Shown: positions 1 to 64,000 of the stretch, one piece after another
Position numbering within the stretch: the first letter of the stretch is position 1
Layout: every line of letters starts with the position of its first letter
NCBI GenBank assembly: GCA_902537665.1
Contig: CACBCE010000001.1
Location: forward strand, 1-64,000
Reading direction: 5' to 3'
Length of the DNA: 64,000 nucleotides
Source of the DNA: an uncultured Pelagibacteraceae bacterium
GTDB taxonomy: Bacteria > Pseudomonadota > Alphaproteobacteria > Pelagibacterales > Pelagibacteraceae
The notes under the pieces: model-generated
What the model saw: only the letters and a program-made list of their open reading frames with translations
Database searches by the model: none
What the model was told of the DNA's origin: nothing
Translations under genes and position numbers: made by a program

Positions 1-1403
1 AAGTCACTAAAAACAAAAAGTTATTTTTTCTTTATGGCTGGTTATTTGGACTTGGATATTTTATAAGTAATCTTTATTGGATTTCAATTTCATTGACTTT
101 TGACGAAAGTTTTAAATTTTTGATTCCTCTGTCTATAATTTTAGTTCCAGCTTTTTTAGCTTTATTTTATGGTTTAGCTTCATTTTTATTTTTAATTTTG
201 AAGCCAAAGAAAAATTTGAGTTCGTTTTTCCTTTTTTCTCTGATATTTGGAACGATTGAATTCATAAGAGGAACAATTCTGACTGGGTTTCCATGGAATT
301 TAATTGCTTACAGTTTTTCTAATCATATTGAAATTTTAAATATTACCTCAATTATTGGTACTTATGGCTTTAATCTTTTTTGTATATCTCTTTTCGCTAG
401 TACTTCATTTTTAATCTTTAGAGACAGTAAAAAGGAAATTAATGTTTGTATTTTGTTTTTCATAATCACTTTATTTTTTTATTTTTTTGGATCTCAACGA
501 TTAGAAAGATTCAATAATCTCGAGGCTATTAAGCTAAATCACAAAATACGGGTTATAAGCTCAAACGTTAGTATTGATAGATTTTATAAAGATATCGACC
601 CTATTTCAGTAATTGATGATCTAATTAAAATAAGTTCACCAAAGAATAATGAAAAAATGATTTTTATTTGGCCCGAAAGTATTTTGCCAGACATTTCAAA
701 AGATCAACTTAGGGAATATAAATTCCTTTTTGAGAATGAATTTAATGAAAATCACATATTACTAATTGGGATTAATGAAATAAAAGAAAACAGTCAAATT
801 ATAAGATATTTTAATTCACTTACAATCTATGATCACAACCTTGAAATATTAGATTCATACAACAAAGTTAATCTGGTACCTTTTGGTGAATTTTTACCCT
901 TTGAAAAAATTCTAGGCCTAATTGGATTAAAGACAATAACTAATAATTATCAATCTTATTCAAAAGGAGAAAAAAGAAATGTTTTAGAGGTCAAAAAACT
1001 CAATTTTTCAGTAAGATTATTACCACTTATTTGTTACGAAATAATTTATACAGGTAAAATTTTTAATAACAGAGATTTTGATTTTATTGTAAATATTTCT
1101 GAGGATGGTTGGTTTGGTCAATCTGTAGGTCCCTATCAACATTTTGTACATAGCATTTATAGAGGAATTGAAAGTGGTAAATATGTTTTAAGGTCCGCTA
1201 ACAATGGCATTGCAGCAATCGTTAATCCTTTAGGTATTGTTGAAAAAAAAGTTGATTTAAATCAATCAGGTTATGTGGATTTTATTGAGTCAAAAAAAAT
1301 AACACCAACAATATTTTCAAAATATGGTAATAAAATTTTTGGATTAATGATTTTATTGTATATTTTATTAATATTTTCATTTAATAGGATAAAAAATGAG
1401 TAA
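1..1403 (+). CDS. lnt: Apolipoprotein N-acyltransferase, 5' end cut by window edge
   Basis: Transfers a third acyl chain to the N-terminal cysteine of lipoproteins at the inner membrane, the last step of lipoprotein maturation. The frame is open from base 3 through [15 protein letters not shown], a typical Lnt N-terminal membrane segment, so the TTG at 93 in the ORF track is not the true start; the real start lies left of the window. Hydrophobic helices are followed by a nitrilase-fold domain with the expected Glu (WPESILPD), Lys ([11 protein letters not shown]) and Cys (LICYEII) catalytic residues, and then a C-terminal helix. The stop codon overlaps the metK start by 8 bases (ATGAGTAA), so the two genes are probably cotranscribed. 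Identity is secure from motif order; only the N-terminus is missing. Confidence 0.95.
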
Positions 1404-2565
1404 TTTAAAAAATTATCTTTTCACAAGTGAGTCAGTTTCAGAGGGACATCCCGATAAAGTTTCAGATAGAATCTCTGACATGGTTGTTGATACTTTTATC
1501 TCGAGAGATCCATATTCAAGAGTAGCATGTGAAACTTTAACAACAACAAATAAAGTTGTTCTCGCAGGTGAAGTAAGGGGCCCAGAAATTAAAAAGGATG
1601 AATTAATTGAGAAGGTTAGAAATTGTATAAAAGATATAGGTTATGATCAGGAAGGTTTTACTTGGAGGGAGGCCACAAAAATTGAAAGTCATTTACATGC
1701 CCAATCTGCTGATATTGCAATGGGTGTAGATTCATCTAGTAATAAAGATGAAGGAGCTGGTGATCAAGGAATTATGTTTGGTTACGCTTGTAATGAAACA
1801 GATGTATTAATGCCAGCACCAATTCATTACTCCCATAAAATTTTAAGATTAATGGCAGAAGATAGAAAATCTGGAAAATTAAAAAATATTGAACCAGACT
1901 CTAAAAGCCAAGTAACATTTGAGTATATTGATGGAAAGCCAGCAAAGGTAAAGTCAGTTGTTATTTCCTCACAGCATTCTGCTGATGTAAATCAGACTCA
2001 AGTCAAAGATTTGTTGAGACCGTATATGTTAAAGTCTATACCAAAAAATTTACTTGATGGTTTTAACGAAGATGAATTTTATGTTAATCCAACAGGTAAT
2101 TTTGTTATTGGTGGTCCAGATGGAGACTGTGGCTTAACTGGAAGAAAAATTATAGTTGATACCTATGGAGGAGCTGCACCACATGGAGGTGGTGCATTTT
2201 CAGGTAAAGATCCCACAAAAGTTGATCGATCAGCAGCGTATGCAGCTAGATATATCGCTAAAAATATCGTTGGCTCAAAAATTTCGGAAAGATGTTTAAT
2301 CCAGTTAGCATATGCAATTGGTGTTTCAAAACCGTTATCTATCTATGTCGACTTATTTGATAATGATTTAGATAAAAACAAATTTGTAGTAGATAAAATT
2401 AGGAAAAATTTCGATTTGAGTCCAAGAGGAATAAGAGAAATGTTAAATTTGAATAAGCCAATTTATGAAAAAACAGCAGCCTACGGTCATTTCGGTAGAG
2501 TTCCTGAAGATAATGGTTCGTTTTCATGGGAAAAAATTGATAAAATAGGCATTTTTTCTAAATAG
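1396..2565 (+). CDS. metK: S-adenosylmethionine synthetase
   Basis: Makes S-adenosylmethionine from methionine and ATP in the cytoplasm. The 389-residue protein has the usual length and signatures: [12 protein letters not shown] near the N-terminus, [13 protein letters not shown], and the glycine-rich [20 protein letters not shown] loop. It starts inside the end of lnt, with a short GGAT stretch upstream as a weak ribosome site. No SAM riboswitch can sit directly in front because the upstream sequence is lnt coding sequence. It is followed by a promoter-like element and a strong hairpin before nusA. The trmB and rimP genes that often follow metK in alphaproteobacteria are absent here. Confidence 0.97.
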
Positions 2566-2571
2566 TTTGAG

Positions 2572-2599
2572 TTGAAATAGAAAAAAACTTTATTATATT
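2572..2599 (+). promoter_or_regulatory. Candidate sigma70 promoter for the nusA operon
   Basis: TTGAAA at 2572-2577 and TATATT at 2594-2599 are separated by 16 bases, a reasonable housekeeping promoter in the 96-base gap between metK and nusA. Predicted transcription start is about 2606, which would give a short leader made almost entirely of the hairpin at 2622-2648. The background is AT-rich, so chance matches are common; the position between two operons is what raises confidence. Confidence 0.45.
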
Positions 2600-2621
2600 C
2601 CATTTACATTGTTGAATTTAC

Positions 2622-2648
2622 AAAATGGGCCTTAGCCCATTTTTTTTT
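2622..2648 (+). terminator. Terminator hairpin directly upstream of nusA (attenuator-like)
   Basis: A perfect 9-bp stem AAAATGGGC / GCCCATTTT with a CTTA loop is followed by an uninterrupted T tract (nine T in all from 2640). The nusA ribosome site GGAG begins at the next base (2649) and its ATG is at 2662, so no promoter fits between the hairpin and the gene. Any nusA transcript must therefore pass through this structure. It could end lnt-metK transcription partially, attenuate nusA transcription, or both. Premature-terminator leaders have been predicted for rimP-nusA-infB operons in other proteobacteria. Confidence 0.8.
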
Positions 2649-2661
2649 GGAGCATATAAAA

Positions 2662-4215
2662 ATGTTAAACAAAAGAGCTGATAAACTTGAATTATTAAGA
2701 ATTGCTGAGGCTGTTGCATTAGAAAAATCTATTGATAAAGAACTTATAATAAATTCAATGGAAACTGGTATTGCAAAGGCAGCAAAATCTAAATTCGGTC
2801 AAGATAATGAGATTAAAGTTTCAATAAATAGAGATAACGGAGATATAGAGATTTTTAGAAAATTAATTGTTGCTGAAAATCCAGAAAATTCAAATACTGA
2901 AATAAAGTTAGAGGATGCTATTAATTTAAATGAGCTAAACAAAGAAAAATCAATTGGAGATGAAGTTTTGCAACCATTGCCAACCTTTGATTTTGGAAGA
3001 ATAGCTGCACAAATTGCTAAACAAGTAATAAATACAAGTGTTAGGGAAGCAGAGCGTGATAAACAATTTAATGATTATATCGATAAAAAAGACACAATAT
3101 TAAGTGGTATCGTTAAAAGATTGGAATTCGGAAATGTAATAGTTGATTTAGGTAGAACAGAGGCAATCATACAAAAAAATGAGCTCATACCTAGAGAAAT
3201 TATTAAAGCAGGTGATAGAATTAAAGCTTATTGTTTTGATGTAAGAAGAGAGCAAAGAGGACAGCAGATTTTTTTATCTAGAGCTCATCCAAAATTTATG
3301 GAAAAACTTTTTATCCAAGAGGTTCCAGAAATCTATGATGGTCTTATAGAAATAAAATCTTCTTCCAGAGATCCAGGAAGTAGAGCAAAAATTTGTGTAA
3401 AAGCAGTCGAAGCTTCTTTAGATCCGGTGGGTGCTTGCGTTGGTATGAGAGGTTCGAGGGTGCAAGCAGTCGTAAATGAACTTCAAGGTGAAAAAATTGA
3501 TATAGTTAATTGGTCAGAAGATCCTGCTATCTTGGTATCTAACTCTCTATCACCAGCTGATGTTTTAAGAGTAAATGTAGACTCAGAGAGAAAAAAATTA
3601 GACGTAATATTGACGGAGGAAAACTTAAGTAAAGCTATTGGGAGAAGAGGTCAGAATGTTAGGTTAGCAACAAAACTTTTAAACTATGAAATTAATATAA
3701 TGACAGATAAAGAGGACTCAGAGAGAAGACAATTAGAATTTAAAGAAAAAACAGAGAACTTTGTAAAAAATTTGGAGCTGGATGAAACATTAGGACAATT
3801 ATTAGTTGCCGAAGGATTTTCAACTATTGATGACATAAAAGATAGTTCAGTAGAAAATTTACTGAAGATAGAGGGTATTGAAGAAGACACTGCAAAAGCC
3901 CTTATTGAAAGAGCAAAAGAATTTTATGAAAAAGATCAAGAGGATATATCAAAAAGAATTAAAGAACTTGGGCTTGATGAGTCTTTAATTAATTTAAAGG
4001 GTTTAACTCCTGGTATGTTGGTTACTCTAGGTGAAAAAAAAATCCTTAAGTTGGAGGATTTTGCTGATTTAGCTTCTGATGAATTAACAGGGGGATATGA
4101 TGTTATTAAAGGCTCTAAAATTAAAATTGAAGGTTATCTCGAAGATTTTGCATTAACAAAAGACGAGGCAGATTCTTTAATAATGTCTGCTAGAAATATA
4201 GTATATAAAGATTGA
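2662..4215 (+). CDS. nusA: Transcription termination/antitermination factor NusA
   Basis: RNA-polymerase-associated factor controlling pausing, termination and antitermination. The ATG at 2662 is preferred over the TTG at 2647 in the ORF track: it is preceded by GGAG at a good distance, and the protein then begins close to the family N-terminus (KLELLRIAEAVALEKSID). Domains in order are the NusA N-terminal domain, an S1 domain (ILSGIVKRLEFGNVIVDLG), two KH domains (GACVGMRGSRVQAVV and AIGRRGQNVRLA), and a C-terminal acidic helix-hairpin-helix repeat region. The 517-residue length includes the C-terminal repeats. It heads nusA-infB-rbfA-rpsO-pnp; rimP is not upstream and no ylxR/rnpM follows. 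Confidence 0.96.
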   Translation: MLNKRADKLELLRIAEAVALEKSIDKELIINSMETGIAKAAKSKFGQDNEIKVSINRDNGDIEIFRKLIVAENPENSNTEIKLEDAINLNELNKEKSIGDEVLQPLPTFDFGRIAAQIAKQVINTSVREAERDKQFNDYIDKKDTILSGIVKRLEFGNVIVDLGRTEAIIQKNELIPREIIKAGDRIKAYCFDVRREQRGQQIFLSRAHPKFMEKLFIQEVPEIYDGLIEIKSSSRDPGSRAKICVKAVEASLDPVGACVGMRGSRVQAVVNELQGEKIDIVNWSEDPAILVSNSLSPADVLRVNVDSERKKLDVILTEENLSKAIGRRGQNVRLATKLLNYEINIMTDKEDSERRQLEFKEKTENFVKNLELDETLGQLLVAEGFSTIDDIKDSSVENLLKIEGIEEDTAKALIERAKEFYEKDQEDISKRIKELGLDESLINLKGLTPGMLVTLGEKKILKLEDFADLASDELTGGYDVIKGSKIKIEGYLEDFALTKDEADSLIMSARNIVYKD

Positions 4216-4225
4216 GAGATGAGAT

Positions 4226-6397
4226 ATGGAGAACAAAAAAATAAAACTAACAATATCAGGAAAACCCAAAAAGCCTTTAAATAATTTTGAGTCACCTAAT
4301 TCACATCCAAATAAAACAGTTACGTCTAGTAAACCACAAAATAGATTTAATAAGAAAGGAAGTTCTTTTAGACCAAATAAGCCTTTATTTACATCAAAAA
4401 AACAATCAACACCCAACGACTTTGAAAAAAGAAAACTTGCAGAGCAAAGGGCCACTAAAAGATTAAAAGATGAAGGAGATTTAAAAGATAAAAAAGTTAA
4501 ACTAGGAACTAAAAAGAGAGAGATAAAATTAACCGTTTCTAGAGCGCTAAGTGACGAGATAGAGGCGAGGGAAAGAAGTTTAGCATCAGTTAAAAGAGCA
4601 AGAGAAAAAGAGAATAAAAATCTAAACAAAAATATTAAAAAAGAGGATTTAAAGCCTGTAAAAAGGGATGTGAACATTCCTGAGGCAATTACAGTAAGAG
4701 AATTAGCAAACAGAATGGCAGAACAATCAAGCAATGTGATTAAATATCTTTTTGGAATGGGTGTGACTGTTACAATAAATCAGACTTTAGCTGCTGATAC
4801 AGCAGAATTTTTAGTTAAAGAATTTGGCCATAATCCGATTAGAGAGGAAAAAGCTGAGGAAATCATTCAAAAGAAAAAAGCATTAAGGACTGAAAATTTA
4901 AGAAACAGACCTGCAATTGTTACTGTAATGGGCCATGTAGATCATGGTAAAACTTCATTATTAGATGTTTTAAGAAGCGCGAATGTTGTTTCAGGCGAGT
5001 TTGGCGGAATAACTCAACATATAGGAGCATATCAAATTGAAGGTCAGGGAAATAAATTAACATTCATTGATACTCCTGGTCATGCTGCATTTACAGAAAT
5101 GAGAGCGAGAGGGTCAAAACTGACTGATATAGTGGTTTTGGTAGTTGCTGCAGATGATGGCGTAAAACCTCAGACTATAGAGTCAATTAAACATGCTAAA
5201 GCTGCAAATGTACCAATTGTTGTTGCAATTAATAAGTGTGATCTACCTGAGGCTGATCCTCAAAAGATTAAAAACCAATTGCTTGAGCATGAATTAATTG
5301 CAGAAGATTTGTCAGGTGACACTTTAATGGTGGAAATTTCAACAAAAACAAAAAAGAATTTAGATAAATTAGTTGAGTCAATAATACTTCAAGCTGAGAT
5401 TCTAGATCTCAAAACAGATTATGAGTCCAGAGCTACTGGTATAGTTTTAGAGTCAAAAATTGATGCTGGTAGGGGTCCAGTTGTTAGCATAGTTGTTACA
5501 AGTGGAACACTCAAAAAAGGAGATTATTTTGTAAGTGGTTTAAAATGGGGAAAAATAAGAGCAATAATAAATGATAAAGGTCAAAATATAAATGAAGCAT
5601 TTCCATCTACTCCTGTTGAAGTTTTAGGGATCAATGGTGCATCTAAAGCGGGGGATGATTTCATAGTGTTTGAAAATGAAAAAGAGGTAAAAACGTTAAG
5701 TGAGACTCGAGCTCAAGAGAAAAAGCAAGGTCAAAATCCACTTACATTTGCAACACAAGAATCTGCGTTCTCTAATAATTCATCAAAAGTGCTGAATATG
5801 ATAATTAAGTCTGACGTACATGGTTCATCTGAAGCGATTAAAAATGCGATTAGTCAAATTAAACACGATGAGGTTAATGCAAAAATAATTTTAGCTGACA
5901 TTGGAATGGTAACAGAAACAGATGTGACATTGGCTAAGGCCTCTGATGCACTTTTAATAGCTTTTAATGTTAAACCTAGTAAAGAAGCAAAAAAGCTTGC
6001 AGAAAATGAAAATATAAAAATTTCTTCTTATAATATTATTTATGAAGTGTTAGACTTTATAAAACAAAGAATGTCAGGATTGTTAACACCTGATATTGAA
6101 GAAAAGATTACTGGAACAGCTCAAATTTTGGAAATTTTTAAAGTCTCTGGAGCAGGAAAGGTAGCTGGTTCAAAAGTTACTGAGGGTGAAATAAGTAGCT
6201 CATCTGATGTAAGGATTATCAGAGATGGAGCAATTATTTATACTGGAAAAGTTTCAACGATATTCAGAGAAAAAAACCAAGTGAAGCAAGTTAGCGGTGG
6301 TCAAGAATGTGGAATAACGGTCAAAGATTATATGGATTTTCAAAAAAATGATACTATTGAAGCTTTTAGTGTCACATCTACAGAGAGGTCAATATAA
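4226..6397 (+). CDS. infB: Translation initiation factor IF-2
   Basis: GTPase that brings initiator tRNA to the 30S subunit. A basic, low-complexity N-terminal region of about 150 residues is followed by an IF2_N segment (ITVRELANRMAEQSSNVIKY), then the G domain with VMGHVDHGKTSLLD, DTPGHAAFTEMRARG and NKCDLP, and the beta-barrel and C-terminal domains. At 723 residues it is a short IF-2, the N-terminal region being reduced compared with enterobacteria. It begins 10 bases after nusA and shares one base with rbfA (TAATG), indicating coupled translation. The 185-aa minus-strand ORF over its 5' end is a shadow of the Lys-rich region. Confidence 0.97.
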   Translation: MENKKIKLTISGKPKKPLNNFESPNSHPNKTVTSSKPQNRFNKKGSSFRPNKPLFTSKKQSTPNDFEKRKLAEQRATKRLKDEGDLKDKKVKLGTKKREIKLTVSRALSDEIEARERSLASVKRAREKENKNLNKNIKKEDLKPVKRDVNIPEAITVRELANRMAEQSSNVIKYLFGMGVTVTINQTLAADTAEFLVKEFGHNPIREEKAEEIIQKKKALRTENLRNRPAIVTVMGHVDHGKTSLLDVLRSANVVSGEFGGITQHIGAYQIEGQGNKLTFIDTPGHAAFTEMRARGSKLTDIVVLVVAADDGVKPQTIESIKHAKAANVPIVVAINKCDLPEADPQKIKNQLLEHELIAEDLSGDTLMVEISTKTKKNLDKLVESIILQAEILDLKTDYESRATGIVLESKIDAGRGPVVSIVVTSGTLKKGDYFVSGLKWGKIRAIINDKGQNINEAFPSTPVEVLGINGASKAGDDFIVFENEKEVKTLSETRAQEKKQGQNPLTFATQESAFSNNSSKVLNMIIKSDVHGSSEAIKNAISQIKHDEVNAKIILADIGMVTETDVTLAKASDALLIAFNVKPSKEAKKLAENENIKISSYNIIYEVLDFIKQRMSGLLTPDIEEKITGTAQILEIFKVSGAGKVAGSKVTEGEISSSSDVRIIRDGAIIYTGKVSTIFREKNQVKQVSGGQECGITVKDYMDFQKNDTIEAFSVTSTERSI

Positions 6398-6765
6398 TGG
6401 CAGATAGAATAGGAAAAACAGTATCCCAAAGACAGCTTAGAGTTGGAGAGATGATTAAACAGTCTTTAAGCATGATTTTTATTAGAAATGAGGCTAAAGT
6501 GCCAAATTTAGAGACTAATACTATAACAGTGACAGAGGTTAGAATGAGCCCAGATTTGAAAATTGCTAAAGCATATGTTCTTCCACTAGGAGGAAAGGAT
6601 GCTGAAGAAACAATTCAAGTTTTAAAGGAATATTCATTTTTAATTAGAAAAATTTTATCACAAAAAGTTGTTATGAAATTTTTACCAAAATTACTTTTTA
6701 GAAAAGACGAATCTTTTGAATATGCAGAAAAAATAGAGAACTTAATCAAACAAACTAATAAATAG
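6397..6765 (+). CDS. rbfA: Ribosome-binding factor A
   Basis: Assists late 16S rRNA and 30S subunit maturation. The 122-residue protein has the single KH-like fold pattern of the family, with SQRQLRVGEMIKQSLS at the N-terminus and VTEVRMSPDLKIAKAYV in the core. The ATG overlaps the infB stop by one base. The usual next gene, truB, is missing, and rpsO follows after 12 bases. Cold-shock and assembly roles are known for the family; nothing unusual is visible here. Confidence 0.93.
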   Translation: MADRIGKTVSQRQLRVGEMIKQSLSMIFIRNEAKVPNLETNTITVTEVRMSPDLKIAKAYVLPLGGKDAEETIQVLKEYSFLIRKILSQKVVMKFLPKLLFRKDESFEYAEKIENLIKQTNK

Positions 6766-6777
6766 AAAGAAAATAGT

Positions 6778-7026
6778 ATGAATAAAAAAATACAAGAATT
6801 AGCAATGCATGATAAGGATACAGGTTCATCTGAAATACAGATTGCTTTGCTTACAGAAAAGATTGAAAATCTCTCTAAGCACATAAAACAATTCAAAAAA
6901 GACAAACATTCATCTGTTGGATTGTTGAGAGCAGTCAATAGAAGAAAAAAATTGTTAGAATACCTTAAGAAGAACAAAATAGATTCTTACAAAAATGTAC
7001 TGTCGAAATTGAATTTAAGAAAATAG
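6778..7026 (+). CDS. rpsO: 30S ribosomal protein S15
   Basis: Primary 16S rRNA binding protein of the small-subunit platform. The 82-residue product carries the S15 core (DTGSSEIQIALLTEKI, then HSSVGLLRAVNRRKKLLEYL). It is about seven residues shorter than the common 89, the shortening being at the N-terminus. It lies 12 bases after rbfA and 48 bases before pnp, the classic rpsO-pnp pair. In other bacteria S15 autoregulates through its own leader; I see no clear pseudoknot-type leader in the short gap. Confidence 0.95.
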   Translation: MNKKIQELAMHDKDTGSSEIQIALLTEKIENLSKHIKQFKKDKHSSVGLLRAVNRRKKLLEYLKKNKIDSYKNVLSKLNLRK

Positions 7027-7041
7027 AAGTCAAGATAGATA

Positions 7042-7074
7042 GAACGGAACGAAACGAAACGAAATGGAAATGAA
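7042..7074 (+). repeat. Purine-rich short tandem repeat in the rpsO-pnp spacer
   Basis: The spacer before pnp contains ACGAAACGAAACGAA, three copies of a 5-base unit, flanked by GGAAC and TGGAAATGAA and ending at the pnp ATG. The tract contains almost no pyrimidine except C and so cannot fold on itself. It may supply the ribosome entry site (GGAA 7-10 bases before ATG) or an unstructured landing region for PNPase or S1. Slipped-strand variation in copy number is plausible. Confidence 0.6.
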
Positions 7075-9147
7075 ATGTTTAAAGTATATAAGAAGGAAAT
7101 TGAAGTAGCAGGAAAGAAGTTAAGTTTAGAAACAGGTAAAGTAGCAAGACAGGCAGACGGCGCAATAATCGCAACATGTGGTGAGACAGTTGTTTTAGCA
7201 ACAGTGGTGGGAGCAAAAAAAGTAAATCCAGATATGGATTATTTTCCATTATCTGTGAACTATCAAGAAAAGTATTATGCAGCTGGAAAAATTCCAGGTG
7301 GATATTTCAAAAGAGAGGCAAGGCCAACTGAAAGTGAAACGTTAATTTCAAGATTAATTGACAGACCTATTAGACCATTATTCCCAGATGAATTTAAAAA
7401 TGAGGTTCAGTTGTTACCAACTGTAATTTCTTATGATAAAGAAAATGAAGCTGATATTTTATCTATTACAGCGTCTTCAGCAGCATTAGCAATTTCAGGC
7501 ATGCCATTTATGGGGCCGGTAGGAGCTTCTAGAGTTGGATATATTGATGGCAAGTATGTTTTGAACCCGTCAAAAACAGACTTAGAAAAATCAAAATTAG
7601 ATTTAGTCGTAGCAGGTACAAAAGATGCTGTGCTAATGGTTGAATCAGAGGCAAGTGGTTTAACAGAGGAAGAAATGTTAAATGCAGTTAAATTTGGTCA
7701 TGAAGGTTTTGTTCCTGTGATTGAAATGATTGAGGAACTTGCAAAAGAATGTAGAAAACCTGAATGGTCTGTTGAAAAGAAAGATCTTTCGGAAGTGAAG
7801 AAAAAACTTGAAGAAACATTTACTGAAGATCTTAAAAAAGCTTTTGCGACTAGAGATAAACAAGATAGATCAAACCAAATTTCAGAGATCACTGATAAAG
7901 CAAAAAAACTTTATGAGGAGGATGAAAATTATACTGATCTTGATGTGAATTCTGAGCTTAAAAATCTTGAAAAAACAATAGTAAGGACTGACATTCTTAA
8001 AAATAAAAATAGAATTGATGGTAGAGGATTATCTGATGTAAGACCTATTTCTTGTGAGGTAGGAATTTTACCAAGATCTCATGGCTCGGCTTTATTCACT
8101 AGGGGAGAAACACAGGCAATTGTAACTGCAACTTTAGGAACCTCAGATGATGAACAAAGAATCGAAAGCTTAGATGGATTACAAAGAGAAAGGTTTATGC
8201 TTCATTATAATTTTCCACCGTTCTCAGTTGGTGAAACAGGTAGAATAGGAACTGGTAGAAGAGAAATAGGACATGGTAAATTAGCTTGGAGAGCCATCCA
8301 CTCTTCATTACCATCAAGTGAATCATTTCCTTACACATTTAGAGTTGTTTCAGAAATTACAGAGTCTAACGGTTCTTCCTCAATGGCTACAGTTTGTGGA
8401 ACATCACTTGCATTAATGGATGCGGGTGTGCCTATCAAAGAACCTGTTGCGGGTATTGCGATGGGATTGATTAAAGAAGGAGATAAGTTTAGCGTCTTAT
8501 CAGATATTTTAGGTGATGAAGATCATCTTGGGGATATGGATTTTAAAGTTGCTGGAACTAAAAATGGAATTACTTCACTTCAAATGGATATTAAAATCAC
8601 TGGTATTACATTTGAGATTATGGAACAGGCATTAAGCCAAGCTAAAGATGGAAGAATTCATATTTTAGGTGAAATGAATAAAGCATTATCAGCTTCAAGA
8701 TCAGATGTTGGAAAACATACTCCAAAGATGGAAAAAATCTCTGTTGATAAAAAAGATATTGCTGCTGTGATCGGAAAAGGTGGAGCAACAATAAGAGAGA
8801 TTGTAGAAAAATCAGGTGCAAAAGTTGATGTAAATGATGAAGGCATAGTTACAGTTGCTGCTCCAGATGAAGAATCGAGAAATATTGCAATGCAAATGAT
8901 CAAAGACATAACTGCAAAAGCTGAACTAAATAAAATTTATTCAGGAAAAGTTATGAAAATTATGGAATTTGGTGCATTTGTAAACTTTTTAGGCAAACAA
9001 GATGGACTTGTTCATATTTCAGAGCTTGCAGATAAAAGAGTAGCTAAAGTAACTGACGTTATCAAAGAAGGTGACGAGGTAAAAGTTAAAGTGATTGGTT
9101 TCGATAGAGGTAAAGTCAAGTTATCTATGAAACAAGCAGCTGAATAG
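7075..9147 (+). CDS. pnp: Polyribonucleotide nucleotidyltransferase (PNPase)
   Basis: Phosphorolytic 3'-5' exoribonuclease of mRNA turnover. The 690-residue protein has two RNase PH domains (first containing [21 protein letters not shown], second containing [13 protein letters not shown] and a [19 protein letters not shown] active-site segment), a helical linker, a KH domain ([15 protein letters not shown]) and a C-terminal S1 domain ([17 protein letters not shown]). Length and domain order are typical. A second ATG at 7064 is out of frame and not used. It is the last large gene of the nusA cluster. Confidence 0.97.
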
Positions 9148-9158
9148 ATTTAAAAATT

Positions 9159-9278
9159 ATGGAGATATTTATATTTTTAGTTTGTTTAGTATTTGTGATT
9201 TATTATTTATTTAGGCCCACTTCTAAAAAAGAAAAGGATCAATTTAATGATAAAAGTAATTGGCGAGGTGGGTTTTAA
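9159..9278 (+). CDS. Small single-pass membrane protein, function unknown
   Basis: A 39-codon ORF too short for the supplied track starts with ATG 11 bases after the pnp stop and ends 9 bases before the fabI stop on the other strand. The product begins MEIFIFLVCLVFVIYYLF, one clear membrane helix, followed by a charged tail ending SNWRGGF. The preceding GGAG-like sequence is inside the ORF, so no strong ribosome site is seen. The helix-plus-polar-tail layout and exact fit between genes favour a real gene, but short hydrophobic ORFs also arise by chance in AT-rich DNA. I do not recognise a family. Confidence 0.45.
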   Translation: MEIFIFLVCLVFVIYYLFRPTSKKEKDQFNDKSNWRGGF

Positions 9279-9287
9279 ACTAAAAAT

Positions 9288-10073
9288 TTAACTTATATTT
9301 TTAGGATCTGGCATTCCAACTTTATTATATCCGGCATCTACATAGTGGATTTCACCTGTTACACCATTCGCGAGTTCACTAAGTAAATATAATGCTGAAT
9401 TACCAACATCATGAATATCTACATTTCTTTTTAAAAAAGAATGATCTTCGTTCCATTTATATAAAAATTTTGCATCTCCTATTGCTGATGCTGCTAGTGT
9501 TTTGATAGGCCCAGCACTTATTGCATTGACCCTTACTCCTTTTGCACCTAAATCTCTTGCAAGGTATTTAACACTCGCTTCAAGAGCAGATTTACAAACA
9601 CCCATCACATTATAATTTGGAATAGCTTTAGTGGACTCGTAAGTCAAAGTTAACATACTACCACCACTTTTCATCACTTTTGATGCCTCTCTAGCGACTT
9701 CAGTAAACGAAAAGCAAGAAATTAACATACTTCTCAAAAAATTTTCTCTAGTCGTATTTAAATATTCACCAGATAACTCTGATTTATCAGAAAAAGCAAC
9801 GGCATGAACTACAAAATCAATTTCTCCCCATTGTGATTTAATATCCTCAAATAATTTTATTATTTCCTCTTTTTTTTCGACATCACAGCTAAATGTCACT
9901 TTTGAATTTAATTTTTCTGCCAAAGGTATTACTCTTTTTTTAAGTGCATCACCCAAATAAGTAAATGCTAATTCCGCTCCTGCATCGGCTAATTTTTGAG
10001 AGATACCCCATGCAATAGATCTTTCATTGGCAACACCCATTATTAATCCCTTTTTACCTTTCATTAAACTCAT
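9288..10073 (-). CDS. fabI: Enoyl-[acyl-carrier-protein] reductase (NADH), FabI type
   Basis: Last reductive step of each fatty acid elongation cycle. The 261-residue short-chain dehydrogenase has the FabI N-terminus KGLIMGVANERSIAWGI (atypical dinucleotide loop) and the catalytic Tyr-x6-Lys in YNVMGVCKSALEA, followed by RVNAISAGPIKTLA. It is the third gene of fabA-fabB-fabI, two bases after fabB. This order next to irr is widespread in alphaproteobacteria. The small ORF at 9159 converges on its 3' end. Confidence 0.96.
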   Translation of the reverse strand: MSLMKGKKGLIMGVANERSIAWGISQKLADAGAELAFTYLGDALKKRVIPLAEKLNSKVTFSCDVEKKEEIIKLFEDIKSQWGEIDFVVHAVAFSDKSELSGEYLNTTRENFLRSMLISCFSFTEVAREASKVMKSGGSMLTLTYESTKAIPNYNVMGVCKSALEASVKYLARDLGAKGVRVNAISAGPIKTLAASAIGDAKFLYKWNEDHSFLKRNVDIHDVGNSALYLLSELANGVTGEIHYVDAGYNKVGMPDPKNIS

Positions 10074-10075
10074 TA

Positions 10076-11287
10076 TTAAACCTTTTCAAAAATTAAAGCA
10101 GCATTTGTTCCACCAAAACCAAAACTATTTGACATAACCGAATTTAAGTTCACTCCAGTTTCTGTTTTAGAAACTATTGGGAATTTTTTAGCTTCTTCAT
10201 CCATCTCGTTTATGTTTGCTGAGCCTGCAATAAAATTATTTTTCATCATAATTAAACAATAAATTGCCTCGTGAACAGAAGCAGCACCTAACGGGTGACC
10301 AGACAAAGATTTTGTTGAACTTATTTTTGGAATATTGTCTCCAAAAGTATTTTTTACTGCATTTAGTTCTGTAATATCTCCAACTGGAGTAGATGTCCCA
10401 TGAGTATTGATATAATCAATTTTGTTTTTTGTTGTAGCCATTGCCATTTGCATACATCTTACTGCCCCTTCTCCTGATGGTGCTACCATATCATATCCAT
10501 CAGAGGTAGCTCCATAACCTGTCAATTCTGCATAAATTTTAGCTCCTCTAGCCTTAGCATGTTCGTATTCCTCAAGTACCAAAACTCCACCACCTCCAGC
10601 TATTACAAATCCATCTCTAGTTTTATCATAGGCTCTTGAAGCCGTTTCTGGTGTATCATTATATTTTGATGATAAAGCAGTCATAGCATCAAACATAGCA
10701 GTCATTGCCCAATGGATTTCTTCACTACCACCAGCGAATACAACATCCTGTTTACCCATTTGAATTAATTCCATAGAGTTTCCGATACAGTGTCCACTAG
10801 TTGCACAAGCAGAGCTCATTGTATAATTTGTTCCTTTGATTTTAAAAGGCACTGCAAGTGTTGCAGAAGCAGTACTAGCCATTGTTCTTGGAACAATAAA
10901 TGGGCCCATTAATTTTGGAGTTTTTGCTCTAGTTTTATCTGCAGCCAAAATTACGTTTTCTATAGAGGGACCCCCAGAACCCATTACTATCCCAGTTTTG
11001 AAATTGCTGACTTCTTTTTCCTCTAAGCCCGAGTCCTTAATTGCCTCTTCCATTGCAATATAATTATAAGCTGAGCCCGAACCCATAAATCTTATAGTTT
11101 TTCTATCTACATGATCTTCGAGTTTAATATTAGGTTTTCCATGAACGTGGCTTTTAAGATTATGTTCTTTATATTCTTCACAAAAAGTAATTCCTGATTT
11201 TGAGTTTAAAAGAGATTGGTGGACTTCTTCTTGATTATTACCCAAACAAGAAACAATACCCAATCCTGTGATTACTACCCTTCTCAT
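10076..11287 (-). CDS. fabB: 3-oxoacyl-[acyl-carrier-protein] synthase I
   Basis: Elongating condensing enzyme needed for unsaturated fatty acids. The 403-residue thiolase-fold protein has the nucleophile Cys161 in [12 protein letters not shown] and the two catalytic histidines in [11 protein letters not shown] and GHPLGAASV. Cys161 aligns with the E. coli FabB Cys163 position. Pairing with fabA supports FabB rather than FabF. The start shares one base with the fabA stop (TAATG read on the minus strand), so translation is coupled. Confidence 0.95.
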
Positions 11288-11787
11288 TATTTAAATAATC
11301 CTACTTTTAAACTATCTGCTGAATAAATTTTTTTTCCATCAGCCAATACCACTCCATTAGCTAGACCAACAGTTGTTCCACCTGGGGACATAATTTTTTT
11401 CATATCAATTTCATACGTTACCAGTTTAACGTTTTGTAATACTTCACCTGTGAACTTTACCGTTCCAACTCCTAATGCCCTTCCTTTTCCAGGATTTCCT
11501 ATCCAGCCTAGATAAAACCCAACTAATTGCCACATAGCATCTAATCCTAAACATCCTGGCATAACAGGATCTTCTTTAAAGTGACAATCAAAAAACCAAA
11601 GATCATTTTTAATATCTAATTCAGCTTTTAATAAACCTTTTTTAAAAGCTCCCTTGTCTTCATTAATTTCTGTAATTCTATCAAACATAAGCATTGGTGG
11701 AAGAGGTAATTTAGCGTTACCTGGACCAAATAGTTTCCCTTCACCACAATTTATTAGTTCATTGTATGAGTAAGAGTTTTTTTTCAT
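11287..11787 (-). CDS. fabA: 3-hydroxydecanoyl-ACP dehydratase/isomerase
   Basis: Introduces the cis double bond at the C10 stage of fatty acid synthesis. The 166-residue hot-dog protein carries the active-site pair His69 in [16 protein letters not shown] and Asp83 in LGLDAMWQL, the same positions (plus or minus one) as E. coli FabA. It is first in the minus-strand operon and divergent from irr, with a 93-base spacer holding an Irr-box-like palindrome that could also affect this gene. Confidence 0.96.
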
Positions 11788-11845
11788 AAAATTGAATACT
11801 CTTATTTACTTGATTTTGTAACTATATAATATAATTATAATGTTG

Positions 11846-11862
11846 TTTAGAATAATTTTAAC
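11846..11862 (+). promoter_or_regulatory. Candidate Irr (ICE) box in the fabA-irr spacer
   Basis: TTTAGAATAATTTTAAC is an imperfect inverted repeat (TTTAGAAT / ATTTTAAC around a central A). It agrees closely with the iron control element I recall for alphaproteobacterial Irr, roughly TTTAGAA-N3-TTCTAAA. It lies 19 bases before the irr GTG start and just after a TATAAT (11836-11841), so a bound protein would block irr transcription. Proximity to the irr gene itself makes autoregulation the simplest reading. Confidence 0.6.
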
Positions 11863-11880
11863 TAACAATTTGGTTAAAAA

Positions 11881-12279
11881 GTGAAATATATAGAAAAATT
11901 AAGAAATTCTGGATTAAGACCCACCAAGCAAAGACTTCAAATATGCGAGGTATTATTTAATACTGAAAGAACATTTCATTTCACAATAAATGATTTAGAG
12001 CGAAAAATTAAAGATAAAATAGATAACAAAATATCTTTAGCAACAATCTATAATACAGTTCATGCTTTTGAAAAAAAAGGATATTTAAAGCAAATCCCTA
12101 TAAACTCAAACCAAATTTATTTTGACACAAACATTACTGATCATCATCATTTTTATAATTTGAAAGATGGAAAGTTGATTGACTTAGAAAACTCTGATGT
12201 AGGACCCATAAATATCAAAAGAAAAATTGATGGGAAAAAAATCAAATCCATTGAAGTTCTTGTCAAACTCGAAGATTAA
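11881..12279 (+). CDS. irr: Iron response regulator Irr, Fur family
   Basis: Iron/heme-responsive DNA-binding regulator. The 132-residue protein has the Fur-family winged helix (GLRPTKQRLQICEVLF ... SLATIYNTVHAFEKKGYLKQI). It also has the DHHHFY motif in the dimerisation domain that distinguishes Irr from Fur and Zur, and it lacks the paired CxxC zinc ligands of many Fur proteins. Start codon is GTG at 11881. Location beside fabA-fabB-fabI is the conserved alphaproteobacterial irr locus. No GCPW heme regulatory motif is present. katG, a heme enzyme, follows after 99 bases with another Irr-like box. Confidence 0.88.
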   Translation: MKYIEKLRNSGLRPTKQRLQICEVLFNTERTFHFTINDLERKIKDKIDNKISLATIYNTVHAFEKKGYLKQIPINSNQIYFDTNITDHHHFYNLKDGKLIDLENSDVGPINIKRKIDGKKIKSIEVLVKLED

Positions 12280-12312
12280 TTTATCAATTTATTAAGCGTC
12301 ATTATTAACCAA

Positions 12313-12341
12313 TTGACAGCTATTTAGAACCATTATAAACT
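12313..12341 (+). promoter_or_regulatory. katG promoter region with Irr-box-like palindrome
   Basis: A consensus TTGACA (12313-12318) is followed by TTTAGAACCATTATAAA (12323-12339), an imperfect palindrome matching the expected Irr box TTTAGAA-N3-TTCTAAA at most positions. A -10 element would be TATAAA or TAAACT at 12334-12341, within the same stretch. The putative operator therefore lies between and over the -10 and -35 elements, a repressor arrangement. The adjacent upstream gene encodes Irr. Confidence 0.55.
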
Positions 12342-12378
12342 GTAAAAATTACCAACATATAACATGGGGAAATAATAA

Positions 12379-14616
12379 ATGAGTACTGAAAATTTTAAAA
12401 ATAAATCTTTTAAAGCGAATGAGCTAAGTAAATGTCCTTTTACAGGAGCAGGCACACCTGCAAAGTTTTCTGCAGGAAGAGGTCAAACAGTAAGAGACTT
12501 CTGGCCAAATAGTTTAAATTTAAAAATTCTTAGTCAGCATTCTAATTTATCAAACCCTATGGACAAAAAATTTAATTATGCAAAAGAATTTAAAAAACTT
12601 AATTTCAAGGCGTTAAAAAAAGATTTAAAAAAATTAATGACAGACTCACAAGAATGGTGGCCTGCAGATTATGGTCATTATGGTCCTCTATTTATCCGAT
12701 TAGCTTGGCACGCTGCAGGAACTTACAGGACCGGTGATGGAAGAGGTGGTGCAGGTACTGGTAATCAAAGATTCGCTCCACTCAATTCTTGGCCAGATAA
12801 CGTGAATTTAGATAAAGCAAGGTTACTTTTATGGCCAATCAAAAAAAAATATGGAAGAAAAATTTCATGGGCAGATCTATTTATATTAGTTGGAAACGTT
12901 GCATTAGACTCCATGGGTTTTAAAACTTTCGGTTTTGGTGCAGGTAGAACAGATATCTGGGAACCAGAAGATGATATTTATTGGGGTTCAGAAAAAGAAA
13001 TGCTAGGTGTTGAGAGATACAGTGGAAAAAGAGATTTAGAGCAGCCGTTAGGTGCTTCACACATGGGCTTAATTTATGTGAATCCACAAGGTCCAGACGC
13101 AAATCCAGATCCACTATTAGCAGCACACGATATTAGAGAAACATTTGGACGAATGGCTATGAACGATTATGAGACAGCAGCTTTAGTTGCTGGAGGACAC
13201 ACATTTGGAAAATCTCATGGAGCAGCATCAGAAACTTACAAAGGTCCAGATCCAGAAGCTTCAAAACTTCAAGAGCAATCTACTGGATGGAATAGTGGAT
13301 ATAAATCTGGAAAAGGTGTCGATACAATAAGTAGTGGTATCGAAGGTGCTTGGACTCAAAATCCTACTAAGTGGGACATGGGTTATTTAGATTGTTTATA
13401 CGGTCATGATTGGGAATTAACAAAAAGTCCAGCAGGAGCTCATCAGTGGACCCCAAAGAAAAATGGTCAAAAAATCAAAATGGTTCCAGACGCGCATCAA
13501 AAAGGTGTGCTTCATCCACCAATGATGCAAACAACAGATATATCAATGAAAGTTGACCCAAGTTACGGACCAATTACAAAGCATTTTCATCAAAATCCTA
13601 AAGAGTTTCATGATGCATTTGCTAGGGCGTGGTTTAAATTAACTCACAGAGATATGGGCCCAAGAGTTTGCTACTTGGGTAGTGAAGTTCCAAAAGAGCA
13701 ATTAATTTGGCAAGATCCAATTGATAAACCAAAGTACAAACTTAAATCAAAAGATATAAAAGATTTAAAAAACAAAATCTTTAAATCAAAAATATCAATT
13801 TCAGATTTAGTTTCTACTGCATGGGCATCAGCCTCAACTTTTAGAGGATCAGATAAAAGAGGTGGTGCTAACGGTGCAAGAATAATCCTAGAACCACAAA
13901 AAAATTGGACTGTGAATAATCCTAAGAAATTATCAACTGTGATTAAAGGTCTAAATAAAATTAAAGACCAATTTGATAATAAAAAGAAAAGTGTATCAAT
14001 GGCAGACTTAATTGTCTTAGCAGGTGGTGTTGGTATTGAGATGGCTGCTAAAAAAGCAGGCCATAAGGTTAACGTTCCATTTTCAGCAGGTAGAGGAGAT
14101 GCAAGACAAGACCAGACTGATATTCATTCTTTTGGTCTTCTTGAGCCTTTGGCAGATGGTTTTAGAAACTATTTGAATGGAGGAACTTCCAATGTTTCAG
14201 CAGAGGAAAAATTGGTTGATAAAGCACAACTAATGGGTCTGACCGCACCAGAAATGACAGCACTTATAGGAGGTATGAGAGTTTTAAATACTAACTATGA
14301 TGGTTCAAATTATGGAGTTTTTACAAATAAACCTGGTTCTCTTACTAACGATTATTTCGTAAATTTATTGGACATGAATACTACATGGAAAGAGGAAGAC
14401 AAATCAGAACAAACATTTGTAGGAAGAGATAGAAAAACTCAAAAAACTAAATGGAAAGCAACAAGGGTTGATTTGATTTTTGGATCAAATTCTCAACTAA
14501 GAGCTCTTGCAGAAGTTTATGCCTGCGAGGACTCAAGTGAAAAATTTGTTAAAGATTTTATAGCTGCATGGGTGAAAGTTATGAATTCTGATCGATTTGA
14601 TTTGAAATTAAATTAA
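12379..14616 (+). CDS. katG: Catalase-peroxidase KatG
   Basis: Bifunctional heme enzyme that destroys hydrogen peroxide. The 745-residue protein has the duplicated two-domain layout of KatG. The N-terminal domain has the distal triad Arg107, Trp110 and His111 ([14 protein letters not shown]), the Tyr of LIYVNPQGP for the Met-Tyr-Trp adduct, and the proximal His in [10 protein letters not shown]. The C-terminal domain is the degenerate repeat ([22 protein letters not shown]). Length is normal, with no truncation. Start at ATG 12379 follows GGGGAA. An Irr-like operator upstream suggests control by heme/iron status rather than only by peroxide. Confidence 0.96.
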
Positions 14617-14639
14617 ATTTGAAAAAAATATAAAGTTAT

Positions 14640-15236
14640 ATGGCAACAGCAAATTTTGAGGATTTTTACGAAGTTCCAAATCTAAATTTTGACATTTCAA
14701 AGTTAAAAGATGACTTAGATAAAATTTTGAAATTAAAAAAATTTAATACACCAGGTGTTACACATTTTGGTGCAATTCCATTAAACCAAATTCCAAACGA
14801 TAAGAGCTCAATTGAAGGGAGCAATATTAGAGGAAAATATTGGACAATTGCAGATGAAACTGGAAAAGAGGTTTCAAGAGATGTTGATATAGATGAGTCT
14901 AAATATACACAATTAATACCTGAATTTGAAAATACATACTTTGCAGAAGTTTACAAAGTTCTTAGTAAGAGATTTAAATTGGGAAGGGTCAGGCTCTTAT
15001 TAAAAGAACCTAGATCAACCTTGAGTTGGCACAAAGATCCAGAATGCAGGCTTCATGTGCCTATAATAACAAACAAAGGGTGTTCAATGGTTATAGAGAA
15101 TGTTGCTAAACATTTACCCGCAGATGGGAAAGTTTGGATTACAAATAACACTAAATATCATAATTTTTTTAATGGAGGTGAACAGGCTAGAATACACCTT
15201 GTTGCTTGTGTTCTTGAGAGTCCTTTTAAAAACTGA
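14640..15236 (+). CDS. 2-oxoglutarate/Fe(II) oxygenase, aspartyl/asparaginyl beta-hydroxylase-like
   Basis: The C-terminal half shows a cupin-type iron site: His and Asp in LSWHKDPECRLHVPI and a distal His in NTKYHNFFNGG followed by ARIHLVACVL. This is the pattern of the Asp/Asn beta-hydroxylase (Asp_Arg_Hydrox) family. The N-terminal 100 residues are less distinctive. Substrate is unknown. It begins 23 bases after katG without an obvious ribosome site and its stop overlaps the next ATG (TGATG). Placement behind irr-katG suggests an iron-linked oxidative function, but this is inference from position only. Confidence 0.75.
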   Translation: MATANFEDFYEVPNLNFDISKLKDDLDKILKLKKFNTPGVTHFGAIPLNQIPNDKSSIEGSNIRGKYWTIADETGKEVSRDVDIDESKYTQLIPEFENTYFAEVYKVLSKRFKLGRVRLLLKEPRSTLSWHKDPECRLHVPIITNKGCSMVIENVAKHLPADGKVWITNNTKYHNFFNGGEQARIHLVACVLESPFKN

Positions 15237-15475
15237 TGGAAATTACTAAAGGCATTTTTCAAGCATCACAAAATATTTATCAAAATAATAAGGGTTCTTT
15301 ACTCAGAACAGTAATTTATACGATTGGTCACTTTGCAATTGCGATTACAGTTTTAATGATAGTAGCAGATGTTTCTTTTAAAATTGCACTGACGGATGCA
15401 ATTGTTGAACCAATTGCAAATTCAATTTGGTATTTTATTTTAGATAAATGGTGGACAAGTAAGTCAAAAAAATAA
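15236..15475 (+). CDS. DUF2061 small membrane protein
   Basis: The 79-residue protein contains two hydrophobic segments (IYTIGHFAIAITVLMIVADV and a C-terminal stretch ending NSIWYFILDKWW), matching the DUF2061 family of predicted membrane proteins (RTVIYTIGHF-like motif and terminal W/Y-rich helix). The function of the family is not established. It overlaps the oxygenase stop codon by one base, so the two are cotranslated, probably as the tail of the irr-katG transcript or a subtranscript. Confidence 0.75.
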   Translation: MEITKGIFQASQNIYQNNKGSLLRTVIYTIGHFAIAITVLMIVADVSFKIALTDAIVEPIANSIWYFILDKWWTSKSKK

Positions 15476-15510
15476 GAAGACACTATATCCCCAAAAAAAA
15501 AAGCAATTAG

Positions 15511-15552
15511 TAATCATTCGCAAAAAAGTTTCGATAATAATAATCATTCGCA
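15511..15552. repeat. 12-bp direct repeat upstream of zinc-ribbon ORF
   Basis: TAATCATTCGCA occurs exactly twice, at 15511-15522 and 15541-15552, with start points 30 bases apart (about three helical turns). The spacer between is unrelated. Read on the other strand the unit is TGCGAATGATTA, which resembles half of a Fur/Mur-type box. It lies 45 bases before the ATG of the small ORF at 15597. Tandem operator half-sites bound on one DNA face are a plausible role. Confidence 0.5.
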
Positions 15553-15596
15553 GGGATAGTTATTGAAATAAATTTATTTATGATTAATTTTTCATC

Positions 15597-15776
15597 ATGC
15601 AAACAGAAAATTATAATTGTAAAAAATGTGGACTAACAATTTCCTCAACTTGTTCCAAGTGTGATAAAATTGTTGATGTTGAAGTTCTTGATGATGGTTG
15701 TATTGTTCAGAAAACAAAATGTTTAGATTGTGCAAATGCTCCCGTAATCAAGGATGTTTGTGAGCAACAAAAGTAG
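15597..15776 (+). CDS. Small zinc-ribbon protein, function unknown
   Basis: A 59-codon ORF, just below the track cutoff. The product contains CKKCG, TCSKC, TKCLDC and two more cysteines, eight in all. Three CxxC pairs suggest a zinc ribbon or rubredoxin-like metal knuckle. It fills most of the otherwise empty 338-base stretch between DUF2061 and the SH3 gene, and it sits behind a 12-bp direct repeat. The density of paired cysteines in such AT-rich DNA is unlikely by chance. I do not recognise a named family. Confidence 0.7.
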   Translation: MQTENYNCKKCGLTISSTCSKCDKIVDVEVLDDGCIVQKTKCLDCANAPVIKDVCEQQK

Positions 15777-15812
15777 TTTAACATTAAAAAATATAAGTCC
15801 AGTAGATTAAGA

Positions 15813-16253
15813 TTAATTAACACCCCAGGAATTTTCTATTTTTACCCAACCCTTAAAATTTCCAGTTTTCACCTTACACCAATCATCATTACAATTCTGT
15901 ATTAACAAAACTCTACCTTTTTCTATTTTTGCTAAAGGTTTTGAAAAATTTGTTGGCTTGCTAAACAAAATTTTATCGACCTTTGGTATTAAAGAATTAA
16001 CTTTTTTGAGTTGAGAGACATGTATCCATCCACTATTATTTTTGAGATCAATAATCCTTCTAAAATTTTCCTTCTTATCAATTTGCTTAATAGGTAAATT
16101 TATTTTTTTATAAATATATTTGATAGGGTACTCAAACCCTGGACCATATCTTACATTTACTTTATTTTTTTTTAATGAAAGGAAAGTATTATTTGCAAAA
16201 ACACTTAATGGAAAAAAAATCCAGAGCAGAATTAAAAAATATAACTTTTTCAT
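15813..16253 (-). CDS. Exported SH3-domain protein
   Basis: The 146-residue protein starts with a signal peptide (MKKLYFLILLWIFFPLSVFA, cleavage near ANN) and then two bacterial SH3-like segments: VNVRYGPGFEYPIKYIYK with SGWIHVSQL, and a second with NDDWCKVKTGNFKGWVKIE. This matches the SH3 (DUF1058-like) periplasmic family, thought to bind peptidoglycan or cell-envelope ligands. It is the last gene of the ubiE-to-moeB minus-strand operon, 14 bases after moeB/thiF. Confidence 0.8.
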   Translation of the reverse strand: MKKLYFLILLWIFFPLSVFANNTFLSLKKNKVNVRYGPGFEYPIKYIYKKINLPIKQIDKKENFRRIIDLKNNSGWIHVSQLKKVNSLIPKVDKILFSKPTNFSKPLAKIEKGRVLLIQNCNDDWCKVKTGNFKGWVKIENSWGVN

Positions 16254-16267
16254 TACTAAGCTACACC

Positions 16268-17005
16268 TTAGTTTTTATTAAATTTAACTTTTCTAAAATT
16301 GAGATTTAAAAGATCAATAATTAATATCTGATTTTTTAAAGTTTGCCCAATTTTCATAATCATTTTTAAAGCCTCATTAGCTTGGGTTGTTCCTACAATT
16401 GATGCAGTTGTGCCTAGAACTCCCTCAAATTCACAATTTAGGTTATTATCTGAAATTTCATTTTCTTGGTAGAAACTTTTTAAAGAAGCTGTTTTTTTAT
16501 CGTTAAAATCAAATGTAAATACATGACCATCAAATTTACTGATTGCCCCTGTCACTAATTTTTTTTTTAATTTTACACAGAAATCATTAATTAAAAATTT
16601 TGTCTTAAAATTATCTGACCCATCAATTATTATTTCATAATCTTTAATTATATTTTTGATATTATTCTTATTGAGTTTTAATTTATAAGTTTTAATTTTA
16701 GTAGATGGATTTATTTCCCTCAGTTTTTTTGCGGCTACACTAACTTTTAATTTTTTTATATCTTTAGAAGTAAATAAGCTTTGCCTATGTATGTTGGAAA
16801 TATTTACGATATCATTATCAACAAGACCAATAGTTCCAATACCAGCTCTTACAAGATTTTCTGCAGCTGGACAACCTAAACCTCCAACACCAACAATTAA
16901 AATTTTAGAGGATAAAATTTTCTTTTGACCTCTCGCACCTATATTTTTTAAAACTAATTGTCTTGAGAATCTTTCGATTTGAGATTTGTTAAGATTTTCT
17001 CTCAT
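16268..17005 (-). CDS. MoeB/ThiF-family adenylyltransferase lacking zinc cysteines
   Basis: E1-like enzyme that adenylates the C-terminus of a ubiquitin-like sulfur carrier (MoaD or ThiS). The Rossmann motif VGVGGLGCPAAENLVRAG, DNDIVNISNIHRQ and GSDNFKTKFLIND are clear. Cys191 in NCEFEGVLG occupies the catalytic cysteine position. The CxxC zinc pair normally before it (CYRC-like) is replaced by LKSF, and the C-terminal pair is absent as well. It is therefore a zinc-less MoeB/ThiF; the carrier partner cannot be told from this window. It starts in ATGA overlap with dut. Confidence 0.82.
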   Translation of the reverse strand: MRENLNKSQIERFSRQLVLKNIGARGQKKILSSKILIVGVGGLGCPAAENLVRAGIGTIGLVDNDIVNISNIHRQSLFTSKDIKKLKVSVAAKKLREINPSTKIKTYKLKLNKNNIKNIIKDYEIIIDGSDNFKTKFLINDFCVKLKKKLVTGAISKFDGHVFTFDFNDKKTASLKSFYQENEISDNNLNCEFEGVLGTTASIVGTTQANEALKMIMKIGQTLKNQILIIDLLNLNFRKVKFNKN

Positions 17006-17439
17006 TTACCAGTTGAACCAAAACCACCTGATCCTCTTATTGACTCCGGAAGTTCATTTGTTTCTTCTAGATCCATTTTCATAATTGGAGTTAAAATCAT
17101 TTGAGCGACTCTATCGTTGTTATTGATCTTAAAACTTTTATTACCATGATTAAATAAAATAACTTTTATTTCCCCTCTATAATCACTATCAATTGTACCA
17201 GGTGTATTTAAAACACTAATATTGTTTTTTGCCGATAATCCTGATCTTGGTCTAATTTGAATTTCATATTCTTTGGGAAATGCAACTGATAATCCAGTTG
17301 GTACTAGGCATGATTCCCCTGGCTTTAATTCAATTGATTTATTTATATATGCCATTAGGTCCATACCAGATGCACCATCAGTTTTATATGATGGTAATTT
17401 TACAGAAGGTTTTAATTTTTTTACTAAAACTTTAATCAT
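17002..17439 (-). CDS. dut: dUTP diphosphatase
   Basis: Hydrolyses dUTP to dUMP, limiting uracil in DNA. The 145-residue trimeric dUTPase has all five motifs: GASGMDLMAY, PRSGLSAKNN, GTIDSDYRGEIKV, RVAQMILTPI and the C-terminal GSGGFGSTG arm. Length is typical. It shares one base with the coaBC stop (TAATG) and overlaps moeB by ATGA, so the cluster is tightly coupled. The coaBC-dut pairing is common across proteobacteria. Confidence 0.97.
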   Translation of the reverse strand: MIKVLVKKLKPSVKLPSYKTDGASGMDLMAYINKSIELKPGESCLVPTGLSVAFPKEYEIQIRPRSGLSAKNNISVLNTPGTIDSDYRGEIKVILFNHGNKSFKINNNDRVAQMILTPIMKMDLEETNELPESIRGSGGFGSTGK

Positions 17440-18638
17440 TAGTTTAAATGATCAATGATTTTTTCAACTAACTCGTCTGAAATTTCTGATTTAGATTTAT
17501 ATTTAAGTCTTTCTGTTTTTTTATTTTTATAAAGAATTGATACTTCATTAAAATCTGACTCAAAACCAATTGATTTATTTGATACATCATTTGCAACTAT
17601 CCAGTCACAGTTTTTATCACTTAGTTTTTTACTAGCATAGTTTTCTAAATCATTCGTCTCAGCAGCGAAGCCTACCACAAGTTTTGGTCTTAAGTAATTA
17701 TGTTTGGAGACATAATCAAGAATATCTATATTCATTTCTAATTCTAAACTAATTTCATCTTGTTTTTTTATTTTAATTTTTGAAGTCTCTTTTGACTTAT
17801 AGTCACACACTGCTGCTGAAAATATTGCAACATCAGCTGGTAAACTTTTAAGCGTTGATTGAAACATTTCTTCAGCCGTTTCAACCTTTATCAAATTAAT
17901 ATCATTATTTATTTCTAAATTTGTTGGGCCTGAAATCAAAGTTGTCTCAAAACCTTTTTTTACTAACGATTTAGCAATTTCATATCCTTGTTTACCACTG
18001 GATTTATTAGATATATATCTTACTGGATCAATGTACTCCTTGGTTGGTCCTGCAGTAACGATCGCCTTTAATTTATTTTTTATTTTTAGGTTTTTGAAGT
18101 AAACATTTATCTTATCTATTATCTCCTTCGGTTCTGACATTTTTCCCTCTCCATATTCTCCACATGCCATATCTCCAATTTCAGGACCAATTAATTCATA
18201 GTTGTAGTCCTTAAGTTTTGTTACATTTTGTTTAGTAGACTGATGCTCCCACATTCTTACATTCATAGCAGGAGCAATAAAAATTTTTTTATTTGACGCA
18301 AGAGCAACAGTTGAAGCTAAATCGTCTGAAATTCCATTAGCAAGTTTAGATATTGTATTAGCTGTTGCAGGTGCAATTAAGATGAGGTCTGCCCATCTAG
18401 AAAGACTAATGTGATCCATTTCTGCTTCATTTTCTATACTAAAAAGATCCTGATAAACTTTAGATTGAGACAATGAGGTAATTGAAAGAGGCGTTACAAA
18501 TTCAGCACCACTCTTAGTAAGAATTGTTTTTATACTTACGCCATCTTTTTTTAAAAGCCTGATTAATTCAAGACTTTTATAGGCAGCTATACCTCCACAA
18601 ATTATTAATAAAATTTTTTTATTATCTAAGTTACTCAT
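17439..18638 (-). CDS. coaBC: Bifunctional phosphopantothenoylcysteine synthetase/decarboxylase
   Basis: Two steps of coenzyme A synthesis. The N-terminal flavoprotein CoaC half contains GGIAAYKSLELIRLLKKDG, the active-site His in AEMDHISLSRWADL, and the substrate-clamp ACGEYGEGKMSEP. The C-terminal CoaB half begins at TAGPTKEYIDPVRYISNKSSGKQG. The 399-residue length is normal. It lies 8 bases after ubiB within the ubiE-ubiB-coaBC-dut-moeB operon. Confidence 0.95.
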   Translation of the reverse strand: MSNLDNKKILLIICGGIAAYKSLELIRLLKKDGVSIKTILTKSGAEFVTPLSITSLSQSKVYQDLFSIENEAEMDHISLSRWADLILIAPATANTISKLANGISDDLASTVALASNKKIFIAPAMNVRMWEHQSTKQNVTKLKDYNYELIGPEIGDMACGEYGEGKMSEPKEIIDKINVYFKNLKIKNKLKAIVTAGPTKEYIDPVRYISNKSSGKQGYEIAKSLVKKGFETTLISGPTNLEINNDINLIKVETAEEMFQSTLKSLPADVAIFSAAVCDYKSKETSKIKIKKQDEISLELEMNIDILDYVSKHNYLRPKLVVGFAAETNDLENYASKKLSDKNCDWIVANDVSNKSIGFESDFNEVSILYKNKKTERLKYKSKSEISDELVEKIIDHLN

Positions 18639-18646
18639 CGTATGAA

Positions 18647-20212
18647 TTAAAATACCAATAGACCAAAAATTACAAGGACTAAAAAGCCAATAATAGATTG
18701 ATTTCTAAAAGTGGTCATTTCTGATTTTTTTGTATTCAAAGCGGTATAGGAGTTTGAATTTTGTGGAATTTGTCCACTAGCTAAATATGTTAGAGCTTGA
18801 TTAGCTTTATCCATTATTTCTGGGAATTCTGGTAATCTTTTAATCACTTCAGAGGTACTTTGAATTGTTTCATTAATTGTGTTCATAGGATCTTTTGTAT
18901 CTCTTAACCAATTTTCTAGAACAGGTTTAGATGTAGTCCAAATGTTTGTATTTGGATTTAATTTTCTGGCTACACCCTCCACAACAACCATTGTTTTTTG
19001 GAGCATCAGAAGTTGAGGTTGTGTTTGCATGTTAAATTTTTCTGTAACATCAAATAATTGCTTTAATAATTTTCCACCAGAAATATCTTTAACTGTTTGG
19101 CCAAAAATTGGTTCACCAATTGATCTTAGGGCTTGAGCAAGGTCATCAATTGGAACTTCTTTAGGAACCAGTCCAGCAATTAAGTGCACCTCTGCTACTT
19201 TACGATAATCTCTTTGGATAAAACCAAATAGTATTTCTGCTAAAAATCTTTTACTCATTTTATCAAGTCTGCCCATTATTCCAAAATCAATTGGAACTAT
19301 ATGACCATTATTATCTATAAATATATTTCCTTGATGCATATCAGCATGAAAAAATCCATCTCGTACTGCATGTCTTAGAAAATTTTGAATAATGTCGTTT
19401 GCAATTTTTTCAGTATTTAAATTTCTTTTTTTTAGTTCCTCAGTTTCTCTAATAGAAATTCCATCAACCCAATCTAATGTCATTACATTTTCGCTTGTAT
19501 AATTCCAATAAATTTCAGGAACTCTAAATCCAACATCATTTTTAGTGTTTTCAGCGTATTCATTAGCTGCAGCTGCTTCGAATCTTAAATCCATTTCTAA
19601 ATTTGTTATTTCTTTAAGTAAAAAAACTACCTCTACCAACTTTAATCTTTTTGTTTTTTTAATAAATGACTCCACTAAAAAAGCAAAAAGCATAATTGCA
19701 TCAATCTCATCATTAAAAATTTTTTTTATGTCTGGGCGTAAAATCTTTATTGCAACATCCTTGATAGTCCCATTATCGTTGATTTGAGCCTTATGAACTT
19801 GAGCTATAGAGGCTGCTGCAACCGGCTCACTTAAATTGATAATTGAGTTATATGTCTCATTTCCTAAATCATTTTTTATGATTTCTTTAGCTCGTATAAG
19901 TGAAAAAGGTGGCAACTTATCCTGAAGATTTTCAAGTTGTTTGGAGAGGCTTTCTCCAATTATGTCTGGTCGCGTAGCTAAGAATTGCCCCAGTTTTATA
20001 AAAGTTGTACCCATAGACTCTAAGGAGTCTGCTAAGCTCTCGCCTTCACTTTTATCAATTTTTTTTTTTTTAGGTGTAAAAGATATTGATAAAAATTTAA
20101 ATAGCAATGTGATTGCTAATGGCGGCTTTTGAAATTTTGAGATTATCTCTAAGATATTTGAATTAGCTATTTTTCGTCCAAGTTTAAATAAAGTAATAAA
20201 TTTTTTTATCAT
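18647..20212 (-). CDS. ubiB: Ubiquinone biosynthesis protein kinase-like UbiB
   Basis: Atypical ADCK/UbiB-family ATPase required for ubiquinone synthesis and acting at the membrane. The ORF track start at 20224 gives MESLMIKKF; I prefer the internal ATG at 20212 (521 aa). It shares a base with the ubiE stop (TAATG) and yields MIKKFITLFKLGRK, the family N-terminus. Visible motifs are the KxGQ signature (FIKLGQFLATRPD), the Ala-rich loop PVAAASIAQVHKAQ, HADMHQGNIF and PIDFGIMGRL. A C-terminal membrane helix is present (SIIGFLVLVIFGLLVF). Confidence 0.94.
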   Translation of the reverse strand: MIKKFITLFKLGRKIANSNILEIISKFQKPPLAITLLFKFLSISFTPKKKKIDKSEGESLADSLESMGTTFIKLGQFLATRPDIIGESLSKQLENLQDKLPPFSLIRAKEIIKNDLGNETYNSIINLSEPVAAASIAQVHKAQINDNGTIKDVAIKILRPDIKKIFNDEIDAIMLFAFLVESFIKKTKRLKLVEVVFLLKEITNLEMDLRFEAAAANEYAENTKNDVGFRVPEIYWNYTSENVMTLDWVDGISIRETEELKKRNLNTEKIANDIIQNFLRHAVRDGFFHADMHQGNIFIDNNGHIVPIDFGIMGRLDKMSKRFLAEILFGFIQRDYRKVAEVHLIAGLVPKEVPIDDLAQALRSIGEPIFGQTVKDISGGKLLKQLFDVTEKFNMQTQPQLLMLQKTMVVVEGVARKLNPNTNIWTTSKPVLENWLRDTKDPMNTINETIQSTSEVIKRLPEFPEIMDKANQALTYLASGQIPQNSNSYTALNTKKSEMTTFRNQSIIGFLVLVIFGLLVF

Positions 20213-20916
20213 TAAACTTTCCAACCACTATGTATAGATATTATTCCATTAGAGAAATTCCTATAATTGCATTTTTGAAATTTATTCATTTTCATATATT
20301 CTAAAAGCTCTTCTTGATTGACAAAATTATCAATACTTTCAACAAGATAATCATATGGTTCTCTTTGTCCAACAACGTATTTTCCAATTAAAGGAATTAA
20401 TTTTGAATATTTTTTGTAGATAAATTCCAAGTTTTTATTTTGTATTTTGGAAAATTCTAAACAAAAAAATCTTCCACCTTTTTTTAAAACTCTATATGCC
20501 TCTGATAGGGATCTATTTAAATCTTTAGTATTTCTTAGTCCAAAACTAATTGTATAAAAATCAAATGTATTATTTTCAATGGGAAGTTTTTCTGCGCTAG
20601 AGATTATCCACTTTACATTTTTGTAATTTTTGAGCTTTTCTTTTCCTTTGGCCACCATTCCTTTATTTGGATCAATACAAATAATATGATTATTAATATC
20701 TGTGTTATCTAAATAAAGTTTTCCTATATCTCCAGTACCACAAGCAACATCAACCAAGCTTTTATTTTTTGATGGCCCCATCATATTAATTAAATTTTTT
20801 TTCCAAAGCCTATGTATTCCTAATGACATAAAATCATTCATTAAATCATATTTATCAAAAACTTGATCAAATACGCCTTGAACTAGTCCTTTTTTATTTT
20901 GAAGATATTGTTGCAT
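20212..20916 (-). CDS. ubiE: Ubiquinone/menaquinone C-methyltransferase UbiE
   Basis: SAM-dependent C-methylation of the quinone ring. The 234-residue class I methyltransferase has FDKYDLMNDFMSLGIHRLWK, the SAM-binding VDVACGTGDIGKLYL, and the UbiE signature SFGLRNTKDLNRSLSEAYRVLKKGGRF. Length is normal. It is first in the operon with ubiB and divergent from mutM over 33 bases of pure AT-rich sequence, so both promoters must overlap. With coq7 elsewhere in the window, this supports an aerobic ubiquinone pathway. Confidence 0.96.
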   Translation of the reverse strand: MQQYLQNKKGLVQGVFDQVFDKYDLMNDFMSLGIHRLWKKNLINMMGPSKNKSLVDVACGTGDIGKLYLDNTDINNHIICIDPNKGMVAKGKEKLKNYKNVKWIISSAEKLPIENNTFDFYTISFGLRNTKDLNRSLSEAYRVLKKGGRFFCLEFSKIQNKNLEFIYKKYSKLIPLIGKYVVGQREPYDYLVESIDNFVNQEELLEYMKMNKFQKCNYRNFSNGIISIHSGWKV

Positions 20917-20949
20917 TTTTAAATAATTATTTATTTAATATAATAGTAA

Positions 20950-21813
20950 ATGCCAGAATTACCAGAAGTAGAAATAGTCCGACAATCTTTATTAAAAAAT
21001 ATAAAAGGTAAAAAAATCAACAAAGTTTTGGTTAGAAACAGAAACTTAAGATTTAAATTGGAAAATTCTTTCGAAAAGAAGCTCAAAAATAAATTCATTT
21101 TAAATATTAAAAGATTCTCAAAATATTTGATTATTGAGCTGGAAAATAAAAGTTTTTGTATAGTTCATTTAGGAATGTCAGGAACAATTCATATTCTTAA
21201 AAAAAGAAGAGACAATCTTCCAACCAATACCAGTTTCTATAATTCACCAAATTTGCCTAAAAATCACAACCACGTTGAACTTTTCTTTAAGAACATGAAG
21301 TTAATTTATAATGATCCAAGAAGATTTGGTTACTTTCAGTTTTTAAATAATTTTAACAGTTTAAAAAAAAAGTTTAAAAATTTTGGTCCAGAACCTTTTG
21401 ATAAAAAATTTAATTCAAAGTATCTAATCAATTATTTTAAAAAAAAGGACAAGAATATAAAAAATTTTTTATTAGATCAAAATTTTGTATCTGGAATTGG
21501 AAATATATATGCAAGCGAAATTTTATATTTATCAAAAATTAATCCTTCGCTACCAGCTAAATATCTGAAAAAAAATCAATGCAAAAATATAGTTATAAAC
21601 TCAAGAAAAATTTTAAAAAATGCTATAAAAAAAGGTGGATCAACCATAAGAGATTTTAAAAATATTAAAGGTGATCAAGGTAATTTTCAAAAAGAGTTCA
21701 AGGTTTATGGTAGAGATAAACAAAATTGTAAAAGATTTAGTTGTTCGGGAACAATTAATAAAATAACTCAATCAAATAGATCAACATTCTGGTGTGAAAT
21801 ATGTCAAAAATGA
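20950..21813 (+). CDS. mutM: Formamidopyrimidine-DNA glycosylase
   Basis: Base-excision repair enzyme removing 8-oxoguanine. It starts MPELPEVEIVRQSL, so the catalytic Pro1 and Glu2 are present after Met removal. It has VHLGMSGTIHIL, DPRRFGYFQF, NFVSGIGNIYASEILY and a C-terminal zinc finger with Cys pairs (NCKRFSC and WCEICQK). The first finger pair is spaced CX4C rather than the usual CX2C, a small variation. It is 287 residues long and divergent from ubiE. Confidence 0.95.
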   Translation: MPELPEVEIVRQSLLKNIKGKKINKVLVRNRNLRFKLENSFEKKLKNKFILNIKRFSKYLIIELENKSFCIVHLGMSGTIHILKKRRDNLPTNTSFYNSPNLPKNHNHVELFFKNMKLIYNDPRRFGYFQFLNNFNSLKKKFKNFGPEPFDKKFNSKYLINYFKKKDKNIKNFLLDQNFVSGIGNIYASEILYLSKINPSLPAKYLKKNQCKNIVINSRKILKNAIKKGGSTIRDFKNIKGDQGNFQKEFKVYGRDKQNCKRFSCSGTINKITQSNRSTFWCEICQK

Positions 21814-21864
21814 TAAATATAACATTGACCAGGCCTATTTAAGCAGTTATACCCCTGCAAAATT

Positions 21865-22125
21865 ATGGCCAATACAAAATCAGCAATAAAAAGAATAAGA
21901 CGAATATCAAAGCAAACAGTGGTCAACAAAGCCAGAAAAAGTAGATATAAAAATGCGTTAAAAAAAATGAACGTACTGATAGAAAATAAAAACAAAACAG
22001 AGGCATTAAAATTCTTACCCAAGTTGAATTCTGAACTAATGAAAGTTGCAAAAACCGGAATTGTAAAAAAACAAAATGCTTCAAGAAATGTTTCTAGAAT
22101 AACAAGAAAAATCGCCTCATTGTAG
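21865..22125 (+). CDS. rpsT: 30S ribosomal protein S20
   Basis: Small-subunit protein binding the 16S 5' and 3' domains. The 86-residue product begins MANTKSAIKRIRR and ends NASRNVSRITRKIASL, matching S20 throughout. The start is preceded by GCAAAATT rather than a Shine-Dalgarno sequence, the same eight bases that precede rpmI. mutM lies 51 bases upstream and dnaA 277 bases downstream; rpsT next to dnaA is common in alphaproteobacteria. Confidence 0.95.
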   Translation: MANTKSAIKRIRRISKQTVVNKARKSRYKNALKKMNVLIENKNKTEALKFLPKLNSELMKVAKTGIVKKQNASRNVSRITRKIASL

Positions 22126-22402
22126 TTGCTCTATACCTCAAGTTGATTCAACTCAAAGCATACGCATCATATATAAGGTATGTACTTTAATTTACAATAT
22201 TTAGAATTGGTAAAAAAATAATATATTTTATTCAATTGTAAATTTTATTTTTTTTTTGATGCATAAAAATTCTTTTTGTCAAAGAAATTTTTAAAAAAAA
22301 ATTTTTACACAATCATAGATTTTATTTTTTTTTACCAAATAGAAATAATTTGTTGCAATAATTTTATTATAGATCTAACTGGAGTCTCCCCAAAAAAAAA
22401 GA
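22126..22402. other. AT-rich rpsT-dnaA intergenic region with long inverted repeat
   Basis: No gene is seen in this 277-base gap, one of the largest non-coding spacers here. It contains a perfect 10-bp inverted repeat AATTTACAAT (22189-22198) and ATTGTAAATT (22235-22244) separated by 36 bases. A shorter palindrome AGTTG-ATT-CAACT lies just after rpsT (22141-22153), and there are several runs of A or T. The only DnaA-box-like match is TTTTACACA (22303-22311), 7 of 9 to TTATCCACA. It must hold the dnaA promoter. A role as replication origin is possible but not supported by box clusters. Confidence 0.5.
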
Positions 22403-23809
22403 ATGATTAACACATTTACTAATAAAAACTTAGAAACATTAAGTTTAGATTGGGAAATTATTCAGTCTGAATTGAGATTAAAATTAGGTACAGAAGTTTA
22501 TGAAAGCTGGATTAAAAAAATCAACTTAGTAGAAGAATATGATAATTATATTTTGTTGTCTGTACCAACTAGATTTATTAGAGATTGGATTACATCTAGG
22601 TATTTAGATCAAATATTACAAAATATAAAAAAACATAAAAAAGAAATTATAAGGATAGAATTTAAGATTATCGAAAATAGAGATAAAAAATCTGAAACTT
22701 CAATTGATCTAAGCCAAACAGTTAAAGATGAAAAAGTTTCTTTTATAAAAGATACTCATCTTCAATATACTCGAATAGATCCTAATAAAAGATTTGAAAA
22801 TTTCTTAACTGGGTCGAGTAACAAAATAGCATTTGAAGCTTCATTAAAAGTTTCTGAAAATTTTTCATATTATAATCCACTTTATATCTATGGAGGTGTA
22901 GGACTTGGTAAAACACACTTATTAAATTCTATTGGTCATGAAATGAACAAAAATAAAAAAGTTATGTTTATTTCTGCTGAACGTTTTATGTACCAATTTG
23001 TTAAGTCAATTAAATCTAATGATATGGTTAAATTTAAAGAATATTTCAGAAATACAGATGTATTATTAATAGATGATATTCAATTTATGAATGGAAAAGA
23101 GGCTATGCAAGAAGAGTTTTTTCACACTTTCAATGCACTTTTAGAAAAAGGGTCACAAATAATTGTTTCTGCAGATAGACCTCCAAATAAGTTATCGAGA
23201 ATACAAGAAAGGATTAAATCTCGCTTCTCTGGAGGGTTGGTAGTTGATATTCAAAAACCTGAATACGATCTTAGAAAAAAAATTTTAAATCATAAAATTA
23301 ATGAATTAACTACTTTGTATTCAGAGAAATTAAATATTTCGGATGAAATTCAAGATCTTATAAGCACAAAAATAAAAACAAATATTAGAGAATTAATTGG
23401 AGCAATAAATCGTATTGCATCCTTTTCAAGAATTTATAATAAATTGCCAAGTTTAGCCGAAACAAAAGTTGTTTTAAAAGACTTGCTAAACTTGAGTGAA
23501 AATAGTGTGAATATTGATATAATTCAAACAGTTGTTTGTAAATTTTTTAAAATCAGTAAAAATGAAATGTTATCCTCAAGAAGATCTAGATATTTAGTTA
23601 GACCGAGACAAACAGCAATATATTTAACTAAAATTTTAACTACAAAATCTTTACCTGAGATAGGACGGGAATTTTCTAATAGAGATCATACGACAATAAT
23701 CCATTCTGTAAAAACTATTGAAAAGTTAAAGGAAAATAATCCTGAGATGAATGATAACATTAATAAATTAAAAAATATAATTTTATATAACAAGCAAGAT
23801 GAAATTTAA
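22403..23809 (+). CDS. dnaA: Chromosomal replication initiator DnaA
   Basis: AAA+ ATPase that melts the origin. The 468-residue protein has an N-terminal domain I (SLDWEIIQSELRLKLGTEVYESWI), a short linker, the AAA+ core with Walker A YGGVGLGKTHLL and Walker B VLLIDDIQF, and the DNA-binding domain with the signature SNRDHTTIIHSVKTIEK. Length is typical. The start is preceded by a run of nine A; GGAG lies too far upstream to be a normal ribosome site. Its stop overlaps the dnaN start by 11 bases. Confidence 0.97.
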   Translation: MINTFTNKNLETLSLDWEIIQSELRLKLGTEVYESWIKKINLVEEYDNYILLSVPTRFIRDWITSRYLDQILQNIKKHKKEIIRIEFKIIENRDKKSETSIDLSQTVKDEKVSFIKDTHLQYTRIDPNKRFENFLTGSSNKIAFEASLKVSENFSYYNPLYIYGGVGLGKTHLLNSIGHEMNKNKKVMFISAERFMYQFVKSIKSNDMVKFKEYFRNTDVLLIDDIQFMNGKEAMQEEFFHTFNALLEKGSQIIVSADRPPNKLSRIQERIKSRFSGGLVVDIQKPEYDLRKKILNHKINELTTLYSEKLNISDEIQDLISTKIKTNIRELIGAINRIASFSRIYNKLPSLAETKVVLKDLLNLSENSVNIDIIQTVVCKFFKISKNEMLSSRRSRYLVRPRQTAIYLTKILTTKSLPEIGREFSNRDHTTIIHSVKTIEKLKENNPEMNDNINKLKNIILYNKQDEI

Positions 23810-24911
23810 TGTTAATCAAAAAGATCTTCAAGAGGCATTAAGTTACTGCCAGGGAGTTATTGAGAAAAGAAGCACTCTTCCTATATTATCAAATGTTTTA
23901 TTGGACGCAGGAAATTCAAAATTAATAATAACTGCAACAGATTTGGATTTGATATTTGTTCATCAAATAAATAACGTTGAGATTTTAGAAAATGGTAAAA
24001 CAACCACAACTTCATCTATAATGTTTGATATTGTGAGAAAATTTTCCTCTGACAAAAAGATAAATTTAACAATGAATAATGATAGTAAACTTCAATTAGA
24101 GTCTGATAAATCAATATTTAATTTAAATTGTATTAGTTCATCAGAGTTTCCCTTAACGGATGAAAATTTTAATCAAAATGAGTTCATAATTAATTCAAAA
24201 GATTTTTTAAAACTTTTAAACAAATGTAAATTTTCAATATCAAGTGATGAAACCAGACATTACTTGAGTGGAATATACTTTCATCAAACAGAGGTTGAAG
24301 ACAAAATTTACCTTACTGCCGTGGCGACTGATAGTCATAGAATGTCTATTTCAAAAATAAGATTAAACGAAAAAATAAACTTTGATCCAATCATTTTGCC
24401 AAAAAAAACTATTTATCAACTTTGTAATTTACTTGAAAATTATGATGGAGATCTAAAAATATCAAATCTGAAATCAAAAATTAAATTTGAGTTAAGCAAT
24501 AGCATCTTAATTTCAAAGTTAATTGATGGAAAATTTCCAAACTACATTCAAGTAATTCCAAAAAATAATCAAAAAAAAATGGAAACAGATCTTAAAGTGT
24601 TTTTAGGATCTATAGATAGAGTAGCTTCGGTCTCACTTGATAAAAAAGATGGTGTAAAATTTCAATTATCTAAGGATAATCTAAATCTCTCAGTTAACAA
24701 TACTAACTCTGGAGATGGTAAAGAGACATTGAATGTTAAATTTGATCATGATTTAGAAATTAGTTTTAATTCAAGATATTTAATTGATGTTGCATCCCAG
24801 CTTGAAGGAGAAAAAATAGAGCTATATTTTAACGATACTGGATCCCCAGCACTAATAAAGGATCCAAGCGATTTTGATAGTATTTATGTTGTAATGCCGA
24901 TGAAAGGTTAA
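23799..24911 (+). CDS. dnaN: DNA polymerase III beta subunit (sliding clamp)
   Basis: Ring-shaped processivity clamp for DNA polymerase III. The 370-residue protein begins MKFNVNQKDLQEALSYCQGVIEKRSTLPILSNVLL and ends in the conserved DPSDFDSIYVVMPMKG. It has three similar domains by length and motif spacing. The start lies 11 bases inside dnaA, so translation is coupled. It converges with plsC, overlapping it by 4 bases. recF does not follow here. Confidence 0.96.
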   Translation: MKFNVNQKDLQEALSYCQGVIEKRSTLPILSNVLLDAGNSKLIITATDLDLIFVHQINNVEILENGKTTTTSSIMFDIVRKFSSDKKINLTMNNDSKLQLESDKSIFNLNCISSSEFPLTDENFNQNEFIINSKDFLKLLNKCKFSISSDETRHYLSGIYFHQTEVEDKIYLTAVATDSHRMSISKIRLNEKINFDPIILPKKTIYQLCNLLENYDGDLKISNLKSKIKFELSNSILISKLIDGKFPNYIQVIPKNNQKKMETDLKVFLGSIDRVASVSLDKKDGVKFQLSKDNLNLSVNNTNSGDGKETLNVKFDHDLEISFNSRYLIDVASQLEGEKIELYFNDTGSPALIKDPSDFDSIYVVMPMKG

Positions 24912-25609
24912 TTTATAAGATCTAATTCTGAGTAAATTCTATTTTCTAAAGTTTTAAGAAATTCCTCTTTTTCTACGTTTTTATTTATCTTAGGCATGAT
25001 TGATACTGTAATAATTTTATTATAACCTTTTTTTCCTAATTTAGGCCAAACATGTCCTGAGTTTATTGCAATAGGTTGACATGCAATATTAAGTTTCTCA
25101 TAAATTCTAGATACTCCTTTTTTAAAAGGCGGCCTCTCATATGGCAAAACTCTAGTTCCTTGAGGAAAAATTATTAGAGGTCTGTTCGAACTTTTAACTA
25201 CATTTAAAATTTCATCATAAAAGCCAAGATTATCTTTTGTAATCTGCCCTCTCTTTATTGATATAGAACCAATTTTTTTTAGATACCATCCAAATATAGG
25301 TATTAGTAATAATTCTCTCTTGAGGATAAATACTGGTGAGTTAAATAAAGTTTGAAGAAAAAAAGTTTCAAACATTGATTGATGTGTCGCAGCTATAAAA
25401 AATTTTTCGTTTTTAATAATATTTTCATTTCCTTTTATTATAATTTTTGTTGAGAGAAAAAATTTTAAGCAAAAAACGGTCCAGTGACCCATTAACTTGC
25501 CACCATATAAAACTACTTTTTTTGGTAAGATAAATGAGGGTAAAAAAAATATTAAAATAATAATAATCCCAGTAAAAAAAAATGATGAAAATAAAAAGTT
25601 TCTTAACAT
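24908..25609 (-). CDS. plsC: 1-acyl-sn-glycerol-3-phosphate acyltransferase family protein
   Basis: Adds the second acyl chain in phosphatidic acid synthesis. The 233-residue protein has an N-terminal membrane segment, the catalytic block HQSMFETFF (HX4E in place of the canonical HX4D), GSISIKRGQ, and FPQGTRVLPYE corresponding to the FPEGTR substrate block. The Glu and Gln substitutions are common in alphaproteobacterial homologues as I recall, so activity is likely retained. It lies 11 bases after lysA as the last gene of argH-lptM-lysA-plsC. Confidence 0.85.
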   Translation of the reverse strand: MLRNFLFSSFFFTGIIIILIFFLPSFILPKKVVLYGGKLMGHWTVFCLKFFLSTKIIIKGNENIIKNEKFFIAATHQSMFETFFLQTLFNSPVFILKRELLLIPIFGWYLKKIGSISIKRGQITKDNLGFYDEILNVVKSSNRPLIIFPQGTRVLPYERPPFKKGVSRIYEKLNIACQPIAINSGHVWPKLGKKGYNKIITVSIMPKINKNVEKEEFLKTLENRIYSELDLIN

Positions 25610-25620
25610 TTTATCAAAAG

Positions 25621-26835
25621 CTAGATTATTTCTGTGTGCTTTTGTCTTTTTCTAATTACACTAATTTTTGAACCTTTAATTAATAATTCTATTGATTTAG
25701 GTCTAAGATTGTAATTAGAGCTTAACGACATACCATAAGCACCAACATCACATATAGCTATTAAATCTTTTTCTTCTAATTTTTGAAATTTTTTTAAGGT
25801 TATAAATTTATCGGTGCTTTCACAAATTGGACCAACAAACTCATAAGTTTTATTTGACATCTTGTTAGATTTTATTACTGGCAATGTTCTATGAAATGCT
25901 CCATATAGTGCGGGTCTCATTAAATCATTCATAGCAGCATCTAAAATTATAAATTTCTTTCTACCGCTATCTTTAATATAAATGACTCTACTTATTAGTA
26001 TACCGGTGTTGCCAATTATAGATCTACCTGGTTCGAATATAATTTTTACTTTATGTTTTTTAAGAAAATTGTTTATTGCGGAGTTGTACTTTTTGTAATT
26101 AAGTGTCTTATTTCTATTAGAATAGCTAATACCCATACCTCCACCTAAATCTACAAATTCAAATTGATGATTAGTTTTATCTAAGATAAAGCTAACAGCT
26201 TTAAGCATTTTTCCATAAGGCTTATGATCTAAAATTTGACTCCCTATATGAACACTTAAACATTTTAAGTCTATATTTTTTGAATTTTTACAAAAATCTA
26301 CAATTTTATGAAATGTATTTTTATTTACTCCAAATTTGTTCTCTTTTTTTCCAGTGGAAATTTGATTAAGTGTTTTTGCGTCTGTGTTAGGATTAAGTCT
26401 AATTCCAACTCTAACTTTTTTATTTTTTAATTTAGCAATTCTACTAATTTCAATTATTTCACTCAATGACTCAGCATTAATAAGCAGTATTTTTTTATTT
26501 ATTGCAAAATTTAATTCACTAGAAGTTTTCCCAACTCCAGAAAATACTATTTTATTTGGTTTAATTCCTGCTTTTAACGCTATCATAAGTTCACCTAAAG
26601 AAACTACATCAGCCCCTAAACCAAATTTTTTAATTTCTCTAATTAAATTAACATTGGTATTAGATTTAACTGCAAAACAAATTAAAGGTGAAAAAGATTT
26701 AAAATTTTGTTTAAATCTATTTACATTTTCTTTTAATTTTGAATATGAATAACAATAAAAAGGTGTTCCAAATTTTTTGGCTATTCGTTGAAAATTGACT
26801 TTCTCTACTGTCAGTTTTTTGTTTATATATTTCAT
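25621..26835 (-). CDS. lysA: Diaminopimelate decarboxylase
   Basis: Last step of lysine synthesis, decarboxylating meso-diaminopimelate with PLP. The 404-residue alanine-racemase-fold protein has the PLP lysine in FAVKSNTNVNLI, GADVVSLGELMIALKAG, a glycine loop LGGGMGISY, EPGRSIIGNTG, and GPICESTDKF near the C-terminus providing the cross-subunit Cys. Its ATG overlaps the stop of the small lipoprotein gene lptM (ATGA), giving argH-lptM-lysA, a conserved order. Confidence 0.95.
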   Translation of the reverse strand: MKYINKKLTVEKVNFQRIAKKFGTPFYCYSYSKLKENVNRFKQNFKSFSPLICFAVKSNTNVNLIREIKKFGLGADVVSLGELMIALKAGIKPNKIVFSGVGKTSSELNFAINKKILLINAESLSEIIEISRIAKLKNKKVRVGIRLNPNTDAKTLNQISTGKKENKFGVNKNTFHKIVDFCKNSKNIDLKCLSVHIGSQILDHKPYGKMLKAVSFILDKTNHQFEFVDLGGGMGISYSNRNKTLNYKKYNSAINNFLKKHKVKIIFEPGRSIIGNTGILISRVIYIKDSGRKKFIILDAAMNDLMRPALYGAFHRTLPVIKSNKMSNKTYEFVGPICESTDKFITLKKFQKLEEKDLIAICDVGAYGMSLSSNYNLRPKSIELLIKGSKISVIRKRQKHTEII

Positions 26836-26966
26836 GAAACTTTGTTAATTAAAATTGTTGATACTTTAATTTCTTTAATTGACGATTTATATTCAGGATC
26901 ACCTTTCTTTCCACAAGAAACTAAAATACAGCAAACTAAAATAACAAATGTAATTTTTTTAATCAT
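26832..26966 (-). CDS. lptM: LptM/YifL-like small lipoprotein
   Basis: A 44-codon ORF below the track cutoff, linked by ATGA overlaps to argH on one side and lysA on the other. The product begins MIKKITFVILVCCILVSCGK: a short signal peptide, a lipobox ending in Cys18, then GKKGDPEY, which matches the CGxKGPLY-type motif of the LptM (YifL) lipoprotein family. That family is known to sit between argH and lysA in proteobacteria and, in E. coli, to aid maturation of the LPS translocon LptD. Size, lipobox, motif and overlaps make this a real gene. Confidence 0.85.
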   Translation of the reverse strand: MIKKITFVILVCCILVSCGKKGDPEYKSSIKEIKVSTILINKVS

Positions 26967-28354
26967 TTTGACTTTTTATATTTCCTTATCATTTTTTTGA
27001 TATTATCAAAAGATGTTCCACCATAAGATTTTTTAGAATTAACAGAATTCTTTAAATCAAACACTTTTAGTACATCATTTGTTAATGTTGGTTCTATCTT
27101 TTTTAAGTCTTGTAAGGATAATTCATTCAGTTTTTTCTTTTTTTTTTCAGCTAAATTCACCAGCAAAGCTGTTTTTTGGTAAGCTTTTCGAAAAGACATT
27201 GAATTATTTTTAACAAGATAATCAGCTAAGTCTGTTGCAGTAATGTATCCAGAGTATGCTAATTCAAGCATTCTTTTTTTATTAGGACTTACATTTTTAA
27301 GTATTTCATTAAATATTTTTAAACTTTCAAAAAGTATATCATAAGATTTAAAAATGATTTCTTTATCATCTTGAAGGTCTTTGAAGTATGAAAGAGGCAA
27401 TCCTTTTAATATAGTAAACATTGAAAATAAATTACCGAAAGTAGTTCCTGATTTTCCTCTTAAGTATTCTAAAAGATCAGGATTTTTTTTTTGTGGCATT
27501 ATTGAGGAACCAGTTACTATTTTATCTGAAAGATTAATTAGATTGAAGCCATCAGAATTCCAGATAATCAATTCCTCAGCTATTCTTGATAAATGCAATG
27601 AACAAACAGAAACACTGTAAAGAAAATCCAAAACAAAATCTCTATCTGCTACAGTATCAATTGAATTATTTGTTGGCCTTTCAAAACCGAGTTTTTTTGT
27701 TGTATAATTTCTGTCAATATTAAATGAAGTTCCAGTTAATGCAGCAACACCTAATGGGTTTTCATTTAAACTGTTTAGATTACTCTTAAATCTGTCTTTG
27801 TCTCTTTTAAACATCTCCACGTATGCCATTAGATAATGTGCAAATGAAACTGCTTGTGCATTTTTCAAATGAGTAAAACCCGGCATAATAGTATCTACAT
27901 TTTTTTCAGCTAAATTAATTGAGCTGTTGATTATGTTATTTAACATAACGCTTATTTTATGATTTGCAGATTTAATCCAGATTTTAAAGTCGGTAATTAC
28001 TTGGTCATTTCTAGATCTGGCTGTGTGAACATATCCAGCTTCTTCACCGATTATTTCAAATAATCGTTTTTCAATATTTATATGAATGTCCTCATATTTT
28101 TTACTAAATTCAAATTTTTTATTAGATATTTCTTTTTCAATTTTATTTAGTCCATAAACTATTTTATTTTTTGTTCTAAAAGAAATAATTTTTTGTTTAA
28201 ACAACATTTCTACATGAACAATAGAACCATTTATGTCTTCTTTATAAAGTCTTTTATCTACATCAATAGAGCTACCTATTTTTTGTGAGAGATTAGACGA
28301 ATTATTTCTAATTCTTGTATTCCATATTGTCTGGTTGTTTTTATTTTTTACCAT
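26963..28354 (-). CDS. argH: Argininosuccinate lyase
   Basis: Final step of arginine synthesis, releasing fumarate. The 463-residue protein of the fumarase/aspartase superfamily has TARSRNDQV, MPGFTHLKNAQAVSFAHYLMAY and the signature GSSIMPQKKNPDLLEYLRG with the catalytic Ser. Length is normal. It is divergent from the TlpA-like gene with only 24 bases between starts, so its promoter must overlap coding sequence. Followed by lptM in ATGA overlap. Confidence 0.97.
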   Translation of the reverse strand: MVKNKNNQTIWNTRIRNNSSNLSQKIGSSIDVDKRLYKEDINGSIVHVEMLFKQKIISFRTKNKIVYGLNKIEKEISNKKFEFSKKYEDIHINIEKRLFEIIGEEAGYVHTARSRNDQVITDFKIWIKSANHKISVMLNNIINSSINLAEKNVDTIMPGFTHLKNAQAVSFAHYLMAYVEMFKRDKDRFKSNLNSLNENPLGVAALTGTSFNIDRNYTTKKLGFERPTNNSIDTVADRDFVLDFLYSVSVCSLHLSRIAEELIIWNSDGFNLINLSDKIVTGSSIMPQKKNPDLLEYLRGKSGTTFGNLFSMFTILKGLPLSYFKDLQDDKEIIFKSYDILFESLKIFNEILKNVSPNKKRMLELAYSGYITATDLADYLVKNNSMSFRKAYQKTALLVNLAEKKKKKLNELSLQDLKKIEPTLTNDVLKVFDLKNSVNSKKSYGGTSFDNIKKMIRKYKKSK

Positions 28355-28378
28355 GATAATTAATTATACCTTTTTAAA

Positions 28379-28888
28379 ATGAGATTATTAATAATATTTA
28401 TTTTAATGCTATCAAATTCTTTTGCTAGTGATGCTACTGGCATAAAAAATTTAGTCATAAATAAAGAGTTGAAAAATTACAGTGATATAACGTTTTTAGA
28501 CATCAAAAATAAAGAATTAAACTTAAATGATTATAAGGGAAATCTAGTTTTATTGAATTTTTGGGCAACCTGGTGTGCTCCATGCAAAGATGAAATGCCA
28601 TCTTTGGATTTATTAACTGAAAATCCTAATTTTGATAATCTTAAAATATTTCCTATAAACATTGGTAAGGATACTGATCGAAAATCTTTAACTTTCTTTG
28701 AAGATTTGAAAATAAAAAATTTAGAAATATATTTTGACTCCCCTAATACATTGGCTAAGAAATTCAAATTGAGAGGTCTTCCTACAACTATTTTTTTTAA
28801 TAAAGAAGGACAAGAGTTTGCAAGAATAATTGGATCAATCGACTTTATGGATGAAAAATTTATAAATTGGTTAAGTGATTATAATTAA
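28379..28888 (+). CDS. Exported TlpA/ResA-like thioredoxin-family protein
   Basis: Periplasmic thiol-disulfide oxidoreductase. The 169-residue protein starts with a signal peptide (MRLLIIFILMLSNSFASD), then a thioredoxin fold with the redox motif FWATWCAPCKDEMPSLD and the cis-Pro segment RGLPTTIFF. The TlpA/ResA family usually serves cytochrome c or cytochrome oxidase maturation; the exact partner is not shown here. Location divergent from argH is familiar in alphaproteobacteria. Its end overlaps the convergent HIG1 gene by 4 bases. Confidence 0.88.
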   Translation: MRLLIIFILMLSNSFASDATGIKNLVINKELKNYSDITFLDIKNKELNLNDYKGNLVLLNFWATWCAPCKDEMPSLDLLTENPNFDNLKIFPINIGKDTDRKSLTFFEDLKIKNLEIYFDSPNTLAKKFKLRGLPTTIFFNKEGQEFARIIGSIDFMDEKFINWLSDYN

Positions 28889-29088
28889 TTTTTAAAAAAA
28901 TATGCAAAAGCTACTAAGGCTATAATTGCAATAAATTGTAGCAAGACTCTTAATTGCATTAATTTATTAGAGTATTTTTTACTTGTTTCTCCACCTTTAA
29001 ATAAAGTTCCAATACCAAGAATTAAAACCAAACCAACTGCTACCAGCAAGATTATAGATAAAATTTTAACTAATATTCCAGAAATCAT
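28885..29088 (-). CDS. HIG1-domain twin-transmembrane protein
   Basis: I use the internal ATG at 29088 (67 aa) instead of the track start at 29163, because the shorter product MISGILVKILSIILLVAV... matches the usual size of alphaproteobacterial HIG1-domain proteins. It has two membrane helices joined by GTLFKGGETSKKYSNKLMQLRVLLQ, which carries the conserved G-G and N-x-L-M-x-x-R-V features. In mitochondria HIG1 proteins associate with respiratory supercomplexes; the bacterial role is less certain. The start is 49 bases from the divergent esterase gene. Confidence 0.78.
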   Translation of the reverse strand: MISGILVKILSIILLVAVGLVLILGIGTLFKGGETSKKYSNKLMQLRVLLQFIAIIALVAFAYFFKN

Positions 29089-29137
29089 AAAATTATAGTA
29101 GGCTGTTTTATAGATAAAAAAACATAAATCAATTACT

Positions 29138-29791
29138 ATGACATTTTGCCTTGATACAACCATTATAAAACCAGAAAAAGATGTGGAAATTGAAAACGCA
29201 GTTATTTTACTTCACGGGTATGGAGGCGATGGTAAAGATATAAGCATGCTTTCATTAAACTGGAAAAGGCACCTTGCAAATACAATTTTTCTCTGTCCAA
29301 ATGGTCACGAACCTTGTCCAATAAATCCATCTGGATATCAATGGTTTGATCTTACAAAAGATGATCCAAAGTATATCTTAGAGGAGTCAATTAAGGCTGA
29401 AAAAAAACTCAATCAATTCATAAATGAAATAAAGATTAAATATAATTTGGAAAATAATAAGATATGTTTGTCTGGTTTTAGCCAAGGATGTATGATGTCA
29501 ATTAACCTAGGACTTACATCTAAAAGCAAGTTTAGTTGTGTAGTAGGTTTTTCTGGTAAGATCATAAATCAAGAGAACCTCAAGCAAAGAAAGAAAACGC
29601 CAACAAGTATCTTATTAATTCATGGCGACTCGGATCAAGTTGTCTCACCTAACTATATGTTAGAGGCAAAAGATTTCTTTATTAGATCAAATATTGAAAT
29701 AGAGACCCATTTAATCAAAAATTGTGATCATCATATTCCAATAGAGGCCTCTAGTATAGCATTAAATTATATTTTAAAAAAATTTAAATGA
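29138..29791 (+). CDS. Phospholipase/carboxylesterase family alpha/beta hydrolase
   Basis: The 217-residue serine hydrolase has an oxyanion segment LLHGYGGDGKD, the nucleophile elbow LSGFSQGCMMS (GxSxG), the acid in HGDSDQVVSP and the base in CDHHIP. This is the Abhydrolase_2 family, which includes acyl-protein thioesterases and carboxylesterases of small esters. There is no signal peptide, so it acts in the cytoplasm. The physiological substrate cannot be told from sequence. Confidence 0.86.
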   Translation: MTFCLDTTIIKPEKDVEIENAVILLHGYGGDGKDISMLSLNWKRHLANTIFLCPNGHEPCPINPSGYQWFDLTKDDPKYILEESIKAEKKLNQFINEIKIKYNLENNKICLSGFSQGCMMSINLGLTSKSKFSCVVGFSGKIINQENLKQRKKTPTSILLIHGDSDQVVSPNYMLEAKDFFIRSNIEIETHLIKNCDHHIPIEASSIALNYILKKFK

Positions 29792-29836
29792 ATGCTAAAT
29801 ATTGAATTCATTTTTTATTTAAGTTAAAATTAAATT

Positions 29837-30406
29837 GTGAATAATTTTATTGAACAAGATGTGTCATTAGAAAAATGCCCTGCGTTGGTTTTAAACGCAG
29901 ATTATAGACCTTTAAGCTATTACCCTTTATCATTATGGTCTTGGCAAGATACAGTAAAGTCAGTTTTTTTAGATAGAGTAATTATAGTTAGTAGTTATGA
30001 TAGAATTGTTAGAAGTCCATCCTTTAAAATGCAGCTTCCAAGCGTTATTGCTCTCAAAGATTATATAGTCCCACAATCTCAACCAAGTTTTACAAGATTT
30101 AATGTCTTTCTAAGAGATAAATTTTCCTGTCAATATTGCGGAAGTGGGGAGGAATTAACTTTTGACCATCTTTTACCAAGATCAAAAGGTGGAGAAACAC
30201 ACTGGGATAATGTTGTAACAGCATGTTCTGCATGTAATGTTAAAAAAGGTGGAAAATTATTAAAATCTTCGGGAATGAAACTTAATCAGTATCCTTATCA
30301 ACCGTCTACAGAGGACTTACATAGAAATGGTAAGAATTTTCCCCCAAATTATTTACACAAAAGTTGGATGGACTATTTATATTGGGATGTTGAGCTGGAA
30401 GCTTAA
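29837..30406 (+). CDS. HNH endonuclease-domain protein
   Basis: The 189-residue protein starts at GTG 29837. The N-terminal region (ALVLNADYRPLSYYPLSLWSW) is followed by an HNH fold with CQYCG, the catalytic His in LTFDHLLPRSKGG, NVVTACSACN and the second Cys pair. This is a conserved stand-alone HNH family of alphaproteobacteria and other groups with unknown cellular role; I see no intron, mobile element or restriction partner nearby. Its stop is 2 bases from the convergent coq7 stop. Confidence 0.85.
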   Translation: MNNFIEQDVSLEKCPALVLNADYRPLSYYPLSLWSWQDTVKSVFLDRVIIVSSYDRIVRSPSFKMQLPSVIALKDYIVPQSQPSFTRFNVFLRDKFSCQYCGSGEELTFDHLLPRSKGGETHWDNVVTACSACNVKKGGKLLKSSGMKLNQYPYQPSTEDLHRNGKNFPPNYLHKSWMDYLYWDVELEA

Positions 30407-30408
30407 AT

Positions 30409-30939
30409 TCAAATTTTTTCAGAAATATTTATTGCTAATTTAGATCCGGTTTTAATAATTCTATCCATTATAAAGTAAAAACCTTTTTTTGTTGCACCCT
30501 CCTTATAAGCAATGTCCTTATGATCTAATTCATCTTGTCTAAATTTTGTAATTTTCTTCTTTAATTCTTCTTCTTCAGGACCTAGCTGATTAATTTGATC
30601 TAAATAATGTTTATCAATAACTTCTTCAACAGATGCGGTACACAGCATTGCGGCTTTTTTACCTAATAAAGTAGAGCCAAATCCTAATCCAACTCCTAAT
30701 AAATCCCATAAAGGTAAAAATTTTGTTGGTTCAATGTTTCTTTTTTTTATTTCGTTTTCAAAAAATTGACAATGTTCAATCTCATGCTCTTTCATATCTT
30801 CAATTTTTTTTTTTAGATCATCATTTTTAACAATAGTATTTAAAGCTAATAATTGACCCTCATATATTTTCACAGCACCTCTCTCACCAGCATGGTCAAC
30901 TCTAATAAACTCCTGCACCCTTTTATTTGTATTTTTCAT
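30409..30939 (-). CDS. coq7: Coq7-type 2-polyprenyl-3-methyl-6-methoxybenzoquinol hydroxylase
   Basis: Di-iron monooxygenase for the last ring hydroxylation of ubiquinone synthesis. The 176-residue protein has the carboxylate/His ligands in RVDHAGERGAVKIYEGQ, MKEHEIEHCQFFE, ASVEEVIDKHY and RQDELDHKD. It is the oxygen-dependent Coq7 type rather than UbiF. It starts 17 bases inside the upstream dsbB gene, so translation is likely coupled. Works with ubiE and ubiB found elsewhere in the window. Confidence 0.94.
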   Translation of the reverse strand: MKNTNKRVQEFIRVDHAGERGAVKIYEGQLLALNTIVKNDDLKKKIEDMKEHEIEHCQFFENEIKKRNIEPTKFLPLWDLLGVGLGFGSTLLGKKAAMLCTASVEEVIDKHYLDQINQLGPEEEELKKKITKFRQDELDHKDIAYKEGATKKGFYFIMDRIIKTGSKLAINISEKI

Positions 30940-31408
30940 ATTTATTAAAGATTTTTAAAAGTGTTATAATAATCAATAAACTAATAACAATATTAATACT
31001 TGTGAGTGATAATCCAAAAATCCTAAATGTCACATCCCTGCAGCTTATTGTTTTCTCACTTAATTGTTTAAGCAAATCTTCTTTGGCGATACTTTCAGTT
31101 AAACTCTTTACTCCACAAACAGATGACTCCTGAAAAAACCCCTGTTCAATTCCAAAATGGTAGAATGAAATTGCAAAGGAGAATGCAAAAGTAAGAATTA
31201 ATAATAAAACAAAGAATTTTTGATTTTTTTTAATTAAAAATACCGATATTATTATCATGATACTTAATCCATAAGGAATTCTCTCTATCAAACATAAATT
31301 ACAAGGCTGATGTCCAAGAACGTATTCTATAAAAAAAGCAGAAATTAAAGCAATAAGGCTAAATAAAAGAATTATCTTTAAATAAAATTCAGCTTTTAAA
31401 TTAAACAT
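30923..31408 (-). CDS. dsbB: DsbB-family disulfide bond formation membrane protein
   Basis: Quinone-linked oxidase that reoxidises periplasmic DsbA. The 161-residue protein has four predicted membrane helices, the first redox pair in GHQPCNLCLIERIPYG and a second periplasmic Cys pair (SVCGVKSLTES and KTISCRDV). This matches the alphaproteobacterial DsbB-like family. It sits between the DedA gene (8-base overlap) and coq7 (17-base overlap). No dsbA is present in this window. Confidence 0.88.
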   Translation of the reverse strand: MFNLKAEFYLKIILLFSLIALISAFFIEYVLGHQPCNLCLIERIPYGLSIMIIISVFLIKKNQKFFVLLLILTFAFSFAISFYHFGIEQGFFQESSVCGVKSLTESIAKEDLLKQLSEKTISCRDVTFRIFGLSLTSINIVISLLIIITLLKIFNKYEKYK

Positions 31409-32006
31409 TAGATTTAAAAATTAGATAAACTACTAATCCAACAATAACAATTAATATTCCAATTATCGTAAACCATTTTGACCCATGTTTATCCATAAAT
31501 TCATTAAATAGATCTCCAAACTTATAAGAGAGATATGACACTAAAAAAAATCTTAATCCTCTAGAAATTAAGCTTATTAAAACAAAAATTAAAAAGTTAA
31601 AACCTATGAGACCACTCGCAATCGTAAAAACTTTATAAGGAAGAGGTGTAAAACCTGCTAAAAAAAGTATTCCTAGCCAAGCATAAAAACCGTCATTTCT
31701 AATTAAGCTTTCTTTAATATTATTTAGTTTATTCTCATAACCATAAAAATTCATGATTTGAGCTCCAAACTCAAAAAAGAATGCTCCAATTATATAACCG
31801 AGCATGCCACCTAAAACTGAAAATATTGTTGTTATTAGAAAAATTTTTTTAAAATCAGTTTTTTTGGAGATTACCATTGGAATAACCATAACGTCAGGAG
31901 GAATAGGAAAAAATGAACTTTCAACAAATGACACAATCGCTAAATAATATTTAGAACTTTTGTGACCTGCTAAATCTAAACATTTTTTGTAAAGATTTTT
32001 AAACAT
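31401..32006 (-). CDS. DedA/YqaA-family membrane protein
   Basis: The 201-residue polytopic protein contains the conserved VESSFFPIPPDVMVIPM segment (acidic residue before a P-rich re-entrant loop) and GFTPLPYKVFTIASG, typical of the SNARE-associated/VTT DedA superfamily, YqaA branch. Members are implicated in lipid (undecaprenyl phosphate or phospholipid) translocation and membrane homeostasis. It is first in DedA-dsbB-coq7 and divergent from tRNA-Leu. Confidence 0.82.
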   Translation of the reverse strand: MFKNLYKKCLDLAGHKSSKYYLAIVSFVESSFFPIPPDVMVIPMVISKKTDFKKIFLITTIFSVLGGMLGYIIGAFFFEFGAQIMNFYGYENKLNNIKESLIRNDGFYAWLGILFLAGFTPLPYKVFTIASGLIGFNFLIFVLISLISRGLRFFLVSYLSYKFGDLFNEFMDKHGSKWFTIIGILIVIVGLVVYLIFKSNV

Positions 32007-32064
32007 TTTTTGGTTTTAATATAATTTTAGTTCTTATACTATTTAATATATTATTTAACAATCG

Positions 32065-32149
32065 GGGCGAATGGCGGAACTGGTAGACGCGCACGACTCA
32101 AAATCGTGTTTCGCAAGAAGTGAGAGTTCGATTCTCTCTTCGCCCACCA
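32065..32149 (+). tRNA. tRNA-Leu (anticodon CAA)
   Basis: The 85-base gene folds cleanly: acceptor GGGCGAA / TTCGCCC, D arm beginning TGGCGGAACTGGTAGACGC, anticodon stem CACGA / TCGTG around loop CTCAAAA (anticodon CAA, codon UUG), a long variable arm (class II, as for Leu), and T arm GAGAG-TTCGATT-CTCTC. A73 and CCA are encoded in the DNA. A TATACT at 32035-32040 is a possible -10 element. The acyl-CoA synthetase ATG begins only 4 bases after the encoded CCA. Confidence 0.97.
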
Positions 32150-32153
32150 AATT

Positions 32154-33854
32154 ATGCAATTAAATAGAATAAATAGTTTAGTAGAACTTTTTTTTACAAA
32201 GTATAAAGAAATAAACTCAGTTACTGATAAGCCATTTTTAAAATGGTTAAAAGAAAACAAAAATGATTTTTTGACTTGGGAGCAAGTTTCAACAAAAATC
32301 CAAATTTTATCTGAGTACTTAAAAGCAAATTTAGCTGATGGAGACCGATGTATCCTATTATCTGAAAATCGACCTGAGTGGCTTATTTCTGACATATCAA
32401 TTATGAACGCAGGTGGGATTACGGTGCCTTTATTTACAACCTATTCAGAGAAAGATTATGAATACATCATTAATGATTGTAAGCCAAAAATTTGTATCGT
32501 CTCCAATGAAACCCAATTAAACAAAATACAAAAATTTATCTCGGATGAAATAAAAGTTTTATCTATTGAAAACATAAATGAAAGAGTCGAGAATATAGAA
32601 AATATATTCGACGAGTACTCAAAAAAAAAGAGATCAGGCACTGATTTAATTTTTAATCAAAACCTTGAAAGGAAAGACCTTGCTTGTATAATTTATACAT
32701 CTGGAACAACTGGCAATCCTAAAGGAGTAATGCTCAGTCATGGAGGAATTCTATCAAATTGTGAGGGAGCTCAAGAAATATTAAATAAATTAGTTCAAAA
32801 TAGTCAACCTACTTTTTTAACATGGTTACCATTATCTCATTCTTATGAGCACGCAGTTCAATTTGTTCAAATCTCGCTTGGTGCAAAAATTTATTATGCT
32901 GAAAGTCTAGAGAAGTTATTATCAAACATGTCTATCGCAAAACCCACCATTATGACAGCAGTGCCAAGATTTTATCAAAATTTGTACAGTAAAATTTCAA
33001 TGAACTTTTCAAAACAAAAAGGTTTCAAGAAAAAACTGATAGCATCCACTATCTCAATTGGAACTAAAAAACTGAATAGTGAGAATTTAACATTAAAAGA
33101 AAAATTAATTAATTTTCTTTGTGAAAAACTGGTAAGAAAAAAGATTAAAAATCAATTTGGTGGCGAACTAAAGGCCTTTGTATCTGGGGGTGGCGCTTTG
33201 GAGCAAAAAATTGGAGAATTTTTAAATGCTATAGGATTGCCAACTCTCCAAGGCTACGGTCTTACTGAAGCTTCACCTGTGGTAAGTTGTAATATTCCAG
33301 GAAAAATCAAAATTGACACAGTGGGGCCTCCTTTTAAAACAAACCAAGTAAATATAGCTGAAGATGGTGAAATTTTAGTCAAAGGTGAAAATGTAATGCT
33401 TGGTTATTGGAACATGGTAAAAGAGACAGATGATGTCATAAAAAATGGCTGGTTGCATACTGGTGATATTGGAGAGATTACAGAAGACGGAAATTTAAAG
33501 ATTACTGATAGAAAGAAAGAAATCATTGTTAGTCTTGGAGGAGATAACATTTCACCATCTAAAATTGAAAATTTATTGTGTTTAAATGAAAAAATTAAAC
33601 AAAGTTTTGTTTATGGAGATAAAAAAACTTATTTAGTTGCATTAATTGTTTCTGAAAGTAATGAAAATAGAAAAGATATTGAAATTTATTTAGAAAACTT
33701 AAATAAAACTTTATCTTTGGTTGAAAAAGTTAAAAAATTTAAATTAATTGAAGAAGAATTTACAATTGACAATGGTATGTTAACACCAACATTAAAATTA
33801 AAAAGAAAAAAAATCTTGGACAATTATAAAGATGATTTGGAAAAACTTTATTAA
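32154..33854 (+). CDS. Long-chain acyl-CoA synthetase (AMP-binding enzyme)
   Basis: Activates fatty acids to acyl-CoA via an acyl-adenylate. The 566-residue ANL-superfamily enzyme has the P-loop-like IIYTSGTTGNPKGVMLSHGG, YGLTEASPVVS, LHTGDIGEITEDGNLKITDRKKE and a C-terminal domain with a terminal catalytic-type Lys region. It resembles the FAA1/FadD15 long-chain group more than short acyl-CoA synthetases. The ATG is 4 bases after tRNA-Leu, so there is no room for a ribosome site outside the tRNA. Its mRNA is probably released by tRNA 3' processing and is nearly leaderless. Confidence 0.9.
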   Translation: MQLNRINSLVELFFTKYKEINSVTDKPFLKWLKENKNDFLTWEQVSTKIQILSEYLKANLADGDRCILLSENRPEWLISDISIMNAGGITVPLFTTYSEKDYEYIINDCKPKICIVSNETQLNKIQKFISDEIKVLSIENINERVENIENIFDEYSKKKRSGTDLIFNQNLERKDLACIIYTSGTTGNPKGVMLSHGGILSNCEGAQEILNKLVQNSQPTFLTWLPLSHSYEHAVQFVQISLGAKIYYAESLEKLLSNMSIAKPTIMTAVPRFYQNLYSKISMNFSKQKGFKKKLIASTISIGTKKLNSENLTLKEKLINFLCEKLVRKKIKNQFGGELKAFVSGGGALEQKIGEFLNAIGLPTLQGYGLTEASPVVSCNIPGKIKIDTVGPPFKTNQVNIAEDGEILVKGENVMLGYWNMVKETDDVIKNGWLHTGDIGEITEDGNLKITDRKKEIIVSLGGDNISPSKIENLLCLNEKIKQSFVYGDKKTYLVALIVSESNENRKDIEIYLENLNKTLSLVEKVKKFKLIEEEFTIDNGMLTPTLKLKRKKILDNYKDDLEKLY

Positions 33855-33877
33855 ATTAATAAATTGTTTGATTAGAA

Positions 33878-33900
33878 AGCGCATAAACGCTAACTTTTTT
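33878..33900 (+). terminator. Weak terminator after acyl-CoA synthetase
   Basis: A short GC stem AGCG-CATAAA-CGCT followed by TAACTTTTTTG lies 24 bases after the stop. The stem is only 4 bp, so this is a tentative factor-independent terminator. The next gene on the strand has its own promoter-like sequence and hairpin leader, so some boundary is expected here. Confidence 0.35.
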
Positions 33901-33971
33901 GCACTTTAGATTGTAAAAAAATTTTTATTTTAAATTTTATTTTTTTTTAAATTAAAACTTTAATTAAAGAA

Positions 33972-34034
33972 TTGACATAACGTATATAAAAAAATAAAAA
34001 TAAGTTAATTACGAATCATTTTGATTCGTTTAAC
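33972..34034 (+). promoter_or_regulatory. Promoter-like element and hairpin leader of the small basic peptide gene
   Basis: A consensus TTGACA lies at 33972-33977 and a GTATATAAA stretch just downstream; the best -10 hexamer is unclear in the A-rich run. At 34004-34034 there is an inverted repeat: ACGAATCA / TGATTCGT (8 bp, loop TTT), extended by GTTAA / TTAAC with a two-base bulge. It lies 19 bases before the ATG, in the expected 5' UTR. It could be a protective 5' mRNA hairpin or a palindromic operator. Confidence 0.6.
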
Positions 34035-34053
34035 TAAAAAAAGGGAGCTAAAG

Positions 34054-34131
34054 ATGCCTAAGAGAAGAAAAAAAGCAAAGAAGGCTAAGAAAAAAGCTAA
34101 GAAAAAAGCTAAAAAAAGAAGAAGAAGATAA
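34054..34131 (+). CDS. 25-residue Lys/Arg-rich peptide, histone-H1-tail-like
   Basis: Much too short for the ORF track, but strongly supported. There is a clear Shine-Dalgarno GGGAG 6 bases before ATG (rare in this window), a promoter-like element and hairpin upstream, and a strong terminator 20 bases downstream. The product starts MPKRRKKAKKAKKKAKKK and ends in four Arg; 13 Lys and 6 Arg of 25 residues, the rest mostly Ala. DNA shows three near-copies of the 12-mer GCTAAGAAAAAA (34084-34119). Likely binds nucleic acid (DNA, rRNA or RNA), by charge alone. I do not know a named family; function is not assigned. Confidence 0.75.
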   Translation: MPKRRKKAKKAKKKAKKKAKKRRRR

Positions 34132-34149
34132 TAACTTAGTATTCTTTAT

Positions 34150-34193
34150 AAAAAACGCTTCTCATAACTTTTTGTGTGAGAGGCGTTTTTTTT
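34150..34193. terminator. Bidirectional terminator between basic peptide and carD
   Basis: A 13-bp stem AACGCTTCTCATA / TGTGAGAGGCGTT with two G-T wobbles encloses an 8-base loop, flanked by six A on the left and eight T on the right. It is a good factor-independent terminator for the plus-strand basic peptide gene and, read in reverse, for the minus-strand carD operon whose stop codon is at 34192-34194. Confidence 0.88.
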
Positions 34194-35052
34194 ATTCTTC
34201 AACTTGCTCGTCTTCATCTGGAATTGATTCTTCTACAGGTAAATCGTTATTATTTGAAGTTTTTGGAGTTTTATTTTCCTCCTTAATTTCTTTATTTACA
34301 TTTCTTTTTAAAGCTTTGTCCAATTTTTTTTGTGTATCATCTTTTGATAAATTCAAAACAATTTGAAACTCTGTGATAATTCTTTCATAAGCTTTTTCAA
34401 AAAGTTGTCTTTCACTATAAGACTGATCAATCATTATATCATCACCTTTATTTAAATCTCTTACAACTTCAGCAAGTTCATAGATTTTACCAGATGAAAT
34501 TTTTGCTTCATATTCCTGTGCTCTCCTACTCCACATAGATCTTTTTATTTTAGGTTTGCTTTTTAGAATAGATATACTTTTATTAACTTGATTAATTGTA
34601 GATAATGGACGTAAATGAGATTGTTTGTTAACAGGTACCATCCCATTTGCTTTATCTTTTTCAAATTTTATGATGTATGTTTCTACATCAATCCCACCTA
34701 TATTAATTTTTTTGAATTCAGTAATTTGTCCTACCCCATGTTTAGGATATACAATGTAGTCTTTTATTTTGTATTCTCTTTTTTCTGTGCTTTGCTTTTT
34801 AACTTTTTTAATTTCAGGTTTTAATTCGTTATTTTTAGGAATTCTTAAATTTTCTGTCTTAGTTTCAATTTTTTTTTCACTTTTTTTTATTAATTTTTTT
34901 GAAGATTTTAAGATTACTTTTGGGTGTTTTTTATTTTTTTTAGTTTTTTTAATTTTTGGCTTTTTGGCTTTTATTACTTTTTTTATTTTTTTTGTTTTGG
35001 ATTTTGTTTTAAAGGTTTTCTTTAAAATATTTTTCAAACTTATTTTGCTCAT
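34192..35052 (-). CDS. carD: CarD/CdnL-family transcription regulator with polybasic N-terminal tail
   Basis: RNA-polymerase-binding regulator that stabilises open promoter complexes, notably at rRNA promoters. The CarD/TRCF-type interaction domain starts near residue 93 ([20 protein letters not shown]), followed by the helical C-terminal domain ([17 protein letters not shown]). The first 90 residues are an unusual Lys-rich extension: 28 of the first 60 residues are Lys, resembling a histone H1 tail. A short acidic C-terminus (PDEDEQVEE) follows. I use ATG 35052 (286 aa); ATG 35067 is an alternative, and the GTG at 35094 is less likely. The start lies about 44 bases inside the ferredoxin gene. 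Confidence 0.85.
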
Positions 35053-35335
35053 TTTTATATTTTTCATGATCCGAAGGTGGATCTTTTTTCTCACTTATAT
35101 TGGGCCAGATTTCAGAATATTGACTATTGATTTCTAACCACTTTTCGCTCCCAGGTTCTGTATCAGCTTTAATTGCATCCACTGGACACTCTGGCTCACA
35201 AACGCCACAATCTATACACTCATCAGGTTTAATTACAAGCATATTTTTTCCCTCATAAAAACAATCAACGGGACAAACTTCAACACAATCCATTAGTTTA
35301 CATTTAATACATTTATCATTTACTATGTAAGTCAT
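35009..35335 (-). CDS. fdxA: FdxA-type 7Fe/8Fe ferredoxin
   Basis: Low-potential electron carrier. The 108-residue protein has two cluster motifs: [18 protein letters not shown] at the N-terminus (3Fe-4S/4Fe-4S type with an irregular spacing) and [16 protein letters not shown]. The C-terminal tail ([15 protein letters not shown]) is typical of FdxA. It begins in ATGA overlap with the TerB-like gene and its 3' end overlaps the carD start. fdxA next to carD is common in alphaproteobacteria. Confidence 0.92.
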
Positions 35336-35742
35336 TTAATTTTTTCTTTTCTAATTTTTTCTTTAATATCGCCCATTGATTTACTGTCAATATATAATAG
35401 TCCACCCAGTCTTCTCATTAAGCTTGTCTCATAGATATCTGCCTCTTTATTTGAGTAAATTATTCTCCAGAGTGTCTCAACTATTTTAATTTTATCATTT
35501 TCATCCATATTTTTAACTTCTTTTGTAAACTCTAGAATTTGATTTGAGTTTTCCTCAATTTTTTTTCCATCTGAAAATATTTTTTCTAAATTTTCATTGC
35601 TCACTCCTATTTGTAAAAGAGCTTGTTTTATTATTGCCTCCTCGCTTTTTGAAAAGTTTTCATCTATTTTAGCTGCATGAATTAAAAGTGCAGCTACTTT
35701 AGATATATTATTATCTTCATTCTTATCTTTTTTAAAAAACAT
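35332..35742 (-). CDS. TerB-like domain protein
   Basis: The 136-residue all-helical protein has the TerB/tellurite-resistance-like pattern: [23 protein letters not shown] with acidic metal-ligand-type residues, and [26 protein letters not shown]. Family function is poorly known; members are thought to bind metal and are not evidence of tellurite resistance by themselves. It sits between the SUV3-like helicase (4-base gap) and fdxA (ATGA overlap). Confidence 0.78.
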
Positions 35743-35746
35743 ACTT

Positions 35747-38224
35747 TTAATTAAGATTTAAATTTTTTAGGATACCAAAAGGATTTTCTTTAATATTCTC
35801 CTTATTTTGAGACCTTTCCTTCTTTTTTGGAATATATTTAAAGAAAACTTCATTGTTTTTTTCAAAAATCTTATAACTCATAGCTTTAAGCAGTTTTTTA
35901 AAGTCATCTTTATTACATCCCAATAAATTTAACATTTCTGGTATCATCTTTATTTCCTTCATATCCTTTTTATCTGAGTTTATTATTTGTACAAATAATC
36001 TTTCTAAAATATCTATTCTAATATAGAAATTTTTAAATTTTTCAAATCCGCAAAGTAACATAAAGTTTTTATTTTGAATTTTTTTATCATTTAAAAAATT
36101 TAAACCAAAAGTCGGCGGTTCTAAATTAAAGTATTTTTGATTATGGTTTTTCCACAAAAGAGTTCTTAATGAAACTGGCTCTGGTTTTATCAATTTAAAT
36201 AAAAAAACATGGTATCTGCCAAATTTTACACCAAGATCTCTTAAAATTTTTCTATCATTTTGGTCTAATTTCTTTAAATACTCAGAAACCTTATCTCTCT
36301 TAATAACACCATTATTTTCATAAAGTTGAAAAGCTAAAGCTTTTATCGATGAGTTATTATCCTTTAAATCTTTTAAATCATAGAGACTTTTTAAAACTGT
36401 TGAAATTTTATTTTTTAGCCATTTTTCTAAAAAAGTAATTAATTTGTTTTTTTGATTTTGCTCTAACATTTCATCCACTAATAATTCTATGTTAGGGCTC
36501 AAATAATCTTTACCTGGAATTAGTCTACCAATTGATGCATTATTCCAATATATCTTAGAGTCATTTTTTAACTCAACTAAACCTGAATCGATTATAATTT
36601 GGATTCTATTTTCAAGTTCAGGTCCTATAGTTTTTCTAGCAGCTTTTTTTAGAGACTTAATATCGGTCTCTAAAGCACCTTGCTTAAGATCAAGCTCTAA
36701 TTTAAGTCCATTTATTTTACCTATGAATTGATCATCGATCATAACATTATTATTTTCTAAAATTTTGGTATCAAATTCCATATCTTGTTTTAAACCTCTA
36801 GCAAGCACACTCGCTCTTTTATCAATAAATGTTTTTGTGAGTTCTTCATGAAGTCTATCTGAAAGTTTGTCCTCTAAGAATTTAGTTTTTTCAATCCAGT
36901 ATTTTTGATTTTCAACCCAATTGTTTTTATTTGAAACATATGACCAAGTTCTCACATTTGCAATTCTATTTGCTAAAGAATCTACATTTCCCTCCAATTT
37001 ATCTAGTTTCATAAGCTGTAAATGCATAAAATTATCTGTTATTTTCCCCTTATAACTGTTTAAAAAATTAAATACTTTTTCAACGACATCGATGTGATTA
37101 CCGTAGGTTTTTTTAACAAAGTCTGGAATTTGACAGCATTCCCATAGCAGTGTCAGAGTATCTTTTACATCTGACAAATTATATAAGTCCAACTTCTTTA
37201 TGAAATATTTTAACACTTTCTCATCTTCACACTCATGAGTCTTTCTAAGCCAATCTTTATTTGGTCTCTCTTCAAGTGATTTTAATAGCGAGTTGGCATT
37301 GTTAAAATTTAAATCTGAATTCCTCCAAAATAATGTTCTTATATTTTCAAATTTATGATTTTCTAAAAGCTCAACTTCCTCAGCTGTAATTTCTTTACAA
37401 TCACCTGTGATACCGAAATTACCATCATTGAGATATCTACCTGCTCTTCCAGCAATTTGGCCTATCTCGGATAAATTCAGTTTCCTTAATTTTTTTCCAT
37501 CAAACTTTTTTAGATTTGAAAAATATACTTGATCTAAATCCATATTTATACCCATTCCAATTGCATCAGTTGCCACTAAAAAATCAACATCACCTGATTG
37601 GTATAAGTCTACTTGTGCATTCCTTGTTTTTGGACTCAAAGATCCCATAACAATTGCAGCTCCACCTTTTTGTCTTCGTATTAATTCTGCTATTGCATAA
37701 ACTTCTTCTGTTGAAAAAGCTATAATTGCTGTTTTTCTATTAATACGTGAAATTTTTTTGTGACCCGAGTAAGTTAATTTAGATAACCTTTTTCTATCTA
37801 TGAATTCTATATCGTCATTTAATTTTGAAATTATTCCTTTAATTGTATTTGAACCCATAAACATTGTAAGTTTACTACCTCTAATATTAAGTAATCTGTC
37901 AGTAAAAATATGACCTCGCTCGTGGTCTGCACACATTTGAATTTCATCAACACCTACAAATTCTAAATCTTTATCTATTGGCATTGACTCTACTGTGCAC
38001 AAAAAATATTTTGCATTCGAGGGTATAATTTTTTCTTCACCAGTTATTAAAGCAACTTCATCATATTTAGTTTTTTTGATAACTTTGTCATAGACTTCTC
38101 TAGCTAAAAGTCTTAATGGAAAACCAATCATCCCAGTATCAAAAGAGAGCATCGTTTCTATTGCTAAGTGGGTTTTGCCAGTATTTGTTGGACCAAGCAC
38201 TGCCGTAATTTTATTTTTAATCAT
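35747..38224 (-). CDS. SUV3-like ATP-dependent RNA/DNA helicase
   Basis: The 825-residue superfamily 2 helicase begins with Walker A LGPTNTGKTHLAIETML, then GFPLRLLAREVYDKV, TGEEKIIPSNAKYFLCTVE, a DEIQ-type Walker B (VGVDEIQMCADHERG), and in the second domain VATDAIGMGINMDLDQVYF and IGQIAGRAGRY. These features match the alphaproteobacterial/mitochondrial SUV3 helicases; mitochondrial SUV3 works with PNPase in RNA decay. A C-terminal half of mixed helices has no motif I recognise. It heads helicase-terB-fdxA-carD. Confidence 0.88.
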   Translation of the reverse strand: MIKNKITAVLGPTNTGKTHLAIETMLSFDTGMIGFPLRLLAREVYDKVIKKTKYDEVALITGEEKIIPSNAKYFLCTVESMPIDKDLEFVGVDEIQMCADHERGHIFTDRLLNIRGSKLTMFMGSNTIKGIISKLNDDIEFIDRKRLSKLTYSGHKKISRINRKTAIIAFSTEEVYAIAELIRRQKGGAAIVMGSLSPKTRNAQVDLYQSGDVDFLVATDAIGMGINMDLDQVYFSNLKKFDGKKLRKLNLSEIGQIAGRAGRYLNDGNFGITGDCKEITAEEVELLENHKFENIRTLFWRNSDLNFNNANSLLKSLEERPNKDWLRKTHECEDEKVLKYFIKKLDLYNLSDVKDTLTLLWECCQIPDFVKKTYGNHIDVVEKVFNFLNSYKGKITDNFMHLQLMKLDKLEGNVDSLANRIANVRTWSYVSNKNNWVENQKYWIEKTKFLEDKLSDRLHEELTKTFIDKRASVLARGLKQDMEFDTKILENNNVMIDDQFIGKINGLKLELDLKQGALETDIKSLKKAARKTIGPELENRIQIIIDSGLVELKNDSKIYWNNASIGRLIPGKDYLSPNIELLVDEMLEQNQKNKLITFLEKWLKNKISTVLKSLYDLKDLKDNNSSIKALAFQLYENNGVIKRDKVSEYLKKLDQNDRKILRDLGVKFGRYHVFLFKLIKPEPVSLRTLLWKNHNQKYFNLEPPTFGLNFLNDKKIQNKNFMLLCGFEKFKNFYIRIDILERLFVQIINSDKKDMKEIKMIPEMLNLLGCNKDDFKKLLKAMSYKIFEKNNEVFFKYIPKKKERSQNKENIKENPFGILKNLNLN

Positions 38225-38390
38225 TTCTATCTTTGGTATGTTAAATATTTTACCTACAAGATGTAGTTGCTCTTAAAGAACAAAAATAGACTAAAACATG
38301 ACCGAATCGTACTAGTAAAAGTTCTCATTGCAAGTTATTGAGAGGTTAGTTTAACATAATACGATCTATTGTCCAAATTACCTTGAACAC
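38225..38390. other. Intergenic region upstream of the helicase operon
   Basis: This stretch holds no ORF I can support. On the minus strand it must carry the helicase promoter; TTGGAC with TAAACT 17 bases later is a weak candidate. It is less AT-biased than its surroundings and might hold a small RNA, but I could not fold a convincing structure by eye. Confidence 0.35.
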
Positions 38391-38415
38391 AAAATCTCAA
38401 GATTTTATCTTGAGA
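38391..38415 (-). terminator. Terminator overlapping the thioesterase stop codon
   Basis: A perfect 9-bp inverted repeat TCTCAAGAT / ATCTTGAGA with a 3-base loop lies at 38395-38415. Read on the minus strand it is followed by TTTTGTG. The thioesterase TGA stop sits within the second arm, so the last codons and the terminator share sequence. The T tract is short, giving moderate confidence. Confidence 0.6.
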
Positions 38416-38801
38416 ATTTTCCAAACTCCAGAAGCAGATGTGATTACTTTGTTATTACATTTTAATTCACAAAATAAAAATACTAAAGTTTTTGTTTTTT
38501 TTAAAATTTTTACATACCCCATAATTTCATCACCAATTTTTGAAGCACCGATATATTTAAGATCCAATGAAATTGTTACACATGGTGCATTTTGAGCACT
38601 ACGATGTGCTGCTGTCCCTGCTCCAGCGTCTATCAAAGCTGCCAAATATCCTCCATGAGTAATGCCTGCTGCGTTCAAATGATTTTCATTAATAACCGAT
38701 TTAAATTCATATTCACTTTCAGAGATATTTCTAAACATAACACCACCATTATGTTTCATAAAACCATGCTTTAAACTTATTTGTTCAAATGAATTAGACA
38801 T
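38397..38801 (-). CDS. PaaI-type hot-dog thioesterase
   Basis: The 134-residue single hot-dog domain protein has the family core HLNAAGITHGGYLAALIDAGAGTAAH with the catalytic acidic/His region, followed by TISLDLKYIGASKIGD. PaaI/YbgC-like thioesterases hydrolyse acyl- or aryl-CoA; the substrate here is unknown. Its stop lies in a terminator stem. A small hydrophobic ORF ends 6 bases upstream of its start on the same strand. Confidence 0.85.
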   Translation of the reverse strand: MSNSFEQISLKHGFMKHNGGVMFRNISESEYEFKSVINENHLNAAGITHGGYLAALIDAGAGTAAHRSAQNAPCVTISLDLKYIGASKIGDEIMGYVKILKKTKTLVFLFCELKCNNKVITSASGVWKILKIKS

Positions 38802-38807
38802 AATTTG

Positions 38808-38906
38808 TTAAAGTATAAAAGTTAAAATAAGTAAAACTATAAGAATAATCACAAAAAAATAAATAACTGACATTTGAAGAGAAGATTTAATCAGCCATTT
38901 CATCAT
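38808..38906 (-). CDS. Possible 32-residue membrane peptide
   Basis: An ORF of 32 codons begins MMKWLIKSSLQMSVIYFFV and consists of a short positive N-terminus and one long hydrophobic helix. It ends 6 bases before the thioesterase start and begins 16 bases from the tRNA-Arg 3' end. Layout is compatible with a small membrane protein gene, but no family is recognised and hydrophobic ORFs are common by chance in AT-rich DNA. Confidence 0.3.
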   Translation of the reverse strand: MMKWLIKSSLQMSVIYFFVIILIVLLILTFIL

Positions 38907-38921
38907 AATTTATCTTAATAA

Positions 38922-38998
38922 TGGTGCGCCTGCTAGGAGTCGAACCCAGAACCTCCTGGTCCGTAGCCAAGCGCTCTATCCAGTTGAGCTACAGGCGC
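38922..38998 (-). tRNA. tRNA-Arg (anticodon ACG)
   Basis: Read on the minus strand the 77-base gene starts GCGCCTGTAGCTCAACTGG. It has a 7-bp acceptor (GCGCCTG / CAGGCGC), an anticodon arm CTTGG-CTACGGA-CCAGG with anticodon ACG (read as ICG for CGN codons), a T arm with TTCGACT, and encoded A73-CCA at the 3' end. All arms pair. Confidence 0.97.
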
Positions 38999-39070
38999 AT
39001 TTTTAAATTTTATTTATTATTCTATATCATTTTTTAGTGTATTTTAATTCTAAGATAAATTTAAATTATT

Positions 39071-40246
39071 ATGAACAATTCAATGAATGAAGTTGTAGTT
39101 GTAGAGGCTATTAGAACTCCAATTGGAGCTTACAAAGGGTCTCTTAAAGAATTAAGTGCTGATAAGCTGGGATCTATTGTTATTAGGGAAATTTTAAGAA
39201 AAAGTAAATTAGATAAAGACGATATTGATGAGGTTATTATGGGCCAAGTGCTTACAGCCGGTGGAGGCCAAAATCCCGCAAGACAAGCTGCAATAAATGC
39301 GGGTATACATATTTCTAAACCAGCCCATTTAGTAAACCAAGTTTGTGGTTCTGGACTTAGAGCCGTAATTTCAGGTTTTCAATCAATTAAATTAGGAGAG
39401 GTAAAAAATGTAATTTCTGGTGGCCAAGAAAATATGTCATTAGCTCCACATTCAATTTTTTATCGAGATGATAAAAAAATTTCAGAGAAACATTTGGTAG
39501 ATACAATGATAAATGACGGATTGATAGATGCATTTAATAATTATCATATGGGTGTAACTGCAGAAAATGTTGCAAAGAAATTTAATATTTCAAGAGTCGA
39601 TCAAGATAACTTTGCCTTAAATTCTCAAAAAAAAGCAGAAACTGCAATTAATACTAATAGATTTGAGGAAGAATTAATTAAAATTAATCAACCTGGTATC
39701 AATCTTGATATAGATGAACATCCAAGAAAAAAGCTAACTAAATTAGATTTAGAAAAGTTAAAAGCAGTATTTCTAAAAGATGGGACTGTAACACCTGGAA
39801 ACTCATCAGGAATTAATGATGGTGCTGCTGCTTTACTATTAACAACTCTAGAGGAGGCTAAAAAAAAATCAATCCAACCGTTAGTAAAGATAATCTCATG
39901 GGCTTCAGTCGGAGTTGATCCAACTGTAATGGGTCTTGGGCCAATTGAGGCTGTGCATAAAGCAGTTAAAAAAGCAAAATGGAGTCTAAATGATATAGAT
40001 CTTTTCGAAATTAATGAAGCTTTTGCTGCACAAAGTATTGCAGTAATACGTGAGTTAAATATTGATGAGAATAAAGTTAATGTTAATGGAGGAGCCATAG
40101 CTTTAGGTCATCCTATAGGAGCATCAGGTGCCAGAATATTAGTCACTCTCATTCATGAAATGATAAAACAGAAAAAGAATAAAGGTTGCGCTACACTATG
40201 CATAGGTGGTGGAATGGGCATAGCCATATGTGTTGAGAGAATTTAA
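39071..40246 (+). CDS. Acetyl-CoA acetyltransferase (thiolase)
   Basis: Condenses or cleaves acetoacetyl-CoA. The 391-residue thiolase has the acyl-carrying Cys in NQVCGSGLRAV, the His in NEAFAAQS-adjacent motifs and GGAIALGHPIGASGAR, and the final catalytic Cys in CIGGGMGIA. The sequence resembles the PhaA/AtoB biosynthetic group (EAIRTPIGAYKGSLKELSADKLG). No phaB or phaC is adjacent, so use in general acetyl-CoA/acetoacetyl-CoA exchange is likelier than polymer synthesis. Confidence 0.93.
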   Translation: MNNSMNEVVVVEAIRTPIGAYKGSLKELSADKLGSIVIREILRKSKLDKDDIDEVIMGQVLTAGGGQNPARQAAINAGIHISKPAHLVNQVCGSGLRAVISGFQSIKLGEVKNVISGGQENMSLAPHSIFYRDDKKISEKHLVDTMINDGLIDAFNNYHMGVTAENVAKKFNISRVDQDNFALNSQKKAETAINTNRFEEELIKINQPGINLDIDEHPRKKLTKLDLEKLKAVFLKDGTVTPGNSSGINDGAAALLLTTLEEAKKKSIQPLVKIISWASVGVDPTVMGLGPIEAVHKAVKKAKWSLNDIDLFEINEAFAAQSIAVIRELNIDENKVNVNGGAIALGHPIGASGARILVTLIHEMIKQKKNKGCATLCIGGGMGIAICVERI

Positions 40247-40359
40247 GAATTAATTTTTTTAAATTTCTCTTCAAGTAGAATTTTTTGTATCCAAATTTTA
40301 GCATCAATGTAAGTGCTTTCTTTTGGTTGTAGGAGAATATTTAATAACTTTTTAATCAT
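40243..40359 (-). CDS. Possible 38-residue ORF, function unknown
   Basis: A minus-strand ORF in the 212-base gap between thiolase and aceE begins MIKKLLNILLQPKESTYIDA and ends with a basic tail. Its frame stays open upstream to a TTG that would give 58 residues. Its stop overlaps the thioesterase-unrelated convergent thiolase stop. The non-hydrophobic, mixed composition is coding-like, but no family is recognised and no ribosome site is obvious. Confidence 0.3.
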   Translation of the reverse strand: MIKKLLNILLQPKESTYIDAKIWIQKILLEEKFKKINS

Positions 40360-40458
40360 TTTTAAAGGATACTTCAGAAGAGTGTCAAAAAATTGAGCAG
40401 AATGTGTTAAAATTAGCAATTAAGTTAAATTATATAGTGTATAAGATCTGAATATTAA

Positions 40459-43400
40459 ATGAGCGAAAAACTATTAGTTCCTGATATAGGTGACTTTGAA
40501 AATGTGGAGGTCATTGAATTACTTGTCAAAGAAGGTCAAAAAATTGCTAAGAACGATCCAGTAGTTACTATAGAAAGTGATAAATCGAGTGTTGAAATAC
40601 CTTCAACTTTATCAGGCGTAATTGAGACAATAAAAGTTAAAGTAGGTGATAAAGTTTCAAAAGGTGATTTAATTCTTAATATTTTAGGGTCAAATGCAGA
40701 ACATTCTACAACGAAAACTATTCCAAAAGACACTGAAAATTTGATTAAAGAAGCAGAAAAATCGTTAGAAAAAAAACAAGAGCAAATCATCCATGCAAAT
40801 AATATTGAGAAAAAAAAACCAGAAATAATTCAAGTAGTTAATGACAGCGATATTGATCCATTAGAAACTAATGAATGGTTAGAGTCACTCACTGCAGTAA
40901 TTGAGAAAGATGGAAATCAAAGAGCCCATTATTTAATAAAGGAATTAATAAATAAAGCTTATATGGAGGGTGCAAATATCCCCTATACACAAAACACACC
41001 CTATATAAATACAATTCCAGTAAATGAAGAGAAAAAATCAAACGGTGATCAAAATATTGAGAGAAGAATTCGGTCATTGATAAGATGGAATTCCGCAGCA
41101 ATGGTTGTTCGTGCTAATAAAAAATTTCCTGAACTTGGAGGACATATTGGAACATTTGCATCAGCAGCTACGCTTTATGATGTGGGGATGAATCATTTCT
41201 GGAGAGCAAAAAATAATAAGTTTGGTGGAGACTTAATTTACTTTCAAGGACATAGCGCTCCAGGTATGTACGCAAGGGCATTTCTTGAGGGAAGACTTAA
41301 TGAAAAACAATTAGATAGTTTTAGACAGGAAGTTAATCCAGGAGGTTTATCATCTTATCCACATCCTTGGTTGATGCCAAATTTTTGGCAATTTCCCACA
41401 GTCTCAATGGGTTTAGGACCAATGTTAGCTATTTATCAAGCAAGATATATGAAATATTTGATAAACAGGGGTCTCATAAAAGATGAAGGACGAAAAGTGT
41501 GGGCTTTCTTAGGAGATGGGGAAATGGATGAACCTGAGTCTTTAGGAGCAATTGGTTTAGCAGCTAGGGAAAAATTAGATAACCTAATATTTGTGATCAA
41601 TTGTAACCTTCAAAGATTGGACGGGCCTGTAAGGGGTAATGGAAAAATTATACAAGAATTAGAGGGTATTTTTAGAGGAGCTGGATGGAATGTTATCAAA
41701 GTAATTTGGGGTTCTTATTGGGATCCGCTATTGGCCAACGATAAAACTGGTCATTTAATTAAAGTTATGAATGAAACTGTAGATGGTGAATATCAAGCAA
41801 TGAAAGCAAGAGATGGAGCTTATGTGCGAGAAAAGTTTTTTGGTAAGTATCCTGAAACTAAAGAGTTAATCTCAAGCCTTTCAGACAAAGATATATGGAG
41901 ATTGAATAGAGGTGGACACGATCCTCACAAAGTTTTTGCAGCTTATGATAAAGCTTCAAAAAATATTGGAAGCCCGACAGTTGTGATTGCTAAGACTATA
42001 AAGGGTTATGGAATGGGCAAAAGTGGAGAGAGTGTGAATACAACCCATCAAACTAAAAAATTAGATATAGACGATTTGATGTATTACAGAGATAGGTTTG
42101 ATGTTCCTCTAACTGATAAACAGGTGCAAAATATTGAATATTATAAGCCAGACCAAAACTCACCTGAAATAAAATATATCAAAGAAAGAAGACTTCAATT
42201 AGGAGGATTTATCCCAGAGAGAACTACTTACGCAAAAACCATTAAAGCCCCTCCGAAAAACATTTTTGACAATATGAAAGAGTCTACAGGTAAAAAAGAA
42301 ATGTCGACTACTATGGCATTAGTAAGAATGCTTACTAATCTACTGAGAGATAAAAATGTTGCCTCAAGATTAGTACCAATCATTCCTGATGAGGCGAGAA
42401 CATTTGGTATGGAGGGTTTTTTTCAAAAAATTGGTATTTATGCTCACGAAGGACAAAAATATGAACCTGAGGACTCAGCACAATTAAGTTCTTATAGAGA
42501 AGAAAAAAGCGGACAAGTTTTGGAGGAAGGAATTAACGAGGCAGGTGCAATGTCTTCATGGATTGCTGCAGGCACTTCGTACACAAATCATGATATTGAA
42601 ATGATCCCTATCTATCTTTTTTACTCAATGTTTGGTTTTCAAAGAATAGGTGATTTTGCTTGGGCAGGAGCAGACAGTCAATCAAGAGGGTTTTTAATTG
42701 GAGCCACTGCAGGGAGAACAACATTAGCAGGAGAAGGTTTACAGCACCAAGATGGACATAGTCATTTAATGGCATCAACTATTCCAAACTGTAAGTCTTA
42801 TGACCCAACATTTCATTATGAACTAGCAACAATCTTTAGAGAAGGATTGAAAAGAATGCATGAGAAGAAAGAAAATATTTTTTATTACATTACAACAATG
42901 AACGAAAATTATCCTCATCCTGCTATGCCAACTGAAAAATCATGCGAAGAAGGCATTTTAAAAGGAATGTATAAAATTAAAGAATTTAACAAATATAAAA
43001 AAACTAAAATTCAATTTCTAGGATCAGGCACAATTTTAAGAGAAATGATAGCTGGTGCGGAGATATTACAAAAGGAATATCAAATTGATAGTGAAGTTTG
43101 GAGCGTAACTAGTTTCAATGAATTAAGAAGAGATGGCTTAGAGGTAGAAAGATATAATTTGTTAAATCCTGAAAAAGAACCAAAAAAATCATATGTTGAA
43201 AGCTGTTTAGGCAAAACTGAAGGTCCAATTTTGGCCGCATCAGATTATATGAGAATGAATTCAGACCAAATTAGACCTTATATTAACAAGAGCTTTTACT
43301 CATTAGGAACAGATGGATTTGGTCGAAGTGATACCAGAAAAAATTTGAGGAAGTTCTTTGAGGTTGATAAAGAACATGTTGTTGCATATGGATTAAGTGT

Positions 43401-43497
43401 TTTATCTAAAGAACAATTAATTGCATCTAAATACGCTCAAGAGGCAATAAAGAAGTATCAAATCGATAAAGATAAACCAATGCCGACAAAATTATAA
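40459..43497 (+). CDS. aceE: Pyruvate dehydrogenase E1 (homodimeric AceE) with fused N-terminal lipoyl domain
   Basis: Thiamine-diphosphate E1 of the pyruvate dehydrogenase complex. Residues 1-75 form a lipoyl domain with the lipoyl Lys42 in IESDKSSVEIP. A charged linker follows to about 130. Then comes a full-length AceE (start DIDPLETNEWLESL; RIRSLIRWNSAAMVVRA; GGHIGTFASAATLYDVG; ThDP motif GDGEMDEPES to NCNLQRLDGPVRGN). The total of 1012 residues equals an AceE of about 887 plus a lipoyl module. The lipoyl segment is nearly identical to that of the next gene, aceF, in DNA as well as protein. The stop shares a base with the aceF ATG. Confidence 0.95.
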   Translation: MSEKLLVPDIGDFENVEVIELLVKEGQKIAKNDPVVTIESDKSSVEIPSTLSGVIETIKVKVGDKVSKGDLILNILGSNAEHSTTKTIPKDTENLIKEAEKSLEKKQEQIIHANNIEKKKPEIIQVVNDSDIDPLETNEWLESLTAVIEKDGNQRAHYLIKELINKAYMEGANIPYTQNTPYINTIPVNEEKKSNGDQNIERRIRSLIRWNSAAMVVRANKKFPELGGHIGTFASAATLYDVGMNHFWRAKNNKFGGDLIYFQGHSAPGMYARAFLEGRLNEKQLDSFRQEVNPGGLSSYPHPWLMPNFWQFPTVSMGLGPMLAIYQARYMKYLINRGLIKDEGRKVWAFLGDGEMDEPESLGAIGLAAREKLDNLIFVINCNLQRLDGPVRGNGKIIQELEGIFRGAGWNVIKVIWGSYWDPLLANDKTGHLIKVMNETVDGEYQAMKARDGAYVREKFFGKYPETKELISSLSDKDIWRLNRGGHDPHKVFAAYDKASKNIGSPTVVIAKTIKGYGMGKSGESVNTTHQTKKLDIDDLMYYRDRFDVPLTDKQVQNIEYYKPDQNSPEIKYIKERRLQLGGFIPERTTYAKTIKAPPKNIFDNMKESTGKKEMSTTMALVRMLTNLLRDKNVASRLVPIIPDEARTFGMEGFFQKIGIYAHEGQKYEPEDSAQLSSYREEKSGQVLEEGINEAGAMSSWIAAGTSYTNHDIEMIPIYLFYSMFGFQRIGDFAWAGADSQSRGFLIGATAGRTTLAGEGLQHQDGHSHLMASTIPNCKSYDPTFHYELATIFREGLKRMHEKKENIFYYITTMNENYPHPAMPTEKSCEEGILKGMYKIKEFNKYKKTKIQFLGSGTILREMIAGAEILQKEYQIDSEVWSVTSFNELRRDGLEVERYNLLNPEKEPKKSYVESCLGKTEGPILAASDYMRMNSDQIRPYINKSFYSLGTDGFGRSDTRKNLRKFFEVDKEHVVAYGLSVLSKEQLIASKYAQEAIKKYQIDKDKPMPTKL

Positions 43498-44762
43498 TGT
43501 CAAAGAAAGATATAAAGGTTCCAAATATTGGTGAATTCAAAGATGTGGAAGTCATCGAAGTTTTAATTAAAAAAGGTCAAAAAATAAAAAAGAACGATCC
43601 ACTAATAACTATAGAAAGTGATAAATCAAGTGTGGAAATACCATCCTCTGATGATGGAACCATAATTTCTTTGAATGTTAAAATTGGAGACAAGGTATCG
43701 GAAGGTGATAAAATTATTGAAATTGAAAGTGAGAAAGAAATAAAAGAAACAAGTGTACGAGAATTACCAAAAAGTCAATTACCAAAAGAAATAAAAAAAG
43801 ATAATGTAAAAAAAACCAATGAGACTGAAAATATAATAGTTAAAGATTTTTCTACAAAAGCTTCTGCTTCACCAAAAGTTAGAAAATTTGCGAGAGAACT
43901 TGGAGTTAATATCAACAAAGTCCCAGGTAGCGAAAGGCAAGGTAGGGTTACCGAGAGTGATGTAAAGTTATTTGTTGCAACTAAATCTGATAAAAGTTTC
44001 AAAGATCAAAATACAACTGAACAAAAAATTGAACTAGAGTATTCTCATTCAGATTTTGGAGAAGTAGATATTAAAGACATTCCCAGAGTGAAAAAGTTGT
44101 CGTCTAAATATTTAATGAACTCTTGGACAAAAATTCCTCATGTAACCAATCATGATGAAGCTGATATAACTGAATTAGAGGAATTTAGAACTTCTCTTAC
44201 GGACGTATATACTGGTGAAAAAAAAAAAATTACACCATTAGCTTTCATCGTAAAAGCATTAACAACATCATTAAAAAAATTTCCAAATTTTAATACCTCA
44301 ATCGATCAAATTGAAAATGGCAAAATGACTGTTAAAAAGTATTATCATGTTGGTATAGCAGTGGATACACCACATGGTTTGATGGTTCCTAAATTAAGAA
44401 ATGCAGATAATAAAAATATTTCTTTAATAAGCACAGAATTAAAAAAAATCAGTCAGCAATGTAGAGATCTTAAAATTGATAAAAAAGAGTTATTCGGAGG
44501 TTCTATGACGATAACTAGCCTAGGGGGAATTGGGGGATCTTTTTTTACCCCAATTATAAATTATCCTGAAGTTGCTATTTTAGGAGTAGGAAGAGCAGAA
44601 AAAAAACAAGTATTTATGGATGGAAAATTTGTAACGCGTACTATGTTGCCACTTTCCCTATCTTATGATCATAGAATTATTGATGGTGCAGAGGCAGCTC
44701 GATTTAATAATGATTTAAAAGAAAATCTTGGTAAAAATTTTGCTTATAAGTTAGCCGTTTAA
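43497..44762 (+). CDS. aceF: Dihydrolipoamide acetyltransferase (E2)
   Basis: Core acetyltransferase of the pyruvate dehydrogenase complex. The 421-residue protein has one lipoyl domain (Lys43 in IESDKSSVEIP), a flexible linker, a peripheral-subunit-binding domain (ASPKVRKFARELGVNINKVPGS), and the catalytic domain with YDHRIIDGAEAARF. It has a single lipoyl domain, unlike the three in E. coli E2; the extra one has moved to E1. No E3 (lpdA) follows; a permease gene comes next. Confidence 0.95.
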   Translation: MSKKDIKVPNIGEFKDVEVIEVLIKKGQKIKKNDPLITIESDKSSVEIPSSDDGTIISLNVKIGDKVSEGDKIIEIESEKEIKETSVRELPKSQLPKEIKKDNVKKTNETENIIVKDFSTKASASPKVRKFARELGVNINKVPGSERQGRVTESDVKLFVATKSDKSFKDQNTTEQKIELEYSHSDFGEVDIKDIPRVKKLSSKYLMNSWTKIPHVTNHDEADITELEEFRTSLTDVYTGEKKKITPLAFIVKALTTSLKKFPNFNTSIDQIENGKMTVKKYYHVGIAVDTPHGLMVPKLRNADNKNISLISTELKKISQQCRDLKIDKKELFGGSMTITSLGGIGGSFFTPIINYPEVAILGVGRAEKKQVFMDGKFVTRTMLPLSLSYDHRIIDGAEAARFNNDLKENLGKNFAYKLAV

Positions 44763-44770
44763 TAAAAATT

Positions 44771-45667
44771 ATGTCTAAAAGTGTTTCATTGTTAAGTGCT
44801 TTGCTGTGTACATTTATTTGGGGAACTACATTTATTGCTCAAGACACTGGCATGGATGATATTGGTCCGTTTACATTTAATGCTGTAAGGTTTTTTGTGG
44901 GGTTTTTGGCAATTCTTCCTTTGGTATTTTTATTTGAGACTAAAAAATTTAAATTAGAATTTAAAACTGGTTTTAGATATTTTGCTATTCTATCTTTTTT
45001 AATTGGATTATCATTATTTTTAGGTTCGGCGTTGCAGCAAGTAGCTTTGCTTTATACAGATGTAGCTAATGCTGCTTTTTTTACGATTTTTTATGTTCCG
45101 ATGGTACCAATTATTATTTTTATATTTAAGAGAGATTCATTGCATTGGAGTGTGTGGCCTTCAGTCATTTTATGTTTAATTGGTGGGTATCTTTTAACTA
45201 ATTTTTATGATGCTACAATTAGACTTGGAGACACGTTGGTCATTCTTGGAGCATTATTCTGGAGTACTCACATCATATTTACTGGAATGATTGTTAAAAC
45301 ATATAACTTACCCTTAACATTAGGTGCAATTCAAACTTTATTAGTGGCTTTATTTTCTTTTATCATTGGTTTGATTTATGAAGAATTTGTAATTGAAAAT
45401 ATTCTAAACGAGATAGACTCTATACTCTATGCAGGAATTTTATCAGGTGGTTTTGCATTCGTTTTACAAATTTACGCTCAAAAAAACATAACACCCGCAC
45501 CAGCAGCCATAATTTTTTCATTAGAAGGTGTATTTGCAACTATCGCAGCGTGGTTTTTATTAAGTCAAATTTTAGATTTTAATAATATATTAGGGTGCTT
45601 GTTCATATTGTGTGGTGTTTTAATTTCTCAATTATTACCCTTGATGAGGAAAATAAATTATCAATAA
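44771..45667 (+). CDS. EamA/DMT-family permease
   Basis: The 298-residue protein has about ten hydrophobic helices in two EamA repeats, starting with SALLCTFIWGTTFIAQDTG and the second half containing GALFWSTHIIFTGMIV and GVFATIAAWFLLSQIL. Drug/metabolite transporters export or import small metabolites; the substrate is unknown. It lies 8 bases after aceF, possibly cotranscribed, and its 3' end overlaps uppP by 33 bases on the other strand. Confidence 0.85.
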   Translation: MSKSVSLLSALLCTFIWGTTFIAQDTGMDDIGPFTFNAVRFFVGFLAILPLVFLFETKKFKLEFKTGFRYFAILSFLIGLSLFLGSALQQVALLYTDVANAAFFTIFYVPMVPIIIFIFKRDSLHWSVWPSVILCLIGGYLLTNFYDATIRLGDTLVILGALFWSTHIIFTGMIVKTYNLPLTLGAIQTLLVALFSFIIGLIYEEFVIENILNEIDSILYAGILSGGFAFVLQIYAQKNITPAPAAIIFSLEGVFATIAAWFLLSQILDFNNILGCLFILCGVLISQLLPLMRKINYQ

Positions 45668-46414
45668 TAAAACTAAAGCAATAATAATTCTATAAATTAC
45701 GAATACGGTTAAAGAAAAATTCCTTACATATCTTATAAAATATTTGACTGTGATAAATGAGAAGATAAAAGAAAGAGTAACTGCAATCAATAATAAATAA
45801 TTAAATTCAGTAGACTGTTGTACGGCATCTTGAAGACCTAAAAAACTTGCCCCTGCTAACGCAGGTATAGATAATAAAAAGGCAATTTTGCTAGAGTCAA
45901 CTCTATTAAATTTTAAAAATCGAGCTGCTGTTAAAGTTATTCCTGCTCTACTTACACCAGGTATGAGTGCTAAAATTTGAAATAAACCTATGAATAATAT
46001 TGATTTTATATTTAAGTTGGTTGATATATTTTGATCAGTATCTCTTTTATCTGATAAAAATAGGACTAAACCAAAAAATAGAGTTGTCCATGCAATAATT
46101 TCTATATTTCTTAAAAGATTAATTATTTCGATCGAATATATTATATATCCAAAAATTATAAGAGGTATTGATCCAACTAAAATCAAAACCAATAGTTTTT
46201 GATTGTTTCTTAAATTTAGTAAATCTTTTTTAAAGAAATAGATTATTGCAAATAAAGAACCCAAGTGCAGACCAATATCAATGAATAAAGAACTTGAGCT
46301 AAAATCATAAAAATTTGATATTAAGATCAGATGGGCTGAAGAGCTAATAGGTAAAAATTCAGAAATACCTTGGACCGCAGAAAGAATTAGTATTTCTATA
46401 AAATCTTGAAGCAT
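45635..46414 (-). CDS. uppP: Undecaprenyl-diphosphatase (BacA/UppP)
   Basis: Recycles the undecaprenyl lipid carrier for cell-wall synthesis. The 259-residue membrane protein has both family motifs: AVQGISEFLPISSSAHLIL near the N-terminus and PGVSRAGITLTAARFL in the second half. Length is at the normal lower end. It is a single-gene unit converging with the permease gene (33-base overlap) and divergent from gltD. Confidence 0.94.
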   Translation of the reverse strand: MLQDFIEILILSAVQGISEFLPISSSAHLILISNFYDFSSSSLFIDIGLHLGSLFAIIYFFKKDLLNLRNNQKLLVLILVGSIPLIIFGYIIYSIEIINLLRNIEIIAWTTLFFGLVLFLSDKRDTDQNISTNLNIKSILFIGLFQILALIPGVSRAGITLTAARFLKFNRVDSSKIAFLLSIPALAGASFLGLQDAVQQSTEFNYLLLIAVTLSFIFSFITVKYFIRYVRNFSLTVFVIYRIIIALVLLLIIYFPHQG

Positions 46415-46520
46415 AAAGATGTCGTAACTTAAAAAATATTCATTTTAAACAATTCGATTTAATCATAATAGGTATGCAAAAAATAAATTTCCCACATTTT
46501 ATGCTAAATAAAGTTAATTA

Positions 46521-46541
46521 TAGGTCATAACTATTGACCTA
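46521..46541. promoter_or_regulatory. Inverted repeat upstream of gltDB, candidate operator
   Basis: TAGGTCA (46521-46527) and TGACCTA (46535-46541) form a perfect 7-bp dyad around a 7-base spacer. A TATAAT at 46570-46575 gives a predicted transcription start near 46582, placing the dyad centre near -50, a usual activator position. The -35 region (TACTTT) is poor, which also fits an activated promoter. The regulator is not identified. Confidence 0.5.
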
Positions 46542-46597
46542 AATAATACTTTTATTGCTAAAAACAATGTATAATTTGCCGAAAATTTAAAGATTCT

Positions 46598-48037
46598 ATG
46601 ACTGATAAAATGTTAAAATTTGTAAAAATAGGTCAACAAACTCCACCTAAAAGAAAGATTGGCACAAGAAAAGAGGATTTTAATGAGATCTATGACGAGT
46701 TTGTAACTAAAAAAGCTGAAGAGCAATCAAGCAGATGCTCTCAATGTGGAGTTCCATTTTGCCAAGTACATTGTCCTTTAAGCAACAACATTCCAGATTG
46801 GTTAAAACTTACAGCTGAGGGAAGATTAAAAGAGGCCTACGAATTATCTCAAAGCACTAACAATATGCCAGAAGTGTGTGGAAGAATTTGTCCTCAGGAT
46901 AGATTATGTGAGGGTAACTGCGTTATTGAGCAATCAGGACATGGAACAGTCACTATTGGTTCAGTTGAGAAATATATTAATGATAAAGCGTGGGAACAAG
47001 GCTGGGTTAAACCAATTTCTTTAAAATATGAAAAAGATCAAAGCGTTGGAATAATTGGAGCCGGTCCCGCAGGATTAGCAGCTGCTGAGCAGCTAAGGAA
47101 AAATGGTTATAAGATTACTGTTTATGATAGATATGATCGTGCAGGTGGATTGTTAATTTATGGTATTCCAAATTTTAAACTTGAAAAACATGTAGTTGAG
47201 CGAAGAACAAAATTGTTAAAGGATGGTGGGATAAAATTTATTCAAAATTTTGAAGTTGGTAAAGATGCAAGTCTAGAACAGTTGCGAAAAAAACATGATG
47301 CAATTTTAATAGCGACGGGTGTATATAAACCAAGAGAAGTTGAATTACCTGGTAATGATTTAGGTAATATTTTTCCTGCAATGGAGTTTTTGACAGCATC
47401 AAATAAAAAAGGCCTAGGAGATAAAGTAGAGTTATTTGATAAAGGAATTTTAAACGCTGAGGGAAAAGATGTTGTAGTAATAGGTGGCGGTGACACAGCA
47501 ATGGATTGTGTCAGAACTTCTGTAAGACAAAAAGCTAAGTCGGTAAAATGTTTATATAGAAGAGATAAAGAAAATATGCCTGGATCTGCTAGAGAAGTTG
47601 CTAATGCTGAGGAGGAGGGTGTAGAATTTGTTTGGCTTTCTAGTCCAAAAGAATTCAAAGGAAAAAATAAAATTGAAAATTTAGTTGTTAATCAAATTGA
47701 ATTAGGTGAACCAGATGAGTCAGGAAGACGAAAACCAGAAATTAAAGAAGGTTCGGAATTTACGGTAAAAGCCGATATGGTAATCAAAGCTCTTGGATTT
47801 GATCCAGAAAATTTACCATTATTATTTGATGCACAAGAGTTACAAGTAACAAAATGGGGAACAATTAAAACTGATTTCAATACGATGGAAACAAATCTAA
47901 AAGGTGTTTTTGCTGCAGGAGATATTGTAAGAGGAGCGTCGTTAGTAGTATGGGCAATCAAAGATGGGAGAGATGCAGCTTCTTCTATGAAAACATATTT
48001 AGAAAATATGCAATTAAAAAAAACAAAAGTAGCTTAA
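46598..48037 (+). CDS. gltD: Glutamate synthase small (beta) subunit
   Basis: NADPH-oxidising FAD subunit of GOGAT. The 479-residue protein has the N-terminal iron-sulfur domain (CSQCGVPFCQVHCPL, CGRICPQDRLCEGNC), an FAD Rossmann motif GIIGAGPAGLAAAEQL, an NADPH motif VVVIGGGDTAMDCV, and the C-terminal FAD-binding segment GVFAAGDIVRGASLVVWAI. Order gltD then gltB is reversed from E. coli. Its stop shares a base with the gltB ATG (TAATG). Confidence 0.95.
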   Translation: MTDKMLKFVKIGQQTPPKRKIGTRKEDFNEIYDEFVTKKAEEQSSRCSQCGVPFCQVHCPLSNNIPDWLKLTAEGRLKEAYELSQSTNNMPEVCGRICPQDRLCEGNCVIEQSGHGTVTIGSVEKYINDKAWEQGWVKPISLKYEKDQSVGIIGAGPAGLAAAEQLRKNGYKITVYDRYDRAGGLLIYGIPNFKLEKHVVERRTKLLKDGGIKFIQNFEVGKDASLEQLRKKHDAILIATGVYKPREVELPGNDLGNIFPAMEFLTASNKKGLGDKVELFDKGILNAEGKDVVVIGGGDTAMDCVRTSVRQKAKSVKCLYRRDKENMPGSAREVANAEEEGVEFVWLSSPKEFKGKNKIENLVVNQIELGEPDESGRRKPEIKEGSEFTVKADMVIKALGFDPENLPLLFDAQELQVTKWGTIKTDFNTMETNLKGVFAAGDIVRGASLVVWAIKDGRDAASSMKTYLENMQLKKTKVA

Positions 48038-51000
48038 TGAAAAATTATAAAAAAAATTTAAAGTTACTCACAAAAAATCATGTTTATTCAAAAGAGATGG
48101 AACACGATGCTTGTGGAGTTGGTTTAATCGCATCTACAGAAGGAAAAAAATCTAGGGCTATAGTTGAGTATGGAATTGAAGCTTTAAAAGCAGTTTGGCA
48201 CAGAGGTGCTGTTGATGCAGATGGTAAAACGGGCGATGGAGCCGGAATACATGTTGAAATTCCGAAAGACTTTTTTATAGAAAAAATACAAGTTACCGGA
48301 CACGATTATGATAATTCTGAAATCTGTGTAGGAATGATTTTTTTACCTAGAAATGATTATTCAGCGCAAGAGAGTTGTAAAACAATAGTTGAGAGTGAAC
48401 TAACTAAAAATAATTTTAGTATATATGGTTGGCGACAAGTGCCAGTAAATTCAAAAGTTTTAGGGGAAAAAGCTCTTCAAACCATGCCAGAAATCATACA
48501 AGTTCTTTTTAAACCTAACGATCCAAATTTATTAGATAAGAACTTAGAGAGAAAAATTTATGAAATAAGAAAGAGAATTGAAAATAAAGCTTTTGATGCC
48601 TCATTGAATAATTTTTATATTTGTTCAATTAGTTCAAAATCTATAATTTATAAAGGGCTATATTTAGCGGAGTCTTTATCTGACTTTTATTTAGATCTTA
48701 GAGATTCAAGATTTATTTCAAGATATGCAATTTTTCATCAAAGATTTTCAACAAACACCGCACCGAGCTGGAGTTTAGCTCAACCATTTAGGGCCATAGC
48801 GCACAATGGTGAGATAAATACTTATAAAGGTAATAAAAACTGGATGAAAGTTCACGAACAAGAAATGAGTAGCCCACTTTTCGAGGACATAGAAAATTTA
48901 AAACCAGTAATCCAAAAAGGAGTCTCTGACTCTGCAGCTTTAGATAATGTATTTGAATTATTAAATAAATCAGGCCAATCTGCGCCATTAGCTAAATTAA
49001 TGCTAGTACCGGACGCATGGTCAAAAAAAAATAAGACATTATCAAAAAGTCATCAGCAATTATTTAATTTTTTAAATAGCACAATGGAACCATGGGATGG
49101 ACCTGCTGCTATTGCAGCTACAGACAATGAATGGGTTATAGCTGCAAACGATAGAAATGGTCTTAGGCCTTTGAGATATGCAATTACAAAAGACAAAATG
49201 ATCTTCGCAGGCTCAGAAACAGGAATGATTGATTTAAATGAAAAAAAAATTTTAACCAAGGGAAGACTTGGTCCTGGTGAAATTATCGGGGTTAGAATTG
49301 AAAAAGGTAAAGTTTTTTCTAATAGTCAAATAAAAGATTATTTGGCTAAAGAATTTAAACACTTCAATTCTCAAATAATTGATCTAGATGAAAAATTATC
49401 AATTTCCAATGAAAAACATAATTTTGATGGCGAAAGTTTAAGAAGAAGGCAATATACTTTCGGAATAAGCTTAGAGGATCTAGAACTTATCTTACATCCA
49501 ATGGCAGAAGATGCAAAAGAAGCAACAGGTTCCATGGGTGATGATACCCCTTTAGCAGTGTTATCTGATAAGTATAGACCACTTTACCATTTTTTTAGAC
49601 AAAATTTTAGCCAAGTAACTAATCCGCCAATTGACTCTTTAAGAGAAAATAAAGTGATGAGTTTAAAAACTAGATTTGGAAATTTAGGTAACATTCTTGA
49701 TTTTGATACTTTAACTAAAGAGAATATTTATGTTTTAAATAGCCCTATTCTATCAAATTCACAATTTAATAAGTTCACTAATTTTTTTGGTAAAAATTTA
49801 GTAACTATTGATTGTTCATTTTCACAAGATGACAATTTAGAAAATTCTATTAACAGGATCCAAAAAGAGTCTGAAATTGCAGTAAGACAAGGCATTACCC
49901 AACTGATTTTAAGTGACAAAAATCTCTCATCTGAAAGATTGCCAATGCCTATGTTATTATGTGTCGGAGCCATAAACACATTTTTGATACAAAAAAAATT
50001 AAGAGGTTATGTTTCTATAAATGTTCAGTCTGGAGAGGCTATAGATACTCATTCGTTTGCAACATTAATTGGAGTTGGAGCAACTACAGTAAATCCTTAT
50101 CTGGCTTTTGATAGTTTATATCAAAGATATGAAAAAAAACTTTTTGGCCAATTTAGTTTTGATGAGTGTGTACAACGCTACATTAATTCAGTTAATGCGG
50201 GTTTATTGAAGATAATGTCAAAAATGGGGATTTCAGTTTTAAGTTCTTACAGAGGTGGATGTAATTTTGAAACAGTAGGATTGAGCAGAACAGTTGTAAA
50301 TGAATACTTTCCTGGAGTTACCTCGAAAATTTCAGGTATTGGTTTAGTTGGAATTGAAAAAAAAATAAGAGAAATTCATAAAGAAGCATTTGAAAGTACA
50401 GAAACTATATTGCCAATTGGAGGTATTTATAGATATAGGAAAAACGGAGAAACACATCAATATCAAGGAAAGCTAATTCATTTATTACAAAGCGCTGTAG
50501 GCTCAAATTCATATGAAGCATATAAAAAATATGCTGATGGTATATATAATTTACCACCAATAAATTTGAGGGATCTAGTTGATTTTAGAAAAAAAAAATT
50601 GGGCCCATCAATTAACTTATCAGAAGTTGAACCAATAGAAAAAATATTAAAAAGATTTGGTAGTGGAAGCATGTCCCACGGTGCTTTATCTAAAGAAGCG
50701 CATGAAACACTTGCTATTGGAATGAATAGAATTAAAGGAGCTTCTTGTAGTGGTGAAGGTGGAGAAGATTCAGAAAGATTTAAAGTGATGGATAGTGGTG
50801 ATAGTGCAAATTCTAGAGTTAAACAAATTGCATCTGCTAGATTTGGTGTGACTGTGAATTACTTGAATAATTGTAATGAAATAGAAATCAAAATGGCACA
50901 AGGCGCTAAACCAGGGGAAGGCGGTCAGTTACCTGGCTTTAAAGTAACAAAGGAAATTGCAAGACTACGACATTCCACACCAGGAGTAACACTAATTTCT

Positions 51001-52542
51001 CCACCTCCACACCACGATATTTACTCGATAGAGGATTTGGCACAACTGATTTATGATTTGAAGCAAACAAATCCAAAAGCACGAGTTGGCGTTAAGTTAG
51101 TCGCATCATCAGGAATCGGAACCATCGCTGCAGGCGTAGCTAAAGCGAAAGCAGATATTATTTTAATTTCGGGTCATAATGGAGGAACAGGTGCAACTCC
51201 TCAAACAAGTGTCAAATATGTTGGAATACCTTGGGAGATGGGTCTCACTGAGGCAAATCAGGTTTTAACATTAAACAATTTAAGACACAAAGTTACATTG
51301 AGAACTGATGGTGGTATTAAAACTGGAAGAGATGTTGTTATTGCTGCAATGATGGGAGCAGAAGAATATGGAGTTGCTACAACAGCTCTAGTGGCAATGG
51401 GATGTATAATGGTAAGACAGTGCCACTCAAATACTTGTCCAGTAGGTGTTTGTACACAAGATGAAAAATTAAGAGAAAAATTTACCGGTACTCCAGACAA
51501 GGTTGTAAATTTATTCACTTTTATTGCATCTGAAGTAAGAGAAATTTTAGCCGAACTAGGTTTTAAATCATTAAATAATATTATTGGAAGAACTGATTTA
51601 TTAATGCAAGTTAATAAAGCTTCACCAAATTTAGATGATTTGGATTTAAATCCGTTGTTTGTTCAGGCAGACCCAGGAAACAATAAAAGATACTGCGAGT
51701 CGTTGGAGATCAATAAAGTACCAGAAACATTAGACCAGGAAATTTGGCCAGAAATAGAAAAATCTTTAGATAATTCAGAAAAAGTTAACAAAGAATTTAT
51801 TATCAAAAATACAAACAGGGCAGTTGGTACAAGAATTTCACATCATCTTTACAAAAAATATGGTTACGAAAAACTTGATGAAAATTTTCTTACATTAAAT
51901 TTTAAAGGCTCTGCGGGTCAGTCATTTGGTGCTTTTTCATCAAAAGGACTAAAATTAAATCTTAAAGGTGATGCAAATGATTATGTTGGCAAGGGATTGT
52001 CAGGCGCTACAATCTCGATAAAACTTTCAGATGAAAGTAATTTAATCTCTAATGAAAATACAATCATAGGAAATACAGTTCTGTATGGAGCTACTTCAGG
52101 TAAACTTTTTGCTGCGGGTCAAGCAGGTGATAGATTTGCTGTAAGAAATTCTGGTGCAACTACAGTTATTGAGGGTTGTGACTCAAATGGTTGTGAGTAT
52201 ATGACTGGGGGAACGGTGGTCATTTTAGGAAATGTCGGTGACAACTTTGCAGCTGGCATGACCGGAGGTATGGCATTTATCTATGATAAATCTAATGAGT
52301 TTGAAAAAAAAGTAAATCCAGATTCAGTTGTTTGGCAAAATGTTGAGACCGATTATTGGACAAGTTATTTAAAAGAATTAATTTTAGAACATTCAAAGGA
52401 GACAGGATCGTTGATATCAAAAAATATTTTTGAAAATTTTGAAGTTGAGATTAAAAATTTTGTCCAAGTTTGTCCAAAAGAGATGATTAATAAACTTAAA
52501 AATCCAATTACATTTAAGTCTAAGATTAAAGAAGTTAGTTAA
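48037..52542 (+). CDS. gltB: Glutamate synthase large (alpha) subunit
   Basis: Moves the glutamine amide nitrogen to 2-oxoglutarate, with ammonia channelled between domains. I start at ATG 48037, coupled to gltD, instead of the track's 47950, which would read back through gltD. The 1501-residue protein has a short propeptide before the GATase nucleophile Cys in HDACGVGLIAS. Then come the class II amidotransferase domain, the central domain, the FMN-binding synthase domain with GHNGGTGATPQTS and the 3Fe-4S cysteines CIMVRQCHSNTCPVGVC, and the C-terminal GXGXG domain. GOGAT is the main ammonia assimilation route together with glutamine synthetase. Confidence 0.96.
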   Translation: MKNYKKNLKLLTKNHVYSKEMEHDACGVGLIASTEGKKSRAIVEYGIEALKAVWHRGAVDADGKTGDGAGIHVEIPKDFFIEKIQVTGHDYDNSEICVGMIFLPRNDYSAQESCKTIVESELTKNNFSIYGWRQVPVNSKVLGEKALQTMPEIIQVLFKPNDPNLLDKNLERKIYEIRKRIENKAFDASLNNFYICSISSKSIIYKGLYLAESLSDFYLDLRDSRFISRYAIFHQRFSTNTAPSWSLAQPFRAIAHNGEINTYKGNKNWMKVHEQEMSSPLFEDIENLKPVIQKGVSDSAALDNVFELLNKSGQSAPLAKLMLVPDAWSKKNKTLSKSHQQLFNFLNSTMEPWDGPAAIAATDNEWVIAANDRNGLRPLRYAITKDKMIFAGSETGMIDLNEKKILTKGRLGPGEIIGVRIEKGKVFSNSQIKDYLAKEFKHFNSQIIDLDEKLSISNEKHNFDGESLRRRQYTFGISLEDLELILHPMAEDAKEATGSMGDDTPLAVLSDKYRPLYHFFRQNFSQVTNPPIDSLRENKVMSLKTRFGNLGNILDFDTLTKENIYVLNSPILSNSQFNKFTNFFGKNLVTIDCSFSQDDNLENSINRIQKESEIAVRQGITQLILSDKNLSSERLPMPMLLCVGAINTFLIQKKLRGYVSINVQSGEAIDTHSFATLIGVGATTVNPYLAFDSLYQRYEKKLFGQFSFDECVQRYINSVNAGLLKIMSKMGISVLSSYRGGCNFETVGLSRTVVNEYFPGVTSKISGIGLVGIEKKIREIHKEAFESTETILPIGGIYRYRKNGETHQYQGKLIHLLQSAVGSNSYEAYKKYADGIYNLPPINLRDLVDFRKKKLGPSINLSEVEPIEKILKRFGSGSMSHGALSKEAHETLAIGMNRIKGASCSGEGGEDSERFKVMDSGDSANSRVKQIASARFGVTVNYLNNCNEIEIKMAQGAKPGEGGQLPGFKVTKEIARLRHSTPGVTLISPPPHHDIYSIEDLAQLIYDLKQTNPKARVGVKLVASSGIGTIAAGVAKAKADIILISGHNGGTGATPQTSVKYVGIPWEMGLTEANQVLTLNNLRHKVTLRTDGGIKTGRDVVIAAMMGAEEYGVATTALVAMGCIMVRQCHSNTCPVGVCTQDEKLREKFTGTPDKVVNLFTFIASEVREILAELGFKSLNNIIGRTDLLMQVNKASPNLDDLDLNPLFVQADPGNNKRYCESLEINKVPETLDQEIWPEIEKSLDNSEKVNKEFIIKNTNRAVGTRISHHLYKKYGYEKLDENFLTLNFKGSAGQSFGAFSSKGLKLNLKGDANDYVGKGLSGATISIKLSDESNLISNENTIIGNTVLYGATSGKLFAAGQAGDRFAVRNSGATTVIEGCDSNGCEYMTGGTVVILGNVGDNFAAGMTGGMAFIYDKSNEFEKKVNPDSVVWQNVETDYWTSYLKELILEHSKETGSLISKNIFENFEVEIKNFVQVCPKEMINKLKNPITFKSKIKEVS

Positions 52543-53281
52543 TTATAATTTTTAATTCTTTTTTTAATATGTTTAACCATTTAGGTGAAGATAAGCTGTG
52601 ATCACCCTTTTTAATGATAACTAATTTTTTTTTTGAATTTACAAAAATTTTTAAAACTTTTTTGGAATAACTGACAGGGACAGACTCATCCTTTTGTCCA
52701 TGAACCATAGTAATCTTTAATTTGTCGTAAAATTTTTTATGAAATACTTTATTTTTCCGGCCATCTTTAATTAGTTGTAAAGAGATTGGATATTCATAAT
52801 TTCCATGCTTTAAGTTGATAATCCCATTTTTTGTTATTTCTTTTTTCATTTTTTTTGAAAATTTGTTCCACATTAAACCCTCTAAAAATTGAGGTGCAGA
52901 ACCAATTCCTAAAAAACCTACAATTTGCTTTTTAAAAAATTTAAATTGATTTAAAGCGATCCAAGACCCCATACTTGAGCCAACTAAGATGATTCTATTT
53001 TTTTTGACAATTTTTTTAATTAATAAAGTTGTCTCTTTAGTCCATTTTGAGATATTCCCATTGGTAAATTTACCAGAGGATTTTCCATGACCAGAATATT
53101 CAAGTGCAAGAAAACCAAGTGTATTTTTTTTTGCAAAATTTAAAAATGCTTTAGGTTTTTTTCCCTCTAAATCAGACATAAACCCGTGTAAAAAAACTAT
53201 GTAAGCTTTATTTTTTTGGTTGTATTTTAAGTATCTGATTTTTTTTGATTTATTTATTTTAAAGTAATTGAATTTGCTCAT
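52535..53281 (-). CDS. Alpha/beta hydrolase (ABHD10-like)
   Basis: The 248-residue cytoplasmic serine hydrolase has the oxyanion segment FLHGFMSDLEGKK, LEYSGHGKSSG, the nucleophile elbow VGSSMGSWIAL, the acid in HGQKDESVPV and the base in GDHSLSS. This pattern is close to the ABHD10/palmitoyl-thioesterase-like group frequent in alphaproteobacteria. Substrate is unknown. Its 3' end overlaps gltB by 8 bases; its start is 42 bases from the divergent glycosyltransferase. Confidence 0.83.
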   Translation of the reverse strand: MSKFNYFKINKSKKIRYLKYNQKNKAYIVFLHGFMSDLEGKKPKAFLNFAKKNTLGFLALEYSGHGKSSGKFTNGNISKWTKETTLLIKKIVKKNRIILVGSSMGSWIALNQFKFFKKQIVGFLGIGSAPQFLEGLMWNKFSKKMKKEITKNGIINLKHGNYEYPISLQLIKDGRKNKVFHKKFYDKLKITMVHGQKDESVPVSYSKKVLKIFVNSKKKLVIIKKGDHSLSSPKWLNILKKELKIIIN

Positions 53282-53323
53282 AAAAGTTTATTAGTTATCT
53301 CTATTATTATATAATCTAACCGT

Positions 53324-54478
53324 ATGTCGTCTAATATAAAAGTCCTGCAAGTAATACCAAAACTAGGTTACGGAGGAGCAGAAACAGGATGTTATGATAT
53401 TGCTCATTATTTACCAGAAAATGGGTGTGAGTCTTTTATAGTAACTAGCGGAGGGGAATTAACAAAATTCGTTGATAAAAAAAAAGTAAAACTAATTAAA
53501 CTTCCAGTTCATAGTAAAAACCCACTATTGATTCTCATAAATACAATTTTATTAATCGGGATAATTTTATTTTTTAAGATCTCAATTGTTCATGCAAGGA
53601 GTAGAGCACCAGCTTGGTCTTGTTTATTTGCAACAAAGTTAACTAATAGAAAGTTTGTTACCACATTTCATGGAACTTACAATTTTAGTGGCAAGTTTAA
53701 AAAATTTTATAATTCTGTGATGGTGAGATCTGATTTGGTTATTGCAGGATCAAATTTTATTTTTTCTCACATTAAAGAAAATTATTCTGAATTTTTGACA
53801 AGTCAAAAAAAATTTTTAGTTATTTTTAGGGGAATAAATGTTGACTATTTTGATTCTTCTACAAAATTAGAAAATGATGAAAAAAATTTACTTCAAAAAT
53901 GGAACATCCATGATGAAAAAAAAATAATTTTAATGCCAGGTAGGCTTACTTCGTGGAAAGGACAAGAATTATTTATTGAGGCAATTAATCTTGTTAAAAT
54001 TGAATTAGGTTATGAAGCTTTCCATGCAGTTATACTTGGAAACGATCAAGGAAGAGACCTTTATAAAAAAAAACTAATAAGTCTTACTGAGCAATACCAT
54101 TTAACAAATCAAATAAAATTTATAGATCATTGTAATGATATGGCATTAGCTTATAAAGTTTCTGATATAATTGTATCAGCTTCAATAGAACCAGAAGCTT
54201 TTGGAAGAGTGGCAGTAGAAGCACAATCTATGCAAAAATTAATCATAGCTAGTAATATCGGAGGATCTAACGAGACAATTATTGATGAAAATACGGGCTT
54301 TTTATTTGAATCAGGAAACGCAGAATCTTTAAGTAAAAAAATTATCCGTGGATTAACAATGGATGAAACAGCTATAAATCAAATAGGCAAAGAGGGAAGA
54401 GATAATATAATTAAAAAATTTAATGTTGAAAAAATGTGTTTTTCTACATATTCAGAGTATAAAAGGTTATTAAATTAA
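53324..54478 (+). CDS. Glycosyltransferase family 4 protein
   Basis: The 384-residue GT-B enzyme has an N-terminal acceptor domain beginning [21 protein letters not shown] and a C-terminal donor domain with [19 protein letters not shown] and the retaining EX7E element [10 protein letters not shown]. These features are those of GT4 enzymes making lipopolysaccharide or other surface glycans. Acceptor and sugar are unknown. The stop shares a base with the thrS ATG. Confidence 0.88.
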
Positions 54479-56397
54479 TGCCAATTATTACACTACCAGA
54501 TGGAAAAAATATTGAATTTCCAAAAGAAGTTACAGGTCTAGATATTGCAGAAAAAATAAGCAAGTCATTATCAAAACAAGCATTGATAATGAGTGTCGAT
54601 GGTGAGCTAAAAGATTTATATTATTCAATTAAAAAAGATTGTTTGGTAAAAATTTTTACTGCGAAAGACCCCGAAGGCCTTGAAGTTATAAGACACGACG
54701 CTGCTCACATTATGGCGATGGCTGTTCAAGAATTATACCCTGGTACTCAAGTAACTATTGGACCAGTGATTGAAAATGGCTTTTACTATGATTTTGCACG
54801 AAAAGAACCCTTTACAGAAGATGATCTTGAAAAAATAGAAAAAAGAATGTCAGAAATAATTGACAAAGATGTAAAAACAAGAAGAGAGGTTTGGAAAAGG
54901 GATAAAGCCATAAGTCATTTCAAAAAAATTGGTGAAAAGTATAAAGCAGAAATAATAGAGAGTATTCCAGAGAGTGAGGAGCTAACAGTCTACCATCATG
55001 GTGATACTTGGCATGACTTGTGTAGAGGTCCACACTTAGTTTCCTCAGGAAAAATTGGTAAGGCTTTTAAGCTTACAAAAGTTGCTGGAGCATATTGGCG
55101 TGGTGACTCAAAAAATGAAATGTTACAAAGAATTTATGGAACTGGTTGGGCGTCTCAAAACGATTTAGATAATTATCTTAAAAGAATTGAGGAAGCAGAG
55201 AAAAGAGATCATAGGAAACTTGGTAAAGAGATGGATTTATTTCATTTTAGAGAAGAGAGCCCAGGATCTGTTTTTTGGCACGAAAAGGGATGGGCATTAT
55301 TTCAAAAATTAATTAATTATATGCGGGCACGCCAAGATGCAGCTGGCTATAAAGAGGTAAATACCCCAGAGGTATTAGATAGATTGTTGTGGGAAAAATC
55401 GGGGCACTGGGAAAAATATGGAGAAAACATGTATACTTCTGAGACCCCTGATGAGAAGGTTTTTGCAATAAAACCCATGAATTGCCCTGGTCATATACAA
55501 GTTTTCAATCAAGGTTTAAAAAGTTATAGAGATTTACCATTAAGAATAACGGAATTTGGTAAAGTACATAGATATGAACCTTCAGGTGCTTTACATGGAC
55601 TTCTTAGAGTAAGAGCATTTACACAGGATGATGCACATATTTTTTGTTCAGAGGATCAAATTACTAGCGAGTGTTTAAATGTAACTAATTTGATTTTAGA
55701 TATTTATAAAGATTTAGGTTTTGAAAAAGTGGTGTTAAAATATGCTGACAGACCAGAAGTAAGAGTGGGCGAAGATAAAGTTTGGGATAAAGCCGAGGCA
55801 TCTTTATTAGAGGCAGTCAAAGCAACTAAATTAGAATATAGTATTAACAAGGGTGAAGGAGCCTTTTATGGTCCAAAAATAGAATTTGTATTAAGAGATG
55901 CAATTGGTAGAGATTGGCAATGTGGAACAGTACAAGTAGATTTGAACTTACCTGGAAGATTAGATGCTACTTACATTGATAAAGATGGTACAAAAAAAGT
56001 TCCAGTGATGTTACACAGAGCATTGTTTGGATCTCTTGAAAGATTTATCGGGATTTTGATTGAAAATTATGCTGGAAAGTTTCCATTTTGGATATCTCCA
56101 TTACAAACAGTTGTAATTCCAATTTCTGAAGATTTTGAAGAATATGCAAAAGTAGTTTCAAAAAAAATAAAAGAGGCCGGGATGAGTTCAATAGTAGATT
56201 TAAAAAATCATAATTTGAATTATAAAATTAGAGAACATTCTCTTGCAAAAGTACCTATTTTATTAATTTGTGGTAAAAAAGAAGTTGACAGTAACTCTGT
56301 AACCATTAGAAGATTGGATTCTAATAAACAAGAAAATATGGAATTAAATAAATTTTTAAAAACATTTTCTGCTTTAAATAAAGTATCCTCAATTTAA
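54478..56397 (+). CDS. thrS: Threonyl-tRNA synthetase
   Basis: The 639-residue class II synthetase has an N-terminal TGS domain ([24 protein letters not shown]), an editing domain with [11 protein letters not shown] and [10 protein letters not shown], catalytic motifs 2 ([25 protein letters not shown]) and 3 ([22 protein letters not shown]), and an anticodon-binding domain. The full-length form includes editing. It is followed with no gap by infC, rpmI, rplT, pheS, pheT, a conserved translation cluster. Confidence 0.97.
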
Positions 56398-56943
56398 GTG
56401 GCAGATTTTAAGCAAAACTATTTTCAGAGAAGAACTAAAGATCGAGGTCCAAGATCTAATAATCGAATATCATCTCCTGAGGTTCAAGTTATTACTAGCG
56501 ATGGTGAAAATTTAGGAGTTCTAAATACAAATGAAGCAATATCAATGGCAAAAAATCAAGGATTAGATTTAATTGAAATTGCCCCTAATGCAAATCCTCC
56601 TGTTTGTAAAATTATGGATATGGGAAAGTATAAATATGATGCACAAAAAAAAGCAAATTTAGCAAAAAAAAAACAAAAAATTATTGCTTTAAAAGAGATT
56701 AAAATGAGACCAGTTACAGAAACTCATGATTATGAATTTAAAGTCAAAAATGCAAAAAAGTTTATAGCAAAAGGTGATAAAGTAAAATTTACAATTCGTT
56801 TTAAAGGTCGAGAACTTCAGCACTCACACTTAGGCAACGAATTAATGACAAAGATAAAAGAGGATATGAAGGAGATTGGGAAAGTAGAATTACATCCTAA
56901 ATTTGATGGAAAGCAAATGATAATGGTAATTCAGCCTTTATAA
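56398..56943 (+). CDS. infC: Translation initiation factor IF-3
   Basis: Prevents premature subunit joining and checks the initiator tRNA. The 181-residue protein starts at GTG directly after the thrS TAA. The N-terminal domain contains VQVITSDGENLGVLNTNEAI and LDLIEIAPNANPPVCKIMDMGKYKY, and the C-terminal domain KEIKMRPVTETHDYEFK. The start is GTG, not the AUU that mediates autoregulation in E. coli. There is no room for a separate ribosome site, so translation is coupled to thrS. Confidence 0.95.
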   Translation: MADFKQNYFQRRTKDRGPRSNNRISSPEVQVITSDGENLGVLNTNEAISMAKNQGLDLIEIAPNANPPVCKIMDMGKYKYDAQKKANLAKKKQKIIALKEIKMRPVTETHDYEFKVKNAKKFIAKGDKVKFTIRFKGRELQHSHLGNELMTKIKEDMKEIGKVELHPKFDGKQMIMVIQPL

Positions 56944-56996
56944 GCTTTAATAGTAGTTGTAAATCAATAACATTCTTTGTATAAGTTCGCAAAATT

Positions 56997-57203
56997 ATGC
57001 CTAAATTAAAAACAAAAAGCTCAGCAAAAAAAAGATTTAAAATTTCAGCTAGAGGCAAAGTTATAATGGCTCAAGCTGGTAAGAGACATGGCATGATAAA
57101 AAGAACGAATTCTCAGATAAGAAAATTAAGAGGTACAACTACGATGTCCAAACAAGATGGAAAAATCGTTAAATCGTATATGCCCTATAGTTTAAGAGGT
57201 TAA
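56997..57203 (+). CDS. rpmI: 50S ribosomal protein L35
   Basis: The 68-residue basic protein begins [21 protein letters not shown] and ends in MPYSLRG, matching L35 along its whole length. The start follows GCAAAATT, the same sequence that precedes rpsT, instead of a Shine-Dalgarno element. The 53-base gap after infC has a TATAAG that might be a minor promoter. rplT follows after one base. Confidence 0.95.
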
Positions 57204-57204
57204 A

Positions 57205-57561
57205 ATGGCAAGAGTTAAACGAGGCGTTACAAGTAGAGCAAAACACAAAAAAGTTTTAAAATCTGTCAAAGGTCAATGGGGCAGAAGAAAAAATACTATA
57301 AGGGTTGCAAAGCAAGCAATGGAAAAAGCTATGCAGTATGCTTATAGAGATCGAAGAAACAAAAAAAGAGATTTCAAATCGCTGTGGATACAAAGAATAA
57401 ATGCTGGAGTGAGAGCAGAGGGTTTAACTTACTCGAAATTTATTAATGGATTAAATAAATGCGGAATTAAAATTGACAGAAAAATTCTAGCTGAGATAGC
57501 GTACGATAGCCCAGAAGCCTTCAAAACTATAGTTCAAAAAGCACAATCTGCTTTAAATTAA
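57205..57561 (+). CDS. rplT: 50S ribosomal protein L20
   Basis: The 118-residue protein has the L20 pattern [36 protein letters not shown] and [25 protein letters not shown]20 is an early assembly protein and in other bacteria represses rpmI-rplT through an mRNA mimic; the one-base gap after rpmI fits cotranslation. It lies 43 bases before pheS. Confidence 0.96.
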
Positions 57562-57604
57562 TCTTCGCTATTGTTTTATTTCACTGAAGAAATAATCTGT
57601 AAAA

Positions 57605-58672
57605 ATGCATGATCTAAAAAAAATCAAAAGTGAATTTCTTGCGAAACTAAAAGGAAAAGTAAATCTTTCAGAAATAAATCAAATAAAATCTAATCTATTT
57701 GGTAAAAATGGATTAATTTCATCTCAGTTTAAAAAAATTGGATCAATTGAAGTGTCCAGAAGAAAAAAATTTGCATCAGACTTAAATTTTATAAAAGATG
57801 AATTACAAGGTTTGATCAATTTAAAATTAAAGGAATTAGAAAATGTAGAAATCAATGAAAAATTAGAAAAAGAAAAAATTGATATTACTTTACCCGAAAG
57901 ACCTTTTGTTAGAGGAAGAATTCATCCAGTTTCACAAACGATTGATGAAATATCCTCTATCTTTTCTGAAATAGGATTTAGTGTTGAGGAAGGTCCAGAT
58001 GTTGAAAATGAATACAATAACTTCACAGCATTAAATACCCCAGACAATCATCCAGCTAGAGACATGCATGATACCTTTTATTTAGATGAAAAAAAACAAA
58101 AACTACTCCGAACACACACTTCACCAGTTCAAATAAGGACCATGTTGAAAGACAAACCACCTTTTAAAATTATTGCTCCTGGAAGAACTTACAGATCAGA
58201 TAGTGATCAAACACATTCTCCAATGTTTCATCAAGTAGAAGGTTTGCATATTGATACAAATATTAATATGGGACATTTAAAAGGATGTTTAAGTTATTTT
58301 ATTAAAGAATTTTTTGAGGTCAAAAAAATTAAAATGAGATTTAGACCTAGTCATTTTCCATTCACGGAACCATCTGCTGAAGTGGACATTGGTTATGAAA
58401 TAAAAGATGGCAAGATAATTATTGGAGAAGGAGATAAGTGGCTTGAAATTTTAGGTTGTGGCATGGTGCATCCTAATGTTTTAAGAAATGTAAAAGTAGA
58501 CCCTGCTAAATATCAAGGATATGCTTTTGGGATAGGTATAGACCGACTAGCAATGCTTAAATATGGAATTAATGATTTAAGAGCATTTTTTGATTGTGAT
58601 TATAGATGGTTAAACCATTTTGGTTTTGATCCACTTGATGTTCCATCGAATTATAGAGGACTAAGCAGATGA
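57605..58672 (+). CDS. pheS: Phenylalanyl-tRNA synthetase alpha subunit
   Basis: The 355-residue subunit has an N-terminal coiled coil that contacts tRNA and a class II catalytic core with [51 protein letters not shown] and [18 protein letters not shown]. Length is normal. The pheT ATG overlaps its TGA (ATGA), keeping the two subunits at equal levels. Confidence 0.97.
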
Positions 58673-61077
58673 AGATTACATATGATTGGTTAAAAGATCA
58701 TTTAAAAACAAATCTTAAAGAAAATAAACTTCTTGATAAATTAACAGATATTGGTCTTGAAGTTGAAAGTATTGAAAATTTATCTGAAGGATTAGATTTA
58801 TTTAAGGTAGCAAAAATTCTTAAAACTGAAAAGCACCCCAACGCAGATAGACTCAAAATTTGTGATGTTGATATAGGTAATAAAGAAATAAAAAAAGTTG
58901 TTTGTGGAGCTAAAAATGCAAGAGAGGGTCTCCTTACTGTGTATGCTCCACCAGGTGCAATAATTCCAAAAAATAAAACAAAGCTGATTGTTGCTAAAAT
59001 AAGAGATGTTACGTCTTACGGAATGCTTTGCTCTGAGTCTGAATTAAATTTATCTGATGAAAGCGATGGGATTATAGAATTATCATATTCAAAAAATATA
59101 AACAATGTTGGAAAAAGTTTTTTTTCTAAATCTATCTCTAATTTAATTGATTTATCTATCACACCAAATAGACCAGACTGTCTTGGTGTGCGAGGCATTG
59201 CTAGAGATTTATCAGCTGCTGGATTTGGAAGTTTAAAATTAAAAAAAGAAAATAAAATTAGATCAAAAAAAAAACAGACTTTAAAAGTAAAAATCACAAA
59301 AGAAAAAAATCAAGGCTGCCTATCATTCGGTAGCTGTCTAATTACTAATGTCAAAAATACTGAAAGTCCACAGTGGTTAAAAGATAAATTAATTTCTATT
59401 GGTCAAAAACCAATATCTGCAATTGTTGATATAACAAATTATGTCATGATTGATATGAATCGCCCATTGCATGCATACGATGCTGATAAAATAGAAAAAG
59501 GAATAATTGTTAGAAATTCAAAATCGGGAGAAGAATTTACTGCTCTAGATAACAAAAATTACAAATTAGACGATGGAATGTGTGTAATAAGTGATGATAA
59601 AGGTGTTTTAGGTCTAGGAGGAATTATTGGAGGAACAAGATCTGGTACAGAGCTAGAAACAAAAAATGTTTTATTAGAGTCGGCTTATTTTGATCCAAGA
59701 TCAATTAGAAAAACTGCTAAGAAATTAAATATTGATACTGATGCTAAATTTAGATTTGAAAGAGGTATTGATCAATTATCTATTGAAGAAGGATTAAATA
59801 AAGCAGCTTACTTAATTAAGGAAATTTGTAGTGGTGAAGTTAGCAAAATAGATATTCAAAAAATTGAGACCTATAAAAATAAAATTATAAAATTTGAACC
59901 AAAAATATTTGAAAAAGTATCTGGTTTTAAAATTCCAACTAAAAAAATGATAAATATCTTAGATAAACTTGGCTTTAAAATAAAAAAAGAAAAGAAATTA
60001 TTAAAATTATCAGTTCCATCTTGGAGACCTGATATTGTCCAAGAAATTGACGTAGTTGAGGAACTAGTAAGAATTAATGGTTACGAAAAGATAAAAATAG
60101 AAAGTCCGATTAAAGAGAGATCAAAAAATACTTTAAATCAAACTCAAAAGCTTTTTCACTTCCTTCAAAGAGCAGTAGCATCAAAAGGTTATTTTGAAGC
60201 TATCACATGGTCTTTTACAGATACTAAATATAATGATCACTTTAAAGAGACTAATAATGAAATAAAAATTGTAAATCCAATTAGTTCTGAGTTAGGAGTG
60301 TTAAGAAATTCCATATACTCAAATTTAGTAATGTGTGTAAGCAAAAACTTGGATAGAGGAATTAAAGATTTATCAATATTTGAAATAGGTCCAATATTTT
60401 ATGGTTCACAACCCGGAGAACAGAATACGGTTGTATGTGGCTTATCGGCTGGAAAAAAATCTAGACTTTCTTGGGTTGAGAAAGAGAGAAATGTAGATGT
60501 TTTTGATATTAAAAGAGATGTTGTGCAAACTTTAGTGGAGGCTGGCTATGACTCCGAAAAATTCTATATTGATGATAATATTCCTAATTATTATCATCCA
60601 GGAAAATCAGGTAGAATATTTTTAAATAAGGTAAAAGATAAAGTAGCAGCCTACTTTGGTGAAATCCACCCAAATATCATTAAAATGTTAGACATCAAAA
60701 CAGAGTCTTTAGTAGGCTTTGAAATATTTTTAGATAATTTAAAACTACCAAATAAGACTTTGAAAGATCAGAAGGTCAAATATTTTGTATCTGATTTTCA
60801 AAAATCTGAAAGAGATTTTGCATTTATTATAGATAGAAAACTAAATGTACAAGATTTAGTAAGTGTAATATCAAATATTGACAAAAATTTAATTTCAAAC
60901 ATTAAAGTATTTGACGTCTATGAGGGAGATAATATACCTGAAAATCAAAAATCCGTTGCTATTAGTGTAACAATTCAATCAATAGAAAAAACTTTGACGG
61001 ATAATGATTTAGAAAAAATTAATAATCTGATTATAGAAACAGTTGAAAATAAAACAGGTGCTAAAATTCGTTCTTAA
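58669..61077 (+). CDS. pheT: Phenylalanyl-tRNA synthetase beta subunit
   Basis: The 802-residue subunit has an EMAP-type tRNA-binding domain (residues about 40-150, [16 protein letters not shown] and [10 protein letters not shown]), the B3/B4 editing domain ([39 protein letters not shown]), B5, the catalytic-like core, and a C-terminal ferredoxin-fold anticodon-binding domain ([15 protein letters not shown]). No truncation. lepA begins 5 bases later. Confidence 0.96.
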
Positions 61078-61082
61078 AATTA

Positions 61083-62891
61083 ATGAGTACAATCGATAAT
61101 ATTAGAAATTTTGCAATCATCGCTCATATTGATCATGGAAAATCTACTATAGCAGACAGAATAATACATAGCTGCGGTGGATTAACTGAAAGGGAGATGA
61201 AAGATCAAGTTTTAGATTCCATGGACATTGAACGAGAAAGAGGGATTACAATTAAAGCGCAAACTGTAAAATTAAATTATAAATCTAAAAATGGAAAAGA
61301 TTATATTCTAAATATTATTGATACCCCTGGACATGTTGATTTTAGTTATGAAGTAAGCAGATCCTTATATGCTTGTGAAGGTTCAATTTTAATTGTGGAT
61401 AGCACACAAGGAGTAGAGGCGCAAACTTTGGCGAATGTTTATCAAGCCTTAGATATTAATCACGAGATAGTACCAGTTTTAAATAAAGTTGACTTGCCTG
61501 CTTCAGATTTAGATAGAACAAAAAAACAAATTGAAGATGTGATAGGTATTGATACAGAAAATGCTATTCCTTGTTCAGGTAAAACTGGAGAAGGTATAGA
61601 AGATATTTTAGAAAAAATCATTACAAATTTACCCGCTCCAAGTGGAGAAAGTTCAGCAGATTTAAAATGTTTGTTAGTTGATAGCTGGTACGACACTTAC
61701 TTGGGAGTGTTGATTTTAGTAAGAGTGATTGATGGTAAACTTTCAAAAAATATGAAAATCAAAATGATGTCTACAAATCAAGAATACATTGTGGAAAAAG
61801 TTGGGGTTTTTACTCCAAAACCTGTTGATATAGATGAATTAAAAACAGGTGAAATTGGATTTATTACAACAGGAATTAAAGTTTTGTCAGAAACAAAGGT
61901 TGGAGATACAATTTGTGACGCTTCAAAACCATTAAAAGAGGCCTTACCTGGATTCAAGCCAAGTAAACCTGTGGTATTTTGTGGATTATTTCCCGTAGAT
62001 AGCTCTGAGTTCCAAAAATTAAAGGATGGTCTAGCTAAATTACAATTAAATGACGCAAGTTTCTCATTTGAACCAGAATCATCATCTGCTTTAGGCTTAG
62101 GATTTAGGTGCGGATTTTTAGGATTGCTTCATTTGGAAATTGTAACGGAAAGATTAGAAAGAGAGTTTGATGTTAATTTGTTAACCACAACACCCGGAGT
62201 AGTTTATAAAGTTCACCTCAATAATGGAAAAATAATAGATCTTCAAAATCCATCAAGTTTACCTGATCCAACTTTAATAAAATATATTGAAGAGCCATGG
62301 ATTAAAGCAACAATTATAACCCCAGATCAATATCTTGGATCTATAATTAAAATGTGTCAGGATAAAAGAGGACTTCAAACTAATTTAAGTTATTCAGGAA
62401 ATAGAGCTGTTGTAAACTATGAGCTGCCTTTGAACGAAGTTGTTTTTGATTTTAATGATAGACTGAAATCTATGACTAGTGGATATGCAAGTTTTGATTA
62501 TGAAATTATTGAACATAGAGATGGAGATTTAGTAAAGCTTGGAATTTTAGTCAATGGTGAACCTGTCGATGCTCTAGCGATGATGATACATAAAGATTTT
62601 GCTCAAAAAACTGGAAGAGAAGTATGTGAAAAATTAAAAGACTTGATACCACGACATAACTTTATGATTCCAGTTCAAGCTGCTATAGGAGGGAAGATTA
62701 TTGCGAGAGAAACAATAAAAGGATTTAAAAAAGATGTGTTAACCAAAATTCACGGTGGTGGCGCTACGGATAGAAAAAGAAAACTTTTAGAAAAGCAGAA
62801 AAAAGGTAAAGCAAGATCAAAGCAATTTGGAAGAGTAGAAATTCCCCAAGAAGCATTTATTGGTGTATTAAAAATTAACAATGAAAAATAA
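61083..62891 (+). CDS. lepA: Elongation factor 4 (LepA)
   Basis: Ribosomal GTPase involved in back-translocation or subunit biogenesis. The 602-residue protein has the G1 motif [13 protein letters not shown], the switch [33 protein letters not shown], and the LepA-specific C-terminal domain ([24 protein letters not shown]). Full length. It ends 11 bases inside the start of a methyltransferase gene. Confidence 0.96.
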
Positions 62892-63573
62892 AAGAATAAA
62901 TATTTTTATATTCAAGCTTAAATTTATATTACCAAGAATTATTTCAAGTTTTAAAAAAAAAAAAATTAAAAAAAAATCTAATTTTTCTAATTTTGAAATT
63001 TTAATTCGAGACAAAAAATTTTCAACTTACTGGTTTTTAAACAATTATAAAATCATAGGAAGTTTTTTGCCAGAAGACTACAATAAAACTTTCAAATATT
63101 TAGAAATAGGTTCATTCGAAGGATTATCATCCTTATTTGTCCTTTCTTATTGGAAAAATGCTAATATTACTTGTGTAGACACTTGGCAAATTAGCAAAGA
63201 TAAGTCTCAAGTATTAGATTTTAATTTTGAAAATGTAGAAAAAAAATTTGATTCAAATTTACAAGATTTTTCTTTTAAAAAAATTAAAAACACTTCTGAA
63301 GGAGCTTTTAAGCAACTTTCTAAAAGAGATAGTTTTGATTATATTTATATTGATGGTTCTCATAATGGGATAGATATATTCAATGATGCGTTAGCATCCT
63401 TTAAGATATTAAATGTTGGTGGAATAATTATATTTGACGATATTAATAACATTTATAATGAAATAGAAATGCAACCACACGATGCATTTGAAAAATTTTA
63501 TACTCTATATAAAAAAAAAATTAAAATTCTTTATCTTAAAAATATAGCAGTTATAAAAAAAACTAATTTTTAG
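62881..63573 (+). CDS. Class I SAM-dependent methyltransferase
   Basis: The 230-residue protein has a basic N-terminus, then the SAM site [28 protein letters not shown], and the later core [36 protein letters not shown]. This is the Methyltransf_24 pattern often found with surface-polysaccharide genes. Acceptor is unknown. Its start overlaps lepA by 11 bases, and its stop overlaps the convergent methyltransferase by 11 bases. The N-terminal third is very Lys- and Asn-rich. Confidence 0.8.
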
Positions 63574-64000
63574 TTTTAAATTCGTACAATCTTAGTTGAG
63601 AAAAACCTTCAATTGTATTTTGAGGCATTTTCCAGCCTGTTAAATTAAGTAAATCGTTATAACTTGGCCTAGGATTGATTGCTGCATTTAAAACCCTCGA
63701 TGTAAAATAATATGTTGAAAAAAGCTCCTTGATACCAATTAATTTGATACCCCTAAAATTTGTTTTTTTTAATATTGAATCCTCTAAATATAGATTGTGC
63801 CATGGTTTTACAATTTTTTTTAATCTAAGTTTAATTCTCATATCATTAATTTTTTTTAAGCCATCGTTAGAACTTTCCATTAGAAGAATTTTAGTCTTTG
63901 GGTTTGAAAAAAATTTTAGTTGATTAATAAATTTTTTTTGATCATTCCATGAAGTTAAATTCTGAATTGATCTTTTGGTAATTATATAGTCAAATTTTAT
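63563..64000 (-). CDS. SAM-dependent methyltransferase C-terminal part, cut by right edge
   Basis: The track starts this ORF at Met 63880, but the frame stays open to the window end with coding sequence (FDYIITKRSIQNLTSWNDQK, then PKTKILLMESSNDG). The start therefore lies beyond base 64000. The visible 145 residues match the second half of a class I methyltransferase of the kind found in glycan and lipopolysaccharide clusters, with KPWHNLYLED as a characteristic segment. Substrate is unknown. Confidence 0.75.
   Translation of the reverse strand: MKFDYIITKRSIQNLTSWNDQKKFINQLKFFSNPKTKILLMESSNDGLKKINDMRIKLRLKKIVKPWHNLYLEDSILKKTNFRGIKLIGIKELFSTYYFTSRVLNAAINPRPSYNDLLNLTGWKMPQNTIEGFSQLRLYEFKTKN

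Follow-up and report, generated by a model that had tools for sequence, protein, structure and literature searches.

The pyruvate dehydrogenase (PDH) complex of SAR11 very probably carries its swinging lipoyl arm on E1: a single ancestral fusion joined an AceF-type lipoyl domain (LD) to the homodimeric E1, AceE, and thereby made the LD of E2 redundant. We are also largely confident that in some SAR11 lineages the complex operates without any E2 LD, the only arm being covalently attached to homodimeric E1 and reaching the E2 core via the non-covalent contact between E1 and the peripheral subunit-binding domain (PSBD) of E2, a state that evolved repeatedly after the one fusion. The swinging lipoyl arm of PDH normally sits on E2, and SAR11 are the most abundant bacteria of the ocean.

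The fused AceE and its lipoyl domain

The window is a stretch of 64,000 nucleotides from an uncultured Pelagibacteraceae bacterium; related contigs are named Pelagibacteraceae or Candidatus Pelagibacter, i.e. SAR11. Positions 40459-43497 on the forward strand hold a single intact ORF of 1012 aa with zero internal stops, followed by aceF. The features discussed below are these:

40459..40683, + strand: N-terminal LD of AceE, aa 1-75 (Pfam PF00364, Biotin_lipoyl, 5-75, E=1.3e-18)
40582-40584, + strand: predicted lipoyl-lysine Lys42 of the AceE LD, in the motif ESDKSS
40684..40845, + strand: flexible linker of AceE, aa 76-129 (54 residues), rich in Lys, Glu and Ile, not in Ala and Pro
40846..40977, + strand: AceE segment matching E. 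coli AceE 6-49, the PSBD-binding N-terminal region (by alignment and homology)
40846..43497, + strand: catalytic part of homodimeric AceE (E1p), complete, aa 130-1012 plus stop (TIGR00759)
43497-44762, + strand: aceF (E2p), 421 aa, whose ATG begins on the last base of the aceE stop (1-nt overlap, TAATG)
43497..43727, + strand: sole LD of E2, with Lys43 at 43623-43625 (PF00364, 5-76); deleted in many relatives
43866..43967, + strand: PSBD of E2 (PF02817, 124-157)
44076..44729, + strand: acetyltransferase catalytic domain of E2, with the motif SYDHRIIDG (PF00198, 194-411, alignment)

The initial annotation had described an intact LD (Lys42) fused to a full-length homodimeric AceE, and the profile matches within this one ORF agree: PF00364 covers residues 5-75, and the AceE model TIGR00759 covers residues 130-1010 with 1427 bits against a curated cut-off of 860, spanning profile positions 4-883 of 885. 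As the usual AceE has no LD, this is a variant architecture. The domain shows the characteristics of PDH-type PF00364 members, a DK motif at the beta-turn and an all-beta fold, which AlphaFold2 places at residues 2-76 with a block pLDDT of about 78-89. The NF008854 model of E1-beta with an LD matches the window AceE in its LD part alone (21 bits against a cut-off of 454), and no full-length match to it was found in the SAR11 genomes checked.

The remainder of the protein closely resembles E. coli AceE. Residues 130-1009 and E. coli AceE 6-883 align over their full length, the AceE part is 55% identical (Foldseek) and matches E. coli AceE structures, and the segment that follows the linker was also aligned to PDB 9h1n chain C, 130-173. 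With a mostly constant offset of 123, E. coli H106, H142, Y177, D230, N258 and N260 correspond in the alignment to window H229, H265, Y300, D353, N381 and N383, and K392, E401, H407, D549, E571, Y599 and H640 to K515, E524, H530, D672, E694, Y722 and H763. All 13 of these ThDP/Mg and reductive-acetylation residues fall in columns that are invariant or at least 90% conserved in an alignment of 55 AceE sequences. Variants of His407 and Glu401 in E. coli almost abolish the overall reaction, and H407A does so in reductive acetylation as well (PMC6270654). The linker, whose structure the initial annotation had singled out for prediction, lies mostly below 50 pLDDT in the AlphaFold2 model (under 50 at 79-90 and 101-128); across SAR11 it varies in length from 48 to 71, with a dN/dS of about 0.28.

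Several observations suggest that the AceE LD is functional. The lipoylation motif ESDKSS is present in 107 of 107 distinct SAR11 AceE LDs. At loci with one LD on each protein, dN/dS is 0.093 for the AceE LD, 0.085 for the E2 LD and 0.024 for the AceE core, values that are comparative only because dS is near saturation; on this comparison the two LDs appear to be under equal purifying selection. LipA is encoded in six of six genomes that are at least 90% complete and lipB in five of the six (lipA of G650 is split and below the cut-off). Two of nine genomes, G004 (96% complete) and G035 (86%), gave no match for lipB; lipA is present in both, and octanoyl transfer there may rely on another ligase. 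The AceE LD thus appears to be a real, conserved and lipoylation-competent domain and is probably a substrate carrier. The lipoyl group on E1 may plausibly be acetylated by E1 itself.

Distribution and ancestry of the fusion

The survey of AceE architectures that the initial annotation had proposed found the fusion throughout the SAR11 family and in none of the AceEs of other Proteobacteria whose sequence was fetched, longest-frame candidates included. Within the family it occurs in 80 of the 80 best-matching related SAR11 contigs, among them the isolate HTCC9565 and many single-cell genomes, and in the single-contig genomes G012, G267 and G158. AceE was found in 179 of 198 sampled family genomes, representing 10 of 10 genera, and its LD was confirmed in representatives of nearly all ten. 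Among 147 distinct SAR11 AceE ORFs, drawn from overlapping sources and so not independent, 142 have the LD in frame; three of the remaining five are cut by contig ends, in the other two a frameshift puts the LD into the ORF immediately upstream, and none of the 147 shows a true loss of its LD. A frameshift separates the LD ORF from the AceE ORF at L220 (reverse strand, around 2065-2400) and L112, in two draft genomes; it is probably a sequencing error, and possibly a programmed or real split. In G737 the break between the two ORFs coincides with a poly-A run of the Lys-rich linker.

Beyond the family, AceE was found in 0 of 25 sampled genomes of the order's sister family (f2; G037-G060 and G814), and a full-length E1-beta with an LD in none of six f2 genomes checked. 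AceE exceeded the cut-off in 8 of 289 genomes sampled across the class, three of the eight being SAR11, and in 110 of 299 genomes of the phylum sample. Long AceE frames (960-1654 aa) from other Proteobacteria were considered as LD fusions and rejected: they contain no LD, and their length comes from a frame open upstream. When the LD columns are left out of the AceE alignment, the resulting tree places the fused SAR11 AceEs in one fully supported clade. The fusion therefore has one origin, which probably lies before the radiation of the Pelagibacteraceae.

The source of the domain can be traced in LD trees, which rest on 74 columns. In the first, AceE LDs fall with the AceF-type LDs, and a 100/100 split sets them apart from alphaproteobacterial E1-beta and PdhC LDs; in the second, SAR11 AceE and AceF LDs form a clade against other AceF LDs (98/91). 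Read most simply, the trees mean that AceE received a copy of the LD from the AceF of SAR11 itself. It might be supposed instead that the domain came from the LD of an alphaproteobacterial E1-beta, part of an ancestral heteromeric E1, and moved onto a newly acquired AceE, since SAR11 is alphaproteobacterial and LD-bearing E1-beta is common in that class. But the AceE LDs stand apart from the E1-beta and PdhC LDs and join the SAR11 E2 LDs in these 74-column trees; on the LD tree we reject this candidate and give it very little credence. The first tree also suggested that genus g360 may have regained its E2 LD from the AceE LD (98/88); the second, where all SAR11 E2 LDs lie on one side of a weakly supported branch (61/0), does not suggest it. 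In L226 and L229, from alphaproteobacteria with an LD-bearing E1-beta, the LD of E1-beta clusters with that of the E2 encoded in the same genome, suggesting that LDs have repeatedly been copied or gene-converted between E1 and E2.

Part of SAR11 encodes a second, LD-less AceE-like protein of 884-902 aa, about 52% identical. Besides the two examples given here, it occurs in L223, L110 and L111.

L096:1922-4597, - strand: second AceE-like protein
L222:2909-5614, + strand: second AceE-like protein

It forms a separate clade, distant from the fused AceE, with a single long branch (L106) as the sole connection. The AKGDH_not_PDH exception model scores it slightly above aceE, yet under that model's own cut-off, and no AceF lies directly downstream; the protein possibly uses a different 2-oxoacid substrate. 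Up to five aceE copies have been described in SAR11 IIIa (PMC10030771).

Lipoyl domains outside E2 are known from E1-beta of Zymomonas, E3 of Neisseria and Alcaligenes, and PdhD of Mycoplasma hyopneumoniae (PMC7873978). The background given in the initial annotation is therefore right that the usual AceE lacks an LD and too narrow in confining LDs to E2 and E3, since E1-beta LDs were already on record. The E1-beta of Zymomonas mobilis has an N-terminal LD (Neveling et al. 1999, as cited in PMC7873978), and we confirmed full-length E1-beta with an LD in five alphaproteobacteria (NF008854). This system (NF008854/PRK11892) resembles that of SAR11 in having an LD at the N-terminus of a PDH E1 polypeptide, in the same class, with an E2 that also bears an LD; it differs in being a heteromeric alpha2beta2 E1 with the LD on the beta chain, whereas SAR11 has a homodimeric AceE and an LD of a different lineage. 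The E3 (lipoamide dehydrogenase) enzymes of Neisseria meningitidis and Alcaligenes eutrophus carry an LD (PMC7873978), and in M. hyopneumoniae the PDH LD is placed in PdhD (Matic 2003, in the account of PMC7873978). As in SAR11, the LD there sits on a peripheral subunit rather than E2, but the recipient is E3 instead of E1; domain scans found no LD on E3 in SAR11.

The AceE-AceF PDH of E. coli (TIGR00759, TIGR01348) shares with SAR11 the homodimeric AceE, the PSBD, the AceF core and the aceE-aceF order. Its AceE has no LD and its AceF three, whereas SAR11 has one or two on AceE and two, one or none on AceF. Actinobacterial OdhA, an E1o with an E2-like domain, is likewise an E1 polypeptide with an E2-derived domain. 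OdhA has an acyltransferase-like domain on E1o and borrows lipoyl groups from E2p (PMC8146983); SAR11 AceE, in contrast, carries the LD and borrows the acyltransferase. We found no prior report in the open-access literature of an LD on homodimeric AceE with E2-LD loss; the SAR11 aceE paper notes multiple aceE copies and does not mention lipoyl (PMC10030771). It is possible that an earlier description exists in a subscription journal or as an unannotated database architecture.

Repeated loss of the E2 lipoyl domain

SAR11 lineages differ in the number of LDs on AceE and AceF. One on each (1,1) is the condition of the window and most Pelagibacter; genera g5 and g365 have two on AceE and one on AceF (2,1), g361 and part of g365 have one and two (1,2), and many lineages have one and none (1,0). 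The initial annotation gave the window E2 just one LD, and indeed it has one PF00364 match, together with the PSBD and the catalytic core. Because this E2 retains its LD, the lipoyl arm in the window's own genome (81% complete) is shared by AceE and E2 and is not on AceE alone.

The AceF of g361 and g365 has a second LD without the lipoyl lysine (EDEENA, EDEESA, EDDNSS), by its sequence a decaying or repurposed pseudo-lipoyl domain:

L212:4841-6379: AceF with Lys-less second LD
L225:2816-4348: AceF with Lys-less second LD
L217:5167-6720: AceF with Lys-less second LD

In the (1,0) lineages AceF is about 300 aa long; its ATG follows the aceE stop immediately and lies only a few residues ahead of the PSBD, for example MSKKITKKSSASPKVRKFARELG, and these loci lie mid-contig. 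The PSBD and catalytic domain are kept, as PF02817 and PF00198 matches in L022 and L207 attest. The same two proteins have no PF00364 match and score 332 bits with TIGR01348 (PDHac_trf_long) against a cut-off of 552. The SYDHRxID (HxxxD) motif is present in nearly all rows of the E2-core alignment, and a structure model of the LD-less AceF matches E2 catalytic cores. AceFs of LD-less size make up 23 of about 135 in a 148-genome family sample, ten of the 23 having been read in sequence; they span five genera and include the 99% complete G658. E2 without an LD occurs in about 17-25% of sampled genomes, and most genomes with such an E2 are single-cell or metagenome assemblies.

Whole-genome scans of two of these genomes, G004 (96% complete) and G623 (95%), identified the AceE LD, the SucB LD and BCCP as the only PF00364 matches, and SucB and the LD-less AceF as the only E2-type acyltransferases (PF00198); no PDH lipoyl domain besides the AceE LD was found in either. 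Because of this, we infer that the E1-borne LD is a working and sufficient swinging arm. The SucB LD could in principle serve PDH in trans in such genomes; E1p normally discriminates against E2o LDs.

On the AceE tree the presence of the E2 LD requires at least 8 changes, of which starred branches force 7; on the E2-core tree it requires 10, of which supported branches force 6. The number of separate losses is approximate and possibly inflated because SAR11 recombines heavily. A single clade of all LD-less E2s is rejected (AU p 9e-61). Recombination would not, however, produce the asymmetry that the AceE LD is never lost whereas the E2 LD is lost repeatedly. The E2 LD thus appears to be dispensable in SAR11 and to have been lost many times, and the AceE LD never.

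Proposed mechanism, alternatives and implications

Sequence shows that the fusion exists and is conserved, that its LD is under selection, that E2 has repeatedly lost its own LD, and that two genomes with an LD-less E2 lack any further PDH LD; the lipoylation of Lys42 and the catalytic route we infer. LipB and LipA would lipoylate Lys42. The ThDP site of AceE would then reductively acetylate the lipoyl group so tethered, either in cis or across the AceE dimer, and the acetyl-dihydrolipoyl group would swing on the flexible linker of about 50 residues to the E2 core, where the acetyl group would pass to CoA; the dihydrolipoyl arm would then go to E3 for reoxidation. In E. coli AceE the first 55 or so residues are mobile and bind the E2 PSBD (NMR, PMC6270654). 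Because the SAR11 linker joins AceE directly before the corresponding PSBD-docking segment, an E1-borne LD would come close to the position of an E2-borne one. The non-covalent E1:PSBD contact may thus stand in for the covalent link between LD and PSBD, the chain LD-linker-PSBD-core being replaced by LD-linker-AceE segment:PSBD-core. The E2 LD would therefore be redundant and could be shed repeatedly. After that, some lineages would have kept the E2 LD, with one on each protein, and some would have lost it to leave PSBD and core only; others would have come to carry a second LD, either on AceE or, in degenerate form, on E2.

The initial annotation had proposed that the AceE LD compensates for an E2 with a single LD, which would make the E2 LD the main carrier and the AceE LD merely extra capacity. 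The window and most Pelagibacter, where both LDs are intact and equally constrained, are compatible with such an auxiliary role. But a single-LD AceF is unremarkable among the other alphaproteobacteria with an AceE, so that there is nothing to compensate, and it is the E2 LD that is repeatedly deleted while every lineage keeps the AceE LD. These points do not support the compensation idea, and we regard an auxiliary arm as rather improbable. A structural or regulatory role, in docking to E2 or E3 or in lipoylation sensing without acetyl carriage, could draw on the degenerate Lys-less second LD of some E2s, which is decaying or doing something else; yet all 107 AceE LDs retain the lipoyl Lys within an unchanged motif, and where E2 has lost its LD we see no alternative PDH carrier, which makes this role very unlikely.

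The initial annotation had also named an assembly error or frameshift joining two genes as the observation that would overturn it, and the E2-LD losses could similarly be truncated ORFs. A break between the LD ORF and the AceE ORF does exist in two genomes (G737, G032). The same fusion nevertheless runs through the family, in isolates, single cells and closed genomes; because closed genomes carry it, it is not an artefact of assembly. The LD-less E2s, for their part, start with an ATG before the PSBD, directly after the aceE stop and mid-contig. The chance that either is an artefact is negligible.

Our preferred reading, an E1-borne arm that made the E2 LD redundant, has consequences for annotation and enzymology. 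The LD-less AceFs of 300 aa are complete genes, not fragments, and their annotation should be corrected. SAR11 also offers a set of natural constructs, E1 with an LD and E2 with and without one, that bear on whether the LD must be covalent to the E2 core or whether PSBD docking is enough. Textbooks base substrate channelling in 2-oxoacid dehydrogenase complexes on the swinging arm of E2; in SAR11, the sea's most abundant bacterial group, this arm appears to have been removed repeatedly from E2 and left on E1.
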